Below are positions 1-64,000 of a stretch of 64,000 nucleotides of DNA, piece by piece. The notes beneath the pieces are model-generated. The model was not told where the DNA came from. It saw only the letters and a list, made by a program, of their open reading frames with translations, and ran no database searches. A program made the position numbers and the translations under genes. This DNA is from Infirmifilum sp. NZ (GTDB taxonomy: Archaea > Thermoproteota > Thermoprotei > Thermofilales > Thermofilaceae): positions 1,008,443 through 1,072,442 of the forward strand of contig NZ_CP094288.1 in NCBI RefSeq assembly GCF_022693705.1. The letters are read 5' to 3'. Position 1 is the stretch's first letter. Each line of letters begins with the position of its first letter.

Positions 1-2
1 TG

Positions 3-284
3 GCTCAGTCGAGGCTAGTGGTTCTCGGGGCCGCCACCTACGAGTCCGATGCACAGCCGCTGATGAGGTTCCTGGTGGATCTGATCGGCGAAAAGCTGTC
101 CTACCGGAAGAATCTCCCCTTCCTTGTGCTCTCACCGTACGGGTGGGGAGGCGTTGCCGGTAAGAAGATTGCGGAGCGTCTCCGATCCTACGGCTTCACG
201 ACGGTGGAGTTTGTAGAGTGGGAGGGCAGGCTCACCGACCAAGTGGCCGGCAGAATCCGGGATTCGCTGTCGAAACTCACCTAA
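3..284 (+). CDS. Flavodiiron protein (FprA family), C-terminal fragment
   Basis: Only the last 93 codons lie in the window; the gene continues upstream. The visible part is a flavodoxin-type FMN domain end: a GAATYES segment matching the family's G-x-x-TYE phosphate/flavin loop, then SPYGWGG, the second FMN-contacting loop typical of flavodiiron proteins, and a final beta-alpha unit. Flavodiiron proteins reduce O2 (or NO) to water in anaerobes using electrons from rubredoxin or F420H2. The di-iron lactamase-like domain is not visible, so a free-standing flavodoxin cannot be excluded. It ends 58 bases before SRP54. Confidence 0.75.
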   Translation, partial: AQSRLVVLGAATYESDAQPLMRFLVDLIGEKLSYRKNLPFLVLSPYGWGGVAGKKIAERLRSYGFTTVEFVEWEGRLTDQVAGRIRDSLSKLT

Positions 285-342
285 AAACAACGAAGGGCGT
301 AATACCTAAAAATTAATCTGGCTGTTTTCGAGGAGAAAGGTA

Positions 343-1653
343 ATGGAGTCGTTGCGTAGCGGTCTTTTAGGCGTGCTCGAGAAGATAAAGAACTCTGTTC
401 TCCTGGACACTAAAGAGGTCGACGCTATAATCCGGGAGCTACAGAGAGTTCTCCTCAGGGCTGACGTGGATGTTAAACTCGTGCTCGAAGTATCTGAACG
501 GGTCAAGAAGAAGTTTTTCTCCCAGGAGGTGCCTCCGGGCTTCAGCAAGCGCGAGGTGCTAATAAAGATCCTCTACGACGAGCTCGTGTCGCTTCTGGGA
601 GGCGAGGCCGCTACCCCCTACACCGTCGAGAGAGTCCCGTTCAGAATCATGCTGGTCGGTATCGAGGGTTCCGGGAAGACGACGACGGCAGCGAAGCTAG
701 CCAAGTACCTGAAGGAAAGTGGGTATAAGGTTGGTTTAATTGCCGCTGACACGTACAGGCCCGGTGCCTACGATCAGCTCCGGCAGCTTGCTGACGCGAT
801 AGGCGTCGAGTTCTACGGTGACCCGCAGTCCAAGGACCCCGTCCGCGTAGTAGAAGAGGGGGTGAAGCTGCTCGCGGAGAAGAATATCCAGGTTTTCGTA
901 ATAGACACGGCGGGGCGCCACAAGGACGAGGAAGCTCTTATGCAAGAGGTCTCCGAAATATACAGTAAGCTCAGGCCTGACGACGTAATTTTGGTTGTCG
1001 ACGCGACTCAAGGAAAGGACGTGGCCAAGCAGGCCAGAGCTTTCAAGGAGGTAGTACCTCTGGGGCACGTCATTGTAACAAAGCTAGATGGCTCGGCCAA
1101 GGGCGGCGGCGCGCTTTCGGCTGTGGCGCAAACGGGCGCCCGCGTGGCCTTTATCGGCACCGGCGAGAAGCTAGATGATTTCGAGGCGTTCGACCCCCAC
1201 AAGTTCGTAGCCAGGCTACTAGGAATGCCCGACCTAGAGGGTATCCTCAGAAGGTTCAAAGCGGCTGAAGAGCGGGAAAGGGAGAGAGCTAAATTGATCG
1301 CAACAGGTAAGATCACACTACTAGACCTTCGCGAACAGCTCCTCGAGCTCAGAAAACTGGGGCCGCTTTCAAAGGTCTTGGAGATGTTCGGCGGACCGCC
1401 TTTACCGGTCAAGGGCTCACTCGAGGGCGGTGAGGAGGAACTGGGTAAATGGATAGCCATCATGAACTCAATGACCGAGGAGGAGCTTCTCAGACCCGAG
1501 ATAATAGACAGGTCCCGCATGCTTAGGATCGCCCGCGGATCAGGAACCACGGTCAGAGATGTCAAAAGGCTACTTGAGTCTTATAATCAGATGAAGAAGC
1601 TGATGAGGCAACTCTACAGGTCTCGAAGACGCATAGCGGGGTTCCCAGCCTGA
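343..1653 (+). CDS. srp54: Signal recognition particle 54 kDa protein
   Basis: GTPase that binds 7S RNA and signal sequences and delivers ribosomes to the membrane. The 436 residues show an N-terminal helical bundle (about 1-90), a G domain with P-loop GIEGSGKT (106-113), DTYRPGAYDQL, DTAGRH (188-193) and TKLDG (246-250), and a methionine-containing M domain from about 300. Length is normal for archaeal SRP54 (about 430-450). ATG at 343 follows a GAGGAGAAAGGT ribosome site, and an AT-rich box (CCTAAAAATTAAT, about 305) lies at promoter distance. The following TrmY-like gene begins on its stop codon, so the two are co-transcribed. Confidence 0.96.
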   Translation: MESLRSGLLGVLEKIKNSVLLDTKEVDAIIRELQRVLLRADVDVKLVLEVSERVKKKFFSQEVPPGFSKREVLIKILYDELVSLLGGEAATPYTVERVPFRIMLVGIEGSGKTTTAAKLAKYLKESGYKVGLIAADTYRPGAYDQLRQLADAIGVEFYGDPQSKDPVRVVEEGVKLLAEKNIQVFVIDTAGRHKDEEALMQEVSEIYSKLRPDDVILVVDATQGKDVAKQARAFKEVVPLGHVIVTKLDGSAKGGGALSAVAQTGARVAFIGTGEKLDDFEAFDPHKFVARLLGMPDLEGILRRFKAAEERERERAKLIATGKITLLDLREQLLELRKLGPLSKVLEMFGGPPLPVKGSLEGGEEELGKWIAIMNSMTEEELLRPEIIDRSRMLRIARGSGTTVRDVKRLLESYNQMKKLMRQLYRSRRRIAGFPA

Positions 1654-2162
1654 AGAGACGGATCGTTGTTTCGGCACCCAGCTCGATCCTTCGCGATGAA
1701 AAGCCGCTACTCGCCAGGACTATCTCGTCCGCGTTTTACCTTTCACACGGTATACGTCGAAACGTCACTCTCGCCATCCACTTAGACAATGGGGACTATC
1801 TGGTAACGTTTTTAGGGGAAAAGTTAAGGCACGTGCACGTAGATGAGCGCTCACTGCTGGGATTAATCAAAAAAATTGAGGTCGCCGTGGAGCGTGGGGT
1901 GAAGAAATCCCGGTTACACGACGGAGTTTTTCTAGAGCGCACCTCGACCTTTGAAGAACGCGTGGACTATGTCGTGGCGCGTAACGGCTCACCGCTCGAA
2001 ACCGCGCTGCGCGGATGTCCGGAGACCCTCACGGTGCTCATCCCGCACAAGCTAGCCTTAACCGTGGGTGCTCCGAGTATAACCATCACAGCCTTGCCAA
2101 AGCCGGTCGACGTAACGATCGCGATCCTCAATATTAAACTGGACAGGCTTTGCGGCCAATAG
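1650..2162 (+). CDS. trmY: TrmY-like tRNA pseudouridine-54 N1-methyltransferase, CTG start
   Basis: SPOUT-class methyltransferase by resemblance: N-terminal beta strand (RRIVVSAPSSIL), then AFYLSHGIRRNVTLAI and the HVDERSLLGLIKK segment, all typical of the archaeal DUF358/TrmY family that makes m1-pseudouridine at tRNA position 54. An ATG-type start is not available: the frame opens after a stop at 1584-1586, and the first ATG/GTG (GTG at 1833) lies after the conserved SHGIRR segment. The only codon matching the expected N-terminus is CTG at 1650, overlapping the SRP54 stop as CTGA, the geometry of an ATGA coupling. About 170 residues, slightly short of family norm (about 190-200). Family assignment fairly sure, start inferred. 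Confidence 0.72.
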   Translation: MKRRIVVSAPSSILRDEKPLLARTISSAFYLSHGIRRNVTLAIHLDNGDYLVTFLGEKLRHVHVDERSLLGLIKKIEVAVERGVKKSRLHDGVFLERTSTFEERVDYVVARNGSPLETALRGCPETLTVLIPHKLALTVGAPSITITALPKPVDVTIAILNIKLDRLCGQ

Positions 2163-2263
2163 CATCGCGTTTTTCCCAGGGGGACGCTGGCGCTACTCTG
2201 CGAGCGGGTTCTGCAAACTACACCTTGAAAAGCAGAGGCCAAAAGTGGCCTTCTCGATGAGGT

Positions 2264-3271
2264 CTACTGGGAGGCCTTTGAGCTTTTCCAGGCCTTCGGG
2301 TATGTTCCTGGCTCCATAACTACATGATCCACCTCTACCGCGACGCCGCTCCTGCTGGACATCATCTGGCTACTGGTCATACTCGCTGTTCCTATAGCCA
2401 CCAGCTCACCTTTAAGCGTGAAGATCCCAACGTGATCGCCAACGCGTATACCGTCCTCGAGTTTGACGATCCCGGGAACCGTTAGCGGAGCTCCGTGACA
2501 GAGCGCGTCAACCGCGGTGTCACGCACCCAGACCTTTGGGAGATGCTGCACCGCTTCCTCAACAGGTATGAAGACCCTCCTCAGATATTCCTCGATGCCG
2601 TGCTCCTTCCACAGAATAAATGAGTCCACGACATCGTGGAGCGTGGCTAGGTTCTTCTCCTCTGTCAGGCTACCGGACCTTATGCGCCTGAGCTCCTGCA
2701 TGTGGGCCCCTACGCCTAAAACCTCGCCGATATCGTGGCAGAGCTTCCGCATGTAGGTCCCAGCCTCGCACCAGACCTGCAGGAGGACGTTCCTACCGTC
2801 GACTTCTAGGAGACGGATGCCGTAGATCCTCCTTATGCGAAGCGACCTTTTCACAGCGGATCTGAGCGGGGGTCGCTGGTAGATCGGCCCCACGAACATC
2901 TTTACAGTCCTCTCCAGCTTCTCGCGGTCAACGTCCCCGTGAAGGCGCATAACACACACGTATTCCTTATCCTCTCGGAGGAGAACCGGTAGAACCCTTA
3001 TAGCGTTGTTCAACGTGATCGGTAGAATCCCCGAGACCTTCGGGTCCAGTGTCCCTGCGTGCGCCACACGCTCAATGCCTAGGATCTTACGAATCCACGC
3101 TACTACCTCATGGCTACTAGGTCCCACAGGCTTGTCCAGGTTAATCACAGAGTACTTCAGAAGGACGTCAACGGGCCTCTGGTCGTACTGGAACCCGTAG
3201 CTGGGGTCTGTGCGGGACTCGCCCCTCACAAGAAGCCCGCGCGGTTTAGGCGAGCCGAGGTACTTTTCCAC
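2264..3271 (-). CDS. cbf5: Cbf5 / dyskerin-type pseudouridine synthase
   Basis: Catalytic subunit of H/ACA RNPs (with L7Ae, Nop10, Gar1) that converts uridine to pseudouridine in rRNA and can act on tRNA U55. The TruB-fold core starts at VINLDKPVGPSSHEVV, with catalytic motif HAGTLDPKVSG (Asp76). A PUA domain fills about residues 250-325. At 335 residues it is the usual archaeal size. It follows eL14 on the same strand with a 16-base gap, a common archaeal pairing, and converges on the SRP54-TrmY operon. Confidence 0.95.
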   Translation of the reverse strand: MEKYLGSPKPRGLLVRGESRTDPSYGFQYDQRPVDVLLKYSVINLDKPVGPSSHEVVAWIRKILGIERVAHAGTLDPKVSGILPITLNNAIRVLPVLLREDKEYVCVMRLHGDVDREKLERTVKMFVGPIYQRPPLRSAVKRSLRIRRIYGIRLLEVDGRNVLLQVWCEAGTYMRKLCHDIGEVLGVGAHMQELRRIRSGSLTEEKNLATLHDVVDSFILWKEHGIEEYLRRVFIPVEEAVQHLPKVWVRDTAVDALCHGAPLTVPGIVKLEDGIRVGDHVGIFTLKGELVAIGTASMTSSQMMSSRSGVAVEVDHVVMEPGTYPKAWKSSKASQ

Positions 3272-3287
3272 ACAACACCACGTAACA

Positions 3288-3587
3288 TCAAACTATGCCC
3301 GGCGCGACTTCAGGCTTGATCATCTCTCTCATGAAGTCCTTTAAGCCCGCCTTCTCGAGTGCGGCTATCACTTCCTCATCAGTAGCTCCTTTGTTTATAA
3401 CGATTTTATGCTGCAAGGGTTCCAGGTGCTTCACGTTGACCCTCCTTCTCTTAACTCCCGTTAGGGACTTGGGCCCCGTGACGACCACGAAGTTCTCGTC
3501 AACAATGTCGACAACTACGCACTTCCTGCCCGCTTCTCTCCCAGCGGTTTTAACGCAGATCCTCCCAACGTCGAATACTTTAGGCAT
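3288..3587 (-). CDS. rpl14e: 50S ribosomal protein eL14
   Basis: Small KOW-fold ribosomal protein: begins [20 protein letters not shown], followed by [16 protein letters not shown] and a basic [11 protein letters not shown] segment, the standard L14e pattern. An upstream ATG at 3611 would add eight residues (MEEKLGAS); the ATG at 3587 is preferred because homologous proteins begin at MPKV and a GGGAG ribosome site sits just upstream of it. First gene of the eL14-cbf5 unit. Confidence 0.9.
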
Positions 3588-3631
3588 GCTAGCTCCCAGC
3601 TTTTCTTCCATGTAAATTTAAAAGGTTTTTG

Positions 3632-4087
3632 CTACTCGAGCTTTACCTCGACCTCTCGCTCAGCGCCGCTCTTGGGCAGCAAAACGACTAGAACACCGTC
3701 CTCGAGCCTCGCCCGCGCCTGTTCGGGTCTAACCTTAACGGGCAGGAGAATTTTCTTGTAAATCGATTTATAGAGCCTCTCCCTCTGAATGTACTTCCTG
3801 TCGTTCTCTTCCTTAACCCGCTCCTCCGACTTATCAGCTATAACCTCCAGCGTGTCTTCGGTAACGCGAATCTTAATCTCGTTCTTCCTGAAGCCCGGCA
3901 CGTCAACGTAGACGGCGATGCTGTCACCTCTATCTTCAATGTCGTAGAGCGGATCGTAAACTCTGAGCCTATCGGGGTAGAGCGAGGAGTACTTCGCCCA
4001 CACACTACGCAAAGCATCATTGAGCTCCTTCTGGAGGCGCGCAACAGCCTCTGCCAGCTCCTCTGCTATTTTACCGGAATCACTCAT
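3632..4087 (-). CDS. Small heat shock protein, Hsp20 family
   Basis: ATP-independent holdase chaperone. The 151 residues contain an N-terminal helical region (about 1-45) and an alpha-crystallin domain (DPLYDIEDRGDSIAVYVDVPG onward to about 140) with the late ARLEDGVLVVLLPK strand pair; the classic C-terminal I-x-I is replaced by VEVKLE. A second, diverged Hsp20 lies at 30.2-30.7 kb. Promoter-like AT-rich sequence (AACGAATATAAAAAACT reading on the + strand near 4105) lies directly upstream. Confidence 0.92.
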   Translation of the reverse strand: MSDSGKIAEELAEAVARLQKELNDALRSVWAKYSSLYPDRLRVYDPLYDIEDRGDSIAVYVDVPGFRKNEIKIRVTEDTLEVIADKSEERVKEENDRKYIQRERLYKSIYKKILLPVKVRPEQARARLEDGVLVVLLPKSGAEREVEVKLE

Positions 4088-4131
4088 ACAAGTTTAAGTG
4101 AAAATAACGAATATAAAAAACTAAGGTTGCG

Positions 4132-4419
4132 TTACTCGACGATGATGTTGCTTTCGGCGAACCCCCTAGCGATCAAGAACTCCTTGACCTTGTGCCTGTG
4201 GTCTCCCTGAAGCTCCACGTGGTCGTCTTTTATTGTCCCCCCGCAGGCCAGCAGCGACTTAAGCTCTGAAACCATTTTACGCAGATCCGGGTCTTTAGTG
4301 TCGAGGCCCGTGATAACAGTCACTTCCCGGTGACCCTTGCGCTTCTCGACTCTGATCTTGATTACCTGCTGCTCCTTGAAAACGCCTTTCAATATGTTAT
4401 CAAGTATTTCCGCGCTCAT
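4132..4419 (-). CDS. Translation initiation factor aIF1 (SUI1 family)
   Basis: SUI1-fold factor that promotes start-codon selection on the 30S subunit. The 95 residues carry the family core: KIRVEKRKGHREVTVITGLD, then the conserved LLACGGTIKDDHVELQGDH block (family pattern K-x-x-x-xCGGT...I..QGDHR). Located 54 bases downstream of rpo12 on the same strand, so both are probably transcribed together. Confidence 0.93.
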   Translation of the reverse strand: MSAEILDNILKGVFKEQQVIKIRVEKRKGHREVTVITGLDTKDPDLRKMVSELKSLLACGGTIKDDHVELQGDHRHKVKEFLIARGFAESNIIVE

Positions 4420-4473
4420 TTCAACCCGTTTAGCGGGGATTTACGCGCAGGTCCACCTTTTATTCTTTACGCC

Positions 4474-4632
4474 CTAAACAGCCCGTACACGCTTCGGGAT
4501 AGGCGGCCTGGTCTTTTCAATCACCCTGAAGCCGCAGTAAGGGCAACGTAAACCCGGGAGGATCAACAGCTCTTCCCTGCTGAACTCCCTCCCGCACCTC
4601 ACGCACCTGTATATCTTTTCGCCACTGGACAT
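4474..4632 (-). CDS. rpo12: DNA-directed RNA polymerase subunit Rpo12 (RpoP)
   Basis: A 52-residue gene. Translation from the ATG at 4632 gives MSSGEKIYRCVRCGREF, then LPGLRCPYCGFRVI and EKTRPPIPKRVRAV. This is the diagnostic Rpo12 pattern: two CxxC zinc pairs (YRCVRC and RCPYC) followed by a conserved RPP motif that contacts the polymerase core. It is the archaeal counterpart of eukaryotic Rpb12. First gene of a probable rpo12-aIF1 unit. Confidence 0.93.
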   Translation of the reverse strand: MSSGEKIYRCVRCGREFSREELLILPGLRCPYCGFRVIEKTRPPIPKRVRAV

Positions 4633-4660
4633 GGTTCTTGAAGGAGAGAAAGATGCTTAT

Positions 4661-5560
4661 TTACTTTTTCTCTTCGCTTATCAGCTCCTCAATCCTCTCC
4701 CACTGCTCGTCCACAAGCCTCTGTATTTCGTCCACGTCTTCCTGAGTCAGGTGGGAAAACCTCCCCTGTACTCTCAGGTACTCCGAAACGGGCTTCCTGT
4801 TCTCCTTCTTTATCAGGCTCCTGCTTGGTCCCGTCAGGGAGAAACGGCCGTCTTCAACCTCGTAGAGAACCCATATGCCCGTCTCCACAGCAAGCCTCGC
4901 TATCTTTACGGTGAGCGATGGGTCGTAGCGCCAGCCCGGTGGGCACGGCGAGAAAGCGTGTATGTACTTCAAGCCTCCTTTGATGCCGCTGGCCTTTCTC
5001 AGTTTGTAGAGTATGTCGTTAGGGTACGCGGGGTTTATAGTCGCGACGTAGGGAATCCTGTGCGCGGCCATTATAGAGGGGAGATCCTTCTTGAAGCCGG
5101 GGTTCCCGAGAGGCGTCGTTGTCGTCCAAGCCTTGTACGGCGTCGAGCCTGACTTCTGGATCCCGGTGTTCATGTAGGCCTCGTTATCGTAGCAGATGTA
5201 AATTATGTTGTGCCCCCTCTCCGCGGCACCGCTCAGGGCCTGCAGGCCGATGTCAACCGTCCCGCCGTCACCAGCCCACACGACCACGTTGCCGGGCTTC
5301 CCGAGCCTGTCCAACGCCTCAACCATCCCCGAGGCAGCGGCGGCACTCGCGGCGAAGGCTATATGCAAGACGGGAACCTTAAAGGCGCTCCTCGGGTGGG
5401 GACCAGCTATAACAGATGTACAACAGGCCGGGATAACGAGGTAGGTGTCTGGGCCGAGTGCCTTCAACACGTGGCGTAGCAGCAGGGTTGCTCCGCAACC
5501 CGGGCAGGCTGCGTGCCCCTTAAGCAAGTACTCCTCACGTGGGAAAACCCTGTGCGCCAA
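4661..5560 (-). CDS. porB: 2-oxoacid:ferredoxin oxidoreductase beta subunit (PorB)
   Basis: TPP-binding subunit of a pyruvate- or branched-chain 2-oxoacid:ferredoxin oxidoreductase. HAACPGCGATLLLRHVLKAL carries the N-terminal cluster cysteines, a further pair (PACCTS) follows, and GDGGTVDIG with DNEAYMNTG forms the TPP/Mg site. 299 residues, typical. It is the last gene of porC-porD-porA-porB and starts one base after porA ends, implying translational coupling. Substrate (pyruvate versus other 2-oxoacids) cannot be settled by eye. Confidence 0.93.
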   Translation of the reverse strand: MAHRVFPREEYLLKGHAACPGCGATLLLRHVLKALGPDTYLVIPACCTSVIAGPHPRSAFKVPVLHIAFAASAAAASGMVEALDRLGKPGNVVVWAGDGGTVDIGLQALSGAAERGHNIIYICYDNEAYMNTGIQKSGSTPYKAWTTTTPLGNPGFKKDLPSIMAAHRIPYVATINPAYPNDILYKLRKASGIKGGLKYIHAFSPCPPGWRYDPSLTVKIARLAVETGIWVLYEVEDGRFSLTGPSRSLIKKENRKPVSEYLRVQGRFSHLTQEDVDEIQRLVDEQWERIEELISEEKK

Positions 5561-5561
5561 C

Positions 5562-6713
5562 CTATCTCACCCACCAGAAGCTCCTTTCTCCATCATCGAG
5601 CACTTTTCTGTATACTCCCAAGATGTCCTCGGCCTTCACGTCCACACCACCCACACCCAACACCACGTCGAAAAGTTTGGCTTGAGTTTCCCGTAGCTTC
5701 AGCGCCGACGCGACGTCAGCGCCCAGCGGGCTGAGGCTACCGAAGACGGACGCTCTGGCCAGGACGACGACCCTCTTCGCGCCCTCAAGGGCCCTGCCGA
5801 GCTCCCCGAACGGGAAGGGCCTGTAGACCCAAAGCTTCACGAGCCCCACCTTCTCGCCTCGACTGCGCAGCTCCTCAACGGCGCGAAGAGCTTCGCCGAA
5901 CACCGAGCCCTGAACGACGAACACCGTGTCGGCATCCTCGCAGAGGATGCAGTCGAAGAACCAGTAGCTCCTCCCTGTCACGGAGCTGTACAGGCGCAGG
6001 GCCTCCTCAACCGCGTTTTTCGCCCTCTCGCTAGCCCTCCTCATCTCAAGCCTGACCTTGATGTACTCGTCCGGGTACGCCAAGTTGCCGAGACTCCCAG
6101 GCTCGCTGGCCTCCAGCAGGGGTTTCCAGGAGCCCTTCGGCGGCAGAAACGACCTGAGCTTGTCCATGTCCGCGAGCGCTACGGGCTCGTAGGTGTGCGA
6201 GACCTCGAACGCGTCCCAGCCGACCAGGGTCGGCAGCAGAACCCTGCTGTCCTCAGCCACACGGTAGGAGATGAGCGTGAAATCGTAGACCTCCTGCGCA
6301 GAGGACGCGAAAAACATATTCCACCCACTGTCCCTGAGGGCGTAGAAGTCGGAGTGCTCGGTCCAGATGCTCCAGGGCGGCCCGAGCGCCCGGGTCACCA
6401 CACCCATCACGATGGGTAAGCGGGCGCCCGACGCCCACCACACGACCTCGTACATGTAAAAGAGGCCCTGCGAAGACGTCGCAGTGTAGGTCCGCGCCCC
6501 CACGCTGGCCGCCCCGATGAGCGCGGCCATCGCGCTGTGCTCGGACTCCACGCGCACGAACTTCGCGCTGAGCTCACCGCTCTCGATGAACTCCGCGATC
6601 TTCTCGATGATCGGCGTCTGGGGCGTTATCGGGTAGGCTGAAACCACGTCCGGCTCCGCGTCCCGCACGGCGTAGGCCGCCGCGTAGTTACCTGTGAGCA
6701 GGAGCCTGCTCAT
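5562..6713 (-). CDS. porA: 2-oxoacid:ferredoxin oxidoreductase alpha subunit (PorA)
   Basis: Subunit carrying the pyrimidine-binding half of the TPP site. Near the N-terminus it shows YPITPQTPIIEKIAEF, the signature PITPxTP motif of the family, then EHSAMAALIGAASVGARTYT. 383 residues, normal for a separate alpha chain. Start ATG overlaps the porD stop by four bases. The beta subunit follows at once. Confidence 0.93.
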   Translation of the reverse strand: MSRLLLTGNYAAAYAVRDAEPDVVSAYPITPQTPIIEKIAEFIESGELSAKFVRVESEHSAMAALIGAASVGARTYTATSSQGLFYMYEVVWWASGARLPIVMGVVTRALGPPWSIWTEHSDFYALRDSGWNMFFASSAQEVYDFTLISYRVAEDSRVLLPTLVGWDAFEVSHTYEPVALADMDKLRSFLPPKGSWKPLLEASEPGSLGNLAYPDEYIKVRLEMRRASERAKNAVEEALRLYSSVTGRSYWFFDCILCEDADTVFVVQGSVFGEALRAVEELRSRGEKVGLVKLWVYRPFPFGELGRALEGAKRVVVLARASVFGSLSPLGADVASALKLRETQAKLFDVVLGVGGVDVKAEDILGVYRKVLDDGERSFWWVR

Positions 6714-6964
6714 ACCTCCCTCACCATCCTGATCGCCTTAACCGGGCACTCGGCGGCGCAGATCCCGCACCCCTTGCAGTACTCGTAGTCGATCACAGCG
6801 CCCTGCTCCGTGATCTCTATGACGCCGTCGGGGCAGTAGAGCCAGCATATACCGCACCGCGTGCACTTGGACTGGTCGACGACAGGCCTCTCGGTGCGCC
6901 ACGTCCCGGCGGGCACAGCGCCCACAGTAGGCCTGCTCAGCAGGCTCTCAACACTGCCCGACAC
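6710..6964 (-). CDS. porD: 2-oxoacid:ferredoxin oxidoreductase delta subunit, 2x[4Fe-4S] (PorD)
   Basis: Ferredoxin-like electron-transfer subunit, 84 residues. Two full [4Fe-4S] motifs: CTRCGICWLYCPDG and CKGCGICAAECPVK. Overlaps porC (upstream) by 17 bases and porA (downstream) by four. Passes electrons from the TPP subunit toward soluble ferredoxin. Confidence 0.93.
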   Translation of the reverse strand: MSGSVESLLSRPTVGAVPAGTWRTERPVVDQSKCTRCGICWLYCPDGVIEITEQGAVIDYEYCKGCGICAAECPVKAIRMVREV

Positions 6965-7499
6965 CGTTCCACCCCCTCCTTACGGCTTCAATGTTCTTAT
7001 CCACGTGGACCTTAATGAGCTGTTTGACAGCTTCCTCGAGCTCAGACTCCCCCACAAGGTTGGAGACCCTGGCAACGGCACCGAGCATTGGCATGTTGAC
7101 GAGCGCCCACCCCGCGACCCTGAGCCCCAGGTCCTCCGCGATCCCCGTAGCGTCGACCCAGTACCCTTTAAAGCCCCCCTTCACGCCTTCACACCCGGTG
7201 GCGTTGACCACGACGCTCCCCCCGGGCTTCGCTAACCTCTCCAAGCTGTACATTTTGACCAGCGAGGGGTCCAGCACCGCGACAACATCCCCCCGTTCAA
7301 CGCGGGACCTAACGTGGATCGTCCCGCCGGAGACCCTGTTGTACGCGAAAACAGGAGCTCCGCGCCTCTCCGCCCCGAAAAAGGGTATTGCGAGCGCGTA
7401 CAACCCCCTGTTGACCGCGGCCTGCGCCAGCAGCATCGCAGCTGTTACAGCGCCCTGCCCGCCCCTCCCGAGCCAGATTACGTCAAATGATACATCCAT
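6948..7499 (-). CDS. porC: 2-oxoacid:ferredoxin oxidoreductase gamma subunit (PorC)
   Basis: Gamma chain, 183 residues, opening with VIWLGRGGQGAVTAAMLLAQA, the glycine-rich family start (GxGGQG), then PFFGAERRGAPVFAYNRV. First gene of the por operon, divergent from the aminotransferase gene across a 61-base spacer that must contain both promoters. Confidence 0.92.
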   Translation of the reverse strand: MDVSFDVIWLGRGGQGAVTAAMLLAQAAVNRGLYALAIPFFGAERRGAPVFAYNRVSGGTIHVRSRVERGDVVAVLDPSLVKMYSLERLAKPGGSVVVNATGCEGVKGGFKGYWVDATGIAEDLGLRVAGWALVNMPMLGAVARVSNLVGESELEEAVKQLIKVHVDKNIEAVRRGWNGVGQC

Positions 7500-7531
7500 T
7501 TCACATTCGATTCAATAAAACTGCAGAAGAG

Positions 7532-7539
7532 TTTATATT
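7532..7539 (+). promoter_or_regulatory. TATA box for leaderless aminotransferase transcript
   Basis: TTTATATT centred about 26 bases before the GTG start at 7561. That spacing places transcription initiation at the start codon and there is no Shine-Dalgarno sequence, so a leaderless mRNA is inferred. Confidence 0.55.
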
Positions 7540-7560
7540 TTTCTATCAACGCTTAAATCC

Positions 7561-8898
7561 GTGTCCAGACCAGAGATCAGGATCACACCTCCTGGACCCA
7601 AAGCCCGGGAGGTGGCGTCCAAGGACAGCGAGCTGATAATGCAGAGCTTCGCACGCTGGTACCCCTTCGTCGCGAAGAGAGGCCAGGGTGTCTGGCTCGA
7701 GGACGTTGACGGTAACAAGTACCTGGACTTCAACTCCGGCATCGGTGTCACCAACGTGGGCCACGCCCACCCGAAGGTCGTGAAAGCCATAAAGGAGCAG
7801 GCCGAGCGCCTCCTACACTACTCCCTCACAGACTTCCTCTACGAGACGCCGGTCCAGCTAGCTGAAAAACTCGTGAAAATCACCCCCGGCTCGTTCCCGA
7901 AGAAGGTATTCTACGCGAACAGCGGCGCCGAGGCGATCGAGGCCGCCATAAAGGTTGCGCGCGGCCACTTCAGGGGGACCAGACCCTACATCATAGCGTT
8001 CGCGGGCTCCTTCCACGGGCGGACTATGGGAGCCCTCTCGCTCACGGCGAGCAAGCCCGTCCAGAGGAGGGGGTTCGCGCCGCTGGTCCCGGGCGTAGTC
8101 CACGTGCCGTACCCGTACTGCTACCGGTGCCCCTTCAGGCAGAAGTACCCCGACTGCAACCTCTGGTGCGTGGACTACATCGAGGAGTGGGTACTCAAGA
8201 AGTACGTGCCACCCGAGGAGGTCGCGGCTATAGTCTTCGAGCCCATCGCGGGCGAGGGCGGCTACATAGTCCCGCCGCCCGACTTCTTCAAACGGCTGAA
8301 GGAGCTCGCCGACAAGTACGGCATACTCCTCGTCGACGACGAGGTCCAGGCCGGCATAGGACGCACGGGCAAGTGGTTCGCCATCGAGCACTGGGGCGTC
8401 GAGCCCGACCTGGTGGCCATCGCAAAGGGGATCGCCTCAGGCCTCCCCCTAGGCGTCCTCGTGGGCAGGAAAGACGTCATGGACCTGCCGCCGGGCAGCC
8501 ACGCCAGCACGTTCGGCGGGAACCCCGTCAGCTGCGCGGCCGCGATAGCGACGCTAGAGGTGATAGAGGAGGAGCGCCTCCTCGAGAACGCGGCGCGCGT
8601 CGGCGAGGACGCGATGAGGAGGCTAAACGAGCTCAAAGAGGAGGTCCCGGCCATCGGCGACGTCAGGGGCAAGGGGCTGATGATCGGGGTCGAGCTCGTC
8701 AAGCCCGACGGCTCCCCGAACCCCGAGCTCCTCAAAGCCACGCTGGAGAACGCCTTCAAGTCGGGGCTACTCGTGATCGGCGCCGGAGTCAGCACCATCC
8801 GCATAGCACCCCCGCTCATCATCACCAAGGAAGAGATAGACGTCGGGCTGGAGATACTCAGCGACTCGCTCAAGAAAGCACTGAGAACAGTTGGCTGA
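7561..8898 (+). CDS. Class III PLP-dependent aminotransferase
   Basis: Fold type I enzyme of the acetylornithine/4-aminobutyrate aminotransferase family (some archaeal members are broad amino acid racemases). 445 residues. FNSGIGVTNVGHAHPKVV, NSGAEAIEAAIKVAR and FHGRTMGALSLT form the cofactor phosphate site; VDDEVQAGIGRTGKWFA carries the PLP-pyridine aspartate; AIAKGIASGLPLG holds the Schiff-base lysine (Lys289). A cysteine-containing insert (YCYRCPFRQKYPDCNLWC, about 185-202) resembles the archaeal GABA-type subgroup. Divergent from por, suggesting amino acid to 2-oxoacid to acyl-CoA flow. Substrate unknown. Confidence 0.9.
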   Translation: MSRPEIRITPPGPKAREVASKDSELIMQSFARWYPFVAKRGQGVWLEDVDGNKYLDFNSGIGVTNVGHAHPKVVKAIKEQAERLLHYSLTDFLYETPVQLAEKLVKITPGSFPKKVFYANSGAEAIEAAIKVARGHFRGTRPYIIAFAGSFHGRTMGALSLTASKPVQRRGFAPLVPGVVHVPYPYCYRCPFRQKYPDCNLWCVDYIEEWVLKKYVPPEEVAAIVFEPIAGEGGYIVPPPDFFKRLKELADKYGILLVDDEVQAGIGRTGKWFAIEHWGVEPDLVAIAKGIASGLPLGVLVGRKDVMDLPPGSHASTFGGNPVSCAAAIATLEVIEEERLLENAARVGEDAMRRLNELKEEVPAIGDVRGKGLMIGVELVKPDGSPNPELLKATLENAFKSGLLVIGAGVSTIRIAPPLIITKEEIDVGLEILSDSLKKALRTVG

Positions 8899-8985
8899 GG
8901 ATCTCCCAGGTCCCCTCCCCCACATCTCATGATTGTTGTCTTTCATTCTTTTCCGGCAAACCAACTGAAAAAGGCTAGTCTCACG

Positions 8986-9059
8986 TGGGCCGGCCGGGAC
9001 TTGAACCCGGGACCCCCCGGTTATGAGCCGGGTGCTCTACCTGGCTGAGCTACCGGCCC
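8986..9059 (-). tRNA. tRNA with CAU anticodon (elongator Met, possibly Ile2)
   Basis: Cloverleaf on the minus strand: acceptor GGGCCGG/CCGGCCC, D stem GCTC/GAGC, anticodon stem CCCGG/CCGGG with loop CTCATAA (CAU), T arm CCGGG-TTCAAGT-CCCGG, discriminator A, no encoded CCA. It lacks the A1-U72 pair and GGG/CCC anticodon stem of archaeal initiators, and the initiator is found elsewhere in this window (55.7 kb). Elongator Met is most likely; tRNA-Ile2 (agmatidine-modified) is an alternative. Confidence 0.9.
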
Positions 9060-9129
9060 TTCACCCACAACTTTTTCTGCGAAGCTCATAAACTTTACTC
9101 AGCTACCTAACCGCGAGCGGTGAGACGAA

Positions 9130-9735
9130 ATGCATATGAGTTATGACTATTATTTCGTTTCTGCTATGCCCATCCCGTCGCCCGAGGAGCTCCGGCTGCT
9201 GAGGCTGAAGGCCGGGTTAACTCAGAGCGAAGTGGCGAAGCGCGCTGGTGTAAGCCAGAGCCTGATCGCGAGGATTGAGTCAGGCAAGGTGAACCCACGC
9301 GTCTCGACGCTCCTGAGGATCTACAGGGCTCTGGAGAGCTACCTTGAGGATGAGCTCACGGCTTGCGACATAATGTCGTCCCCTGTCGTCTACGTGACTC
9401 CCGACACAGAGCTCGTTGAGGCGACGAGGATCATGTGGGAGCGGGGGTTCAGCCAACTCCCGGTCATTAAGCCCGATACTCGCGAGAACGTGGGAACGCT
9501 CTTCGACGACGACGTCCTGAGCGCGTTCATACGCGAGAACGCGAGGGCTTCTCGCCTGACGGTGAGCGACGTGATGTCTGACCCTCTTCCGCTCGTGCCC
9601 TGCGGGACCAAGGTGAGAGTTGTTGCGAGGATGCTCAGCCGGGGTGTGCCGGCGGTTCTCGTCGAGCAGGGCATGGAGGTCGTGGGGATCATAACTAAGA
9701 GCGATATCGCTAAGCTGCTCCTGAAGAGGCTTTAG
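9130..9735 (+). CDS. XRE-family helix-turn-helix regulator with two CBS domains
   Basis: Residues about 15-80 form a Cro/cI-type HTH (RLKAGLTQSEVAKRAGVSQS LIARIESGKVNPRVSTL, given as two adjoining pieces), followed by a CBS pair (CDIMSSPVVYVTPDTELVEA and VSDVMSDPLPLVPCGTKVRV). CBS pairs bind adenosine nucleotides, so this is probably a ligand-sensing transcription factor. ATG 9130 follows GGTGAG at good spacing; many homologues begin at the internal MPIPSPEEL (9166), so the start is uncertain. Converges with, and overlaps by four bases, the winged-helix gene beside the candidate origin. Confidence 0.88.
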   Translation: MHMSYDYYFVSAMPIPSPEELRLLRLKAGLTQSEVAKRAGVSQSLIARIESGKVNPRVSTLLRIYRALESYLEDELTACDIMSSPVVYVTPDTELVEATRIMWERGFSQLPVIKPDTRENVGTLFDDDVLSAFIRENARASRLTVSDVMSDPLPLVPCGTKVRVVARMLSRGVPAVLVEQGMEVVGIITKSDIAKLLLKRL

Positions 9736-10124
9736 GCCTTCTCGACCACCAAGGCCTTTATCCTGTAGCGGGTATTGGGTTTGGTCCCGCGCTTCAGAAG
9801 CTTGCCCTCGTGGACCAGCCTCGTAACATACGTTGAGACTGAGGTTATACGCAGATCCGGGATTTCGCGGACGGCGAGGTTGTACAGGTCCCGTAGCGAG
9901 AACCAGGTCCCGTCGCCGAAATTCTCGACTATCAGGCCCCAGAGCCTCTGCTTGAGTGAGCCCTCCTCGGGTTGCTCGATGGCGCCTTCCTGCGTCTCTT
10001 TAAGGCTCTTGAGCATCGATAGTATCTGGAGGATCTTCTGCTCGTCGATCTCTCCACCCTCGATGGTGAGCGAGATCTTTTCGCCTGAGCTCAGGGTGTC
10101 TTCGATCTTGATCTTAGGCGCCAT
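9732..10124 (-). CDS. Small winged-helix DNA-binding-like protein beside the candidate origin
   Basis: 130 residues, family not recognised. The N-terminal half is acidic and polar; the C-terminal half (FSLRDLYNLAVREIPDLRIT, then VSTYVTRLVHEGKLLKRG and TKPNTRYRIK) has the layout of a winged helix: helix, turn, recognition helix with S-T-x-V-T-R, then a beta wing. Its promoter lies at the edge of the origin-like region, and one CTGTATAA box sits seven bases upstream of the start. By analogy with WhiP beside Sulfolobus oriC3 it could be an origin-associated DNA-binding protein, but that is inference; ordinary regulator is equally possible. Confidence 0.55.
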   Translation of the reverse strand: MAPKIKIEDTLSSGEKISLTIEGGEIDEQKILQILSMLKSLKETQEGAIEQPEEGSLKQRLWGLIVENFGDGTWFSLRDLYNLAVREIPDLRITSVSTYVTRLVHEGKLLKRGTKPNTRYRIKALVVEKA

Positions 10125-10317
10125 TATGCTCTGTATAATCAGCCTTCAAGGGTCTATTTAACATAAACCCTGAAATTATACGCCTCGAGGTCGTGCTGTA
10201 TAACGAAGAATAATCCTCTTTTTAAGATTAACAGTATGAATTGTACGCTTGATTGTGAACAGAGATTCATTATACGCTATGATTGCTTTATTGACATAAT
10301 TCTTTTTGATCCAGTGG

Positions 10318-10340
10318 CTCCAGTGGAAATCGAGGGGTTA
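10318..10340 (+). other. Origin recognition box 1 (ORB)
   Basis: Core CCAGTGGAAATCGAGGGG with dyad and G-string. A second CCAGTGG dyad lies directly upstream at 10311-10317, so this copy looks like a tandem dyad. Confidence 0.75.
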
Positions 10341-10415
10341 TTTAAACCCCCTTATTCTCCCGGCACTGGACGTGTATAAATGTATATTTAGCTTGAGCGC
10401 TGTATAACGTTCTCA

Positions 10416-10436
10416 GACCCCTTCATTTCCAGTGGA
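10416..10436 (-). other. Origin recognition box 2, inverted (ORB)
   Basis: On the minus strand the core reads CCACTGGAAATGAAGGGG: the same seven-base gap between dyad and GGGG as the other two boxes, with one change in the dyad. Confidence 0.7.
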
Positions 10437-10504
10437 GTGTTTGTATAAGAATTAAGAGTTGGGGTTTCTTCGTTTATTCCAAGTTAGGTGATTTGATGGA
10501 GTGT

Positions 10505-10526
10505 TTTCCAGTGGAAGTCAAGGGGT
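10505..10526 (+). other. Origin recognition box 3 (ORB)
   Basis: Core CCAGTGGAAGTCAAGGGG preceded by TTT; same orientation as box 1 and 187 bases from it. Confidence 0.75.
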
Positions 10527-10591
10527 ACTGTCATTCCCGTATACCGAAATCTTTAAAACCCCTCTGCTGGTCACGTTTTCGAGTATAAGTA

Positions 10592-12178
10592 ATGGCACTG
10601 CAGGAGGTCTACATACCGGACACGTCAGCTATACTTAGCGGGGTTCTCCGCGAGGCCGTCGCGGAGGGCAAGCTAGCTGGCCGTATCATCATCCACGTAA
10701 GCCTTCTGAACTACTTCGAGGAGCTCGCTAGGAAAGGCGCGAGTAGCGGTCTCTCTGGCCTAAAGGAGCTCGGTCTGCTGCGCGAGGCGGTGGACAACCT
10801 TCAGGAGGTTGTCGAGCTTGAGTACTCCTACGACCTGCCGCAGGGCTTGCGAGCGTCTAGGGACCTGAACCCGGATATTGTGGCGAGGCTCCTGGCGTTC
10901 GAGAATGGCGGGACGCTAGTGACGTGCGACGACGTTTCGGCTAAGGCGGCCGCAGCTATGGGCGTCAAGGTTCTGCACCTGCCCTCTAGCCGCGCTGAGA
11001 AGTTCTTCCTTGATGTGCTCTTCGACAATGACACGATGTCCGTCCACCTGAAGGAGGGGGCTAAGCCTTACGCGAAGAGGGGTTTGCCCGGTAGATGGGT
11101 CTTCGTGGAGCTGCGAGACGAGCCGCTGAGCAGGGAGGAGCTGGAGGACTATGTCAGGCAGATCTTTGAGAGGGTGCGCAACGAGAGCCAGTCCGCGTTC
11201 GTGGAGTACGAAGGCACGGGTGTTGTGATCGTGCAGCTGGACACTTACCGTATCGTCATCACGAAGCCGCCGTTCTCCGACGGGATTGAAATAACGGCTG
11301 TTAGGCCTGTAGCGAGGCTCCGCCTGGAGGACTACAACCTGCCGCGGAAGCTCGTCGAGAGACTCGAGAAGCAGGCCGAGGGGATCCTGATAGCTGGCGC
11401 ACCGGGTATGGGCAAGACGACTTTCGCTCAGGCCCTGGCTGAGTACTACTACAGGAAGGGTAAGGTTGTCAAGACGATAGAGTCTCCTAGGGACATGCAT
11501 CTCCCCGTGGAGATAACACAGTACTCTAAAAACTACGCTACGTCTGAGGAGATACACGACGTCCTGCTCCTATCTAGGCCGGACTACACGTTCTTCGATG
11601 AGATGAGGGACACGCGGGACTTCCAGCTCTACGCTGACCTAAGGCTCGCAGGAGTGGGGATGGTGGGCGTCGTGCACGCCACCAGCCCGATCGACGCGGT
11701 TCAAAGGTTCATAGGTAGGGTCGAGCTCGGGATGATCCCGTCGATCGTCGACACGGTTATTTACATTAAGAACGGGCAGGTGGAAAAGGTGTACTCGCTC
11801 GAGACGACGGTTAAGATTCCTCACGGCCTGAAGGAGGAGGATCTGGCGCGTCCGGTCGTCGTCGTCCGGGACTTCATGACGGGCGACCCTGAGTACGAGC
11901 TTTACGTGTTCGGTGAGAGGACGTTCGTGGTCCCGATCAAAAAGACGGCTACGAGGGTCAGCATGGAGGAGTATAAGATGAAGTCGGCGATGGAGAGAGC
12001 TCTCTACAAGATGCTCGGTGATGACGGGTACCAGATCACGGTCGATCCGAGCTCATCCATCGTCGTTATACAGGTCTCTGCGGAGTACTACAACTACCTT
12101 GCGGGGAAGCCGCGCCGGAAGCTGGAGAGGATAGCTAGGCGGTACGGATACGAGCTCGAGCTCAAGCCTTCGTTCTAG
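10592..12178 (+). CDS. PIN domain / PilT-type ATPase with C-terminal KH-like region
   Basis: Conserved archaeal protein combining an N-terminal PIN nuclease fold (IPDTSAIL with Asp10; second acidic cluster [12 protein letters not shown]) with a PilT/GspE-like ATPase (Walker [15 protein letters not shown] at about 269-276, [10 protein letters not shown] as Walker [16 protein letters not shown] sensor) and a C-terminal KH-like tail ([18 protein letters not shown]). 528 residues, on the short side of the family (often about 600). Role unknown, probably RNA- or ribosome-linked. ATG 10592 is the first codon after the origin-like region; no strong ribosome site. Confidence 0.88.
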
Positions 12179-12228
12179 ATTGCGTAACGTTTATTAATGC
12201 ACTGCTGATTGGGACTTCTGCCAAAACG

Positions 12229-12519
12229 GTGAAGCAAATGAGCGTCCAAGAAGGAAGCGTGCTGATAGGGAACAAGAACGTCATGAACTACGTCCTTGCC
12301 GCCGTGATACAGTTCAATCAGGGTGCTAAGAGGGTTGCGATAAAGGCCAGGGGCCGTGCGATAAGCCGCGCAGTCGACGTCGCTGAGATAGTGAAGAGCA
12401 GGTTCCTCAAGGACGAGGTTGACGTTGAGACCATCAAGATCGGCAGCGAGCAGGTCGGGGAAGGCGACAAGAAGAGGACGATCTCCACCATCGAGATAGT
12501 CCTCGCCCGCAAGAAATAA
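12229..12519 (+). CDS. alba: Chromatin protein Alba
   Basis: Abundant dimeric DNA/RNA-binding protein. 96 residues with the Alba core [19 protein letters not shown], then [20 protein letters not shown] including the conserved K-A-R-G-x-A-I-S loop that enters the DNA minor groove (the acetylatable lysine equivalent is replaced here, as the motif begins after an N-terminal SVQEG rather than KK). GTG 12229 or ATG 12238 are both possible starts. A TTTATTAA box lies about 40 bases upstream. Confidence 0.93.
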
Positions 12520-12522
12520 GTA

Positions 12523-12966
12523 TCATTCACTGCGCTGGTTTTCTTTGATTTTCTTCTCGATGATGTAGTCAATCTCTGTATTAAAGTCTGCGAGTTCTCT
12601 CTCGACGTCCCTTAACCCGTCGTCGAGGAGTGCGAAGACCATCTGAGGCTTTCTCGCTCGGGCTTCCGATCTCGCGTCCTTGATATGCGATGTGAGGTCT
12701 ACGTAGCGCGCAATGTAGCCGTAAGTAATCCTCTCGGCTAGGGACCTGTCGCAGTCCGCCTTCCTAAGCGAGAGGCGTAGGTTTCTTATGCTGAGGCGTA
12801 GAGCGCTTATCAGGAGAAGGCTTATTGCCGCAACCGCGTAGTTTGTCAGGTCGCGCTCCAGGAGTTCAAGGCTTGCAATGAGCGCTCTCGAGGTTTTGTC
12901 GAATAAGTTGTAGGTAGCGAGGAGGGTGTCGTTGCTGGCAGTCTGCCTTGTTCTCTGGCTTCTCAT
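12523..12966 (-). CDS. Helical protein of unknown function in the arcade region
   Basis: 147 residues, not recognised. Almost entirely helical by composition: an Arg/Ser/Thr start, a hydrophobic stretch (NYAVAAISLLLISALRLSI, about 42-60) that could be a membrane or bundle helix, and a charged C-terminal helix (DFNTEIDYIIEKKIKEN). It converges with Alba across three bases and lies downstream of the two small genes adjoining crenactin, so it may belong to that minus-strand unit. Confidence 0.5.
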   Translation of the reverse strand: MRSQRTRQTASNDTLLATYNLFDKTSRALIASLELLERDLTNYAVAAISLLLISALRLSIRNLRLSLRKADCDRSLAERITYGYIARYVDLTSHIKDARSEARARKPQMVFALLDDGLRDVERELADFNTEIDYIIEKKIKENQRSE

Positions 12967-13005
12967 TCCGTTTTACAGATCTCGGTTTGCTTAAATAGTG
13001 GCGAT

Positions 13006-13374
13006 TTAAAGCATTGGGAGGAGCTTGGAGAACTGGGGATTTTCAGGTGCAAGGTTTACGATTGGTAGTGCTATCCACCCGGGTTTTGTCCCTCTAGCTA
13101 TCTCAACCACTTCGCCGGCTTCGTCGGAGCGGAAGAGCAGGTAGTTTCCAGGTAGCTCTTTGTCGAGCTCCACGTAGTAGAACATTGGAAGCCCGTAGAG
13201 CTTGTAGTAATCCCGGAAGACTACGAAGACTCCGTAGTAGTGCTTGCCTCCGCGCTCGAAGTGAACTATGTACGTCACGTGCCCTAAGGCACTTGTGCTG
13301 CTTGCTAGCCGGGCCAGATCTGATATAGCTGTGAGTCTGACAGGTAGCATCTGCTCAGTGGTGTACTCAGACAT
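13006..13374 (-). CDS. Small conserved-looking protein, arcadin-1 candidate
   Basis: 122 residues, mixed alpha/beta with strands YIVHFERGGKHYYGVFVVF and FYYVELDKELPGNYLLF. No motif of a known enzyme. The start overlaps the end of the 129-residue gene by eight bases. Arcadin-1 is the small partner most consistently linked to crenactin in Thermoproteales; this gene or its upstream neighbour would fill that slot by size and place, but I cannot align it, so the name is only a candidate. Confidence 0.5.
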   Translation of the reverse strand: MSEYTTEQMLPVRLTAISDLARLASSTSALGHVTYIVHFERGGKHYYGVFVVFRDYYKLYGLPMFYYVELDKELPGNYLLFRSDEAGEVVEIARGTKPGWIALPIVNLAPENPQFSKLLPML

Positions 13375-13756
13375 TCTGTGTCGCCTCGGTTATCACTACT
13401 GTGACGCTTTCACCAGTCTTCAAAAGCCGTAACGCATTCATGCCGGTCTTCACCTCGCCTGCCTTGTACATTCTGAACCTGGCCTCACTGAACGGCCTCA
13501 GGACTATGATAATGGAGGAGGCGGCTGGGGCCAAGAGGAGGTCTCCCTCCTTGAACTCCGAGTAAAGGCTCCCCTCGTTAGTTAGCTTTGCTGGGATGTT
13601 TAAGATGATGTATTCGCCTCTGTTGATCGCGGTGGTTATAGTTTTCCCGACTTTCTTCAAGTTCTCGAAATTCAGCGGTGCTAGGTCCCGGCGAATCTCT
13701 CCCTCCGCTATCTGTGAGGCGAACTTCCGGAACTCTACCTTCAGTATCTCGCTCAC
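13367..13756 (-). CDS. Small protein divergent from crenactin, possible arcadin
   Basis: 129 residues, not recognised. N-terminal helix (EILKVEFRKFASQIAEGEIR) followed by several beta strands (EYIILNIPAKL, LLLAPAASSIIIVLRPF, ESVTVVITEA). ATG 13756 lies about 25 bases from the shared TATA element at 13775-13786, so its transcript is probably leaderless. Forms an overlapping pair with the 122-residue gene; the divergent layout with crenactin suggests a shared function. Confidence 0.5.
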   Translation of the reverse strand: MSEILKVEFRKFASQIAEGEIRRDLAPLNFENLKKVGKTITTAINRGEYIILNIPAKLTNEGSLYSEFKEGDLLLAPAASSIIIVLRPFSEARFRMYKAGEVKTGMNALRLLKTGESVTVVITEATQNV

Positions 13757-13774
13757 GGGGGCTTGAGATGTGCG

Positions 13775-13786
13775 AATTTATTTAAG
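13775..13786. promoter_or_regulatory. Bidirectional TATA element between crenactin and its divergent neighbour
   Basis: AATTTATTTAAG reads as a TATA box both ways. Toward the minus strand it lies about 25 bases from the ATG at 13756; toward crenactin it predicts initiation near 13807, just before the GAGGGG site and GTG at 13816. Confidence 0.5.
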
Positions 13787-13815
13787 GGTTGCGCGGAGTA
13801 GCTTGAGGGGTTGCT

Positions 13816-15087
13816 GTGGGCACTAGCATGTACAAGCAGAGGTTCGCGTACGGGGAGGACTACGGGACCAGCCAGTTCAAGTTTGGGCCTCTAGCCGAGA
13901 GGCCGCAGGTTATAGACAACAGGGGGCTTTTCCTCAGCGAGTCGAAAACCCTGTTGCGCATCTACGGGATTGAGAAGGAGGTTGTCGTGGGACCTGACGT
14001 GGTTAAGTATCTTGGTAGCCTCGAGGACGTGTCTCGGTATCTCGTCTACCCGATGCGTGACGGGCTCGTGGACAAGAGCGACGAGCGGGCGTGGAGGGTA
14101 ATAGAGGAGGTTACCCGCTACGGCTTTATTGTTTCGAGGCCTCAGGCCAGGGATTTCGACGGCTTCTACGTCACGGCGGCGCTGTCGGCAATCGCCCCGG
14201 ACTACATGTATGAAAGGCTCTTTGAGATACACGCTAAGCTCGACGAGGAGGGGCGCTTCGTTAAGGCTGTGACAATAATCCCGCAGCCCCTAGCCGTGGC
14301 CATCGCCGAGAAATCTGTGACGTGCGTGGTCATTGAGAGTGGTCACGGGAACACGCAGATAACCCCGATCTCAGCTTACCCGATCCGCAGCGCCATCGTC
14401 GCCCTAAACAGGGGTGGGGCTGAGGCGGATGCTATGGCGGCGGAGATCCTCAAGGACCTGGGGTTCGGGGACCGAGCACGGGAAGAGAAGTTCGTGCGCA
14501 TGTTTAAGGAGGCTGTTGGGTTGGTCCCAAGGGACCTTGACGAGGCCATCAAGGTCGCGAAGTCGAGTCCTGAGAGGTTTAGAACGGTTTTTAGGGTCCC
14601 AGGCACAACGCTTCAGATTGATTTGGAGAGAAACGGCTGGATGAGGTTCCTAATAGGGGAGATAGTGTTCAACCCTGGCCATGAGGTGTTTGAGAGCTAC
14701 TACAAGCGGGGAATGCCTAGGCCGAAGGACACCGTGGTGGGTGAGACTATTGTTCACGGGGACACGTCTCTCGTAGAGGCGATCCAGGTGTCGCTCAGCA
14801 GGGTTTCTGTCGAGCTCCTGCCGAGCCTGTACAATGACTTCATACTCAGCGGGGGCAACTTCTCATGGAAGGTCCCCAAGGGCCTGGAGGATGTAGCGGT
14901 CGACAGCGCGGAGAAGCTGAGGCTCGAGCTCGCCAAAGTCGGCATCAGCTCCAGGGTTCACCTCGTTTCAGATCCTCTGTACTCGGTGTGGAAGGGTGCT
15001 ATCGTCTACAGCATCGCTTTACCCGAGGAGGTTGAGTGGGACTGGAAAACTAGGGAAGGTTGGTACAGGCGTGGGGTTCACTACTAG
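13816..15087 (+). CDS. cren-1: Crenactin, archaeal actin homologue
   Basis: Filament-forming ATPase of the actin fold. Phosphate-1 loop AYGEDYGTSQFKFG (about 11-24, D-x-G-T), subdomain segment VYPMRDGLVDKSDERAW paralleling actin's YPIxxGxVxxWD, phosphate-2 loop IESGHGNTQITPI (173-185), adenosine motif LSGGNFSW (344-351), and the C-terminal DPLYSVWKGAIVYSI corresponding to actin's YSVWIGGSILA. 423 residues, in line with Pyrobaculum crenactin. GTG 13816 has GAGGGG upstream; ATG 13828 is an alternative. Heads an operon with arcadin-like genes and a Rad50-like gene, unlike plasmid ParM systems. Confidence 0.9.
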   Translation: MGTSMYKQRFAYGEDYGTSQFKFGPLAERPQVIDNRGLFLSESKTLLRIYGIEKEVVVGPDVVKYLGSLEDVSRYLVYPMRDGLVDKSDERAWRVIEEVTRYGFIVSRPQARDFDGFYVTAALSAIAPDYMYERLFEIHAKLDEEGRFVKAVTIIPQPLAVAIAEKSVTCVVIESGHGNTQITPISAYPIRSAIVALNRGGAEADAMAAEILKDLGFGDRAREEKFVRMFKEAVGLVPRDLDEAIKVAKSSPERFRTVFRVPGTTLQIDLERNGWMRFLIGEIVFNPGHEVFESYYKRGMPRPKDTVVGETIVHGDTSLVEAIQVSLSRVSVELLPSLYNDFILSGGNFSWKVPKGLEDVAVDSAEKLRLELAKVGISSRVHLVSDPLYSVWKGAIVYSIALPEEVEWDWKTREGWYRRGVHY

Positions 15088-15136
15088 CTGATCGAAACCC
15101 TTTTACGTTCCCGAAGAGTCTTTCACCTGTAGAGTG

Positions 15137-15784
15137 ATGGCGCGCCGAGACGATATAATGTATGTTGACTACATTAAAAGTTACATTGAAAAGAATATGG
15201 GGGCACGTGTGGATAACATCCTATTCGCGGACGGGAAAGCTGAGATCACAGCCACCGGTCCGGGCGGCGAAAGGATCATGGTAAAGTACATTGGGACGAA
15301 GATCCCGCTGAGCGCAGTCGACGCAGAGGTTACTCACGAGGTGCACGAGAGCGAGTCGATCGATGCAAGCTACGTGTACATAGCCCTACCTGGTAAAAGG
15401 CTGGTGCATGTCAACAGGCGCACCTTGCAGATAGTTTCGGAGATGAACGTGGGGTTGCTCGGAGTCAGGGACCAAGGTGAGGTTATCGAGGTGAGAACCC
15501 CGAGGTTGCGGAAGCCCGTGAGACCGCAAGGCAGCGACAGTCTTCCAGTCCTTTCCGCCCGCCGAGCCGCTCAGGAAGTTCGGAGGCCTCTGGAGACCTC
15601 ACTTGGGTCAATGGGCGAAAGTAGTGTGTCTAGAGCAGGGACTCCTGGGCCCGCAGGGGCAGAGCCGTTGCCGGGCGTGGATCAGCAGCCGACGGTGAAG
15701 AGCGAGGATTTACCCGATTTCGTTAGAAACAACCCGTGGTTAAGTGTTCTGGGGATGAGAGGCGCGCGCGCCAAGCAGGAGTGA
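15137..15784 (+). CDS. Crenactin-operon protein, arcadin-2 candidate
   Basis: 215 residues from ATG 15137 (GTG 15134 also possible). An alpha/beta N-terminal domain (about 1-110) is followed by a low-complexity Arg/Pro/Ser/Gly linker (about 115-190) and a short tail, DLPDFVRNNPWLSVLGMRG. Arcadin-2 of Pyrobaculum binds crenactin through a short C-terminal peptide at the end of a flexible region and depolymerises filaments; size, position and this architecture match. Orthology is inferred from context, not from alignment. Confidence 0.6.
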   Translation: MARRDDIMYVDYIKSYIEKNMGARVDNILFADGKAEITATGPGGERIMVKYIGTKIPLSAVDAEVTHEVHESESIDASYVYIALPGKRLVHVNRRTLQIVSEMNVGLLGVRDQGEVIEVRTPRLRKPVRPQGSDSLPVLSARRAAQEVRRPLETSLGSMGESSVSRAGTPGPAGAEPLPGVDQQPTVKSEDLPDFVRNNPWLSVLGMRGARAKQE

Positions 15785-15787
15785 AGC

Positions 15788-15991
15788 ATGTCAGTGAGGT
15801 ACCTGGGGCGCGGGATTGAGGACGCTTTGCGCGACGAGTACAAGAAAGTGCTGGCTGGCGATCAAGAGGCCTTGAGGTTAGCCCTGAGGTTGCTTGACGC
15901 ATACGCCAAGGAAGGGCGCGCTGGCGTTCGGAGAATCATACAGGAACTCTTGGAGGAGGATAGCGTTGGGAGTGAAGCTGAGGAGGCTTGA
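15788..15991 (+). CDS. 67-residue helical protein, arcadin-3 candidate
   Basis: Short, strongly helical and acidic at the C-terminus (IEDALRDEYKKVLAGDQEAL, then DAYAKEGRAGVRRIIQELLEED). Starts at ATG 15788, three bases after the previous stop, and its last 26 bases overlap the start of the Rad50-like gene, so translation is coupled. No domain recognised; the position fits the small gene preceding arcadin-4. Confidence 0.55.
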   Translation: MSVRYLGRGIEDALRDEYKKVLAGDQEALRLALRLLDAYAKEGRAGVRRIIQELLEEDSVGSEAEEA

Positions 15992-18368
15992 AGTAGAGTG
16001 TTTCCGCGGTTTTTCGGGCCGAAGAGTCTTTGACTTCCAAGATGGGGTTACGCTTATCGTGGGTCCTGTGGGTGCCGGAAAGACGAGCATCCTGTCTGCC
16101 ATTCAGTTCGCACTGTTCGGCGCTGACTTCTACGTCGGATTCGGGGTTAGCCGTAAAGAGAGCCTGGTAAACGTCGGATGTGCTGAGGCCTCTGTGCAGT
16201 TGTCCTTCGAGGTCGCTGGAGAAGGGGTTTACAGCTTGAGGAGGCGTTTGAGCGTATCGGACGGCAGGCTCACCGAGAGCGTTGCCCTAGAGACGCCGGG
16301 CGGGGATGTTTTCGAGGGGGCGAGCAAGGTCGAAGGAATCATAGAGGAAGTGCTAGGGTTAGACTTCAACGAGTTCGTTCGCTCAGTTTCCGTGAGCTAT
16401 GTGCTTGTGCACATGCTAGCGTATGGTAGGCCGCTGACCCGCAGCAGGGCCTTGGACATTCTGCTAGGAGTTAACGCCGTCAGGAGATTTCTCGAGTCCA
16501 TACCCTTGAGGACGGTTAGAAGCTCGCTGGAGCAGGCGAAGGCTGAGCTTTCGGCGGTTCAGGCTGAATACGAGGAAGCGGTCAAGAGTCTTTCAGCGTT
16601 CAATGAGAGGAGGGCTAGTATTTCGGAGGAGCTGAGGGGGATCGAGAGGCAGATAGAAGAGCTCTCTGCTAAGGCGGAGAGCCTTCGGGCGGAGGCTGAA
16701 AGGTACGAGAGCCTTGCGAAGGAGCTCGAGAACGAGAGGTCGTATCTTTCCAAGCTCAAGGAGAGGGTAAAGCACCCGCCCTCAGAGGTGGACTTGTACA
16801 AAATCATTGAGGAGGCTGAGAATCTGAGGTTGATGCTCGGAGAGGTCCTGGAGAAACTGAAAGCCCCGCAGAGCATCCTCAGCATGCTGGAGTCTGTCGC
16901 CGTTAGCAGCGAGAAGGTAGGAGAGGCGATCTTAAGCCTCGAGAAAATCGTGGACGCCGCGTGGAATCATTACGATAAGGTTTGGGAGGACTTCCAAGAG
17001 TCGGTCCGGGAAGTGCAACTGAAGAAAGCGGAGCTCGAAGCCCTTGAGAAAGTTATCGTAGAGCTCGAACCAAGTGTTTCCGAGTACGAGGAGGCTGAAG
17101 AGAGGATCCAGGAGCTTGAGAGCAGGTACGGAGAGCTCAGTGAAATTGAGGAAAGGGTAAGGTCGTTGGAGCAGGATGTCAAGGAAATATCGAGAAAAAT
17201 TCAGACATACCGGAGCGTGCTTCAGCTGAAGAAATCTTTGATTGAGGACGCGGGGAGGAAAGGAAGTGCTCAGTGCCCTGTATGTGGTCATCAGGTCGAC
17301 TTGAAGGGTGTTGAGGGCATTAAGGCAGATATGGAGCAGCTTGCAAAATCGATTATTGAACTCGAGAAGAAGCTCTCAGAGAACGAGAAAAGGTTGAAGG
17401 AGCTTCGGGAGGCGCTTGACGACATACGCTCGCTTAAGGTCCTGCTAGTCAGTCGCGAGTTGGAGTACGAGAAGTATAGGGAGTACCTAGAGCGTAAGGA
17501 GTCTTTAAGCGAAGAGATAAGGGAGGATGAAGTGAAGCTTAAGGAGGAGGAGAGGGGTTACAGGGAGCTCTCGGCCGTTCTTACGAAAATAGACGAGAGA
17601 GTACGGGACCTGAGGCGGAGGCTGGTTGAGCTAGAGGCTGTTGCAGAGATCGCGAAAGTGGAAGATAGGATAAGGAAGCTCGAAGAGGAGCTCGCTAGGT
17701 ACGAGCCAAAGTACAGAGAGTACCTGGATATCAGGGACAAAATCAGCAAAATGCTCTCGCGAAAAAATGAGCTTGAGGCTCAGCTCAGGGCCTTAGATGA
17801 GTCAAGCATCCAAGACCAGGTTAGGTGGCTACAAGAGAGGCTCAGTAGCCTCGAGGCCCGCGTAGCCCGGCTTGAAGCACTTTACCAGCGTCTCGAGAAG
17901 GTGAAGTCTGCGACACGCGAGGTGCTGACTGCGCTGAGGCGTGAGCGGATAGAGGAGCTGAACAGGAGGATGAACGCGATAATAAGTGCAGTTTATTCGT
18001 CGGAGATCGTTAAAAGCGTAAGGCTGGAGGTTGTTGAGAGAAGCAGAAGGAAGGGTTTAATGCCAACCAGCTACTACGAGCTCTTCGTAGAAGTTGGCGG
18101 GACCAAGTACAGGTTTAACGACCTGTTAAGCGACGGGCAGAAGACCTTAGTCGTGCTCTCTCTTCTGCTAGCTGTGTACTCCCAAATACGAAGGAATGTG
18201 GACTTCATAATGCTTGATGAGCCTCTTCCGAACGTTGACGAAAGGATAAAGGTTACTTTCCTGAAGTCTCTCTCGAAGGCCCTAGGCATAGACCAGGTAA
18301 TTCTCACGACTCAAGCTGAGGAGGCAGTTAAGGAGTTAGAAGGTGTTAACGTAGTAAAACTACCTTAA
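15966..18368 (+). CDS. Rad50/SMC-like coiled-coil ATPase, arcadin-4 candidate
   Basis: About 800 residues in the SMC/Rad50 layout: Walker A IVGPVGAGKTSI (about 31-42), first long coiled coil, zinc hook CPVCGH near the middle, second coiled coil, ABC signature LSDGQKTLVVLSLLLAV, Walker B FIMLDEPLPNVDE and H-loop-like TTQAEE. TTG 15966 has GGAGGAGG six bases upstream; GTG 15972 is the alternative; a longer upstream reading overlaps the 67-residue gene and lacks support. No mre11, herA or nurA neighbours, so it is probably not the DNA-repair Rad50. Arcadin-4 is described as a Rad50/SMC-like coiled-coil protein, which fits this operon. Confidence 0.8.
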   Translation: MGVKLRRLEVECFRGFSGRRVFDFQDGVTLIVGPVGAGKTSILSAIQFALFGADFYVGFGVSRKESLVNVGCAEASVQLSFEVAGEGVYSLRRRLSVSDGRLTESVALETPGGDVFEGASKVEGIIEEVLGLDFNEFVRSVSVSYVLVHMLAYGRPLTRSRALDILLGVNAVRRFLESIPLRTVRSSLEQAKAELSAVQAEYEEAVKSLSAFNERRASISEELRGIERQIEELSAKAESLRAEAERYESLAKELENERSYLSKLKERVKHPPSEVDLYKIIEEAENLRLMLGEVLEKLKAPQSILSMLESVAVSSEKVGEAILSLEKIVDAAWNHYDKVWEDFQESVREVQLKKAELEALEKVIVELEPSVSEYEEAEERIQELESRYGELSEIEERVRSLEQDVKEISRKIQTYRSVLQLKKSLIEDAGRKGSAQCPVCGHQVDLKGVEGIKADMEQLAKSIIELEKKLSENEKRLKELREALDDIRSLKVLLVSRELEYEKYREYLERKESLSEEIREDEVKLKEEERGYRELSAVLTKIDERVRDLRRRLVELEAVAEIAKVEDRIRKLEEELARYEPKYREYLDIRDKISKMLSRKNELEAQLRALDESSIQDQVRWLQERLSSLEARVARLEALYQRLEKVKSATREVLTALRRERIEELNRRMNAIISAVYSSEIVKSVRLEVVERSRRKGLMPTSYYELFVEVGGTKYRFNDLLSDGQKTLVVLSLLLAVYSQIRRNVDFIMLDEPLPNVDERIKVTFLKSLSKALGIDQVILTTQAEEAVKELEGVNVVKLP

Positions 18369-18461
18369 GTAGAGGTGATCCCATAGTCTTTATGCCTCAG
18401 CTTCCTGACATGCAAATGCCATAGGTCCGAGGAAATAGCGTGTAGCGGGATTGGTTAAGGT

Positions 18462-18537
18462 GTTTAGACTCAGAGCGTGAGCCGACAACTTACGTGTGTC
18501 AATTCAGGGGCGAAGAGTTGCGACACACTGCCTAAAC
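18462..18537 (+). ncRNA. Structured RNA candidate of unknown class
   Basis: In a 320-base gene-free stretch, nested pairings can be drawn: outer GTTTAG (18462-18467) with CTAAAC (18532-18537), a CTCA/TGAG hairpin (18469-18481), and a long hairpin GTGTGTC/GACACAC (18494-18500 with 18522-18528) extended by AATTC/GAGTT. No T arm, so not a tRNA; box ACA placement is not convincing. Could be an H/ACA-type RNA or an mRNA 3' structure. Orientation not certain. Confidence 0.3.
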
Positions 18538-18572
18538 CATGCGGAGAGTTTATTAGCATCAGGTAGGAGTTG

Positions 18573-18639
18573 AGGAAAAGGATGATGAAATAGAAACGTG
18601 GCGACAGGGTGAGCATAGCGAGCAGCCACTGACTTTCCT
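18573..18639 (+). ncRNA. C/D box guide sRNA candidate
   Basis: Box C GATGATGA (18581-18588) and box D CTGA (18629-18632) are bracketed by a terminal stem AGGAAA.G/CTTTCCT. Midway, a degenerate D' (CGAC) and C' (TGAGCA) divide it into two guide intervals of about 13 bases each, the symmetric dual-guide format of archaeal C/D sRNAs (scaffold for L7Ae, Nop5, fibrillarin). Internal boxes are imperfect, which lowers certainty. rRNA or tRNA targets were not searched. Confidence 0.6.
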
Positions 18640-18659
18640 GTCAAAAATCGAGGGAAACC

Positions 18660-18667
18660 TTAAAATA
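18660..18667 (+). promoter_or_regulatory. TATA box for leaderless zinc-ribbon gene
   Basis: TTAAAATA centred 26 bases before GTG 18689, the expected distance for transcription to begin at the start codon. Confidence 0.5.
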
Positions 18668-18688
18668 CGAAAACGTGTGAGAAGGCGT

Positions 18689-18838
18689 GTGACCAAGTGG
18701 GCTTTAAGATGCGATGTGTGCGGGACCGAAAAAGTAATCGACGTTGGCTTCAATCTCTATGAGTTCAAGAAAGTGTATATCTACTGCCCGGCGTGCAGGA
18801 TGAACACCTTTCACACCGTTGTGGGGCACCAAGAGTGA
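18689..18838 (+). CDS. Small zinc-ribbon protein
   Basis: 49 residues: VTKWALRCDVCGTEKVIDVG, then a central LYEFKKVYIYCPACR and MNTFHTVVGHQE. Two CxxC pairs (CDVC, CPAC) separated by about 25 residues make a rubredoxin-like or ribbon zinc site; the composition resembles small ribosome-associated ribbons, but I do not recognise the family. GTG 18677 would add RRR residues; GTG 18689 is preferred because the TATA box at 18660 predicts a leaderless start there. Confidence 0.7.
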   Translation: MTKWALRCDVCGTEKVIDVGFNLYEFKKVYIYCPACRMNTFHTVVGHQE

Positions 18839-18915
18839 ACCTTCCGCCCAATTATCAACCTGCTTAGTGTAAATAGAACCAATCGCCCATGGCTTGTTCA
18901 ACATCATTATTCTAG

Positions 18916-19025
18916 CGGGCCCGCCGGGATTTGAACCCGGGACCTGCGGCTGGCTTCGCGCCAGCGCTTAGAACTGCGGCGCCTTACGGCGTGGCCGCCG
19001 CGCTTCCTAACTGCGCCACGGGCCC
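18916..19025 (-). tRNA. tRNA-Arg(UCU) with two introns
   Basis: Minus strand, 110 bases. Acceptor GGGCCCG/CGGGCCC, D stem GCGC/GCGC, T arm CCGGG-TTCAAAT-CCCGG. The mature anticodon arm GCGGC-CTTCTAA-GCCGC is recovered only by removing two segments: 19 bases between positions 32 and 33 (genomic 18974-18992) and 17 bases at canonical 37/38 (18952-18968). Intron 1 contains CGCC-GTAA-GGCG flanked by GCGG/CCGC, a relaxed bulge-helix form; intron 2 forms GCTGGC/GCCAGC. The mature body closely matches tRNA-Arg(CCG) at 45.7 kb, which supports the reading. No CCA. Confidence 0.88.
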
Positions 19026-19092
19026 CTGCTACAACCCGGCCTCTTAGTTGATAAATTTTTCTAGAGGATCTTGCTAGGAGCAATAGGGAGCT

Positions 19093-19668
19093 GTGTATCT
19101 GGTCACGACAAGCAGGCATGCAACCCCTCCTGTGCGCAGGCTGGCGCGTGAGATAGCTTGGAGTCTGGGTTTAGCCGTGAGGGTCAATCGGGGGAGGATG
19201 AGCTTCGAGGAAGTAGTTGAGCTAGCGAGGTCGAGGAACGCGGAGCGGGTGATTATAGTGTGGCGTGGCTTACACGGGAACCCTGGGGCAGTACTAATTG
19301 TGGACGCAGCGGAGGGGGCCATATCTGCGTTGGCGTTAGTGCTCAGGGGAGTTGTTTTCGCGGGACTTAAAGCCAGACCTCCATTGCCTGAAGTCAAGCC
19401 TCCTGTGGTTTCTCTGGGAGCTGAGGATGAGCTTGCAGAGGAACTTGCCTTAGCCCTTAACACCGTGTACCTAGGAGCCCACACAGTCGAAGATATAAGG
19501 GGTTTTTCCACGTACAGACGGGTAGTAGCGCTTGAACCTGTCAAACGTAGAGACTTCATTGCAGTGGTCAAGTTCCTGGACCGAGGAGAAGAGCTTGGAC
19601 CCAAGCTTTTGGTAAAACACGTTAAGAAGGGGGGAGCGGGTCTTGTACAGAGGATGCATCGAGGTTGA
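19093..19668 (+). CDS. Brix-domain ribosome biogenesis protein (Imp4-like)
   Basis: 191 residues beginning YLVTTSRHATPPVRRLAREI, the typical archaeal Brix start (TTSR followed by basic helix), then NRGRMSFEEVVELARSRNAE and VIIVWRGLHGNPGAVLIV. Archaeal Brix proteins are thought to act in rRNA processing. GTG 19093 with GGGAG upstream. The next gene (Pcc1) overlaps its end by 26 bases. Confidence 0.88.
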   Translation: MYLVTTSRHATPPVRRLAREIAWSLGLAVRVNRGRMSFEEVVELARSRNAERVIIVWRGLHGNPGAVLIVDAAEGAISALALVLRGVVFAGLKARPPLPEVKPPVVSLGAEDELAEELALALNTVYLGAHTVEDIRGFSTYRRVVALEPVKRRDFIAVVKFLDRGEELGPKLLVKHVKKGGAGLVQRMHRG

Positions 19669-19873
19669 GGGCTCTGCTGACGAAATTGGGATTCTTTTAA
19701 GGGTGCTATACCCAGAAAAACAAGGGGGTTCCAGGTATAAGTCTCGGGTTGCGATCAAGCTGGAGGGCGGGATTTTGAAAATATGCATTAAAAGCCGCAC
19801 TATATCATCCTTCAGGGCCACCATGAACACTTTCCTGCGTATTCTTTCAATGCTTCTCGCTATTGAACAGTAA
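19643..19873 (+). CDS. pcc1: KEOPS subunit Pcc1-like protein
   Basis: 76 residues of the Pcc1 fold: GCIEVEGSADEIGILLRVLY, PEKQGGSRYKSRVAIKLEGG and the final helix SSFRATMNTFLRILSMLL, matching the family's x-x-x-RAxxNSxLR helix. Pcc1 dimerises and holds Kae1 in the KEOPS complex that makes t6A in tRNA. Start TTG 19643 lies inside the Brix gene, implying coupling. Kae1 and Bud32 are encoded at 31.3-33.0 kb, and a second Pcc1-like gene at 45.7 kb. Confidence 0.8.
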   Translation: MYRGCIEVEGSADEIGILLRVLYPEKQGGSRYKSRVAIKLEGGILKICIKSRTISSFRATMNTFLRILSMLLAIEQ

Positions 19874-19920
19874 ATTTAAAAAACACACATATATATGATG
19901 GGTTTTCTAAATTCTAGAAC

Positions 19921-21021
19921 GTGGGATCTGCCGTGGCTAACGGTATACGTAAACCAAGTTCGTGTTTGAACTGCCCGCTGTACATAGCTTCGCGGTCGTA
20001 CTGCTTAAAGCTGAAGACCAAGGTTCAGGACCCGTACAACCCTCCATGCAGGTTCGGTGAACCCCAGGTATACAAAGCCCCCGTAACGGAGGCACCTGCG
20101 ACTCAGGCTGCTCAGCAAAGCGTGGTTGAAACCCCTGTAGCGCAACCCGTGTACGCCCAGGCCGCTCTCCCGCAACCCGCGCAGGAGATGCCATACTATG
20201 ACTCGGAACCTTACTCGGATGATGTCGCGTTGTCGTCACCCGGACTTGTAGCCCAGAGGCTTGACCTTTTTGCCCCCACGGGTGTCCCAGGTCTCGATGA
20301 AATACTGGCGGGGGGTTTTCTAAGGGGAAAAACCTATCTGGTGGCCGGCGAAGCAGGCTGCGGAAAGACAATACTTTCGATACAGTTCCTGATTCACGGC
20401 GCTTTAAGGGGGGAGCCGGGCCTGTACATCGCGATCGACGAGCCGACGAACCAGCTTCTCAGGGGGTTAAAACTGTTTGGTTGGGACCTCGGCGACCTGA
20501 TATCTTCAAGGAAGCTCATGTTCCTCGATATGAGGACGCACTTCAGCAAGATATACATGAGGGAGGAAAGAAAGCACATCGAGCCGCGCTACATAATAGA
20601 GCAGATACTGGCTGCCGCCAAGAAGATAGGGGCTAAAAGGCTCGTTATCGACCCCATAGCCCCTCTCGTTTACGGGGGCAGAGAGGAGGATGTCTTGTAT
20701 GCCAGGGAGTTTTTAAGAGAGATGGTTTTCGCCATCGAGAAAACTGGCGAGCTCACGACAATAATGACAAGCGAAATACCGACTGGAAGCACGAAGCTGA
20801 GTAGGTTCGGAGTAGAGGAATTTCTCGCATCTGGAATCATAGTACTCGGTATAGAGGAAATATACGGGAACGTCGAACGAGTAATGTACATTAGAAAGGC
20901 GAGATGGGCACCCGTGAAGCCGAGCAAGTACATTTTCGACATAGTCTCTGGTAAAGGCATAGTGATACGGGAGCCTCTCAGCGAATACATAAAGAGGATA
21001 AGCCGCACAGCTTCAGGATAA
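19921..21021 (+). CDS. KaiC-like RecA-superfamily ATPase with N-terminal cysteine cluster
   Basis: 366 residues. N-terminal SCLNCPLYIASRSYCLKLKT plus a later PPC gives four cysteines, a possible zinc or iron-sulfur site. A Pro/Ala/Gln linker (about 45-105) precedes a single KaiC/RAD55-type domain: GVPGLDEILAGGFLRG, Walker A GEAGCGKTILS (about 143-150), and strand LVIDPIAPLVYG. Role unknown; such proteins occur widely in archaea as regulators. TATATAT at 19890-19896 is about 28 bases before GTG 19921 and there is no ribosome site, suggesting a leaderless mRNA. Confidence 0.82.
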   Translation: MGSAVANGIRKPSSCLNCPLYIASRSYCLKLKTKVQDPYNPPCRFGEPQVYKAPVTEAPATQAAQQSVVETPVAQPVYAQAALPQPAQEMPYYDSEPYSDDVALSSPGLVAQRLDLFAPTGVPGLDEILAGGFLRGKTYLVAGEAGCGKTILSIQFLIHGALRGEPGLYIAIDEPTNQLLRGLKLFGWDLGDLISSRKLMFLDMRTHFSKIYMREERKHIEPRYIIEQILAAAKKIGAKRLVIDPIAPLVYGGREEDVLYAREFLREMVFAIEKTGELTTIMTSEIPTGSTKLSRFGVEEFLASGIIVLGIEEIYGNVERVMYIRKARWAPVKPSKYIFDIVSGKGIVIREPLSEYIKRISRTASG

Positions 21022-21070
21022 AAACCGCCTAAACAATTATTTTTGCCGGCGGGATGCAAAACATCACATT

Positions 21071-21910
21071 ATGAAAATCTGGTTGAAGTCGCGGGGCACA
21101 GACTCCGAGCTTCTGACATGGGTTAGAAGGATAATTTCATATCTATCAGAAAACAATGTTGAAGTCTTTGTAGATCCCGTGCTCGGCCACGTCGTTCGCC
21201 TGGAAAGTCTACCTGAAAGCGAGGCATACAAAGCCGATTTGGCCGTCATTGTTGGAGGTGATGGAACGCTTCTCAGAACTGTTCATAAGAGTAGCGGTAA
21301 CCTGCCCCCCATAGTGGGTTTCACCAAGGATAGTGTGGGTTTTCTTCTGCTTCACGACGTAGCGGACTACGAGAAGGTATTCACCCAGCTCTTCGAGAAC
21401 AACTATCAAGTGGAGGAAGTCCAGCTTGGCGAGTACGAGGTCAAGGGGATCAACTCGGTCTTTCTCAACGAGGTCGCAGTGTGGGCTCACACCGGCAGAC
21501 TCGTCGAGCTTGAAATATCCGTAGCTGGTGAAAGGCTGTATCATCTAAGAGCAGACGGGGTGATCGTTTCAACCCCAGCAGGTAGCACCGGGCACGCGCT
21601 CTCCTATGGGGCCCCTGCTGTCACTCCGCTAGACGTCCCTCTTTTGGAAGTTGTGTTTGCAGGAGCGCTCTCGCCGCTAATCCGGCCTCTTGTGGTATAC
21701 AAATCTCCTGTGGAAATTCAGGTTGTGACGTGGCCATCACTGCTCGTAGTCGACGGCCAGACCGCGACGAGCTTGGAGTACTCGAGCACAGTTGTTGTAA
21801 AACCATCCAAACGCAGGCTGAAGCTGATCACAGTCCGGGAATTCCGTAGAAGCTTCAACGATAGGCTCCGCTACAGGCTGTTTGACAGAGGGTTAAGCCG
21901 AATTCTTTAG
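21071..21910 (+). CDS. nadK: NAD kinase
   Basis: Phosphorylates NAD to NADP. 279 residues with the GGDG motif (VIVGGDGTLLRTV), the N-E substrate segment (VFLNEVAVWAH), RADGVIVSTPAGSTGHALSYG and the late SLLVVDGQ. Complete length. ATG 21071 without a ribosome site; an AATTATTTTT box lies about 30 bases upstream. The 3' end overlaps the convergent minus-strand gene by 18 bases. Confidence 0.95.
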   Translation: MKIWLKSRGTDSELLTWVRRIISYLSENNVEVFVDPVLGHVVRLESLPESEAYKADLAVIVGGDGTLLRTVHKSSGNLPPIVGFTKDSVGFLLLHDVADYEKVFTQLFENNYQVEEVQLGEYEVKGINSVFLNEVAVWAHTGRLVELEISVAGERLYHLRADGVIVSTPAGSTGHALSYGAPAVTPLDVPLLEVVFAGALSPLIRPLVVYKSPVEIQVVTWPSLLVVDGQTATSLEYSSTVVVKPSKRRLKLITVREFRRSFNDRLRYRLFDRGLSRIL

Positions 21911-22510
21911 TGAGCCAAGTAGCGCGCTTAGCGCCGACGAGTAGTTTACCTTAAGTGTGACTTTCCCGGAGGTCTCTGTCAACAGACCTAGCTTGTAGAG
22001 ATCATCTACCGCATCTTCAACTCGCAAGCCTTTGGCGAAAGCGTAAAGGGAGATCAGGCGTCGAGTCTGTGCAGTCGCAGTGAGGGTGAGCGTCTCCTTG
22101 TATATCGCGGAGAGCCTCTCAACGGTTTTTATGATCCCGTCGAGCGTGGCGTCCGTCTTGAGAATATCACCGGAGAGAGCGGCCTTAAAGCCCTGGATCT
22201 TGAGAGCCTCAACGATGAGGGTTGCAGGGATAGGTGCCTCAAGCCTAGCTAAGGTGAGCACGGAGGACAGGTCGTAGCTTTTGACAACACCGTAGGAGTA
22301 CGTGTGTCTTTGCTGGTTGTAGAGCTGCTTAATTTTATGTATAGTTTTTTCAGCTTCATCGGACTCAGGAACAAATATCTTTACCTTGTTAACCTTTAAT
22401 TCACCCAGAAAGCTCCTGCCCGGCAGGAGTCTTTCAAGAGTTTTGAGAAACTGAACCGCCTCCTCGGGAGTCGAGAAGACTAGTGTAAGAGTGCGACCCC
22501 TCACCACCAT
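21893..22510 (-). CDS. Archaeal conserved protein, DUF2067-like
   Basis: 205 residues. N-terminal strand-rich part (TLTLVFSTPEEAVQFLKTLE), a central helical part (LSSVLTLARLEAPIPATLIV), and a C-terminal part with winged-helix flavour (LRVEDAVDDLYKLGLLTETS). It resembles the archaeal DUF2067 family, function unknown. Its ATG directly follows the Csl4 stop, so it probably belongs to an exosome-linked operon. Confidence 0.6.
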   Translation of the reverse strand: MVVRGRTLTLVFSTPEEAVQFLKTLERLLPGRSFLGELKVNKVKIFVPESDEAEKTIHKIKQLYNQQRHTYSYGVVKSYDLSSVLTLARLEAPIPATLIVEALKIQGFKAALSGDILKTDATLDGIIKTVERLSAIYKETLTLTATAQTRRLISLYAFAKGLRVEDAVDDLYKLGLLTETSGKVTLKVNYSSALSALLGSLKNSA

Positions 22511-23077
22511 CTAACCTCTTAGTACGTACTTGGAGCTCACCTTCCTCTTAGCCCGGCTCCGGCAAGAAGGACACACTAGGTGCAGGCCCCGGAGGCGCAG
22601 AGGCGTAAGGCACTTAGGGCATCGCGCTATTATCACGCCGAACTCCCTTCCTTTAATCGAGAGAAGGTAAGGGGGACCCCCAGGCTCGTCAACTCTGGCT
22701 CGAAGCACGTCGCCGTACCCAATCACCTCATAGAGAGTTTTTACCCTACTAGTGGATACGTTCGAGATGGTTAAAACACCGGAAACCGGGGGGTAAATCT
22801 CGGAGCCTCTATTCTCGACGTAGAAAATCTTTAGGTAAGCAACCGGGTCCCGTATGAGGTCCACCGTCGCATAGACAACATCTCCCGTCCTTAGAGGTAG
22901 TGGGCTCTCCTTGCTTGGCTTAACTTCGATTAAGTGGTGAAGCTGATCCATGTGCACGCGACCAAGCAGCTTCGACTTTAAGTATCCGTCCTCGCCTAGA
23001 TACACGCCGCTCCCAGCAAGGTACTCCTCCTCGACTCCCAGGATGTCGCCAGGAACCACAACATCGCCTGAAGACAT
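22511..23077 (-). CDS. csl4: Exosome RNA-binding cap subunit Csl4
   Basis: 188 residues in three parts: N-terminal domain (VVPGDILGVEEEYLAGSGVY), S1 domain (VYATVDLIRDPVAYLKIFYV), and a C-terminal zinc ribbon with CPKC and CPSC. Csl4 caps the Rrp41-Rrp42 ring and directs RNA to it. Minus-strand TATA-like CTTTAAG lies about 30 bases upstream of the ATG at 23077. Confidence 0.93.
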   Translation of the reverse strand: MSSGDVVVPGDILGVEEEYLAGSGVYLGEDGYLKSKLLGRVHMDQLHHLIEVKPSKESPLPLRTGDVVYATVDLIRDPVAYLKIFYVENRGSEIYPPVSGVLTISNVSTSRVKTLYEVIGYGDVLRARVDEPGGPPYLLSIKGREFGVIIARCPKCLTPLRLRGLHLVCPSCRSRAKRKVSSKYVLRG

Positions 23078-23235
23078 ATATTTTCCCCTTTTCTCTCACA
23101 TCCACACCCTTAAAGTTGTTGTTTTTGTTACACAGATGGAGGTTGCTACACCGGCCGCGCCCGGCCTCGCGGACTAAAACTGGAAAAAGCTCTATCCTCG
23201 ACTTCCATATGCGAAGGCGAGGCTGGTTTTCTTTC

Positions 23236-23889
23236 TCACGTAGAGCGTTCTACTCTTATGACGGCAACTCGAAAGCAGTATACACGCTTCCGATGCCACT
23301 CGAACATCGGAGGGAGACAAATTCGGTCCCGGTGTAGGACCGTTGCTTGGGCCCCCCAACGCCTCACCACACTTAAAATGTATTCGAGAGACGTCTCCTT
23401 GTGGATAGAGTACACGACATGGGCACAGCGTAGTGCAGACCGTAGAAACGCCACGTCTGAACCCTTTCTATGGACTCCGAAAGGCGGGTTTTGAATCACC
23501 GTTTCAAACGAGAAGTTTTCCCTAAACGGTAATTCGTTAACATCTGCTGCGACGAGATCCAAGAACGCGTACACTCCAGCATCCTGAGACCACTTCTTAG
23601 CAACCTCGAGGGAGTCCGGGTCGATATCGAGTAGAGTTGCGACGCTGGCTCCTAGGAGGACTGCCCCGATCCCGAGACGACCGGTCCCCGAGCCAAGGTC
23701 TAACACCTTTTTTCCCGAAATGTCGCCGAAGTGGAACTCGGCGATCCAGAGGAGGGTGGAAGCTAGAGTGGAGGGAGTTGCGTACTGCTCTAGCTCAACC
23801 CGTGGCCGAGGATGAGGCGGTATCGTGTTCAAGGCTAATTCAAGCTCACGCTTGCGTCTCACGTAGAAACCAGGTAGCTCTTTTCTCAC
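23236..23889 (-). CDS. METTL5-like RNA N6-adenine methyltransferase
   Basis: 217-residue Rossmann methyltransferase. VELEQYATPSTLASTLLW is the family N-terminal signature, VLDLGSGTGRLGIGAVLLGA the SAM site, and VIQNPPFGVHRKGSD the NPPF catalytic motif of N6-adenine enzymes. Human METTL5 modifies 18S rRNA; archaeal homologues are presumed rRNA enzymes. Start overlaps the aRF1 stop by four bases, so both are co-translated. Confidence 0.88.
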   Translation of the reverse strand: MRKELPGFYVRRKRELELALNTIPPHPRPRVELEQYATPSTLASTLLWIAEFHFGDISGKKVLDLGSGTGRLGIGAVLLGASVATLLDIDPDSLEVAKKWSQDAGVYAFLDLVAADVNELPFRENFSFETVIQNPPFGVHRKGSDVAFLRSALRCAHVVYSIHKETSLEYILSVVRRWGAQATVLHRDRICLPPMFEWHRKRVYCFRVAVIRVERST

Positions 23890-25115
23890 TTCTGTAACCT
23901 GTAGCGGAGAATCGCACCTATCCCGCCAAATGTTCTCACGAACTCCTTTCCTTCACTCGACTGCGTCGAGACAATGACGACCTCAGCCCCACCTTGCTCC
24001 GCAAGCTCTGCGAGCTCCTCAACGAGATCCTTTTCATCGATAACTTCCACTTCTCCACCGCATTTGGGGCACTTAATGCTCGTCTGCGCGTCTCTCTGAA
24101 CCGTGACTGTGAACTCGTGCTTACAGGCCTTGCATACGGCATGGATCCGGATCTTGTTAAGCCCCTCGGATATGAGTAGCTTTTCCACAGCGTTGGCCTT
24201 CAGTGCCTCACGAACCTCATCTTCACCGTATGTGACTAAGCCGGTGTCCCGCGATAAGTGATAAAGAAACTCGTTCACCGCCTCTCGCTCCTTCATGAAC
24301 TGAACATCTCGGAGTAGATCTTTAGCTCTCTCGACGAGCTCGTACACCCCAGCTGCGCCGCCATAGCCGACGTCGAAGATGCCTATTATCTTCTGCTTAA
24401 GCTCGTAGTGCAGGTAATCGCCTTCGGCGAACTCTTGCTTCGAGAGGCCTGGACCCCCGATGATTATCCCCCTCAACTCGTCCTTTATAGGTAGCAGTAT
24501 TTTATTCGCGTGCTCACCGACCCGTTTGTAGAACTCGTGTACAAGCTGCTCTATTATCCTCTCGAACCTCCTTGCGGACTGGCCACCTGCCCTGTGCTTC
24601 CCCGGAACTCCCGCAGTAAGCTCGTCGACTATCTCGAGGCTCTTGCCTCTTAGAAGTGCAATGGCGGCTTCATCTCTCTCAATAAGTATTAAAGCATATA
24701 CGTCTTTTACCTTTATCATGTCCTCGAGTATTTCTGTGTAAAACCGCGAGTCGCATCGGTAAAGCCAGACCTTCAACTTTTGGGGAGGCTCAAGAAGGTA
24801 GACCTCCATCTTTTCACGGCCAGGCACGTCGCTAGCAGTGTAGCCTGCAAAGACGACTAAGCCGTTTGGAGGTGTCTCGCGGAATAGCTTCAGGCGGTTT
24901 ATTATTGTGGCTAGAGCGTCGAGAACGTGGTGCCTTGTTGTGCGGTCTTTGATGTTGGACGCCGTGGCGTACTCGTAGTTCAGTGTATTAATTACATCGG
25001 CTATCGGACGGCCCGCTGGGATGTACAGCGAGACGAGTTCTGTGCCGCGCCCCTCCTTCTTCTTCAGTTCCTCGACCAGTTTTTCGAGCTTGTAGCGTTC
25101 CACATCTTCGCGCAT
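23886..25115 (-). CDS. prf1: Peptide chain release factor aRF1
   Basis: 409 residues. Domain 1 carries the stop-codon recognition loop TASNIKDRTTR (NIKD at 54-57; the eukaryotic form is NIKS). Domain 2 carries the catalytic loop HRAGGQSARRF (GGQ at 177-179). Domain 3 has a zinc-ribbon-like part with CKACKHEF and CPKCGGE. Terminates translation at all three stops. Full length, followed directly by the METTL5-like gene. Confidence 0.95.
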   Translation of the reverse strand: MREDVERYKLEKLVEELKKKEGRGTELVSLYIPAGRPIADVINTLNYEYATASNIKDRTTRHHVLDALATIINRLKLFRETPPNGLVVFAGYTASDVPGREKMEVYLLEPPQKLKVWLYRCDSRFYTEILEDMIKVKDVYALILIERDEAAIALLRGKSLEIVDELTAGVPGKHRAGGQSARRFERIIEQLVHEFYKRVGEHANKILLPIKDELRGIIIGGPGLSKQEFAEGDYLHYELKQKIIGIFDVGYGGAAGVYELVERAKDLLRDVQFMKEREAVNEFLYHLSRDTGLVTYGEDEVREALKANAVEKLLISEGLNKIRIHAVCKACKHEFTVTVQRDAQTSIKCPKCGGEVEVIDEKDLVEELAELAEQGGAEVVIVSTQSSEGKEFVRTFGGIGAILRYRLQK

Positions 25116-25209
25116 TCGATATCACTCAATTTCCAGCGTATCAAGGGAGGAGTGTTGAGAATTAATAAGTTTTTATTTGTCTTAGCGTGGGATGTACTTT
25201 GTGGGAAGG

Positions 25210-25896
25210 ATGACAGGAACGGTTATAAAACTCGGAGGAAGCCTTCTCTTCGATGAGACTGGCAGGCTTAAAGCAGATTACCTGAAAGCCTTTCTGAGGG
25301 TTCTCAGTGAGGTAGACACGGGGGACTCAAAAAAGATAGTGGTTGTGGGAGGAGGCGCGACTGCTAGAAGGTACATTACGGTTGCCCGCGAAGTGTGCAG
25401 CAATGAGTCGGCATTGGACCAGTTGGGAATAATTGCTTCCCGTCTGAACGCCTCGCTTCTCTTCACGATGTACTATGGCAAGCCTCCTCTTGTGCCATCC
25501 TCGCTGGAGGAGCTCATGAAACTCTACTACTCGGACCTACCCGTAATATTTACGGGAGGATTGCAGCCCGGTCAGTCCACCACAACTGTCTCAGCGTTGG
25601 TAGCGGAGGCTACACGCTCGCGCCTCATCATCGCCACAGACGTCGACGGCGTCTTCACAGCCGACCCGAAGAAGGATCCTAGCGCGAAGTTGCTCGAGGA
25701 AGTGGACGTCGACTGGCTTATCGAGATGTTCGCTAACCCCCAGAAGGCCGGCGAGTACAGGCTCTTCGACCTCCTCACACTGCAAATAATAAAGCGGTCC
25801 AGGATTGAAACGAGAGTGCTTAACGGCTACCCGCCAGAAAACATAAAAAGGGCGCTGGAGGGGCAGAGAGTCGGCACGCTTATAGTATTTCCTTGA
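25210..25896 (+). CDS. pyrH: Uridylate kinase (archaeal PyrH)
   Basis: Amino-acid-kinase fold enzyme converting UMP to UDP. IKLGGSLLF at the N-terminus, VVVGGGATARRYI, FTGGLQPGQSTTTVSALVAE and TDVDGVFTADPKKDPSAK are typical of archaeal PyrH. ATG 25210 (MTGTVIKLGG) is favoured over ATG 25192 because it follows GGGAAGG and fits family N-termini. A TTTTTATTTG promoter-like box is at about 25168. Converges on sucD with a 17-base overlap. Confidence 0.92.
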   Translation: MTGTVIKLGGSLLFDETGRLKADYLKAFLRVLSEVDTGDSKKIVVVGGGATARRYITVAREVCSNESALDQLGIIASRLNASLLFTMYYGKPPLVPSSLEELMKLYYSDLPVIFTGGLQPGQSTTTVSALVAEATRSRLIIATDVDGVFTADPKKDPSAKLLEEVDVDWLIEMFANPQKAGEYRLFDLLTLQIIKRSRIETRVLNGYPPENIKRALEGQRVGTLIVFP

Positions 25897-26755
25897 CGAT
25901 GTCAGCGAGATCTTCGAGTGAAGAGGCGACCTTTATACCCGCGCGTGTAAGAGCCTCAACCTTGCTCGTGTAGCTTCCCGCAGCCCCGTAGACTATTGCA
26001 CCTGCGTGCCCCATTTTCTTCCCTGGAGGTGCGTACTTGCCGGCTATGAAAGCCACGACGGGTTTTTTGCTGGGTAGCTTTGAGTAGAACTCCGCGAATC
26101 GCTCCTCCTTGTCGCCCCCTATCTCCCCGACGAGAACAACGGCCTTTGTGGCAGGATCATTAGCAAAGAGTTTGTATGCATCCTCGAATGTTATGCCGGT
26201 CACGGGATCTCCGCCTATCCCCACCGCCGTCGAGACCCCCAGCCCCCTCTCGATCAGGTGAAGCGAGACTTCGTAGGTGAGAGTTCCGCTCCTCGAGACG
26301 AGACCGATGTTGCCAGGCTTGAAGTATTCGCCCGGCATTATTCCTACCTTGCATTTAGGGGGTGTGATAACACCCGGTGTATTGGGCCCCACGATCAGAG
26401 CGCCGTGGCTGCGCGCGTACAGCACAAAGCGGAGGGTCTCGTGCACCGGTATGTGCTCCGTGATCACAACGATCTTCCTCAAACCGGCATCCACGGCCTC
26501 GTACACGGCGTCCGGCGCGGCAGGGGCCGGGACGAAGATTATGGACACATCTACCTCAGGGTGATGCTCAACTGCCTCTTGCACGCTGTCGTATACCGGG
26601 ACACCGTGGACCTCGCCACCACCCCTCCCGGGTGTAACCCCTGCAACCACTCGTGTTCCGTACTTCAGCATTTCGCCTGTGTGGAGTGCACCTTGTCGCC
26701 CAGTTATACCCTGTACAAGGACCCTAGTATTCTCGCCAACGATGATGCCCATCAC
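25880..26755 (-). CDS. sucD: Succinyl-CoA ligase (ADP-forming) alpha subunit
   Basis: 291 residues. [20 protein letters not shown] is the CoA-binding start, [20 protein letters not shown] the core, and GHAGAIVYG holds the phosphohistidine. ATG overlaps the sucC stop by four bases. Works with SucC in substrate-level phosphorylation or the reverse step; other acyl-CoA substrates are possible. Confidence 0.94.
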
Positions 26756-27870
26756 CCAACCACCTCGCGTACAGCCTCTTCAAAGTTCCTGAAAGCACGA
26801 ATACCTTGCTCCTCGAGGATCTTTCTGCCTTCATCCTCCATGAAGCCCGACAGCCTGAAAACCACCTTCACATCTCTTCTTCCGGATTCTCTAAGTGCTT
26901 CCACGGCTCCACGTGCAACTTCATCGCAACGGGTAATACCGCCGAGTATGTTTACGATCACGCGTTTAATGTTCACCCTGTTGAGAACAAGCATCAAAGC
27001 AGTTTTGACCCTCTCGGAGCTAGCGCCGCCGCCGAGATCAAGAAACACGCCTGGGCGACCACCGAGAGCCGCAACAGCATCCATAGTGGCCATGGTCAGC
27101 CCCGCGCCGTTCCCTATTACCGCAATGTCTCCGTCCAGCAAGATTAGGGAAAAGCCCATTTTCCTAGCGGTGTTTTCTTCGAGAGAGAGCTCGGACTCAT
27201 AGCGAGCCCTGATTTCGCTGAGCCGAGGGTTGAGGTCAAGCGCATCGTCATCCACGATTGCCTTCGCGTCCAGGGCCACAACCCCTTCATCGGTTAGAGC
27301 GAGCGGGTTAAGCTCTAGGAGGTGCAGGTTGTACTCCCATACGGCGGAGTACATGCCCTCTAGGATTGTACGGGTTTCATCGACTGATAGCTCAAGAAAC
27401 TTGGCGACACGGCGCGCCATGTACTCCCTTACCCCTTCGAACGGGTTAATCCTCATCTTCAAAACGCCGCTTGCGAGAGCCTGTGTCTCCACATCGATGC
27501 CGCCACTTCTAGAGGCTAAAAGTAGCAGATATGGAGGGGTATAGTCCACCATCATCGACAGGTATAACTCTTTCTGAACATTCATCCTCTTAGACACAAC
27601 GACATACCTTATCGAGCTCCCTCCAAAAGCCCTCGACATTAGCTCTAACACCGCTCTCTCCGCCTCTTCCCTGCTGTCTACAAATTTCACTAAGCCTGCC
27701 TTGGCTCTCCCCCAGCCCCTCACCTGCGCCTTGACGACGTAGGGAGGATCTGTTGAACTCAAGCAATTACTGAGGCTCTCGGGTTTAGATTTATCAACTA
27801 CGCAGTGCGGCTCTACGAGTATCCCGCTTCTCCTGATCAATTCTTTTACCTCAAATTCGTACGGGATCAA
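26752..27870 (-). CDS. sucC: Succinyl-CoA ligase (ADP-forming) beta subunit
   Basis: 372 residues with an ATP-grasp N-terminal domain ([38 protein letters not shown]) and a C-terminal ligase-CoA part ([34 protein letters not shown]). Begins with the usual [14 protein letters not shown] after ATG. Start of the sucCD operon; a TTTAAAGTTAAATAAATT stretch upstream (about 27896-27913) supplies the promoter. Confidence 0.93.
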
Positions 27871-27912
27871 GATGCTTCCGTCTATTCATTTCCGGTTAAA
27901 GTTAAATAAATT

Positions 27913-28800
27913 TTAAGATGAAGAATCTAAAACCCCCCTGAGAAGGTAAACTGAGCTCAGTATAGCGGATAGTGACTTCGAGGCCTCGAGGTAATTTTTC
28001 GTGCCAACTCTGATCTCGATGGCTGGTACTCCAGGAAACAACTGCTCAGAAAAGACTGCTGATGTTAGGATGACGCCTCTACGCGGCGAGTAATACCCAG
28101 GTACTGAGGGGTCACAGAGCACATCGCTGTTTACTTGACTAACAGCTATCTCGAGCAACTCGCTTACTGAAGCGTACCACCTCTCGCTCAGGGCAAAGCA
28201 GATTAGCTCATCGGACCAGCATGACATGTGTACGACGAGTAGAGGGTCTAAGGCCATTTGATCTATGAGTAGCGACCTCAGCGGCCGGAGGAGAGCTTCC
28301 TCTGGAGCTTTGACGAGCATCGTGGATCCATCGTGGAATAAAGCCACGATCACCCGATCCTCGCCAAGCTGGAGGCGCTTGATATGCTCGAGTTCTTGGA
28401 CGCTGTGGGTCGCAACTAACACGAGGTTGCCAAGCTCAAGTACTCTGGTTCCCTGCCCCTCAAAGACCGGTTTAAAATCCCCGAGATCCCTCAGGAATTC
28501 GTCAACCGAAGAAGTCTCCCTACCTAGGAGGAGTCTCGAGAAAAAAAGCAGTCCCTGGCTAATTGATGGAAAAACGCATGGAACAGCCACGACATGTGTG
28601 TCTCCAATATACTTCAAAAGAGTGTCGGCGATTACCTCCGAGGCCCGAGTGCAACCGTAGAAGTCCCCGATTAAGACAACGGGAGGGTACTCCTTGAGAC
28701 CGAGCTCGAAGGCTCTGACAGGCTGTCCAAAAAAGTCTCTGCTTTCATAGACCGTTGCTGTGAGCAGTTCAAGCGAGGAGTATATTTCTAAGCACGACAT
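27913..28800 (-). CDS. Protein of unknown function, possibly degenerate M14-type fold
   Basis: 295 residues, not recognised. VVLIGDFYGCTRASEVIADT followed by VVAVPCVFPSISQGLLFF, and near the end PGVPAIEIRVGTKNYLEASK, loosely follow the order of zinc carboxypeptidase/succinylglutamate desuccinylase motifs (G-x-H-G-x-E, P-x-x-N-P, P-A-x-x-x-E), but the zinc-binding His and Glu are not where expected. If the fold is right it would be catalytically changed. Transcribed upstream of sucCD on the same strand with a 42-base gap. Confidence 0.4.
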   Translation of the reverse strand: MSCLEIYSSLELLTATVYESRDFFGQPVRAFELGLKEYPPVVLIGDFYGCTRASEVIADTLLKYIGDTHVVAVPCVFPSISQGLLFFSRLLLGRETSSVDEFLRDLGDFKPVFEGQGTRVLELGNLVLVATHSVQELEHIKRLQLGEDRVIVALFHDGSTMLVKAPEEALLRPLRSLLIDQMALDPLLVVHMSCWSDELICFALSERWYASVSELLEIAVSQVNSDVLCDPSVPGYYSPRRGVILTSAVFSEQLFPGVPAIEIRVGTKNYLEASKSLSAILSSVYLLRGVLDSSS

Positions 28801-28910
28801 GACTCTCGAGCACTATTGTGCTGGAAGCGTTGTCTTATTAACGTACCTCATGCGACTTAGAGCCTAAAGTTTTAATTCACTATTCGAAGTTTAGGAACGG
28901 ATGGTGGTGA

Positions 28911-30182
28911 TTGTTGAAAGTAAAACTACTGGGAGCTGCGCAAGAGGTGGGTAGATCTGGGATCCTGCTCACCCTCGACGATGGTAGTAGGATACTGCTG
29001 GATTACGGCGTAAGCCTTGAAGGAGAGGAGCCCCAGTTCCCGTTACCAGTGAAGCCGAAAGAGATTAGCTTCGTGTCCCTTTCCCACGCGCACTTAGATC
29101 ACAGCGGAGCGCTCCCCCTGCTCTACGTCTCGGCTTCCCCGCCGTTAGTGACGACGCCATTGACCCTAAGCCTTTCAGACCTCCTGATAAGAGATTTCCT
29201 TAAGCTATCAAAGTACTACGTGCCGTACGAGTACTCGGAAGTTAAGGGAATGATGGAGAACGCCGTGCTTAAGGGGTTTAACGAGTCATACGAGTTTGGC
29301 GGCGTTACAGTCAGCCTAGTGGATGCTGGCCACATCCCGGGTAGCGCAATGATCAGTATCGACACGGGTAGCTACACTGTGGTCTACACGGGTGACTATG
29401 CGTTGCACGATACGTGCCTGCTTAGGATGGGTGATAAGTCCGCTCTCTCGAAAGCCGACCTCGTGGTTACGGAATCCACCTACGCGGAGTTTGATCACCC
29501 CCCTAGGGATTGGGTGGAACGGGAGTTCATCGCTACAGTCACAGAAGTCATCGAGGGGGGTGGTACTGTTCTCATTCCGGCTTTTGCCGTGGGTAGAGCC
29601 CAGGAAATACTCTGCGTTCTAGCCAAGTATAACTTCCCGTACAAAGTTTACGTTGATGGAATGGCGAAAGCCGCAAATGATCTCATTCTCGAGGACAGTC
29701 ACCTCTTACGGGATCCGGGGCTCTTCGAGAAAGCTGTGGGCATGGCGACTAAAGTTAGGGACTGGAACGACCGCAAAAAAGCCGTTGAGGAAGCTTCGGT
29801 CATAGTGTCCCCCGCGGGCATGCTGCAAGGCGGGCCCAGCGAGTATTACATGGAGAAGATCATGGAGAAAGAGAAGAACGCCGTCATATTCGTTAGCTTT
29901 GCAATACCGGAGACGCCAGCGAGACAAGTGCTGGAGACAGGGGTCTTCGCGTCGCCCACAAAGAAAGGCATGGTGAAGGCTAGGGTTGAGTGGTTCGACT
30001 TCTCAGCCCATTGCGGAAAAAGTGAGCTGATCGAAACTGTAAAGATTTCCAAGAGTAACGCTAAATTTCTCTTAGTGCACGGGGAAGCTGAGGCAGAGAG
30101 GGCTATGAAAAACTACGTGGAAGAGCAGGGTCGGGAGGCCTTAATGCCAGCGCTTGGCGAAGAAGTAGAAATAGAGATATAG
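28911..30182 (+). CDS. Beta-CASP metallo-beta-lactamase ribonuclease (CPSF-like)
   Basis: 423 residues. Metal motif SHAHLDHSG, VDAGHIPGSAMI, VYTGDY, TESTYAEFDH, beta-CASP insert (VLIPAFAVGRAQEIL, VDGMAK), SPAGMLQGGPS and the C-terminal DFSAHCGK and LVHGEAEAERAM. No N-terminal KH domains, so it resembles the shorter archaeal CPSF-like nuclease (aCPSF2 type) rather than aCPSF1. Start TTG 28911 follows GGTGGTGA. Confidence 0.9.
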   Translation: MLKVKLLGAAQEVGRSGILLTLDDGSRILLDYGVSLEGEEPQFPLPVKPKEISFVSLSHAHLDHSGALPLLYVSASPPLVTTPLTLSLSDLLIRDFLKLSKYYVPYEYSEVKGMMENAVLKGFNESYEFGGVTVSLVDAGHIPGSAMISIDTGSYTVVYTGDYALHDTCLLRMGDKSALSKADLVVTESTYAEFDHPPRDWVEREFIATVTEVIEGGGTVLIPAFAVGRAQEILCVLAKYNFPYKVYVDGMAKAANDLILEDSHLLRDPGLFEKAVGMATKVRDWNDRKKAVEEASVIVSPAGMLQGGPSEYYMEKIMEKEKNAVIFVSFAIPETPARQVLETGVFASPTKKGMVKARVEWFDFSAHCGKSELIETVKISKSNAKFLLVHGEAEAERAMKNYVEEQGREALMPALGEEVEIEI

Positions 30183-30210
30183 AATATACTGTTAATAGAA
30201 TATACTGTTA
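30179..30210. repeat. Perfect 16-bp tandem duplication at a convergent gene junction
   Basis: ATAGAATATACTGTTA occurs twice in tandem (30179-30194, 30195-30210). The first copy contains the TAG stop of the beta-CASP gene and the second contributes the TAA stop of the convergent Hsp20 gene. Confidence 0.9.
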
Positions 30211-30717
30211 TTCAACCTTGATCTTGACGCCCTTCTCCCTCTCTTTTTTAACTTTCTTTTCCACGGTGATTGTCAGTACACCATTCTTGTACTGTGCCTT
30301 AGCGGTATCCGGTTTAATGGCATCCTTGAAAGTAATCTCCTTGTAGTACTTCCGGTCTCCGCTAGTAGAGATGATCATCGAGTTTTCCGTTGCTTCGATG
30401 TTTATTTGGTCTTTCTCAACACCAGGGATGTCAACAATGACGCGGTAATAATCTCCCTCGTCGAACACATCGGTGAACGGCTCAATTGCATCCCTGATTA
30501 CGGGCTTCACCGGCCCCGGCCGAATGTTCCCCCACTCTCTGACTTTCGGCACGCCATCTGGACCTATTTCCACCGAGAAGCCGTAGTAGTAGGGACCTAT
30601 TACACGGCTGCCGCCACGTCCCTCGATGAAGGGTTCTCGAATCATCTCCTCAAACATCTTGTCGAACTCGTCCATCAGTTTCCGGACACGCCTAAACCAC
30701 TCGTCAAACTCGCTCAT
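30208..30717 (-). CDS. Small heat shock protein, Hsp20 family (second copy)
   Basis: Begins MSEFDEWFRRVRKLMDEFDK (ATG 30717; an ATG at 30726 would add three residues). A Gly/Tyr-rich segment follows, then an alpha-crystallin domain (PFTDVFDEGDYYRVIVDIPG, DQINIEATENSMIISTSG, AQYKNGVLTITVEKK). Longer N-terminal region than the 3.6-kb copy and clearly a different subfamily, so the two are old paralogues rather than a recent duplication. Confidence 0.9.
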   Translation of the reverse strand: MSEFDEWFRRVRKLMDEFDKMFEEMIREPFIEGRGGSRVIGPYYYGFSVEIGPDGVPKVREWGNIRPGPVKPVIRDAIEPFTDVFDEGDYYRVIVDIPGVEKDQINIEATENSMIISTSGDRKYYKEITFKDAIKPDTAKAQYKNGVLTITVEKKVKKEREKGVKIKVE

Positions 30718-30836
30718 ATGGTCCACCGTCTGTGTATTTCTAAGAGTGAAGATTAAAAGATTTCGGTCGGGGTGCCGACAAGGCAGTCCAGGAAAACTTT
30801 TATAATATCGAGTGGTTATGTGCCGGAGGAGTTCGC

Positions 30837-31160
30837 ATGTCTCAAGGTACCCTAAAGGTGGTTAGTGATAAAACGAACGCGGTCATACCTAGGAGAGAGC
30901 TCGTGGTCGAAGTCGAGCATTGGGGTCAGGGAACCCCTACGAGACACTACATTGCGGACTTGCTTCGAAACACACTGGGGCTACCCAGCACTAACGTCGT
31001 TGTGGTGCGTAAGATTGTCACAAGCTATGGGTCCTGCGTAACTCGAGCCTACGTGCACATATACAACTCGGATGACAGAGCCCGAGCCTTCGAACCGAGA
31101 TACATACTCAAGAGGAACGGCCTCCTAAAGGAAGAGCAGCCCCAGCCGAAGCAAGGGTGA
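30837..31160 (+). CDS. rps24e: 30S ribosomal protein eS24
   Basis: 107 residues; [40 protein letters not shown] and [12 protein letters not shown] are characteristic of S24e. ATG 30837 with GGAGG at about 30828. TTTTATAATAT near 30797 is a good TATA box. First gene of eS24-eS27-kae1-bud32, a common archaeal operon. Confidence 0.95.
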
Positions 31161-31324
31161 GGGCTTTGGCGAACGTACACAAGCTTTACGAGTACGATTA
31201 CAAAACCGGGACGATAAGGTTAAAGAACAAAAAATGTCCACGTTGCGGCTCGATAATGGCCCACCACCTCAAGCCCGTCGAGCGCTGGGCATGCGGGAAA
31301 TGCGGCTACACGGAGTTCGTTTAG
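31157..31324 (+). CDS. rps27ae: 30S ribosomal protein eS27-type zinc protein (S27ae)
   Basis: 55 residues: [44 protein letters not shown]. Two CxxC pairs (CPRC, CGKC) form the zinc ribbon of S27ae, the archaeal counterpart of the ribosomal half of eukaryotic ubiquitin-S27a. GTG 31157 overlaps the eS24 stop as GTGA; TTG 31166 is the alternative. Confidence 0.92.
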
Positions 31325-31334
31325 TGGATTCTCG

Positions 31335-32324
31335 ATGGTCCTCGTTCTAGGCATCGAATCGACGGCTCACACATTTGGGGTCGGCATAGCCTCGGAGAAC
31401 GGGGACATTCTGGCTAACGTCAACAGAACCTACGTACCACCCAGCGGGGGTATAAAACCCAGCGATGCGGCGGAGCATCACAGCAAGGTCGCCGTCGACG
31501 TTCTTCGCCGCGCTCTAGCAGAAGCCGGGCTGAGCCTCCGCGACCTGGACGCAGTCGCCGTGGCGCTTGGTCCCGGCATGGGTCCCTGCCTGAGGGTTGG
31601 CGCAACGCTTGCAAGGTACCTAGCTCTGAAGCTCGCGAAGCCCCTAGTTCCCGTCAACCACGCCGTTGCGCACGTGGAGATCGCTCTGCTGTCGACAGGC
31701 ACAAGGGACCCGGTAGTAGTGTACGTGGCTGGGGGAAACACCATAATTACCGCCTTCAATGAGGGGAGATACAGGGTATTCGGGGAAACATTGGACATAC
31801 CTCTTGGGAACTGCCTGGACGCGTTCGCGAGGGAGGTCGGACTAGGTTTCCCGGGTGTGCCGAGAGTAGAGGAGCTGGCGAAGCGCGGCTCTAAGTACAT
31901 CGAGATGCCCTACGTGGTTAAGGGTCAGGATCTCTCGTACAGCGGGCTTTTAACCTACGCGATTAAGCTGTACAAGGAGAAGAGGTACCCGCTAGAGGAT
32001 GTGTGCTTCAGCCTTGTAGAGACTGCTTACTCGATGCTGGTTGAGGTGACGGAGAGGGCCCTTGCTCACACGGGGAAAAAGGAGGTCGTTCTGACAGGCG
32101 GTGTTGCCAGAAGCGAGCTTCTGTCGAAAAAGCTGAGCAGCATGGCGGAGTCGAGAGGCGTTAGATTCGCCAGGGTGCTCGGAGAGCTGGCCGGCGACAA
32201 CGGGGCCATGATAGCCTACACGGGCGCGCTGGCATACGCTAGCGGGGTGACCATCGATGTGGACGAGAGCAGGATTAGACCTCTCTGGCGTTTAGACGAG
32301 GTGGAAATACCGTGGAGGAAGTGA
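31335..32324 (+). CDS. kae1: KEOPS catalytic subunit Kae1 (TsaD family)
   Basis: tRNA N6-threonylcarbamoyltransferase acting in t6A37 synthesis. 329 residues of ASKHA fold: VLGIESTAHTFGVGI, VALGPGMGPCLRVG, NHAVAHVEIALL with the metal-binding HxxxH, YVAGGNTIITAF, and VVLTGGVARSELL. Overlaps bud32 by 13 bases, the usual archaeal arrangement (fused in some species). Confidence 0.96.
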   Translation: MVLVLGIESTAHTFGVGIASENGDILANVNRTYVPPSGGIKPSDAAEHHSKVAVDVLRRALAEAGLSLRDLDAVAVALGPGMGPCLRVGATLARYLALKLAKPLVPVNHAVAHVEIALLSTGTRDPVVVYVAGGNTIITAFNEGRYRVFGETLDIPLGNCLDAFAREVGLGFPGVPRVEELAKRGSKYIEMPYVVKGQDLSYSGLLTYAIKLYKEKRYPLEDVCFSLVETAYSMLVEVTERALAHTGKKEVVLTGGVARSELLSKKLSSMAESRGVRFARVLGELAGDNGAMIAYTGALAYASGVTIDVDESRIRPLWRLDEVEIPWRK

Positions 32325-33019
32325 TCCGCACATTAGGGGAAATGCTTGGGCTTGAGAACGCCTCAGTTGTTGCTGTGGGGGCTGAGGCGGTTCTCGTTAG
32401 AGGGGAAATCGCGGGCGAGAAGGTAATGGTGAAGTACCGCGTCGCGAAGCCTTACCGGCACCCCCAGCTGGATGCTAGGTTACGGGTAGCTAGGACTAGT
32501 CTCGAGGCGCGTCTACTCGCGAAAGCGGGACTGCTGAGCGTTAATGTCCCGCACGTGGTCTACATGGATGCCTCTAACGGAATCCTTGTAACCAGCTTCG
32601 TGGAAGGGAGGAGGCTGAAGGACATTCTCAACGAGAGTGTCAATGACGAGGTAGTGCACGAGCTGATGAGGCAGGCAGGCTCAATGGTCGCTAAACTCCA
32701 CGTTAACGGAATCATTCACGGAGACCTCACTACCAGCAACTTGATAGTGCAAGGCGACAATGTGTGGCTCATAGACTTCGGGCTAGGATACTTCTCCCAT
32801 CGCGATGAGGACCGCGGCACCGATATACACCTTCTCTTACGCGTCTTCGAAAGCACACACCCGCTGATCGCGTCACGGCTCCTAGAGTACTTCCTCCAGG
32901 GCTACCGATCAGTGGCAGGCGAGGAGTTCACGATGCGCGTCCTTGAGAGGGTGCAGGATATAAGGATGAGAGGACGCTACGTCTCTGCTAGGAGAAGGAG
33001 CCTGAAACAACCTTCTTGA
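32312..33019 (+). CDS. bud32: KEOPS kinase/ATPase Bud32
   Basis: 235 residues, small RIO-like kinase: VMVKYRVAKPYRHPQLDARL, NGIIHGDLTTSNLIV (catalytic loop HGDLTTSN) and WLIDFGLGYFS (DFG). Stimulates Kae1. Start GTG 32312 lies within kae1. The last 32 bases overlap the convergent rio1 gene. Confidence 0.95.
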   Translation: MEEVIRTLGEMLGLENASVVAVGAEAVLVRGEIAGEKVMVKYRVAKPYRHPQLDARLRVARTSLEARLLAKAGLLSVNVPHVVYMDASNGILVTSFVEGRRLKDILNESVNDEVVHELMRQAGSMVAKLHVNGIIHGDLTTSNLIVQGDNVWLIDFGLGYFSHRDEDRGTDIHLLLRVFESTHPLIASRLLEYFLQGYRSVAGEEFTMRVLERVQDIRMRGRYVSARRRSLKQPS

Positions 33020-33731
33020 AGAACTCGTCGGGGTCTCCGGGGTTCACGCCCAGCTCACTCACATAGCGATATACGTTTCTTATATCGTTCCTCAGGAAGT
33101 CTAAGGCGTTCGGGTGAGACCTAAGAACAGCGGAGCCGAAGTCTATAACGACGATTTCATCATTTTCTCTGATCATCACATTGTATTCTGAGAGATCCGC
33201 GTGAACTAGCTCGGCATCCCAGTAGAGCCTAGCTATAAACTCCTTCAGAGAGTTCAGCACTTTCTCTGGATTGATCGGTGGGTGGTCTTTGAGCAAGGGG
33301 TATGGTACACCATCCTTGCCAATGAATTCCATTACGAGAACATTTTCCTCAAAAGCTATCGGCCGTGGAACTGGAAGCCCCGCCTCGCGTGCACGCTTAA
33401 GGTTCCTAAACTCCTTCCTGCACCAAGTACTAATGAGCTTTACAGGGTCACGGGGAGCGTTCTCGAACCGCGGGTCGCCGAGAATGTATTTCATCCGGCT
33501 TTTCCTAAACTCTGCTGTCCACACCATGTATATCTTCACGGCAACGTCCTCCCCCCTCGGAGTCTTCCCCCAATAAACGCGGGCCTCTTTCCCAGTGGAC
33601 ACGGTGCCGTAGAGCTTAGAGAGAATTCCCCTGTTCATCAACCTGTATACAGCCATGACCGTCCTGAAGTCGAAGACATCCTCGAGAACCTCCCTGAGCT
33701 CTGAATCTTTCTCAGGCCTTTTGTAGCTCAT
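32988..33731 (-). CDS. rio1: Serine/threonine kinase Rio1
   Basis: 247 residues. GTVSTGKEARVYWGKTPRGE is the flexible P-loop STGKEA typical of RIO1; VKIYMVWTAEFR the ATP lysine; LVHADLSEYNVMI the catalytic loop; IVVIDFGSAVL the metal loop. Late step of small-subunit maturation. Four bases after the Dim2-like KH gene, a conserved archaeal pair. Confidence 0.94.
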   Translation of the reverse strand: MSYKRPEKDSELREVLEDVFDFRTVMAVYRLMNRGILSKLYGTVSTGKEARVYWGKTPRGEDVAVKIYMVWTAEFRKSRMKYILGDPRFENAPRDPVKLISTWCRKEFRNLKRAREAGLPVPRPIAFEENVLVMEFIGKDGVPYPLLKDHPPINPEKVLNSLKEFIARLYWDAELVHADLSEYNVMIRENDEIVVIDFGSAVLRSHPNALDFLRNDIRNVYRYVSELGVNPGDPDEFFKKVVSGSFS

Positions 33732-33734
33732 AAA

Positions 33735-34337
33735 TCAAACCTGGCTCCACTTTTCCCACAGGTCAACACGGCGCCTCTTCAACCCGTACCTCTCCCTTTC
33801 GAGGAATTTAACCACGGTCTGGTGCGACTGGCCTCGGACTAGTCTCGAGATGGCCTCCTTAGCCAGCCTGAGCTGCTCGAAGTCCCCTATAAGTCCAACG
33901 ACCTTGTCGCCTACAACCACTTTTACGCCGACAACCTCCTCGAGGGTTTTCTTGAACTTGCCCTCGGCCCCTATAATGCGGGACTTTATTCTACTCAAAT
34001 CCGACTGGTTCCTGGCAGCCTCGCTTAAGTCTATAACTTCGAAGTCGTAAAGGTCGTCAGCCAACAGCAGAACATCTTCAAGAGGGAAACCCAGAGCGAG
34101 AGCCTCCACGGCCTTCCTGGCTCTAAAGACATTGTACATCGAAGCCCCCTCGCCGGGCTCCACGAAAACCAAACCCTTTTCGCTATCAACATGCAGCTTT
34201 ACGTTAAACGCCTCTTCTACCTTCCTCTTGTTCAACCCGTCGCGCCCCACCACTATTCCCAGCCGTTCAGGGTCAACTGGTACGGGCAACCGCCCCGATA
34301 CGCTCACGCTCAGACACCTATTCGGGATCACATGCAC
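33735..34337 (-). CDS. Dim2/Pno1-like KH-domain ribosome biogenesis protein
   Basis: 200 residues with two KH domains: IVVGRDGLNKRKVEEAFNVK at about 27-46 (GRDG as the G-x-x-G loop) and IKSRIIGAEGKFKKTLEEVV at about 118-137 (GAEG). Ends in a basic tail. Homologues bind the 3' region of pre-16S rRNA and cooperate with Rio1, encoded next on the strand. Confidence 0.9.
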   Translation of the reverse strand: MHVIPNRCLSVSVSGRLPVPVDPERLGIVVGRDGLNKRKVEEAFNVKLHVDSEKGLVFVEPGEGASMYNVFRARKAVEALALGFPLEDVLLLADDLYDFEVIDLSEAARNQSDLSRIKSRIIGAEGKFKKTLEEVVGVKVVVGDKVVGLIGDFEQLRLAKEAISRLVRGQSHQTVVKFLERERYGLKRRRVDLWEKWSQV

Positions 34338-34375
34338 AGTGGATATAAAGCTTCGTTACTAGCTACGGAAGAAAG

Positions 34376-34460
34376 TGCGGGGGCCGGGATTCGAACCCGG
34401 GCAGGCCGACGCCAGCGGAGCCTCAGTCCGCCCCCTTTGACCTAGCTCGGGCACCCCCGC
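34376..34460 (-). tRNA. tRNA-Leu(GAG)
   Basis: Class II tRNA without intron: acceptor GCGGGGG/CCCCCGC, anticodon stem GCGGA/TCCGC with loop CTGAGGC (GAG), long variable arm (TGGCGTCGGCCTG), T arm CCGGG-TTCGAAT-CCCGG, discriminator A. No CCA encoded. Confidence 0.93.
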
Positions 34461-34519
34461 TCCTACTCTTTCTGCCAAAGACGGAATATTAACTTTTCCA
34501 TCACTTTTATGAAAAATAG

Positions 34520-35371
34520 ATGGCTCTGTACAGATTCAGGTCCCGGGTTGGTATTACGGTTACTCCAGCCACCGCAGCAGATGTGTTGCGCGGGGAAAGT
34601 GCAGTCAGAGTCGACTTCGGCCTGCGAAAGGCCCTCGTTCGGCTTGAAGGAGGCGAGGCTGTATTCGAGACCGAAATCGGGCTTTTCCGCGTGGGGGTTG
34701 ACGCGCTTTCGTTCCTTGCTGAGAGCGACCGTTTGCTATTCCTCCCCGCGTCGGGGAAGCCTTATGTGGTCGAGGTTAGAGGCGCGCATTACTACAAGCT
34801 GAGGTACCTGGGCGAGGGGGTGGCTCCAACGCTCGAGATCGACGGAGTGCACATGCACAACATTGTTGGTACTACGCCAACAAGGGATGCGGCAAGGAAG
34901 GTCAGCTTGCTCAGAGTTAAGCGGGGTGAGAAGGGTCTGGACATATGCACGGGTCTAGGGTACACCGCTATAGAGGCTTGGCGGCGCGGTGCCTCGGTAA
35001 AGACTGTGGAGGTCGACGTTAACGTTCTCTACATCGCCGAGCACAATCCTTTCTCAAGGCATTTAGAAGACGTCGAGGTGATATTAGGCGACGCTTTTGA
35101 TGTTTTGGATGAGATGCCAGAGGGGGAGTTTGACTTTGTCCTACACGATCCGCCTGTTTTTCCCTTTGCCCCCGAGCTCTACAGCCGGGATTTCTACAGG
35201 AAGTTGAGCAGGGTTCTGAAGAGAGGTGGGCGCCTCTTTCACTACACGGGAGCCCCCGGCAAGCATAGGGGAGTAGACTTGCAGCGAGGAGTTATCGCAA
35301 GGCTTCGGGAAGCTGGTTTCAGGGTAGTTCGCGTCGAGAGAGGATATGGAATTGTGGCCGTGAAGGAATAG
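34520..35371 (+). CDS. Predicted archaeal SAM-dependent methyltransferase (COG2521-like)
   Basis: 283 residues. An N-terminal domain of about 120 residues (rich in beta strands) precedes a Rossmann methyltransferase: GEKGLDICTGLGYTAIEAWR, KTVEVDVNVLYIAEHNPF, ILGDAFDVLDEM and FVLHDPPVFPFAPELYSRDF. The HDPPxF motif and the spermidine-synthase-like layout fit COG2521, an archaeal family without an established substrate. ATG 34520. Confidence 0.8.
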   Translation: MALYRFRSRVGITVTPATAADVLRGESAVRVDFGLRKALVRLEGGEAVFETEIGLFRVGVDALSFLAESDRLLFLPASGKPYVVEVRGAHYYKLRYLGEGVAPTLEIDGVHMHNIVGTTPTRDAARKVSLLRVKRGEKGLDICTGLGYTAIEAWRRGASVKTVEVDVNVLYIAEHNPFSRHLEDVEVILGDAFDVLDEMPEGEFDFVLHDPPVFPFAPELYSRDFYRKLSRVLKRGGRLFHYTGAPGKHRGVDLQRGVIARLREAGFRVVRVERGYGIVAVKE

Positions 35372-35480
35372 CCCACGTCGTCTGATAAACTGGCTCCGCG
35401 GGGCTCGACTCGTCACTCCTCAGACCTCGCAAAGGCTCGTCATCGCCTGCTGTAAGAACGTGGACTGAATCTTATAAAAG

Positions 35481-35571
35481 TGGGCCCGCCGGGATTCGAA
35501 CCCGGGGCCTCCGCCGCTCCTAGGCTTGACGCCTTGTAAGGGCGACATCCTAACCGCTAGACCACGGGCCC
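35481..35571 (-). tRNA. tRNA-Val(UAC) with an 18-base non-canonical intron
   Basis: Acceptor GGGCCCG/CGGGCCC, anticodon arm TCGCC-CTTACAA-GGCGG, T arm CCGGG-TTCGAAT-CCCGG, discriminator A. The 91-base gene exceeds a 73-base tRNA by 18. The extra bases sit in the 3' strand of the anticodon stem, not at 37/38: GGCG appears both before and at the end of the insert, so the exact boundary can slide by up to four bases without changing the product. Confidence 0.85.
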
Positions 35572-35833
35572 TGGACGTTAGTGATGAGTCGTGGTGGACT
35601 TAAAAGCTTTAGCTTGAAATTTCGGCAACGCATTTTCAGTTGCTGCACTTTGAGCCAACCACTCCACCTCACTTACACCCGCGTGGTGGGCGCCCTACGT
35701 TTTCCACTGGCATGAGCTAGTGCTAGAGGCACGCTTTTTCAAGGTTAGCGCGGCAGGAAGCATTGACTGCTCAGCAAACATAGGGGAAGGTAGATCACGT
35801 TGTGCCCTGAAACACTCGGCTCCTAAAGCTAAG
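35572..35833. other. Gene-free spacer between tRNA-Val and tRNA-Gln
   Basis: No coding frame with family resemblance and no convincing RNA motif. It separates two divergently oriented tRNA genes and contains their promoters. Confidence 0.6.
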
Positions 35834-35840
35834 TTTAAAT
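35834..35840 (+). promoter_or_regulatory. TATA box of tRNA-Gln
   Basis: TTTAAAT centred 30 bases before the 5' end of tRNA-Gln, preceded by purines (CTAAAG) suitable as a BRE. Confidence 0.6.
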
Positions 35841-35866
35841 CCAGGTTTATGCTATTGAGTCCCGAA

Positions 35867-35940
35867 AGCCCGGTGGTGTAGCGGTCAAGCATGGCGGGCT
35901 CTGGCCCCGCAGATCCGGGGTTCGAATCCCCGCCGGGCTA
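35867..35940 (+). tRNA. tRNA-Gln(CUG)
   Basis: AGCCCGG/CCGGGCT acceptor, D stem GTGT with GCAT partner, anticodon stem GCGGG/CCCGC with loop CTCTGGC (CUG), T arm CGGGG-TTCGAAT-CCCCG, discriminator A. The genomic sequence continues CCA at 35941-35943, so the 3' CCA is encoded. No intron. Confidence 0.93.
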
Positions 35941-36013
35941 CCATCGCTATTCTTCCAGGTTGGACCGGGATAGATTTATTTAGTCCAGGGGGCTTTCGAG
36001 CGCAGGTGTTGTT

Positions 36014-36415
36014 GTGCGGGTGCGAGGCCTCAAGAGCTTAGCGGTGTACTCTGTCAACAAGGACTCTGAGGTATTCTGGCTCGACCTCTCCCTTGCGGGT
36101 TACCGCAAGGTGCGGAGCGGTGAACGCTACGCAGCGTTTTTTGATGAGGTTTACAGGTGGCTTCGAGAATACGGTATAGCCCCCGAAGAGTATGCTGCAT
36201 CAAACTACGTGGTGCACATGCAGCCGCCGGGAGGGTCTGGAAGAACATCAACAGTGCTACTGGTAACGCTCACGAAGAAAGGCCGCGTGGTCTATGCCGC
36301 TCTGGCCTCCTTTACTCCAGGCGTGCTTCTGCGCATGAGTAGTCAGCTGGAGAAAGCGGGATGGAAAAGCAGGTTCTTCCTAGACTTTAGCGTCAGGAAA
36401 GAGGCTGTTTCTTGA
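36014..36415 (+). CDS. Hypothetical protein
   Basis: 133 residues, not recognised. Alternating strands and helices (LAVYSVNKDSEVFWLDLSLA, TVLLVTLTKKGRVVYAALAS); no motifs. Start GTG 36014 after GATTTATTTAG (about 35971), a plausible TATA box. Stands alone between tRNA-Gln and the convergent trmI. Confidence 0.55.
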   Translation: MRVRGLKSLAVYSVNKDSEVFWLDLSLAGYRKVRSGERYAAFFDEVYRWLREYGIAPEEYAASNYVVHMQPPGGSGRTSTVLLVTLTKKGRVVYAALASFTPGVLLRMSSQLEKAGWKSRFFLDFSVRKEAVS

Positions 36416-36563
36416 AGTTCCAGCATATCCTTGCAGTTTTCTCCTAGGTCATCGTCCTGGCTCTAAGGGCAACTACCCCGGCGGAGCTCAGCTCGCCTCT
36501 CTTCGACCTAGCTTAGGTACAATGGGCGGTACAAAGGGTTTTGTGGCGTCGAACGCTGCTTGC

Positions 36564-37334
36564 TTAAAGCTTCCGGGAGCTTATAATGTAACCCGTGTGA
36601 GTTACGCCAAGACTCTGTGGACGGAGTTCGCCGGGTTTCGGCTGGTACTTTCTCATCATTATTTCAGTCACCTCCACCATCCTTAAACCGGTTTTTTTGA
36701 GGCTATGCAGCGTTCTCTCAACCTGTGAAGTTGTTGGGACAAACGCGATGAGCGTTCCTCCATTGAGTAGCTTTGAGGCGGCCTCCTCTACGACTTCCCA
36801 GGGGGACGGCATGTCCAGTACAACGGCGTCCAGATCGTTCTCCTCTATACCGTCTCTGATGTCTTTGTTTCTCGGTGTGATGTACGGGAGAACCCCCAAG
36901 ACCTCGAAATTCTTAAGCGCAATCTCGTAGAAGTCCCTTCGCACCTCGTATGTGTACACGCGCCCGCTGGGCCGCACGTACCACGCCAGCGTTGCGGCTA
37001 GGAAGCCGGTACCGGTGCCCGCCTCGACCACCCTGCTACCGGGACCCACACCAGCTTCGAGCAGTATATAGCCGAGGTCTTTAGGGTATATCACCTGCGT
37101 TACGCGCTGCAGCCCCTCAAGCCTATCGACGAACCTGGTCCTGCTAACTATTAGCTTCTCGCCCACGTTAGTTTCAACGGTAGCTCCGTAAGGCAGTCCA
37201 ATGAGCGTAGAAAGGTCGATGGAACCGTGCGTCGTATGGAAAACTTTACCTCTCTCAACGCGGACCACGTAGCTTTTCCTCTCGTCGTAGTAAAGGAGTA
37301 CCCACTCGCCCTCCCTGATAGTATCCACAGTCAC
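36564..37334 (-). CDS. trmI: tRNA (adenine-N1)-methyltransferase TrmI
   Basis: 256 residues. N-terminal small barrel (EGEWVLLYYDERKSYVV), then Rossmann core VVEAGTGTGFLAATLAWYVR, VYTYEVRRDFYEIALKN, and VLDMPSPWEVVEEA. Archaeal TrmI makes m1A at 57/58 in the T-loop. Complete length. Confidence 0.93.
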   Translation of the reverse strand: MTVDTIREGEWVLLYYDERKSYVVRVERGKVFHTTHGSIDLSTLIGLPYGATVETNVGEKLIVSRTRFVDRLEGLQRVTQVIYPKDLGYILLEAGVGPGSRVVEAGTGTGFLAATLAWYVRPSGRVYTYEVRRDFYEIALKNFEVLGVLPYITPRNKDIRDGIEENDLDAVVLDMPSPWEVVEEAASKLLNGGTLIAFVPTTSQVERTLHSLKKTGLRMVEVTEIMMRKYQPKPGELRPQSLGVTHTGYIISSRKL

Positions 37335-37434
37335 GCACCGCGATCAAGCGTTGTATCGCTGTTTAAAAGGTTTGACTGGAGCTCGGGGATAACTTTATAA
37401 GACTAGCACCAGGAGAACACAGAAGGTGGTTTAA

Positions 37435-37893
37435 CTGGTTAACGCGAAGTTCGTGCCGCCCAACATGCTGGTGGAGGAGCTCGCAAAGTACCTCAAAGAA
37501 AACGTGAAAGAGGTGCAGCCGCCGGAGTGGGCCTTCTATGCTAAGACAGGTCCTAGCCGCGAAAGGGTTCCTAGCGACCCTGAGTGGTGGTATAAAAGGT
37601 GTGCCGCCCTCCTCAGAAAGGTCTACATATACGGTCCTGTAGGCATTGAGCGGCTACGCACGGCGTACGGCGGTAGGAGTAAGAACACGGTTAAGCGTAA
37701 ACACTTCAGGAAGGGCGGAGGCTCTGCTATAAGGAAGGCTCTGCAACAGCTAGAGGCGGCGGGGCTCGTCGCGAAGACGCCTAGGGGCAGAGTTGTAACG
37801 GATAAGGGGCGCTCGCTCGTGGACCGAATCGCCATTTCGCTGTTCAAGAAGTTAGCTGAGCAAAGGCCCGAGCTTAAGAAATACGTCGAGTAG
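37435..37893 (+). CDS. rps19e: 30S ribosomal protein eS19, CTG start
   Basis: 152 residues: [74 protein letters not shown] and [10 protein letters not shown] are unmistakable S19e. Homologues begin with a short V-x-x-x-x-VP stretch, here VNAKFVPP. An in-frame stop at 37432-37434 leaves CTG 37435 as the only start giving that N-terminus; GGTGGT ends five bases before it. GTG 37453 would lose six residues and sit 22 bases from the ribosome site. TATA CTTTATAAG at about 37392. Confidence 0.92.
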
Positions 37894-37943
37894 TAGTTTC
37901 AGAATAGTTTTTAGCTTGTTGTAGTCATCTACTGTTGGTGGCT

Positions 37944-38291
37944 ATGAGCGAGTTCGAGGAATCCACGGAGCTGGAGGAGATCAAGAAGAGGAAGATGCTG
38001 GAGTACCAGAAAAAGCTCGCTGAAGCTCAGAGAGCAGAGGCTCAGCGCGCGGCGGAGGAGGCTAAGCGCCAAGAGATCCTCCGGAGGATTCTGACCCCGG
38101 AGGCGCGCTCAAGGCTCTCTAACTTGAAGCTCGTAAAACCTGAACTCGTAGAGGCCCTTGAGATACAGCTCATTCAGCTCGCACAGAGCGGCTCCGTCAG
38201 ATTACCGATTGACGATGAAACGTTAAAGCGGATTCTGTCAAGGCTCTCAGAGACAAGACAGGAGATACGCTTCCGAGTCGGTTTTGGATAA
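37944..38291 (+). CDS. PDCD5-family DNA-binding protein
   Basis: 115 residues, helical: a charged Glu/Lys/Ala helix ([20 protein letters not shown]) then the core [20 protein letters not shown] and [15 protein letters not shown]. Matches archaeal PDCD5 proteins, which bind DNA and sit in ribosomal operons. ATG 37944 preferred; TTG 37935 and GTG 37938 are in frame upstream. Confidence 0.9.
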
Positions 38292-38333
38292 AGCTTTTAT
38301 TAGCAACTATCTCTATGAATCGGGCGTCGGCTC

Positions 38334-38486
38334 ATGGCTCACAATAAACCACTCGGGAAGAAAATACGGCTGGCGGCGGCTGTACGGGAGAACCAGCAAG
38401 TTCCAATATGGGTTATTGCTAAGACCCTGGGTAGAGTGCGAAGGAAACCCCGTCGTAACTGGCGTAGAAGCAGGATGCAACTGTAG
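38334..38486 (+). CDS. rpl39e: 50S ribosomal protein eL39
   Basis: 50 residues: MAHNKPLGKKIRLAAAVREN, then QQVPIWVIAKTLGRVRRKPR and RNWRRSRMQL. Basic, with the P-x-W-V and R-R-x-W-R-R pattern of L39e, which lines the peptide exit tunnel. Part of the eS19-PDCD5-eL39-eL31-aIF6 string. Confidence 0.95.
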   Translation: MAHNKPLGKKIRLAAAVRENQQVPIWVIAKTLGRVRRKPRRNWRRSRMQL

Positions 38487-38501
38487 CGAGGTGGTATCCG
38501 T

Positions 38502-38810
38502 ATGCCTAAGTTAGCGGAAGGGGAGAACGTATTCACGGCGACCATTCCTTTACGCGACGCGTATAGGGCGCCTAGGAAGAAGAGAGCCAAAGTTGCAGTG
38601 CGGCTTGTTAGGGAGTGGGTTGCTAGGCACTTCCACGTGAAGGGTGGTGTGAAGGTTGGTAACAGGCTGAACGAGCTCATTTGGAGCAGGAGCATCGAGA
38701 AGCCTCCAAGGCGCGTCACGGTAAACGTGAGAGTCAGTGTTGAAGAAGGGGAGGTTGTAGAGGCCGAAGTCGACCTGCCATCGCAAGCCAAAGAAGAGCA
38801 TAAAGAGTAG
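38502..38810 (+). CDS. rpl31e: 50S ribosomal protein eL31
   Basis: 102 residues; [34 protein letters not shown] and [19 protein letters not shown] are classic L31e. ATG 38502 follows GAGGTGGT. Fifteen bases after eL39. Confidence 0.95.
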
Positions 38811-38818
38811 CGTTTGAT

Positions 38819-39490
38819 ATGTCGGTGGATCTCGCCGAAATTTTTGGAACGCCTCAGATCGGCGTCTTCGTCTTCATCAACGATGAGTTCGCACTGATAC
38901 CTTTTGATGCGCCAAGCAAGTTCGAGGAGAAAGTCGTCGAAACGCTCAAAGTCGAGGCTCTTAGAGCAACCGTTGCCGGCTCCCGGTTGCTCGGCGTGTT
39001 GCTTTGCGGCAACAATAACGGCGTCGTGCTGCCGCGCACAGTCCTCGAGTCGGAGCTCAGCTCCATAAAGCAGATGGGGCTAAACGTAGTCGTCCTGGAA
39101 GAGGTTAGAGAGACGGGCATCGGGAACCTCGTTCTGGTCAACGACAAGGGTTGCGTCGTAAGTCCACTCTTGCCCGAGAAAGCTGTCAAGTCCGTGGAAG
39201 AAACGCTGAGCGTCGAGTGCGAGGCGAGGTATCTTGGAGAAAGTCCCTTCGTGGGCTCCCTTGCAGTCGTGACAAATAAGGCCCTAGCCCTACCCCCGTT
39301 CGTGACAGATGAGGAGGTGTCCGAGCTTCAGTCAATACTGAAAGTCCAGGCGGGATTGCTCACGGTTAACAGGGGGAGGATGTTTCTTAGATCAGGGATA
39401 ATTGCCAACACGAAGGGTGCGCTGGTCGGAAACGAGACAACTGGTCACGAGCTCATGCAGATCCAGAGGGTGCTCTTCCCGCCTTCGTGA
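38819..39490 (+). CDS. eif6: Ribosome anti-association factor aIF6
   Basis: 223 residues with pentein-like repeats: IGVFVFINDEFALIPFDA, NNNGVVLPRTVLESEL, LVLVNDKGCVVSPLL, VTNKALALPPFVTDEEVSEL, NTKGALVGNETTGHELMQI. Binds the 50S subunit and blocks joining. Last gene of the ribosomal string. Confidence 0.95.
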   Translation: MSVDLAEIFGTPQIGVFVFINDEFALIPFDAPSKFEEKVVETLKVEALRATVAGSRLLGVLLCGNNNGVVLPRTVLESELSSIKQMGLNVVVLEEVRETGIGNLVLVNDKGCVVSPLLPEKAVKSVEETLSVECEARYLGESPFVGSLAVVTNKALALPPFVTDEEVSELQSILKVQAGLLTVNRGRMFLRSGIIANTKGALVGNETTGHELMQIQRVLFPPS

Positions 39491-39496
39491 CCGCAC

Positions 39497-39527
39497 TTGG
39501 CTCCTCTGCTCCCTTCACTGGTCTGAG
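39497..39527. repeat. 31-nt dispersed repeat, copy 1
   Basis: Matches 28 of 31 bases with 47944-47974. Shared core TCTGCTCCCTTCACTGGTC. This copy overlaps the last codons and stop of the radical SAM gene; it is followed by a small GGTC-TGAG-GACC hairpin. Confidence 0.7.
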
Positions 39528-41218
39528 GACCTCACAAGTGGGGACCACCTAGCTAGGGTGGCTCTCATGAAGTAGAATTTGACGTTATCGCTTGTTTTTT
39601 CCAGTCCTTCTGAAATGATTCTCTCAGCCAGCTCCCGTCCGAAGAGTTTCTCCAGCACTCGCCTGTTGCGCGTAGTCAGAGGCATTTTCGCGCCGAGTAG
39701 GCTCCTAGCCTTATGGTCGTATACAACGCAGTCCACTCTTGAGCCTACTTTCCCTTCCTCGAGAAATACCGTTACCGGGTAGCTCCCAGTAGGTCTCGCA
39801 ACGAATTTTCCATTAACAATCGCCTCGATGCAGCACCTCCTGATCACTGTTCCCTTTGGAAAAAGCCTTTGCATCATTTCAACATCGAAGTACTCGCGAA
39901 CCCATCTCTTGAAGCTTAGAATGAACTTCTTGTGCCTCTTAGCTATCTTGTCCCCTATATTCCACATCGGCGTGCCCGGTAAGGGAAGGACCTCCCTTAT
40001 GTTGACCCTTCTCACCAGTAGCCCCCTCCTGAGGATTTCTTCAAGAAACTCCCTATTGTACTCGAAGGTCTTCTTCGTTTCTCCCTTCAGGCCTAACACG
40101 AAGTTTAACCCAGGTAAGAGCTCCGGCAGCCCGTTCCAACCCCTCCGTTTACCTAGGCGGTTCACGACCTCGACGGCCTTCAGAACGTCCTCCGCACTGT
40201 TCCCGAGGTTATTCTCCCTAGATACTATCGGGTCAGCGCTCTCTAGTCCAAAAGCCGCGACGTCACCGGGAGTGTGATACTTAATGATGATCTTGATTGC
40301 TCTCTCGGCCTTCTCCTCGTGGAGAGCTATCGTCATCGGATTCACGTTGTCAATGTGTAATGTTTCCAGGCTTGGTGCGACCCTCCTCACCGCCTGGAGG
40401 AGCTTCTCGAGCTCCTCAGGGGCCGGCTCCGGGTACTCCACCTCATTCACGCCTTTAGCCTTGTATGCCAGGAAGTCGCTCTGCCTTCCGAGCCGAAAGG
40501 CTCGGACACCTAGCTCGTAGAGAGCTCTGATTTCTGAGGCTATAGCTTCCTGCTCGCGCCACACTACTCGACCTAGGCGTGGCTCGATGCAGAACGAGCA
40601 TCCGCCGGATAGCCACCGAGGGCAGCCCCTGAAAGTCTCTATCTCCGCCGTCAAGTTAAACCCTAGGTTGGGGTGCTGTAGCACCACTCTTGCCCCCTTC
40701 ACCGCGAATATATCCGTCAAGCGGTAGTCAGAAGGTAGTTTGAACGGATTCACTTTTTCAACACTCTTCTCGACGAGTAGTTCGTAAATGACATGCGCTG
40801 GATCCCCCCTGATGATGAGGTCGTATGCTTCCTCGAGAGCCTTCGGGTGAACTGCTCTTTCCCCACCCCGCAACGCGGTCCCGAAGCGGGCTACTGGGCC
40901 GCAGAGAACCTTGAGGGGATTTTCGTATTTCTTTGGTATTGAGATTATCTCTTGGGGAGTTATGGGTTTGCCGCCGAGGTATCGCCCAGGGACGACAACA
41001 CCGCCGATAACTATGAGGAGGTCTGCTTTGGCGATTATGCTGGAGATGCTCGTCTCGTTTGAGCGGTATGCGTCGATCGTGAAGTAGTAGAGCTTCGCGT
41101 TTTTGTCGGCGTGCCAGATCGCGCCCGCAACGTATCGAGGGTATACGTCGATATAGGGTGGGACGCCGAGGCCCGCAGGCTCATCCGTGTACCCGTCTAT
41201 AAGCACCGCAATCGTCAT
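39515..41218 (-). CDS. Radical SAM protein, COG1031-like Fe-S oxidoreductase
   Basis: 567 residues. N-terminal half has a B12-binding-like Rossmann pattern (DLLIVIGGVVVPGRYLGG). The cluster motif is FRGCPRWLSGGCSFC, C-x7-C-x2-C rather than the standard C-x3-C-x2-C, a feature I associate with COG1031. Downstream are FRLGRQSDFLAY, FGLESADPIVSRENNLGN and LPGLNFVLGLKGET. C-terminal TRAM-like tail. Substrate unknown. ATG overlaps the thiL stop by four bases. Confidence 0.8.
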   Translation of the reverse strand: MTIAVLIDGYTDEPAGLGVPPYIDVYPRYVAGAIWHADKNAKLYYFTIDAYRSNETSISSIIAKADLLIVIGGVVVPGRYLGGKPITPQEIISIPKKYENPLKVLCGPVARFGTALRGGERAVHPKALEEAYDLIIRGDPAHVIYELLVEKSVEKVNPFKLPSDYRLTDIFAVKGARVVLQHPNLGFNLTAEIETFRGCPRWLSGGCSFCIEPRLGRVVWREQEAIASEIRALYELGVRAFRLGRQSDFLAYKAKGVNEVEYPEPAPEELEKLLQAVRRVAPSLETLHIDNVNPMTIALHEEKAERAIKIIIKYHTPGDVAAFGLESADPIVSRENNLGNSAEDVLKAVEVVNRLGKRRGWNGLPELLPGLNFVLGLKGETKKTFEYNREFLEEILRRGLLVRRVNIREVLPLPGTPMWNIGDKIAKRHKKFILSFKRWVREYFDVEMMQRLFPKGTVIRRCCIEAIVNGKFVARPTGSYPVTVFLEEGKVGSRVDCVVYDHKARSLLGAKMPLTTRNRRVLEKLFGRELAERIISEGLEKTSDNVKFYFMRATLARWSPLVRSSDQ

Positions 41219-42147
41219 GCTCTCCTAGAATACCCCTCTCCGCTGATCCAGCCTGCTTTAACAACCTCACCGTACCCGTTCAAGTAAACCCCACGCCCCT
41301 CCACAACCCTACCTACAATCTTGGCGCCAAGCGTCTCGGCAACCCATTCATACTCTTTGGGGAAGGTAAAGACGAAGTTGTACTCCTCTCCGCTTTGGTA
41401 CAAGGAGCTTTCGAGGGCGTCCCTCTTGCCTAAAACCTCGAGAGGCATGCTGCAAATGGGTATCTCGTCGAGTACAAGTCTCACGCCGGAGTTCTCGGCG
41501 AGGTAGTGCAGGGTGAGAGCTAGACCATCGCTGTTATCGATCGAAGCGCTTAAGAAGCGGGTTACCTCGAACCATGCCTCTAGGCGAGGCCACTGCGGAC
41601 TCATCCAGTCGCTTAGAGCGCTCTCTAGGAGCTGACTGTCCAGCTCACCGGCTAGCGCTTTGAACACTACACTCGAAGTGCCCACGCAGCCCGAGATCGC
41701 GAGTAGGTCGCCGGGCTTAGCCCCTTTACGGTGAAGGATCTTGCCAGCAGGCACCCCTATGCTAATCACTTCAGCTCTGAATGACCCACCCTGAGCCACG
41801 TCGGTATCACCGCCTAGATAGCGCGCGCCAAGCTCGGACGCGGCGCTCTCAAGGCCGAGAACGAAACTCTTCACAGTGTTTATGCTGAACGATAAGGGTA
41901 TTCTCAAGGAGACGAGAACGGCTACAGGCTTACCCCCTTTTACGATCACGTCGCTCGTTGAGGCTATGTAGGCTCTGCGGCCAGCCATATACGCGCTCAA
42001 AAGAGGTGGCCAGTGGATTTCTGAGTCAAATGCGTCGACGTTCACGATTAAGCTTCCGGCACCCGAGGTTTCTACCGCAACAGCATCGCTTTTTTCAATT
42101 CTAAAAGCAGACGTTATCCAGTCGACGATGACATCTTCTCTAAGCAC
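41215..42147 (-). CDS. thiL: Thiamine-monophosphate kinase
   Basis: PurM/ThiL fold, 310 residues: VNVDAFDSEIHWPP, ASTSDVIVKGGKPVAVLVSL, LGGDTDVAQGG (metal site), LLAISGCVGTSSVVF, SIDNSDGLALTLHYLAENSG and SGEEYNFVFTFP. Converts TMP to TPP, the cofactor used by the Por complex. Overlaps the upstream membrane gene by eight bases and the radical SAM gene by four. Confidence 0.88.
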   Translation of the reverse strand: MLREDVIVDWITSAFRIEKSDAVAVETSGAGSLIVNVDAFDSEIHWPPLLSAYMAGRRAYIASTSDVIVKGGKPVAVLVSLRIPLSFSINTVKSFVLGLESAASELGARYLGGDTDVAQGGSFRAEVISIGVPAGKILHRKGAKPGDLLAISGCVGTSSVVFKALAGELDSQLLESALSDWMSPQWPRLEAWFEVTRFLSASIDNSDGLALTLHYLAENSGVRLVLDEIPICSMPLEVLGKRDALESSLYQSGEEYNFVFTFPKEYEWVAETLGAKIVGRVVEGRGVYLNGYGEVVKAGWISGEGYSRRA

Positions 42148-42376
42148 GTTGCTCAGCCGCTCGCTTGAGAGTTTCGTAGAACAGAAAGAGCGACGTTAAC
42201 GTGAAAAGAAGGTAAATTAATGTGGTCATGTAGGACGTGTACATCTGCTGTGTGCCTGGCTCCCAGTTCAGAACATACGCAAGGACCTTGTAGGAGTAGT
42301 AGGCGCTGGCTATAAGTACAGCTAACGTTACAGCCCCCAAGATTTCCCTGAAATACCTGAGGAGCTTCTCATCCAT
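42140..42376 (-). CDS. Small membrane protein, two predicted helices
   Basis: 78 residues. Helix one ILGAVTLAVLIASAYYSYKV, helix two MTTLIYLLFTLTSLFLFYET, with charged ends. Family not recognised. First gene of a coupled trio with thiL and the radical SAM gene. Confidence 0.65.
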   Translation of the reverse strand: MDEKLLRYFREILGAVTLAVLIASAYYSYKVLAYVLNWEPGTQQMYTSYMTTLIYLLFTLTSLFLFYETLKRAAEQRA

Positions 42377-42615
42377 ACATTCTTCGAAAAACCTCTATTG
42401 TGCGTCACAAATATATAATCTCCGCTCACAGCCCTCTAACGTGGTGTGCTTCAAGACAGCTTTAACTAAAGCAAGAACGAGAGACTGGAGCAAGCTTGCC
42501 CCTCGAGCTATATCCTAGCTGTGTTTCAATAATTTTCGCGTGGCTCAATATCTGCGGAGATCACGATTGGAGCAGAAGTTTTAAGGCATAGGTTAGCTAT
42601 TCTCATTCCAAGTTC
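42377..42615. other. Divergent spacer upstream of the helicase
   Basis: No gene seen. Contains AAATATATAATC (about 42409) facing the minus-strand trio and AGTTTTAAGG (about 42580) ahead of the helicase, both usable as TATA elements. Confidence 0.45.
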
Positions 42616-44397
42616 ATGGAAGAAGTGATAGCGAGAATAAAGGAGGTCTTTCCATACGATCATCCGCGCAGCGGTCAGCTAGAGCTAGCGAGACTAGTTT
42701 ACGAAAGCGTCTCAGCTTCTAAAGTGCTGATTGCCCGCTACCCGGTAGGCTTTGGAAAAACCGCTGCAGTACTAGCTGGGGCTCTGGCCTCTGGTGTCCC
42801 ACGCATAGCGTACTTGGCGCACACGAAGAGTCAGTTTCAAGCTCCCATCCGTGAGGCTCTGAGGCTTACCGATAGAGGCGTGGATATCACTGCTGTTGCT
42901 TTGGTCAGCAGGAAGGATCTCTGCCTTTTCCCCAGCAAGCTTGTAGCGGACATGGATTACAATCGCTTCATGAAGTTTTGCTCGTTGAAGCGAGCAAGTG
43001 GTGAGTGCCCATATGGTGAAGGCGCGTCTAATCTCGAGCTACCGCAGGTTCTTACGCCGCCACTCATGAGGAGGATGGGGCGCGAAAGCGGCATCTGCCC
43101 ATACGAGATAGCCTTGAGGGCTTTGGAGAAAGCCAGATTGATCGTAGCCTCCTACTCGTATTTTTTCAACCCGGCGCTCTTTAACCTTATAGTGGAAAGA
43201 GGCCATGTAAATCTCTCGGAGACTCTTTTGGTCATTGACGAGGCCCACAACTTACCTACGTTTATCTCGGATAGCTTAAGTAGCAGACTTAATGGCTCTG
43301 TTTTAGCTTCTGCGATAGGAGAGGTTCAGAGATTTGGCGGGGACGAGGTTGCGGAAACCAGGGAGGCTTTAAAATCCCTGATGGCGCTTCTTGATAGGAC
43401 AGCGACGGACGAGGGGGCAGAAATCCCTGCTGAGAAGTTCCTGGAGATAGCTCCGGCTTCAGCAAGCCTAAGTAGGCTCGCCTTGAGCGTTGAGAGAAAA
43501 ATAGGAGTGTTGTCCGCTACGTGGCAGGTAGCGGAGTTCATAAAAAGTGTCGAGAACCTTCCAAGTGATTCTGTGCTCTTAGCGTTAAACGACAGCGAGG
43601 GTAAAGCCTTCAAAGTGTATTTCTACAACGTACCGAAGATCGCTAGGAGGGTTTTTCATAGCGTAAGGGCTGCCGTCTTCCTGTCTGCCACGCTCCCTCC
43701 CGCGGAATACTACGCGGCGCTACTTGGTGTCGAAAAGGAGCGCGTCGTTGAAGCAACATACCCGTTTACTTGGGGGGAAAACGTCACATTAGTAATCGTA
43801 CCAGGGTTATCGTCCAGGTATGTCCTCAGAACTGCCGAGCTTTACAGGCGCTACGCTCAAGCTATTGAAGCCGTTTTCGAGGATCCCGATGCTAGACATG
43901 TGCTCGTGGTTTTTCCGTCGTACTCTTTCATGATTGAGGTGCTCCCGTACCTGAAGGCTAAACCGAGACTGATGGAGAGACACGATACAACCCTAGATGA
44001 AATGGTGGAGTTCCTGATCGAGAACGAGAAGTGCCTCCTGATGATTGTTGCCTGGGGGAAGTTTTCGGAGGGGGTCGAGTTTAAGTTGATGAAGCAGAGC
44101 TTAGTAGACACGATAGTTATTGCCGGCTTACCCGTTCCGACACCTTCCCCTGTTAATCAGCGCCTGGTCAGGATCCTCGAAGCCTCCACAGGAAACAGAG
44201 AGTGGGCCTGGAAGCAGGTGTTCTTGTACCCGGGCTTGATGAAAGTCATCCAGATAATTGGTAGAGGCGTGAGATCTGAGCATGACAGAGTGAGAGTTTT
44301 CCTCCTTGACGAAAGAGCTGCAGAGCCGGAGGCGAGAAGCTTCTTCGAGCTTTACGGCATAAACCCACTAGTTCTTACTCGGCGCGGGCGCAAATGA
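42616..44397 (+). CDS. xpd: XPD/Rad3-family DNA helicase
   Basis: 593 residues, superfamily 2, 5'-3' helicase with an iron-sulfur domain. GFGKT Walker A (45-49); cysteines in DLCLFPSK, FCSLKR, SGECPYGEG and SGICPYEIA ligate the cluster; VIDEAHNLPTF (DEAH 208-211); AAVFLSATLPP; KFSEGVEF; QIIGRGVRSEHD (motif VI). Archaeal XPD functions in unwinding damaged or structured DNA. Confidence 0.94.
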   Translation: MEEVIARIKEVFPYDHPRSGQLELARLVYESVSASKVLIARYPVGFGKTAAVLAGALASGVPRIAYLAHTKSQFQAPIREALRLTDRGVDITAVALVSRKDLCLFPSKLVADMDYNRFMKFCSLKRASGECPYGEGASNLELPQVLTPPLMRRMGRESGICPYEIALRALEKARLIVASYSYFFNPALFNLIVERGHVNLSETLLVIDEAHNLPTFISDSLSSRLNGSVLASAIGEVQRFGGDEVAETREALKSLMALLDRTATDEGAEIPAEKFLEIAPASASLSRLALSVERKIGVLSATWQVAEFIKSVENLPSDSVLLALNDSEGKAFKVYFYNVPKIARRVFHSVRAAVFLSATLPPAEYYAALLGVEKERVVEATYPFTWGENVTLVIVPGLSSRYVLRTAELYRRYAQAIEAVFEDPDARHVLVVFPSYSFMIEVLPYLKAKPRLMERHDTTLDEMVEFLIENEKCLLMIVAWGKFSEGVEFKLMKQSLVDTIVIAGLPVPTPSPVNQRLVRILEASTGNREWAWKQVFLYPGLMKVIQIIGRGVRSEHDRVRVFLLDERAAEPEARSFFELYGINPLVLTRRGRK

Positions 44398-44409
44398 TGA
44401 TTACGCGGA

Positions 44410-45018
44410 TTATAGCCCTTCAACGTTCGCGTGCCTTTTCTTCAAGTCCTCCTCGCGTACACCTAGAAGGTTCATCAACGCATATATCACGCCGTCGAAA
44501 AATACCATTGCGGTGTCTTCGAATAAGGTTCCCAGTGGCGCCAGCGGTTCGTAGAGCCCCATAACTTGCCTAGCGAAATAGTCTGTCTCTGTAGCCACCT
44601 TAGTTCTCCCGGGTACCTTGACTATGAAGTCGCTCAGCTTACCAAGGGGGGAGTCCTCAAACGATGTTACGGCGACGACTAAGGCCTTAGCCTTCTTAGC
44701 GGCGGACGCTACGGAGAGCACGATCTGCGTGCTTCCTGAACCCGAAACGGCGATCAGGATATCGCCTTCACGAACGGATGGGGTAATGGTCTCTCCCACA
44801 ACGTAGACGTCGAAGCCTAGGTGCATGAGCCTCATGGCGAAAGCTCGTGCAACAAGCCCGCTTCGCCCCGCTCCCACGACCAAGATCTTGTTTTTGTTGG
44901 CTAAAGCTGAAGTCAGTAATTTGAGGAATCTGTTGGTCATTTCGCCATCTATCTCGTTCGCGGCCTTAGCTATGTACTCGGCTATGCTACTCATCGCTTT
45001 CTTGACGTCTTCAGCCAC
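44410..45018 (-). CDS. hxlB: 6-phospho-3-hexuloisomerase
   Basis: 202-residue SIS-domain protein: KILVVGAGRSGLVARAFAMR, ISVSGSGSTQIVLSVASAAK-type phosphosugar site and TKVATETDYFARQVMGLYEP. Converts hexulose-6-phosphate and fructose-6-phosphate; in archaea this runs the reverse ribulose monophosphate pathway to supply pentoses. The partner HPS is not in the window. Confidence 0.9.
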   Translation of the reverse strand: MAEDVKKAMSSIAEYIAKAANEIDGEMTNRFLKLLTSALANKNKILVVGAGRSGLVARAFAMRLMHLGFDVYVVGETITPSVREGDILIAVSGSGSTQIVLSVASAAKKAKALVVAVTSFEDSPLGKLSDFIVKVPGRTKVATETDYFARQVMGLYEPLAPLGTLFEDTAMVFFDGVIYALMNLLGVREEDLKKRHANVEGL

Positions 45019-45063
45019 AGGTAAGAGGAGAGGAATGGTACTTTTTAGTTTTTCCGGCCTCTC

Positions 45064-45534
45064 TCAGTCTATTTTAATCCTAGTATCCTCCTTAATCACT
45101 CGTAGCACGTACATGGTCTTCGTGCTCTCGACACCGTCGATGCCACCTATCTCGTCTATTAGCTTCGCCAGATCCTCCTTGTTCCTCACCCTTACTTTCA
45201 GTATCGTCGAGTACTCTCCTGTGACATCGTATATTTCGTAGACCTCGGGCATCCGTTCGAGCTGCTTTAAAACTTGGTTGTACTTTTGTGGTATAGCTAT
45301 CACGGCTATAATGGCCGTGACTTTCTTCCCAACTTTCTCAGGGTCTACGACGGCTTGAAACCTCTTTATAATACCAGCGTTGACCAGTTTCCTAATTCTA
45401 AGGTGAACAGTCGCCTCAGATATTCCGAGCTGACTCGCGATTTGCGAATACGGTGTCTTAGCGTTGTCTTGAAGCATTTCAAGTATTTTTTTATCAATGT
45501 GATCTAGCTTGACTTCTGAAACCTGCTCGCTCAT
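45064..45534 (-). CDS. Lrp/AsnC-family transcription regulator
   Basis: 156 residues from ATG 45534 (an upstream ATG at 45564 adds ten atypical residues). HTH: LDHIDKKILEMLQDNAKTPY, then SQIASQLGISEATVHLRIRK; RAM domain: IIAVIAIPQKYNQVLKQLER to the C-terminus with EYSTILKVRVRNKEDL. Effector unknown. Confidence 0.93.
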   Translation of the reverse strand: MSEQVSEVKLDHIDKKILEMLQDNAKTPYSQIASQLGISEATVHLRIRKLVNAGIIKRFQAVVDPEKVGKKVTAIIAVIAIPQKYNQVLKQLERMPEVYEIYDVTGEYSTILKVRVRNKEDLAKLIDEIGGIDGVESTKTMYVLRVIKEDTRIKID

Positions 45535-45704
45535 AACTTTTCGCCAAATATAGTGTTGTAACACCGGTTAAAAAATTTTAGGGCTATAGCAAGAATACTC
45601 TATAAGCTATCAATCATTTCGAGCAGAGAGCGCGTCTCCGTGATTGTGTCGGGACGGTCAAAAATGGGTGAAAAACTTAAGACTCCGGCCAAAAGTTTAC
45701 ATGA

Positions 45705-45778
45705 GGGCCCGTGGCGTAGCTAGGAAGCGTGGCGGCCTCCGGAGCCGTAGGTCCCGGGTTCGAGTCCCGGCGGGCCCG
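45705..45778 (+). tRNA. tRNA-Arg(CCG)
   Basis: GGGCCCG/CGGGCCC acceptor, anticodon stem GCGGC/GCCGT with loop CTCCGGA (CCG), variable AGGTC, T arm CCGGG-TTCGAGT-CCCGG, discriminator G. No intron. AAAACTTAAG about 30 bases upstream serves as TATA. Nearly the same body as the spliced tRNA-Arg(UCU) at 18.9 kb. A minus-strand gene ends inside it. Confidence 0.94.
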
Positions 45779-46001
45779 CCTCCATTGTCTCGAGAATTCG
45801 GGAAAGGCGCAGGATTTCATTGACTATCCCTTTAACCTCGCCTACCTTGCGTGGGTGAGAGTATATGGCGTAAAGGGTTTTCCCATTGTGGTGCCTAGAG
45901 TTTATCCGCACTAACGGGGTACTAAAATCGTCTAGTCGCAGGGCTCTGAAAGCCTCAAGAGATAGGGGGAGCATCAGTTTGAGCTTTATCCTCCTGATCA
46001 T
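45720..46001 (-). CDS. Second Pcc1-like protein (Pcc2 candidate), reading into tRNA-Arg
   Basis: 93 residues. LMLPLSLEAFRALRLDD, LVRINSRHHNGKTLYAIYSH and the helix GEVKGIVNEILRLSRILETM follow the Pcc1 layout. The gene sits after the DHH protein gene and uS15, where many archaea place a KEOPS Pcc1 gene. Its last about 19 codons are antisense to tRNA-Arg(CCG), because no stop occurs before the tRNA; that tail is unlikely to be conserved. A Pcc1 paralogue (Pcc2) is reported as a fifth KEOPS subunit in archaea; which of the two copies here is which is undecided. Confidence 0.65.
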   Translation of the reverse strand: MIRRIKLKLMLPLSLEAFRALRLDDFSTPLVRINSRHHNGKTLYAIYSHPRKVGEVKGIVNEILRLSRILETMEAGPPGLEPGTYGSGGRHAS

Positions 46002-46006
46002 CTGTG

Positions 46007-47401
46007 CTACAGCCTTTTGATCAGCTCTCCGAATAGCTTTTCATCGACAAGCGCTCCTCCAGCAGCCGGGTGGCCTCCACCCGTAAAGTTCATCTCCTTT
46101 GCGAGCTTCTGCAGTAGAGAACCCAGATCGATCGATTCGTCGAGTCGCCTAAACGAGATCTTAACTTTCCCGCTTTTCAGCAGGGAGGCTACGCCCACAA
46201 TTTTCTTACCCGCTGCGCGTAGCGTATTAGCAAACTCGCTGGCTATTATGGAACTCACGGGGCCTGTGATTTTCGGCAGATCTTCATCAATCAGGTACAC
46301 TACGCTATTTTGGCCGGAGCTGAACGGGGAGTCTTTCTGTTCCAGAATTTTGCTCAGCTGTCTTGCAAGAATTCTCCTGTACTCTTTTATACTTTCTTCT
46401 GCCCTCACGATGAAGATCCCCCGGTGTCCGAAGTTCAACGATAACGCAGTGCCGTATTGATCCAGTCTACCTAAGGCATTGAGCACGTACGCGTACTCCC
46501 TCAAATCCTTGAGGGGGCTTGAGTCGGCCTCTCGGAGGAGATAGTAGTTATACCCGAAAATTTTCTCGGCCTCTTTTACGTTAACCCCCTGACTTATCAT
46601 GTACTTTACGAGCTCTGAAGCCAGGTGTTTGATTTCACTATGACTTAAGGAGCCGACCTGCCGCGCTGTGTCTCCATCCCGCGGATTGATTCCTATGCTC
46701 TCAAGGAACTTTATGCAGGCTGTAGGGTTTCCCGATAAGCCAGGGATATACGGGTCAAGGGTGGAGGCTAGCGCGTCGACGAGTATCCTCCTCTTAGACC
46801 CGAAAAGTCTGAGGGATACTGTTTCGCCGATAACCCCCTTGCGTTTCCCCTCCTCTAAAACCTCCCTGTTGAGCCCAGTTAGCGACGATTTTTCCCCAAC
46901 ATCCAGCCTATCGCCTAGCGCGCCAGCGATGGCAACAGGAATTAGGCGCTCGTCGGCGTTGAGAGTGCGAGAGGCTATAACATAGGAGAGCGTTGAGGAG
47001 CTCGTTTGCGTCGAGGCTTCAACACCTACCAGGTAGGGGTTTACCTCTACGAGCTGCCTCCATCTGTCTGGGGTTGAGGGGACATGATGGTCGACTATCA
47101 TAATCCTCTTGTTAGGTGCAAGCTCTCTGAGCAGCCCCTTATACCCGCTGCCCAAGTCGAGAAAGATTATTGATGGATAATCCTTGAAGGGGAGTTGCTC
47201 CAGGGTCTCCGGGTACGTCTGCTCGACAAATACTAGCTGGAAAGGCACGTCCAGTTGCAGGAGCACCCAGGCGAAGATGGAGGCTGAGGAGAGTCCATCA
47301 GCATCGTAGTGCGAGACTACTAGCGTTGGCTCTCCAGCTTCTCTCAAGTACATTAAAAACTCGCGAGAATGGCTTAGGAACACCTCAAGATGACTGAGCA
47401 T
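46007..47401 (-). CDS. RecJ-like DHH phosphoesterase
   Basis: 464 residues. SHYDADGLSSASIFAWVL (DxD motif), IIFLDLGSGYKG, MIVDHHVPS (DHH) and the C-terminal DHHA1 motif FTGGGHPAAGGALV. Archaeal RecJ-like proteins include GAN, which binds GINS, and related exonucleases; this copy lies in the uS15-DHH-Pcc1 order common in archaea. Exact subfamily undecided. Confidence 0.9.
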   Translation of the reverse strand: MLSHLEVFLSHSREFLMYLREAGEPTLVVSHYDADGLSSASIFAWVLLQLDVPFQLVFVEQTYPETLEQLPFKDYPSIIFLDLGSGYKGLLRELAPNKRIMIVDHHVPSTPDRWRQLVEVNPYLVGVEASTQTSSSTLSYVIASRTLNADERLIPVAIAGALGDRLDVGEKSSLTGLNREVLEEGKRKGVIGETVSLRLFGSKRRILVDALASTLDPYIPGLSGNPTACIKFLESIGINPRDGDTARQVGSLSHSEIKHLASELVKYMISQGVNVKEAEKIFGYNYYLLREADSSPLKDLREYAYVLNALGRLDQYGTALSLNFGHRGIFIVRAEESIKEYRRILARQLSKILEQKDSPFSSGQNSVVYLIDEDLPKITGPVSSIIASEFANTLRAAGKKIVGVASLLKSGKVKISFRRLDESIDLGSLLQKLAKEMNFTGGGHPAAGGALVDEKLFGELIKRL

Positions 47402-47429
47402 GCAGGATGACCAGAGATTTTACACTCAC

Positions 47430-47876
47430 CTAGGTGTAGAGAGCGATCTTTTCTGGCTCGTATCTCCAGTCAGGTGGGAGTACCCCCTCCCTCTTGTAGT
47501 ACTTAGCAAGCCTGTGGATTTTACTCTCTACCAGCTGTAGACCTCTTTTCGAGTGATAATCCTTCGGGTGCTCCTCTAGGTGCTTCCTGATCCTGATAGC
47601 CTTCCTAATTAGGTTCATTAAATCCTCCGGCACCTCCGGGGCGAGTCCACGCTCACGCAGGATCTGAAGAATGCTCTTACCCGTCACGGCTTTAACGAGA
47701 GGGATACCATATTGATCGCGTAAAATCAGGCCGATCATCGATGGGGGATAACCCTTCCTGTAGAGCGAGACGACGAGACCCTCAACCTGCTCTGGGCTAG
47801 CGTCAACCCAATCGGGCTTCTTCAACTCTGGAGGCCTCTTCGAACCTGAGCGGCCTTTCTCCTTAGACTTTCTCAT
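47430..47876 (-). CDS. rps15: 30S ribosomal protein uS15
   Basis: 148 residues with the archaeal N-terminal extension ([38 protein letters not shown]) and the S15 core ([35 protein letters not shown]). Starts the uS15-DHH-Pcc1 unit. Confidence 0.95.
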
Positions 47877-48225
47877 AACTCTCTCCCTGAAGAAAAATTC
47901 ACGGTCAATAAAAATGTTATGCGTTCGCTATCCCAGGCGGTGCTTAGCTCATCTGCTCCCTTCACTGGTCGGAGTTTCCTTGCAGAATGAACATAGTCCT
48001 CCTAAGAAGTCTTTAGTCAGCGGCGACGCGGACGCATTCTCTTCTCGCTCCGCACAGGTCACTCGCCGGGCTGCTATTCGTCGGAACAAAACGGGGGGTC
48101 CCGCTAAGCTTTGCCCGCTGGGGATTATCTCTTCCTCGCCGTGGACCGAAAAGTGAAGAAACCCCCTGTGCTGGAGTGGCTAGGGGCCATGGAGATATGG
48201 GAAAGAAAACATGATGTTTGACGTT
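47877..48225. other. 349-base gene-free region upstream of uS15
   Basis: GC-rich and with many short self-complementary segments (for example GCGGA/TCCGC on the minus strand around 48020-48050), but no protein with family resemblance in any frame. It contains copy 2 of the 31-nt repeat. A structured RNA is possible; it matched neither SRP RNA nor RNase P RNA by eye. AATAAAAATG near 47908 may be the uS15 promoter. Confidence 0.45.
47944..47974. repeat. 31-nt dispersed repeat, copy 2
   Basis: Differs from 39497-39527 at three positions; same orientation. Here it is non-coding, about 70 bases upstream of the uS15 start. Confidence 0.7.
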
Positions 48226-48672
48226 TTAAGGGGCTGTGGCAACTACTCTCTCTTCTTTCCGCTTCTCGGGTGGTACCCAGTATCCCTCGTAGCTCTCAAT
48301 GCCTACACCCCGAACTATTTCTAGCACAGTCATTTTTTTAGCCTTGAGCCGGTCCCTCAGCATGTCTAAACCTTTCCACGGGTCTGTGTGCTCACCGCAT
48401 GTGAAAACGTCAATGGCCGCATAACCGTACTCAGGCCATGTATGTATGGAGATGTGCGACTCGGCTATGAGAACGTACCCACTGACACCGTGAGGCTTGA
48501 ACCTGTAGAAGTCAAAGCTCACAACTGTACTATTTGAAGCCACTGCTGAGTCGAGCAGCGCCGTCTTTATCACATCGATACTGTCCAGTGCCACAGGGTC
48601 GCATTCGAACATCTCCACTATCAGGTGGCGGCCGACGCCTCCTCCTCTCACCCCGCGATTTCTCCCCGTCAT
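48226..48672 (-). CDS. speH: S-adenosylmethionine decarboxylase family proenzyme (SpeH-like)
   Basis: Pyruvoyl enzyme, 148 residues. GRHLIVEMFECDPVALDSID, then the self-cleavage motif AESHISIHTWPEYGYAAIDV (ES-H: cleavage leaves Ser as pyruvoyl) and VFTCGEHTDPW. Polyamine synthesis. In some Thermoproteota a paralogue of this family is an arginine decarboxylase, which cannot be told apart here. Confidence 0.9.
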   Translation of the reverse strand: MTGRNRGVRGGGVGRHLIVEMFECDPVALDSIDVIKTALLDSAVASNSTVVSFDFYRFKPHGVSGYVLIAESHISIHTWPEYGYAAIDVFTCGEHTDPWKGLDMLRDRLKAKKMTVLEIVRGVGIESYEGYWVPPEKRKEERVVATAP

Positions 48673-48697
48673 CTCCCTACGAAATCCACATCAACTC

Positions 48698-49267
48698 TCA
48701 AAATTTAAATAATTCCCCCTCTTTCCCGATGAGAAAATAGTACTTTTCTAGCCAATTAACGCCTCCAGGTCTGTATAAATTACCGTTTTTAGTTAAAATT
48801 TGTGTAATTATTTCAGTAACTTCTGCAATGGACTTCCCCGTAGTATCCACCTCGTAGACTCTCTCCTCACCTATGCTCTGCACCGCGGAGATCAACACGG
48901 CGTCAAGGATTTCGGCTTCAACATTCTCGCGGACCTTCAGGTCAGGATACCCCCTTTTAATCAAGCGCTCGCGAAGAACTAGGGGATCCAATCTAAGGAC
49001 TATGGCTACCGACACCTTGCTCGGTGGGAGCGCCTCGACCACATGCGTGTCGATGATCTCGTTGCAAGTTAACGTCTTCTCTAAGTATCCTCTTAGTCTT
49101 TCGACATCCACGATGTACGATTCCCGCACGGCATCGTATGCGGTGTAGAACTTCTCGCGCTTGACAACCTCTGCAAGATCAACGTAGGGCTTCCCGGTGC
49201 GCTCGGCTAGGAGACGAGCCACGGTAGTCTTTCCAACACCGGGAGTTCCCGCGATAACTATTGCCAA
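48698..49267 (-). CDS. AK6/Fap7-like adenylate kinase
   Basis: 189 residues. IVIAGTPGVGKTTVARLLAE (P-loop 7-15), then a Thr/Cys/Asn region DTHVVEALPPSKVSVAIVLR and IKRGYPDLKVRENVEAEILD, the typical AK6 layout. Homologues act as ATPases in small-subunit maturation. C-terminal tail of about 25 residues is longer than usual. Confidence 0.87.
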   Translation of the reverse strand: MAIVIAGTPGVGKTTVARLLAERTGKPYVDLAEVVKREKFYTAYDAVRESYIVDVERLRGYLEKTLTCNEIIDTHVVEALPPSKVSVAIVLRLDPLVLRERLIKRGYPDLKVRENVEAEILDAVLISAVQSIGEERVYEVDTTGKSIAEVTEIITQILTKNGNLYRPGGVNWLEKYYFLIGKEGELFKF

Positions 49268-49284
49268 GGCACAACAACCCTCAG

Positions 49285-51093
49285 CTAAATTTTTGGCATC
49301 AACCCCACAGTGATCTGCGGTGCTATGATCATGGCCACCAGGTTCGCCAAGAGGAGCAGGAACGCGTGAAGGAAGCCTGCCGAAACCCTCTCGGAGCCTA
49401 TTTTGCCGGCTGCCAGGCCCATCATGTAGCTGTTGATGATCACGGGCGGGAGGAACATGGATATAAGTTGCTCGGTAGATATGCTCTGACCGGCGAACTT
49501 AAGCATCGATCCCATGAAGCTTATGAGTATAAGCACGACTACCGTGATTATCAAAGCACCAACATACGGCATTAGCATAAGTGGCCTCAGAGCTGCCCGT
49601 TTCTCCTTCTCCACTTGCTCTAGCGTCTCAGCGTAGCTCGCCAGTGCTTCGAGCGTCTGCGGGGTACCGCCACCAACCTCGATGCTTTCAACAAGCAGGA
49701 ACATTGAGATCAGCGCAAACCAATTCTTCATCCCCCGTGAGAACCTCTGAAATATCTTGCTCAGAGAAACCCCCCAGCCAACCTGTGTAGCCATCTCTTT
49801 GAGGTACGGGCTGAACCTCCCGTAATCACGGTCCTTCAGGTTTATGATGCACCTCTCGGGGGCCATTCCGGTTTTCCTCACTTCCACGAGGTCCCGAAGG
49901 AATCTCGTGAGGCCGTACTGTATACCACCGAACTTCAACGTCGACAGGTTGTCGGCGACCATGCCTGGGAGGAGACCTATCCCGAGGGAGATCACCATCC
50001 CCACGCCGGCCTCATACCCTTTTTCCATGCCCAGAGCCCTCGTGAGCCCCTCCACAAGCGCTGTAAATGGCGCGAAGGCGCTTTTTAGGGCGGTGGACAG
50101 GGGTGGAGGAGCAAGGAACGGGAGTGTCGTGGCGACAAAAAGGAAGGCGGTCAGCGGGACACCCGCTGCGAAGAACACCAAGTAGGGGGTGCTATCGTAC
50201 ACAGGGTACTTAGGTTGCATTAGGTCAGCGAGGTAGATGAAGAGCCCTGAGAGCATAGGCATCACTATGTACGAGACGAGTACGAACTGGAAGGCTCCCT
50301 GCTGAAGCCCGAGCCCAGCCTGCGACAGGGCCATGTTCACAACATAGAGCACGTACAGGGTCATTGAGCTCAGGAGAACGACAGCCATGTAGGACTCCAT
50401 AAGGGCCCCGATCCTCTCCCCAACGGTCTTGACCTGGGCGACCCTTTCTCGAAGCATGACCTCGGTCTGCCTCTGAAGATAGTGTATCACATCCCCGCCT
50501 GCTCTAAGTGTTGCGGCGTAGCCGAGCATGAGCTGCTTGTAGCCGTTGTGGGGGACTCTCTTAGCGCTCTCCTCTATAGCCGTCAGAGGGTCGATACCCA
50601 TCGCCTTCACGCTTATGAAGAAGCGCGTGGCCTCCTTTTTTATCTCCTGGAAAAGCACCTTAGGCGCTTTCGCGAGCCTCTCGAAGCTCGTGTACGGGGA
50701 GATCCCACCGGTAGCCATCACCGTGATATACACGGAGAGGTAAGGTATCTCAAGGTCAAACCTGGACTGACGGGAGGAGACCTTAATCCTCGGATAGAAC
50801 AGGAGAAAAATGAAGGTCAAGGACGCGATGAGTAGAGGGACCATGATCGAGAGGGAGACAACCTGAAACACACCCGCCCCTAACCTGCTCATTATCACGA
50901 CAAGCGGCGCATCAAACGCGAAGCCTAATACTAGAGCTATAAGCGAGACCAGGATACACCTAGCGGCATAGGCTGGAGGGTAGACTTTCATGTCCGCTGA
51001 TGCGATGTCGTTCTTCAAGCTCGGCATCATCTTAAGGAGCGCCTCTCCAGCCCAGCCGAAAACACTATATGCAAAGCCGTCTAGCGAAACCAT
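49285..51093 (-). CDS. Archaeal type IV filament platform protein (TadC/FlaJ-like)
   Basis: 602 residues with two T2SSF domains (about 100-260 and 400-560) and multiple membrane helices (for example CILVSLIALVLGFAFDAPLV, VVLLSSMTLYVLYVVNM, LIITVVVLILISFMGSML). GIDPLTAIEESAKRVPHNGY and GGGTPQTLEALASYAETLEQ are the cytoplasmic segments that meet the ATPase. Divergent from its ATPase gene. Confidence 0.88.
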   Translation of the reverse strand: MVSLDGFAYSVFGWAGEALLKMMPSLKNDIASADMKVYPPAYAARCILVSLIALVLGFAFDAPLVVIMSRLGAGVFQVVSLSIMVPLLIASLTFIFLLFYPRIKVSSRQSRFDLEIPYLSVYITVMATGGISPYTSFERLAKAPKVLFQEIKKEATRFFISVKAMGIDPLTAIEESAKRVPHNGYKQLMLGYAATLRAGGDVIHYLQRQTEVMLRERVAQVKTVGERIGALMESYMAVVLLSSMTLYVLYVVNMALSQAGLGLQQGAFQFVLVSYIVMPMLSGLFIYLADLMQPKYPVYDSTPYLVFFAAGVPLTAFLFVATTLPFLAPPPLSTALKSAFAPFTALVEGLTRALGMEKGYEAGVGMVISLGIGLLPGMVADNLSTLKFGGIQYGLTRFLRDLVEVRKTGMAPERCIINLKDRDYGRFSPYLKEMATQVGWGVSLSKIFQRFSRGMKNWFALISMFLLVESIEVGGGTPQTLEALASYAETLEQVEKEKRAALRPLMLMPYVGALIITVVVLILISFMGSMLKFAGQSISTEQLISMFLPPVIINSYMMGLAAGKIGSERVSAGFLHAFLLLLANLVAMIIAPQITVGLMPKI

Positions 51094-51193
51094 ACTATCA
51101 TGATACTGGGAAACCCTTGAAATTAATGTTTACTGCTCGCGCGGAGCCGGTAAGGTTAGTAATATATACTGTTCCACGCGGAAAAGAGATAGA

Positions 51194-53164
51194 ATGCCTA
51201 AAAGCAAAGCTAAGAAGGCTAAGAGCAGGGGCTCGGCTGAAGAAAAAGTCGAGGAGAACGTAATCTACTTGCCCGTAAGGGAGGATTACAAAGTCATCGA
51301 CGAGTACTGGGTGGTGGAGCCCTTCGCTAAAGTTAAGATCGTGGAGATACCCGAAGCAGGCAACCAGCGGGCCTACTTCGTAGAAGAGGTTCAGCTGACA
51401 GAGGAGGAGAGGAAGGCCGTGGAAAAGCTGATAGATATCCTCAGCGTTGAGCTGGAACCACCCGCATCGTTCGACGTCGACCTTAGGCAGCACGTCGTGG
51501 AAGAGGCCAGGAGGCTCGCCGAGAAATACAAGGGGTCGCTCAGGGGCATCAGCGAGGAGAGCTGGGGTAAGATCCTGTACTACATAGAGCGAGACCTGGT
51601 AGGCTACGGTCCGATAGAGGTTCTCATGAGGGACTACAAGCTCGAGGACATTAGCTGCGACGGCGTCGACAGGGCCATACATGTGTGGCACAGGGACTAC
51701 GAGAGCATACCAACCAACATTGTTTTCAGGAGCAGGGACTACCTCCGTGAGTTCATAGTTAAACTGGCGCACATGTCTGGGAAGCACATTTCAGCGGCAT
51801 TCCCCATAGTTGACGCCATGCTTCCCGGTAGGCACAGGCTGGCCGCGACGTACGGCGAGGAGGTCTCACCGAGGGGGAGCACCTTCACAATAAGGAAGTT
51901 CCGCGAGAAGCCGCTTTCCATCGTAGAGATGATTGAGAGCGGTAACCTCGACGACTGGACTGCGGCCTACCTTTGGGTTATGCTCGAGAACAGAATGACG
52001 TTAATGGTTATAGGCGCCACCGCCGCTGGCAAGACGACTTTGCTGAACGCGATCGCAAACTTCTTCAAGCCAGGTTTCAAGATCGTGACCATTGAAGAGA
52101 CCCCCGAGCTCAACCTACCACACGAGAACTGGGTTCAGCTGGTCAGCAGGGAGAGCTACGGGCTTGGGGAGTCCAAAGTGGGGGAGATATCGCTCTATGA
52201 CCTCGTGAAGGTGTCACTGAGGTACAGACCAGACTACATCATCGTGGGGGAGGTGAGAGGCGAAGAAGCCTTCGTGCTCTTCCAGGCCATGAGCACGGGG
52301 CACGGCGGCATGTCCACGATGCACGCGGACTCACTCGACCGAGCGGTTAAACGGCTCACTAGCCCGCCCATGAACGTGTCCCCGGCGTACATCCCCTCCC
52401 TGAATATCGCTATAATGACCGAAAGGACCATCCTCCCAAGTGGGGGGTTTGCCAGGAGAGTAAAGCATGTTTGGGAGGTGGAGGACTACGAGAAGTACAG
52501 GGAGGTTGTGAGGTGGGATCCGACTAAGGATGTCCATAGGGTTGTCGCGGAGAGCTACCATCTGCGCCTCATCGCGGAGAGGACAGGCAAGAGAGTAGAG
52601 GATCTCTACAGGGAGATTGAGCGTAGGCGTGTAGTGCTACGGTGGATGCAGGTTAAGGGTATAAAGGAGACGAAGGAGGTTTTCACGTACATTAATAAGT
52701 ACTACACCTACCCCGAAGAGGTCTACTCAACAGCTTACACCGAACTAAAAGAGATCAACGCACTGCCTCAGCCCATTAGAGTCGCACCCAAGGTGGAGGT
52801 CGAGGTCGCCCCAAGACCCACGGCAGTTAGCGCCCCGCCCGTGATTGCAAAGCCGCCCTCTACCATACAGCGGCCCCTCTCAGAGGCAAGCAACGAAAAG
52901 CCAGCCGTCGATATAGCTTTAAACATCAGCAACGAGAGCATGGCCGTGCTGAGGGCTCTCGCGATCCTCGGGGGTGAAGGAGATCACGCCTCGGTTCTCT
53001 CACTTACTTCCCTCCCAAAGGACGCGTTCGTGAAGGCCGTAGGGGACCTGAGCGGAAAGCGACTCATTATACCTACTCTAATTTACGTGGAAGGGAGACC
53101 CACGATAGGCTACAGGTTGTCTAATGAGGGAGAAGCCTTAGTTAAAAAGCTCAATCTCAAATAG
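51194..53164 (+). CDS. Type IV filament assembly ATPase (GspE/FlaI family) with C-terminal extension
   Basis: 656 residues. Basic N-terminus, N-domain (about 60-270), then Walker A GATAAGKTTLLNAI (about 274), Asp box IVTIEETPELNLPHENW, Walker B YIIVGEVRGEEAFVLFQAM and His box STGHGGMSTMHADSLDRAV. After about residue 520 comes a Pro/Val-rich linker and an unusual winged-helix-like end (SMAVLRALAILGGEGDHASV, SLPKDAFVKAVGDLSG, TIGYRLSNEGEALVKKL). Powers pilus or adhesin filament assembly with the divergent TadC-like protein. No pilins nearby. Confidence 0.9.
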   Translation: MPKSKAKKAKSRGSAEEKVEENVIYLPVREDYKVIDEYWVVEPFAKVKIVEIPEAGNQRAYFVEEVQLTEEERKAVEKLIDILSVELEPPASFDVDLRQHVVEEARRLAEKYKGSLRGISEESWGKILYYIERDLVGYGPIEVLMRDYKLEDISCDGVDRAIHVWHRDYESIPTNIVFRSRDYLREFIVKLAHMSGKHISAAFPIVDAMLPGRHRLAATYGEEVSPRGSTFTIRKFREKPLSIVEMIESGNLDDWTAAYLWVMLENRMTLMVIGATAAGKTTLLNAIANFFKPGFKIVTIEETPELNLPHENWVQLVSRESYGLGESKVGEISLYDLVKVSLRYRPDYIIVGEVRGEEAFVLFQAMSTGHGGMSTMHADSLDRAVKRLTSPPMNVSPAYIPSLNIAIMTERTILPSGGFARRVKHVWEVEDYEKYREVVRWDPTKDVHRVVAESYHLRLIAERTGKRVEDLYREIERRRVVLRWMQVKGIKETKEVFTYINKYYTYPEEVYSTAYTELKEINALPQPIRVAPKVEVEVAPRPTAVSAPPVIAKPPSTIQRPLSEASNEKPAVDIALNISNESMAVLRALAILGGEGDHASVLSLTSLPKDAFVKAVGDLSGKRLIIPTLIYVEGRPTIGYRLSNEGEALVKKLNLK

Positions 53165-53181
53165 GGGAGAGGTGCCGGGGA

Positions 53182-54291
53182 ATGAGCGGTGAAGCCTTAG
53201 TTTCGTTCGTAACGGGCATTAGCGGTAGCGGCCGCCTCAGTCTACTCAAAGAAGTTCAGTCGAGAAACGACGCGTTGAAGATAATAGACGTGGGGACAAG
53301 GATGTATAAAAAATCCAGCGATCTGGGAATTCAGATTCCAGACGGTAAGATTCTTGACATGGATCCCCTCGCGTTAGACTACCTAAGGGCCGCGACGTTC
53401 GAGGACATCCTGAAAGAGGTTGAAGGTCTCCGCTCAGCGGGGAGTGCTGTGAGCATAAGTACCCACGTCTGCTTTCGGTGGAAAAAGCACCTAATGCACG
53501 CGTTCAACTTCCATTACGTGAACGCTCTGAACCCAGATGTGTACATAAACGTGATCGATAATGCGCATAATGTGTACCTGAACCTTCTCCACGACAGCGC
53601 TTGGAGCGGAAGGCTCACGTTGAAGGAGGTGCTTGTCTGGAGGGACGAGGAGGCTTTCATCACTAGGATGCTTGCGGAATATCAGCGGAAGCCTTTCTAC
53701 CTATTTCCGCGCCGTGAGGATCCATCCATGCTTGAAAGAATACTATTCAAAGTCGAGGCTGCGCGTAAGTCGGGGAGTAAACCCTTGCCGAAGGCCTATC
53801 TTAGCTACCCGATCACGCACGTAAAGGGTAACCCGGAGGTGTGGAAAGAGAAGGACGAAGTTAAGCAGAAGCTGAAAGACAGCGGCGTGGTAGTATTCGA
53901 CCCTATATCGATCGAGGACTCTGTTCTGATCGATTGGGCTTATGAAGCCGTCGCTAAAGGTAAAGAAACGGTTGAAGTGGAAGTTGACGGGCGCGTTGGG
54001 GAGATTAAGGTGAAGGAGATACTAGACGCTGTGGGCGACATAAAAGACCAAATTGTAGTGAGGGATTACCAACTGATAAACCAGAGCGATATGATTATAG
54101 TGTTCTACCCGACGAAGGTTCTGTCACCTGGGGTTCTCAGCGAGATAAAGTACGGTTATACTCACAACAAGAATGTCTACGCCATATTCCCCTTCGAGGA
54201 ATCCAGCCCCTTCTTCGAGTACTACACCACCAGGCTATTTAAAGACGTGGACGCTCTTCTAGACCACCTGCGCGAGGTTGGGGCGCTTTGA
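53182..54291 (+). CDS. P-loop kinase-like / nucleoside deoxyribosyltransferase-like fusion
   Basis: 369 residues, two parts. Part one (1-200) begins VSFVTGISGSGRLSLLKEV, an adenylate-kinase-like P-loop in which the Walker A lysine is arginine, then KIIDVGTRMYKKSSD and SISTHVCFRWKKH. Part two (from about 210) opens KAYLSYPITHVKGNPEVWKE and contains VVVFDPISIEDS, RDYQLINQSDMIIVFYPTKV and LSPGVLSEIKYGYTHNKNVY, the pattern of nucleoside 2-deoxyribosyltransferase-like nucleotide-processing domains. Function unknown; coupled to the DUF711 gene by a TTGA overlap. Confidence 0.7.
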   Translation: MSGEALVSFVTGISGSGRLSLLKEVQSRNDALKIIDVGTRMYKKSSDLGIQIPDGKILDMDPLALDYLRAATFEDILKEVEGLRSAGSAVSISTHVCFRWKKHLMHAFNFHYVNALNPDVYINVIDNAHNVYLNLLHDSAWSGRLTLKEVLVWRDEEAFITRMLAEYQRKPFYLFPRREDPSMLERILFKVEAARKSGSKPLPKAYLSYPITHVKGNPEVWKEKDEVKQKLKDSGVVVFDPISIEDSVLIDWAYEAVAKGKETVEVEVDGRVGEIKVKEILDAVGDIKDQIVVRDYQLINQSDMIIVFYPTKVLSPGVLSEIKYGYTHNKNVYAIFPFEESSPFFEYYTTRLFKDVDALLDHLREVGAL

Positions 54292-55337
54292 CGAGTATAG
54301 ATATTCGCGCCGTAGCGCTACACCTCATAGAAGAAGACCTCGCCTCCAGGGATAAAGCCGAGCAAGCGATCACCGGGTTCGCCGAAAGTACCGATACATT
54401 TACCAAGACAAGGAGCTACAAGGTCCTAAGCAGGAGGGTCGTCCTGCCTCCTGTATCCCGGCGGGAATTAGAGCGCTCCCTGCACGTCGTTGTTGAACTC
54501 GCGGAAAACGCCAGCATAAACTACGTGGGAGTACCCTTAACCGACTGGGACCCCGCAACAGTAGCCGAAGCCTTGCAAGAGTACCCGAAGCTTTTCCTCT
54601 CGGTGGAGTACGCTCCAGGCCAAGATCAGAAGATAGTGGGGGTTTTAAGGCAGATATCTGGGAAATCATACCTCCTCGCAACGCATTTTGCGGTAAGCTT
54701 CGGACCGCGGCTCCAAACGCCCTACTTCCCTGCCACTCAAAGCGTGAAAAGAGGGGTTACCATGAGTCTACTCTATGTGGAGGAGTTCAGAAGGGAGGCT
54801 CCGAGCGACCAGCTAGTAGCGGAGCTGTTAGAGTTGCAAAAACAAGCAGAAGAAAGCTTCGATAACTTTACAGGCATAGATCTCTCGCTCTCACCCTGGA
54901 TGGATCGAAGCGTGGCATCGCTCATCGAGGAGGTATCCGGAGTCACTTTCACTTTGCCGGGGACAGTTGCCGCAATACGAGAGCTGAATGCGAGGCTGGA
55001 AACTTTAACATCCCACGTCAGAGCCACCGGGTTCAACGAGGTTATGCTTCCGCTTGCGGAGGACAACCGCCTAAAGGAGCTCGCGAGAACGGGTCAACTC
55101 AGATTCAGCCACCTACTGAATTACACCACGTACTGTGTCGCTGGGCTAGACATGGTAGTGATCCCCGAAACCTCCGAGGACGCAGTCCTGCTAGGCACGC
55201 TAAGAGACCTCTGGAGCGTACACCAGCTTAAGAGGAAGTCTATCGGTTTGCGATTAATCCTGGCACCGGCCGACGAGGGCGAGGAGATAGACCTCGGTAT
55301 GTTCGGAAAAACACCGGTAATCTCGCCTCTCCTTTAG
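54288..55337 (+). CDS. DUF711 / UPF0210-like protein
   Basis: 349 residues. FAVSFGPRLQTPYFPATQSV, GVTMSLLYVEEFRR, GIDLSLSPWMDRSVASLIEE and LLNYTTYCVAGLDMVVIPE follow the DUF711 pattern (glycyl-radical-related fold without the radical glycine, function not established). Start TTG 54288 overlaps the preceding stop as TTGA. Shorter than bacterial members (about 450). Confidence 0.75.
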   Translation: MTSIDIRAVALHLIEEDLASRDKAEQAITGFAESTDTFTKTRSYKVLSRRVVLPPVSRRELERSLHVVVELAENASINYVGVPLTDWDPATVAEALQEYPKLFLSVEYAPGQDQKIVGVLRQISGKSYLLATHFAVSFGPRLQTPYFPATQSVKRGVTMSLLYVEEFRREAPSDQLVAELLELQKQAEESFDNFTGIDLSLSPWMDRSVASLIEEVSGVTFTLPGTVAAIRELNARLETLTSHVRATGFNEVMLPLAEDNRLKELARTGQLRFSHLLNYTTYCVAGLDMVVIPETSEDAVLLGTLRDLWSVHQLKRKSIGLRLILAPADEGEEIDLGMFGKTPVISPLL

Positions 55338-55494
55338 TGCCGCGCCGTGCAGATTCTACCCGATTTAACCTAACCTGGGAACCTAGACACTAGGCATATC
55401 TCCGTTTTGCACTCTTATAGTAGGAATTTGAAGCAACAAGAGATCCCGATACGACAAGAGAAAATTTATTAACGTTGAGTCTATCGTATCATCA

Positions 55495-55578
55495 GCCGGG
55501 GTGGCCGAGCGGCCCAAGGCGGCGGATTGCTAATCCGCTTCCCGAAAGGGAACCCGGGTTCGAATCCCGGCCCCGGCG
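55495..55578 (+). tRNA. tRNA-Ser(GCU)
   Basis: Class II: acceptor GCCGGGG/CCCCGGC, D arm GCC...GGC, anticodon stem GCGGA/TCCGC with loop TTGCTAA (GCU), long variable arm TTCCCGAAAGGGAA, T arm CCGGG-TTCGAAT-CCCGG, discriminator G. No intron. AAATTTATTAA about 30 bases upstream is the TATA box. Confidence 0.94.
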
Positions 55579-55680
55579 CCTCACAGCGACTGTTTATCTG
55601 CCTTGAGCCCGTCACCGGCTTTATTCCTCGGAGATAGCCCGACTGAAAAATTTAAATTGGGAGTTAGCATTAACTATACT

Positions 55681-55790
55681 GCCGGCACGCCCTGAAAGTC
55701 CACCCCCCGCTACCAGGAGCGGGGTGGGGAAGCCAGGTATCCCGCGGGGCTCATAACCCCGAGGTCGGTGGTTCAAAAGGGCGTGCCGGC
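55681..55790 (+). tRNA. Circularly permuted initiator tRNA-Met(CAU)
   Basis: The 3' half precedes the 5' half. First come T-loop end GT, T stem CCACC (55700-55704), acceptor CCCCGCT, discriminator A and encoded CCA (to 55715); after a GG spacer follow acceptor AGCGGGG (55718-55724), D arm GGGA/TCCC, anticodon stem CGGGG/CCCCG with loop CTCATAA, AGGTC, T stem GGTGG and TTCAA. Joined, the T loop reads TTCAAGT. A1-U72 and GGG/CCC in the anticodon stem mark an initiator. Leader GCCGGCACGCCCT and trailer AGGGCGTGCCGGC pair perfectly (13 bp), forming the bulge-helix substrate for splicing endonuclease. Thermofilum pendens is known to have such a gene. AATTTAAATTG upstream is the promoter. Confidence 0.95.
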
Positions 55791-55849
55791 TCTTGTCTCT
55801 AATTAATGGTTAGAAGCTCTGCGAATGCCTGGTGCCAAGCGCTTGAAAA

Positions 55850-55900
55850 ATGCCCCCTCCCACCTGCCCCTCTCGGGGCTCTTTCGGTCATTGGGGGCAT
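55850..55900 (+). other. Long-range hairpin upstream of PEP synthase
   Basis: ATGCCCCC (55850-55857) pairs perfectly with GGGGGCAT (55893-55900); inside is a CCCC-TCTC-GGGG hairpin (55867-55878). Could be part of an RNA leader, a small RNA, or a terminator-like structure after the tRNA. It lies upstream of the likely PEP synthase promoter. Confidence 0.45.
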
Positions 55901-55938
55901 ATACACCCTTTCTGCTCGACTATTTTAGCATTTTCTAG

Positions 55939-55969
55939 CCTTAAAGGCACCACACTATCCCTTAAGGCA
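55939..55969. repeat. Direct repeat CCTTAAGGCA, two copies 21 bp apart
   Basis: CCTTAAAGGCA at 55939 and CCTTAAGGCA at 55960. The copies start 21 bp apart, two helical turns, which suits a dimer or tetramer regulator bound to one face of the helix. About 105 bases before the ppsA start. Confidence 0.45.
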
Positions 55970-56074
55970 TCTATGCTTGTAAATCTAAAAAGCACTATTT
56001 GTGAGGATAAAGGGATAGTATTGCTACTTATGACGCTGGGTTTTTATCGTCATGAACTTTCTACTTACGAGAAC

Positions 56075-58552
56075 ATGAGTGAGAAGAAAACGAAGATAAT
56101 TTTGTGGTTTGAGGAGCTGTCCAAAGAGGATGTACCAATTGTAGGCGGCAAGAACGCTAACCTCGGTGAGATGATAAACGCTGGAATACCCGTGCCTCCA
56201 GGCTTCGCGGTGACGGCATACGCTTACAAGAGGTTTATTGAAGAGACCGGGATTCGCGACAAGATCTACGAGATACTGCGCAGCCGCGTTCCCGCAGGTG
56301 CCGCTAAGCCAGAGGACTACATGGAGGCTAGCAAGGAGATAAGAAAGCTCATTGAAAGCGTTTCTATGCCTAAGGACATTGAGGAGGAGATCAGGAGGGC
56401 TTACCGCGAGCTCAGCCGGCGCGTCGGCAAGAAGGAGGAGTTCGTAGCCGTAAGGAGCAGCGCGACTGCCGAGGACTTACCTGACGCCAGTTTTGCGGGC
56501 CAGCAGGAGACGTACCTGAACGTACGAGGCGAAGATGACGTCATCGACAAGGTCAGGAAGTGCTGGTCCAGCCTCTTCACACCAAGGGCTATTTTCTACA
56601 GGGAGTCCAAGGGGTTCGAGCACGAGAAAGTCCTGATCAGCGTGGCTGTGCAGAAGATGGTGAACTCAAAGTCTGCCGGTGTGATGTTCACGCTGCACCC
56701 CGTCACCGGCGACAGGGACAAGATCGTTATTGAGGGCCACTGGGGGCTGGGAGAAGCCGTGGTCAGCGGGAAGGTGACGCCTGACGAGTGGGTTGTGGAC
56801 AAGAAGACGATGCAGATCATTCAGCGTAACATTGTCGAGAAGAAGGTTGAGCTAGTTAGAGACCCTCAGACTGGCAAGACTGTGGAGCGCGAGATTGAGC
56901 CGGAAAGGAGGAATGCGCCCTCGCTAACTGACGAGGAGGTCCTGAGGCTCGCGGAACTCGCACTGAAGATCGAGCAGCACTACGGCAGGCCCATGGATAT
57001 TGAGTGGGCGGTTGACAGGGATCTCCCGTTCCCGGACAATGTATTCATTGTGCAGGCAAGGCCCGAGACTGTTTGGAGCGTAAAGGAGGCCGCTGGCGCT
57101 GGCACAGTATCTGTCAAGAGCGTCGCCGAGGCTAAACCCGTGGTTAAAGGGCTGGCCGCTAGCCCGGGTGTCGCGTATGGGCGAGCTAAGATCTGCTTGA
57201 CTCTCGAGGACGCTAAAGCCAAGATGCAACCCGGAGACATACTGGTCACTAAAATGACGGACCCCGACTGGGTGCCTTACATGAAAATCGCAGCCGCGAT
57301 AGTGACGGATGAAGGCGGAATGACCGCTCACGCTGCGATAGTGAGCAGGGAGCTGGGCATCCCCGCGATAGTGGGGACCAGAGAGGCTACAAAGCTGATG
57401 GTCGACGGCAAGGATTACACCGTAGACGCAAGGACCGGCGTCGTCTACGAGGGTAGAGTAGAAGAACTGCTGGGCGGGAAGAAGGAGGAGAAGGCAGCTG
57501 CGGCGGCCGCGCCCATCGAGATAGTATGGAAGCCGATTACCGGTACTAAGATATACATGAACCTGGGTGTTCCCGAGAAGATCAAGGAGTACAAGGACCT
57601 GCCCTTCGACGGCATTGGTCTAATGAGGGTAGAGTTCATCATGGCAAGCTACGTGGGAGAGCACCCGCTGTACCTCCTCGAATCAGGTCGAGGCGACGTC
57701 TTAGTAAACAAGATGGCAGAGGGCATAGCTCTCGTTGCACGTGAAATCTACCCGAGACCTGTCGTCGTGCGCTTCAGCGACTTCAAGACTAACGAGTACC
57801 GGCAGCTGAAAGGCGGGGAGAAGTACGAACCTCAGGAGGACAACCCGATGCTCGGCTGGCGCGGCGTAAGTAGGTACATCAGTCCTCAGTACGAGAAAGC
57901 CTTCAGGCTTGAGGTTAAGGCAATCAAGAAGGTCAGGGACGAGATGGGTCTTGGCAACGTCTGGGTCATGGCGCCTTTCGTCAGAACACTGTGGGAAGCC
58001 GAGAAATTCATCAAGCTGCTTGCCGAGGAAGGGCTTGAGAGCAGCAAAGACTTCAAGATATGGGCTATGGCGGAGGTCCCGAGCATAATCTTCCTAGCGG
58101 AGGAGTTCTCCAGGTACTTCGACGGCTTCTCCATCGGAAGCAACGACCTGACGCAGCTCACCTTGGGTACGGACAGGGACTCTGCGATCCTTCCAAAGAT
58201 AGATCCCAGGTACTTCGACGAGAGAGACCCAGCGGTGCGCACAGCCATAGCCATGCTCATCGAGAAAGCACACAACTCGCCCTACGGCTACCGTACGGTC
58301 TCGATATGCGGACAGGCTCCTAGCGTTTACCCCGAGTTCTCAGAGTTCCTTGTGAGGCACGGCATAGATAGCATAAGCGTGAACCCCGACGTTGTGGTTC
58401 GCACTAGGGAGCTCGTAGCCTCCATCGAGCACAGGATAATCCTGGAGAAGGCTCTCGGAGTCGAGAGGATTGAAGAGGATCTAGGGTGGCCGATGCGACG
58501 CGAGAGAAGAGGCCTACCGAAGTTCGCGCGCAGGGTTGACGAAGTCGAATAA
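56075..58552 (+). CDS. ppsA: Phosphoenolpyruvate synthase
   Basis: 825 residues: ATP-binding domain (IVGGKNANLGEMINAGIPVP, VRSSATAEDLPDASFAGQQE), phosphohistidine domain (DEGGMTAHAAIVSRELGIPA, His419) and PEP/pyruvate barrel (FSIGSNDLTQLTLGTDRDSA, SICGQAPS with Cys745). Makes PEP from pyruvate and ATP. ATG 56075 gives the family N-terminus; an in-frame upstream extension to 55850 has no homology and crosses the hairpin. Its 3' end overlaps the hydrogenase protease gene by 39 bases. Confidence 0.95.
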   Translation: MSEKKTKIILWFEELSKEDVPIVGGKNANLGEMINAGIPVPPGFAVTAYAYKRFIEETGIRDKIYEILRSRVPAGAAKPEDYMEASKEIRKLIESVSMPKDIEEEIRRAYRELSRRVGKKEEFVAVRSSATAEDLPDASFAGQQETYLNVRGEDDVIDKVRKCWSSLFTPRAIFYRESKGFEHEKVLISVAVQKMVNSKSAGVMFTLHPVTGDRDKIVIEGHWGLGEAVVSGKVTPDEWVVDKKTMQIIQRNIVEKKVELVRDPQTGKTVEREIEPERRNAPSLTDEEVLRLAELALKIEQHYGRPMDIEWAVDRDLPFPDNVFIVQARPETVWSVKEAAGAGTVSVKSVAEAKPVVKGLAASPGVAYGRAKICLTLEDAKAKMQPGDILVTKMTDPDWVPYMKIAAAIVTDEGGMTAHAAIVSRELGIPAIVGTREATKLMVDGKDYTVDARTGVVYEGRVEELLGGKKEEKAAAAAAPIEIVWKPITGTKIYMNLGVPEKIKEYKDLPFDGIGLMRVEFIMASYVGEHPLYLLESGRGDVLVNKMAEGIALVAREIYPRPVVVRFSDFKTNEYRQLKGGEKYEPQEDNPMLGWRGVSRYISPQYEKAFRLEVKAIKKVRDEMGLGNVWVMAPFVRTLWEAEKFIKLLAEEGLESSKDFKIWAMAEVPSIIFLAEEFSRYFDGFSIGSNDLTQLTLGTDRDSAILPKIDPRYFDERDPAVRTAIAMLIEKAHNSPYGYRTVSICGQAPSVYPEFSEFLVRHGIDSISVNPDVVVRTRELVASIEHRIILEKALGVERIEEDLGWPMRRERRGLPKFARRVDEVE

Positions 58553-59116
58553 GCGAGATTTAAGCTCGGCAAGCTTTCTTTCGAGCTTCTCCCGTAGGCA
58601 TCCCCTATCTATTCTTTCACCGATCAAAGACTCGAGCTCTGAGACCACTTTTTCTGCGGCTATGATCACATCCTCAGAGGGGGGGCTCCCGAAATCAATG
58701 TTTCCGGAAACGGGGCCGATAACCCAGGCTTCTCCTGTGAATTTTCCCGAAGCATATCCTAGAGCTACGATATGGGCAGGGGAAACCACGTGCGCGCTTA
58801 TCTCCCAGTTTACAGCGTCGACGATATCATATGCTGAGAGCCTGCGAGGGTCGAGCCTTATCTTCACAACCTCTCCCTTAGAGCCGAAGCTCTCATCTAG
58901 AACATCTATGAAAACCACTCGAGGAACCCCCTCAAGGTATGAAGCCGTGGTGAAAGCGTCGAGCCCAGCGGCTATAGCGTTAACGCCGCACTCTGCTAGC
59001 GCGTCTGCCAGAAGAGGACCTATCGCATCGTCACCAAAGATCTCGTTTCCAATACCTATCACTAGGTAAGGTTTAGTCAAGCGAGTTGCACCGTTTTCTG
59101 CGCTCTTCCTTGACAA
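58514..59116 (-). CDS. [NiFe] hydrogenase maturation protease
   Basis: HycI/HyaD-type endopeptidase that trims the large subunit after nickel insertion. 200 residues: LVIGIGNEIFGDDAIGPLLA (Glu and Asp metal ligands), VVFIDVLDESFG and AHVVSPAHIVALGYASG. The large subunit at 61.3 kb has a matching C-terminal extension. Overlaps the upstream gene by 44 bases. Confidence 0.9.
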   Translation of the reverse strand: MSRKSAENGATRLTKPYLVIGIGNEIFGDDAIGPLLADALAECGVNAIAAGLDAFTTASYLEGVPRVVFIDVLDESFGSKGEVVKIRLDPRRLSAYDIVDAVNWEISAHVVSPAHIVALGYASGKFTGEAWVIGPVSGNIDFGSPPSEDVIIAAEKVVSELESLIGERIDRGCLREKLERKLAELKSRLFDFVNPARELR

Positions 59117-59762
59117 CCTCGAGGAGTTTTTCTGTGCAGAACGATGCCTCCTGCCCCCCTGGGTCGCACTCGATGATCACCACTTCCCTTACAGGCGCGA
59201 AGGCTCTTAAGCCCTCTATCAAGTGGTCAACGTCGAGCGAGCCCTCCAGCGACGCTCTGATAGCGTCTGGCGCTTCATCTGCATTAGGCCTCTGCAAGCT
59301 TACGGTGTACCTGTAAACACCCGGAGCTCTACCCCTCCTCTTAAGGGTTAAGATCTCCACGAGGTTTGGGCTGTGCTTTTCAAGCATGAAAGACACCGTA
59401 AGGCTATCTGTTGAGAAATCCTCCACTATGACGTGACTGCACTCTGGGAGCTTCGTTGCAATTTCAAAGGCCTTATACACGGACTCCCCGTCTTCACCGT
59501 AGTAAAACAGGAACCCTAAAAGAACCTTAAACCCCGACTCCGAAATTTTCTGAACAAGCTCAGCGTACCCACTTTCAGCAAGAGCTTTTCTCTCCTCCTC
59601 AATGTTCGGGGATTTCTCCGGGAAAGTTGTCAACCGCCTGTATAACGGCTCGGTTACAGCACCGAGAACCGGTTGGGCTAACGCAGATCGTATAGAGTCG
59701 TCCAGAGCCCTCAAAGCCTTAACGGTTTCAGCGAGTAGATTAAGCATGTTGCTTCTTCTCAT
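59073..59762 (-). CDS. Unknown protein coupled to hydrogenase maturation protease
   Basis: 229 residues, not recognised. N-terminal helical half, then alternating strands (SGFKVLLGFLFYYGEDGESV, SHVIVEDFSTDSLTVSFML, VREVVIIECDPGGQEASFC). Only scattered cysteines, no clear metal motif. Its 44-base overlap with the protease gene and its place divergent from the hydrogenase operon suggest an accessory role in hydrogenase assembly; that is inference. Confidence 0.55.
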   Translation of the reverse strand: MRRSNMLNLLAETVKALRALDDSIRSALAQPVLGAVTEPLYRRLTTFPEKSPNIEEERKALAESGYAELVQKISESGFKVLLGFLFYYGEDGESVYKAFEIATKLPECSHVIVEDFSTDSLTVSFMLEKHSPNLVEILTLKRRGRAPGVYRYTVSLQRPNADEAPDAIRASLEGSLDVDHLIEGLRAFAPVREVVIIECDPGGQEASFCTEKLLEVVKEERRKRCNSLD

Positions 59763-59991
59763 CCATTGTTATCCCGGCAAGCCCTCATAAAAACCTCGCA
59801 AGTAATTAAATTAATATGTTATATAATTAACATATATTTTCATTTTTGATTTTTAACAATTTTTAGATTAATTTCTGTTTTTTAAAAAAATAGCATTTGT
59901 AGATATACGAACAAAGGAATCTTTATTAGATTTTTTCAGATTGCAAAGATTTATAATTGATTTTATTCAGTTGAGTTTGCAAGGCGGTAAA
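59763..59991. promoter_or_regulatory. Very AT-rich divergent control region of the hydrogenase operon
   Basis: From about 59800 to 59960 the sequence is overwhelmingly A and T, unlike the GC-rich surroundings. It holds the inverted repeat at 59814-59835, several possible TATA boxes (for example GATTTATAATTG at about 59948) and the ribosome site AAGGCGGT before ATG 59992. Confidence 0.6.
59814..59835. repeat. 22-bp inverted repeat (operator candidate)
   Basis: ATATGTTA-TATAAT-TAACATAT: perfect 8-bp arms around a six-base centre. Placed about 50 bases from the minus-strand gene start and 160 from the hydrogenase start. Confidence 0.5.
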
Positions 59992-61251
59992 ATGCCGCTA
60001 AACAGTTTCAGCCTAAACCGTAGGGATTTCCTGAAAGTAACTGGGGCAACAGCGCTCCTGGCTTCCCTTAACTGGAACGAACTGGTGAAGCTCGCCGCAG
60101 CCCAAGCACAGAGCGGTGCGATAAACATTGTGTGGTTCGAGGCGCAGGACTGCGCCGGAAACACCACTGCTCTGATACAGGCAACGGAGCCTGACCTAAT
60201 AGACGTCCTCGGAGGGTCCTTCCACCTCGTGGGCCCAGGGAACGTGAAGCTCGCTTTTCACGAAACAGTCATGCCGGAGTGGGGTGAGGGCGCTTTAGAC
60301 ATCGCGCGCGCTGCGGCGAATGGCAAGCTCGATCCCTTCGTCCTAGTCCTCGAGGGGAGCTTCCCGCAAGATGAGAAAGCGGGAGGGCCGCCCGGTAGCG
60401 ACTACTACTGCTTTATAGGCGAGGAAAACGGGAAGCCGATATCTTGCGTTGAGTGGATGAGAAGGCTGCTACCCCGCGCGGTTGCTGTCGTCGCGGTCGG
60501 TAACTGCGCGTCGTACGGGGGTCTGGTAGCTAACAAAGTCCTCGATCGCGTGCAAGGCTTGCCCTCTTCGAGCTGGAGCGATAGCCCGACGGGCGCTGTC
60601 GGCTTCTTCGACGACCCCATTAGGGGAATAAAGGGCCTCGTAAACCTCCTACCTGAGGCTGAGCCGTTCCGAAGGTTCATCTCGGGCCAGTGCACTCTCA
60701 AGCCTGGTGAGATACGGCAGGACTGCAGACCAGCAGTCGCGGTGCCTGGGTGCCCTGCAAACGGGAACGGACAGCTGAGGGCTCTTGCGAGTCTAGTGCT
60801 TTGGGCTAAGGGTCTGCTACCCTTACCCGAGCTCGACAGGTACTGGAGGCCGAAGTTCATATACGGTCAGACCGTTCACGAGCAGTGCCCCAGGGCTGGC
60901 TCCTACGCAGCTGGTGACTTCAGGCAGTACCCTGGGGAGAACAGCTACAGGTGCCTATATGCAGTTGGCTGCAAGGGCCCGATCTCGAACTGCCCGTGGA
61001 ACAAGCTGGGCTGGGTCAATGGAATCGGTGGGCCTACGAGGACTGGGGGCGTCTGCATAGGCTGTACGATGCCAGGCTTCACCGACGCCTACGAGCCATT
61101 CTACAAGCCTCTCCAGGCGCCGCGTGTGCCCACGGGGCTTGAGAGTGCGGCAGCTGTAGCAGCCTTGCTCGCGGGGGTGGGCCTGGCTTACGGCGTCTCT
61201 AAGAGTATCGAGAAGAAGAAGGAGGAGGCTAGTAAAGAGGTGAAAGGGTGA
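59992..61251 (+). CDS. [NiFe] hydrogenase small subunit, Tat-exported
   Basis: 419 residues from ATG 59992. Tat signal NRRDFLKVTGATALLASL (RR at 10-11), mature domain with GNCASYGGL, VPGCPANGN, distal-cluster HEQCPRAGS and YRCLYAVGCKGPISNC, medial CIGCTMPGF, and a C-terminal membrane anchor (AAAVAALLAGVGLAYGV). The proximal-cluster site reads FEAQDCAGNTTALIQ: one cysteine where CxxC is usual. Composition fits the group 1 crenarchaeal (1g-type) hydrogenases. ORF extension upstream of 59992 lacks support. Confidence 0.92.
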   Translation: MPLNSFSLNRRDFLKVTGATALLASLNWNELVKLAAAQAQSGAINIVWFEAQDCAGNTTALIQATEPDLIDVLGGSFHLVGPGNVKLAFHETVMPEWGEGALDIARAAANGKLDPFVLVLEGSFPQDEKAGGPPGSDYYCFIGEENGKPISCVEWMRRLLPRAVAVVAVGNCASYGGLVANKVLDRVQGLPSSSWSDSPTGAVGFFDDPIRGIKGLVNLLPEAEPFRRFISGQCTLKPGEIRQDCRPAVAVPGCPANGNGQLRALASLVLWAKGLLPLPELDRYWRPKFIYGQTVHEQCPRAGSYAAGDFRQYPGENSYRCLYAVGCKGPISNCPWNKLGWVNGIGGPTRTGGVCIGCTMPGFTDAYEPFYKPLQAPRVPTGLESAAAVAALLAGVGLAYGVSKSIEKKKEEASKEVKG

Positions 61252-61257
61252 GATCCC

Positions 61258-63048
61258 ATGAGCGTTAAGGAGGTATTTATAGACCCCATCACACGGATTG
61301 AGGGGCACCTTGCTCTCAGGGCGCTTGTCGACACGACGACCAGGAAACCCCAGAACGTATGGGTATACGCCACGATGTTCAGAGGCTTCGAGGTTTTCCT
61401 AAGGGGGAGGCCGCCGGAGGACGCCATCCACATAACGTCTAGGATATGCGGTGTATGCGGGGCGAGCCACGCTAATGCCTCGATGCACGCGGTGGACATG
61501 GCCTACGGTGTTGTCCCAGAGCCGCTCGGAGTGGTTCTGCGAAACATGGCTTTCGCGATGACGGATCCCCTCTACGACCACCCCCTTATCCTCAACATGC
61601 TAGGAGGCCCGGACTACAGCGAGCTCGTCGTGAAGAAGCTAACGCCGAAGGTCTGGGCAGACGCCCAGATGACCGATGCGCCCCACAGGGACATTCACGG
61701 CTTCGCCAAGATATCGGATATAATGCGTGCCTTGAACCCGATCGAGGGCAAGATCTGGCAGCTGACCGTGAAGTACCAGAGGATAGCCCGCGAGGGCGGC
61801 GTGCTGATCTACGGCAGGCACAGCCACCCGAGCACGATCATCCCCGGCGGCATCTCGACGGATCTCTCCAACGCGGAGTACCTGCTGGTAGGCTACACCT
61901 ACAGGCTCACAAAGCTAACAGCATGGGCGAAGTTCCTTTACGCAGTGTGGCAGGACATAGTTTGGTTCTACGAGGAGATGGAGAACTACAAGGAGCAGGG
62001 ACTCACTTACCGCAAGCACAACATGGTAAGCAGCGGGTTCTTCGACGACCCCGAAGAGTACTCGTCGCTAGGGGAAACCCCCGAAGACGTTTACAAGAAC
62101 ATCGACAAGGCCGCGCAGAAGCGCAGCGTCAAGCCGGGGGCGTTCGTGAACGGCGAGCTCGTGACAAAGAGCTACAAGGAGATCAACCTGAGCATAATGG
62201 AGCACGTCAATGCCTCCTTCTACGACGACTGGAAAGGAAAGTTCCCACTCTACACGGAGACGGATCCCGAGGGCAACAAGCTACTGTGGGGCAAGCAGGA
62301 TCCAGCATACCACCCGTGGAACAAGGTGACGATACCCAAGCCAGGGGCTAGGGACTGGAATGGGAAGTACAACTGGGCCGCCGCCGTCCGCTTCGTGTGG
62401 AAGGACGGCACCGTCACACCCTTCGAGGTCGGCCCGATAGCGAGGCTCATGGCCACGGCTTACCAGCCCAGCGACTTCGGCAGTGGCAACGGTGTGCTCA
62501 GAGTGACGCTGCCGAGGAGCGGTGGGGCAGACGACCTGCCACCTAGCGTTGTGGAGGAGATGACGCTCGAGTGGAAAGCCCCACCCTACTCGACCACGCT
62601 CCAGAGAGTCCTAGCAAGAGCGTTCAACGTCGTAATCGATGCAGCCGCGGCGTGGCAAAACGTGCTAAAGGCGGTTGAGCTAGTGAGAAGCGGGAGGACC
62701 AAGACGTCCCGGCCATGGACCGCGCCGTCTCGCAGAACATTCGGAGTAGGTTTCACAGAGGCCCCAAGAGGCACGGTCAGGCACTGGGTCGTCCAGGAAG
62801 GCGGGAGAATCGTCAACTACCAGATACACGCACCGACAACAGGGAACGTCTCTCCGCATGACCAGTGGGGTATGTCGCCCTTCGAGCAGAGCGTCGCCAA
62901 CAGCGTCGTAACGGAGGAGGTCCCACCCGACCAGTGGGAGGGCCTGGACTTCGTCAGGGCCATCAGGAGCTTCGACCCCTGCATCGCGTGCGCCGTGCAT
63001 ATCCAAGTGGGCAAGGTGAAGTCAATCAAGAAAATGATCGTGAGGTGA
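61258..63048 (+). CDS. [NiFe] hydrogenase large subunit
   Basis: 596 residues. L1 motif RICGVCGASH (Cys64, Cys67) and L2 motif DPCIACAVH (Cys575, Cys578) bind Ni-Fe. After His581 a 15-residue tail (IQVGKVKSIKKMIVR) remains for removal by the maturation protease at 58.5 kb. DPITRIEGHLALRA is the usual N-terminus. Lacks its own Tat signal and is expected to be exported with the small subunit. Six bases after the small subunit. Confidence 0.95.
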   Translation: MSVKEVFIDPITRIEGHLALRALVDTTTRKPQNVWVYATMFRGFEVFLRGRPPEDAIHITSRICGVCGASHANASMHAVDMAYGVVPEPLGVVLRNMAFAMTDPLYDHPLILNMLGGPDYSELVVKKLTPKVWADAQMTDAPHRDIHGFAKISDIMRALNPIEGKIWQLTVKYQRIAREGGVLIYGRHSHPSTIIPGGISTDLSNAEYLLVGYTYRLTKLTAWAKFLYAVWQDIVWFYEEMENYKEQGLTYRKHNMVSSGFFDDPEEYSSLGETPEDVYKNIDKAAQKRSVKPGAFVNGELVTKSYKEINLSIMEHVNASFYDDWKGKFPLYTETDPEGNKLLWGKQDPAYHPWNKVTIPKPGARDWNGKYNWAAAVRFVWKDGTVTPFEVGPIARLMATAYQPSDFGSGNGVLRVTLPRSGGADDLPPSVVEEMTLEWKAPPYSTTLQRVLARAFNVVIDAAAAWQNVLKAVELVRSGRTKTSRPWTAPSRRTFGVGFTEAPRGTVRHWVVQEGGRIVNYQIHAPTTGNVSPHDQWGMSPFEQSVANSVVTEEVPPDQWEGLDFVRAIRSFDPCIACAVHIQVGKVKSIKKMIVR

Positions 63049-63057
63049 AAGGCCCCA

Positions 63058-63849
63058 ATGGATATTCTAGACTTCGCGATCTACGTCGCGCCCCCGATCG
63101 TGGTAGCGATCTTCCTACTTGGTGTCGGCTACAGGCTCGGCAGGTACCTGTTCTTCTGGAAGAGGAGACCCTCAGCTCCAAGGAGGCAGCGCCCGCTGAC
63201 GAAACTGGCTGTAGGGCTAGTAATGGCCTTCGTCGACCCGCTGATCCAGACGCTCAAGCACAGGAAGGGGGACTTCGTTGGCGCGCTAGTTGCACTCCAC
63301 ATCCTCGGGGTGATACCGCTAATCTTCCTGCTTGGGCAGCACGTGGCCATGTTCTCGTACTGGATACCCTTTTACTCGGTGCTACGCCCGCTGGCCATAC
63401 CCTCGTCCATAACCTCCTCCAGCCTGACAGTTGCCTCAGGCGTGATACCAGCCTCCGACATGTCTTGGGGGTTCGTTAACACGCTCTGGGGGCCGCTTGT
63501 AGTCATACTGAACGGGGACCTGCTGGCGATACTGGCCATACTTGGTGTCAGCTACAAGATAGGCGACAAGATCGTCCGACTAGTCCACAGGCTCGGCAAC
63601 GCCCGCGTCGGCGACTGGTATGCCCTCGCACTCCTCCTCGCAATCCTAGTTTCGGGGTTCATGGCCACGCACCACCTACCCTCTGGCGAGATAGGGACCT
63701 ACAGGACGGTCCTCGGCGTTCACATCACCCTAGCTGAACTGCTGGTAGCAACTCTGCCATTCACGAAGTTCTGGCACTTTGTCTTCGGCTACTGGTACGG
63801 CAAGCTCCACGAGTGGTACGACCTCAAGTTCAGTAGGGGATCGTTATGA
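63058..63849 (+). CDS. Membrane cytochrome b-like hydrogenase subunit (Isp1-like)
   Basis: 263 residues with about five membrane helices (APPIVVAIFLLGVGYRLG, VALHILGVIPLIFLLGQHV, WYALALLLAILVSGFMATHH, HITLAELLVATLPFTKFWHF). Histidines in helices (GQHVAMFS, ATHHLPSG, GVHITLAE, FWHFVFGY) could ligate haem b as in Isp1/DsrM/NarI proteins. Passes electrons between the hydrogenase and the quinone pool or the next Fe-S protein. Confidence 0.85.
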   Translation: MDILDFAIYVAPPIVVAIFLLGVGYRLGRYLFFWKRRPSAPRRQRPLTKLAVGLVMAFVDPLIQTLKHRKGDFVGALVALHILGVIPLIFLLGQHVAMFSYWIPFYSVLRPLAIPSSITSSSLTVASGVIPASDMSWGFVNTLWGPLVVILNGDLLAILAILGVSYKIGDKIVRLVHRLGNARVGDWYALALLLAILVSGFMATHHLPSGEIGTYRTVLGVHITLAELLVATLPFTKFWHFVFGYWYGKLHEWYDLKFSRGSL

Positions 63850-64000
63850 GCTGGGAGGAGTTTAACGCGGAGAAGGTTAGAAGCGCCGAGGCCTACGCGC
63901 TCAGGCACCTGGACTCCGTGATGCTCCACTTCTTCGAGGACTGCGTTAACTGCGGCCTCTGCGAGATCAACTGCCCCTACACCGCTGCCGGTGAAGAGTA
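63846..64000 (+). CDS. HdrD/Isp2-like iron-sulfur protein, N-terminal fragment
   Basis: 51 codons before the window ends. ATG overlaps the Isp1 stop as ATGA. Visible motif FFEDCVNCGLCEINCPYTAA: CxxCxxCxxxCP, a [4Fe-4S] site as at the start of heterodisulfide-reductase-like Isp2 subunits. Continues beyond 64000. Confidence 0.85.
   Translation, partial: MSWEEFNAEKVRSAEAYALRHLDSVMLHFFEDCVNCGLCEINCPYTAAGEE

Follow-up and report, generated by a model that had tools for sequence, protein, structure and literature searches.

The 64,000 nucleotide stretch of the Infirmifilum sp. NZ genome analysed here (the window) contains a circularly permuted gene for the initiator tRNA-Met(CAU) at positions 55681-55790. 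We estimate at about 95% the probability that this locus is a functional, single-copy permuted gene of the T-loop type, with its junction at 59/60. All parts lie on the forward strand. The gene opens with a 5' leader (GCCGGCACGCCCTGAAAG, 55681-55698), composed of the outer helix strand GCCGGCACGCCC (55681-55692), the core TGAA (55693-55696) and the bulge bases AG (55697-55698). The 3' part of the tRNA follows, positions 60-76 (TCCACCCCCCGCTACCA, 55699-55715), recognised by sequence and cloverleaf pairing and ending in an encoded CCA (55713-55715). A GG spacer (55716-55717) then leads from A76 to A1 of the 5' part, positions 1-59 (55718-55777), which carries the anticodon CAT and is free of introns. 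The 3' trailer (AGGGCGTGCCGGC, 55778-55790), composed of the last bulge base A (55778) and the outer helix strand GGGCGTGCCGGC (55779-55790), pairs with the leader.

Joining of the two halves at A59/T60 gives a 77 nt tRNA, reading AGCGGGG...CGGGGCTCATAACCCCG...CCCCGCTACCA, in which all cloverleaf stem positions are paired. Given the joined sequence, ARAGORN identifies it as tRNA-Met(cat), and the initiator features are all present: the anticodon CAU, A1 paired with U72 and not G1 with C72, and an anticodon loop with three G-C pairs at its base. The anticodon loop has 7 nt and no intron at 37/38. An earlier note on this DNA had proposed a permuted initiator gene at this place with just GG between the encoded CCA and A1; layout, cloverleaf and the ARAGORN call on the joined sequence agree with the first point, and the spacer reads as described. 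Because the spacer is 2 nt long, the mature ends lie within two bases of each other. On the unjoined gene as written ARAGORN makes no call at this locus and the Rfam tRNA model scores 19.4 bits, under its cut-off of 29, so that the permuted gene is missed by two standard tools. Scanning for the permuted layout, as defined by TTCRA together with pairing in the acceptor, in the T stem and between leader and trailer, is a type of search which the earlier note had suggested; it picks this locus alone in the window, in two spacer readings of the one place, with nothing on the opposite strand and nothing in 40 windows shuffled by mononucleotides. The fold of the region has a z-score of -4.53, none of 200 shuffles being equally stable. 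Downstream of the gene lies an open reading frame (55850-58552, forward strand) which, by reading of its sequence, resembles phosphoenolpyruvate synthase (PEP synthase), and a similar frame adjoins the permuted initiator gene in two relatives (G022 and G027).

The pairing of leader with trailer gives a strict bulge-helix-bulge motif, with a 12 bp outer helix (GCCGGCACGCCC/GGGCGTGCCGGC), a 4 bp core (TGAA/TTCA) and two 3 nt bulges, AG^T at 55697-55699 and AA^A at 55776-55778. The perfect 13 bp stem originally described is present by plain complementarity (55681-55693 with 55778-55790), while in the bulge-helix-bulge reading it becomes the 12 bp outer helix plus the 4 bp core. The splicing endonuclease usually cuts after the second bulge base. 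By this rule the junction would run from 55777 to 55699 (A59 to T60) and the T loop would read TTCAAAT; the junction given previously, 55776 to 55698 with the loop TTCAAGT, falls one base early on both sides. The published junction of the initiator tRNA of Thermofilum pendens is likewise 59/60 (PMC3218864). Conservation of the outer helix was assessed on ten species, whose sequences were arranged by hand and compared without gaps, each position being counted from the core; the count leaves out G020 (motif in another register), G024 (identical to the window) and G018 (cut). In the first ten pairs 99 of 100 cells, which owing to kinship are not independent, are paired, and each position shows between two and four kinds of pair. 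As the changes affect both sides of the helix, they are direct evidence of selection on the structure.

A promoter motif (AAAGTTTATA-like) was learned from 41 further tRNA genes of the same genome, where it starts at a median of 37 nt before position 1 (33-47 nt in 40 of the 41). Its best match at the permuted gene is the BRE/TATA-like box AAAATTTAAA (55647-55656, forward strand), 34 nt before the leader helix and 71 nt before A1, so that the transcript should start before the 3' half. The sequence evidence points to one promoter, placed ahead of the 3' half; the permuted initiator gene of T. pendens has its promoter at -72 (PMC3218864).

A search of 27 genomes of the order, plus G018, in which the 5' half is lost at a contig end, found the permuted initiator gene in 13 genomes (G000, which is the window genome, G022-G027, G013, G018-G021 and G011). 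It is present in all seven genomes of the genus (G000 and G022-G027), including T. pendens (G023, L069) and T. uzonense (G027), and also in G011, which belongs to another family. G023 is recognised as T. pendens by the coordinate of the gene, which agrees with Table 1 of PMC3218864. The locus is identical to that of the window in G024, which counts as the same species, and in the public MAG Thermofilum sp. NZ13 (L034). Across the permuted genes the spacer measures 2, 5, 6, 7, 16 or 23 nt. In one of them (L065, from G019) there is an additional intron in the variable region. In one relative (L037/L064) part of the initiator 5' region is present a second time, which may be the mark left by an integrated element. 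The parallel with T. pendens drawn before this analysis holds, its G023 counterpart having the permuted gene with the junction as published (PMC3218864). The accompanying remark that permuted tRNAs are very rare is correct across life but not within the genus, where permutation is the rule. In nine genomes (G002, G004, G006-G008, G010, G012, G014 and G015) no initiator tRNA was found by DNA and pattern searches; there the gene may lie outside the assembled sequence, contain introns or have diverged further. A phylum-wide pattern (CGCTACCAN{0,30}AGCGGG, 398 genomes) was discarded as too short to be specific, its matches outside the order looking like chance.

In our literature search archaeal permuted tRNAs were reported for T. 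pendens only; subscription journals and tRNA databases, which lay outside its scope, may list a lineage-wide occurrence. The word "permuted" is absent from the text of the T. uzonense paper (PMC4673724). The permuted initiator gene of T. pendens is already known (PMC3218864), and what is new are the occurrence in 13 genomes, the compensatory changes in the helix, the scatter of the permuted species over more than one clade and the unpermuted tRNA-Tyr of the window species. By this lineage-wide occurrence a two-gene peculiarity of one species becomes a comparative system.

The second gene concerned is that for tRNA-Tyr, which is permuted in T. pendens, G013 and G018-G021. A permuted tRNA-Tyr in the window genome was considered and rejected: the pattern gives no match, and the tRNA-Tyr gene (L052, G000:C1:1418955-1419087, reverse strand) has the ordinary, unpermuted layout and an intron of about 60 nt, Rfam scoring its 3' part only. 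Pattern matches in G006 and G015 are ordinary tRNA-Tyr genes with a chance ACCA upstream. The permuted tRNA-Tyr of T. pendens has a spacer of 1 nt (PMC3218864, PMC3978253), so the 2 nt spacer of the window gene is not the shortest.

The relations between the species were taken from a single gene tree (rpoA1), and the MAGs included are partly incomplete. In this tree the genus is permuted throughout, as is the group of G013 and G018-G021, while G016/G017, sister to the genus, carry an initiator gene in ordinary order with an anticodon intron. A constraint keeping the permuted species together is rejected on rpoA1 (p-AU 2.5e-11). That they are not a single clade implies either one gain and at least one loss, or repeated gain or transfer. 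We give a little under even odds to the view that the permuted initiator gene had more than one origin or was passed on laterally, as opposed to a single ancestral gain in the family followed by reversion. The lack of a single permuted clade and the ordinary genes of G016/G017 next to an all-permuted genus speak for it, as do the neighbours of the G011 gene, which it does not share with the genus, and a lateral transfer has been suggested for T. pendens (PMC3218864). Two changes would however suffice, one gain and one reversion; junction and motif are the same in all cases, and subgroups of the genus have gene neighbours in common.

Other gene architectures bear on how the permutation came about. 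L031 (around 4139-4240, forward strand) comes from a Thermoproteales MAG that is placed by its rpoA1 with G037/G125; its initiator gene keeps the ordinary order and has, at 59/60 in the T loop, an intron that forms the same kind of motif (AGGGGGCGGAACCCCCTGGGAG). Tandem duplication of such a gene and subsequent trimming would yield a permuted gene, although the carrier of L031 is not close to the permuted species. In the relative B15_G16 (QMRC01000001.1; L039/L057) two halves of an initiator tRNA lie 1.8 kb apart on the reverse strand, at about 303.8-305.8 kb. The 5' half ends in CTCATAAGGCGGTCGCGGCGGC and the 3' half, downstream on the same strand, is preceded by GCCGCCGCGACCGCC, 15 bp being perfectly complementary; each half has a TATA-like box and there are open reading frames between them. 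This locus is a candidate split initiator gene, interrupted at 37/38 and with a relaxed core. The mature 77 nt tRNA is identical in the window, in B15_G16 after joining and in G016 (L032) after removal of the intron. We tentatively propose, as a possibility to which we would give somewhat less than even credit, that the initiator gene shifts between permuted, intron-containing and apparently split forms while the mature RNA stays unchanged, permutation being gained from a T-loop-intron gene (L031 as presumed precursor type) and lost by reversion. The comparative set has spacers of 2-23 nt and additional introns or none, next to ordinary, intron-containing and apparently split genes, and this range makes the rise and loss of permuted tRNA genes directly testable.

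For the expression of the window gene the following course is proposed. A single transcript would start near the leader helix, and leader and trailer would pair across the interrupted T loop into the bulge-helix-bulge. A two-subunit splicing endonuclease would then cut after AG (55698) and after A59 (55777), and ligation of A59 to T60 would close the RNA into a circle, with GG linking A76 to A1. RNase P would free A1, and a 3' nuclease would subsequently trim GG to leave CCA. This splicing of the precursor, from cutting and ligation through the circle to the trimming of the ends, is inferred. For archaea, no case is known to us in which a circle is processed whose mature ends are just two bases apart. 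The window genome, T. pendens, G022 and G013 each have two PF01974 endonuclease genes, in keeping with the T. pendens enzyme, which has been described as having two subunits and a broad range of substrates (PMC3978253). Alternatively, the mature ends may be freed before the bulge-helix-bulge is cut and the halves joined as linear pieces without any circle, since the acceptor stem can form in the uncut transcript and RNase P could act first. We regard this order as unlikely: circular intermediates have been shown for permuted tRNAs of algae (PMC3978253, PMC4033280), and in vitro cleavage of a permuted-type substrate by an archaeal endonuclease has been reported (PMC3978253).

The window genome is a single contig of 1,829,130 bp, 99.9% complete. 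A DNA search of it with the joined tRNA gave no match beyond the window locus and no second initiator, ordinary initiators elsewhere in the genome being what the earlier note had named as the finding that would speak against it. There are two other tRNAs with a CAU anticodon; G1 and C72 mark both of them as elongator Met and/or Ile(CAU). That the locus is a dead remnant, for instance a duplicate that was rearranged or the scar of an integration, with the initiator supplied from elsewhere, was rejected as highly improbable: tRNA genes often serve as integration sites, and L037/L064 has its partial 5' copy just downstream of an intact gene, but the window locus is the sole initiator of its genome, every stem is intact, the helix is kept across species by compensatory changes and the promoter is placed as suits a permuted layout. 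With the permuted gene taken as functional, an essential tRNA without backup depends on cutting and rejoining of RNA, for which these cells must have an efficient pathway.

Among known systems the closest is the permuted initiator tRNA(CAU) gene of T. pendens (PMC3218864), which has the same order of halves, the 59/60 junction, the encoded CCA and an upstream promoter. It differs by a 7 nt spacer and a 15 nt anticodon intron at 37/38, where the window gene has GG and no intron, and by one mismatch in the core (GGAA/TTCA), which has four pairs in the window. Since other permuted members likewise lack the anticodon intron, it is no defining feature of the family. The permuted tRNA-Tyr(GUA) of T. 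pendens shares the T-loop junction and the layout of the window gene, whereas the tRNA-Tyr of the window genome is ordinary. In eukaryotic permuted tRNA genes the junction is likewise in the T loop at 59/60 with the 3' half first, and there the circular intermediate has been shown; unlike the window gene, they concern other tRNAs, lack an encoded CCA and have longer spacers. The initiator tRNA of Nanoarchaeum equitans is split at 37/38 (PMC3218864). With such archaeal split tRNA genes the window gene has the splicing logic in common, but it is one transcript with swapped halves and not two transcripts.
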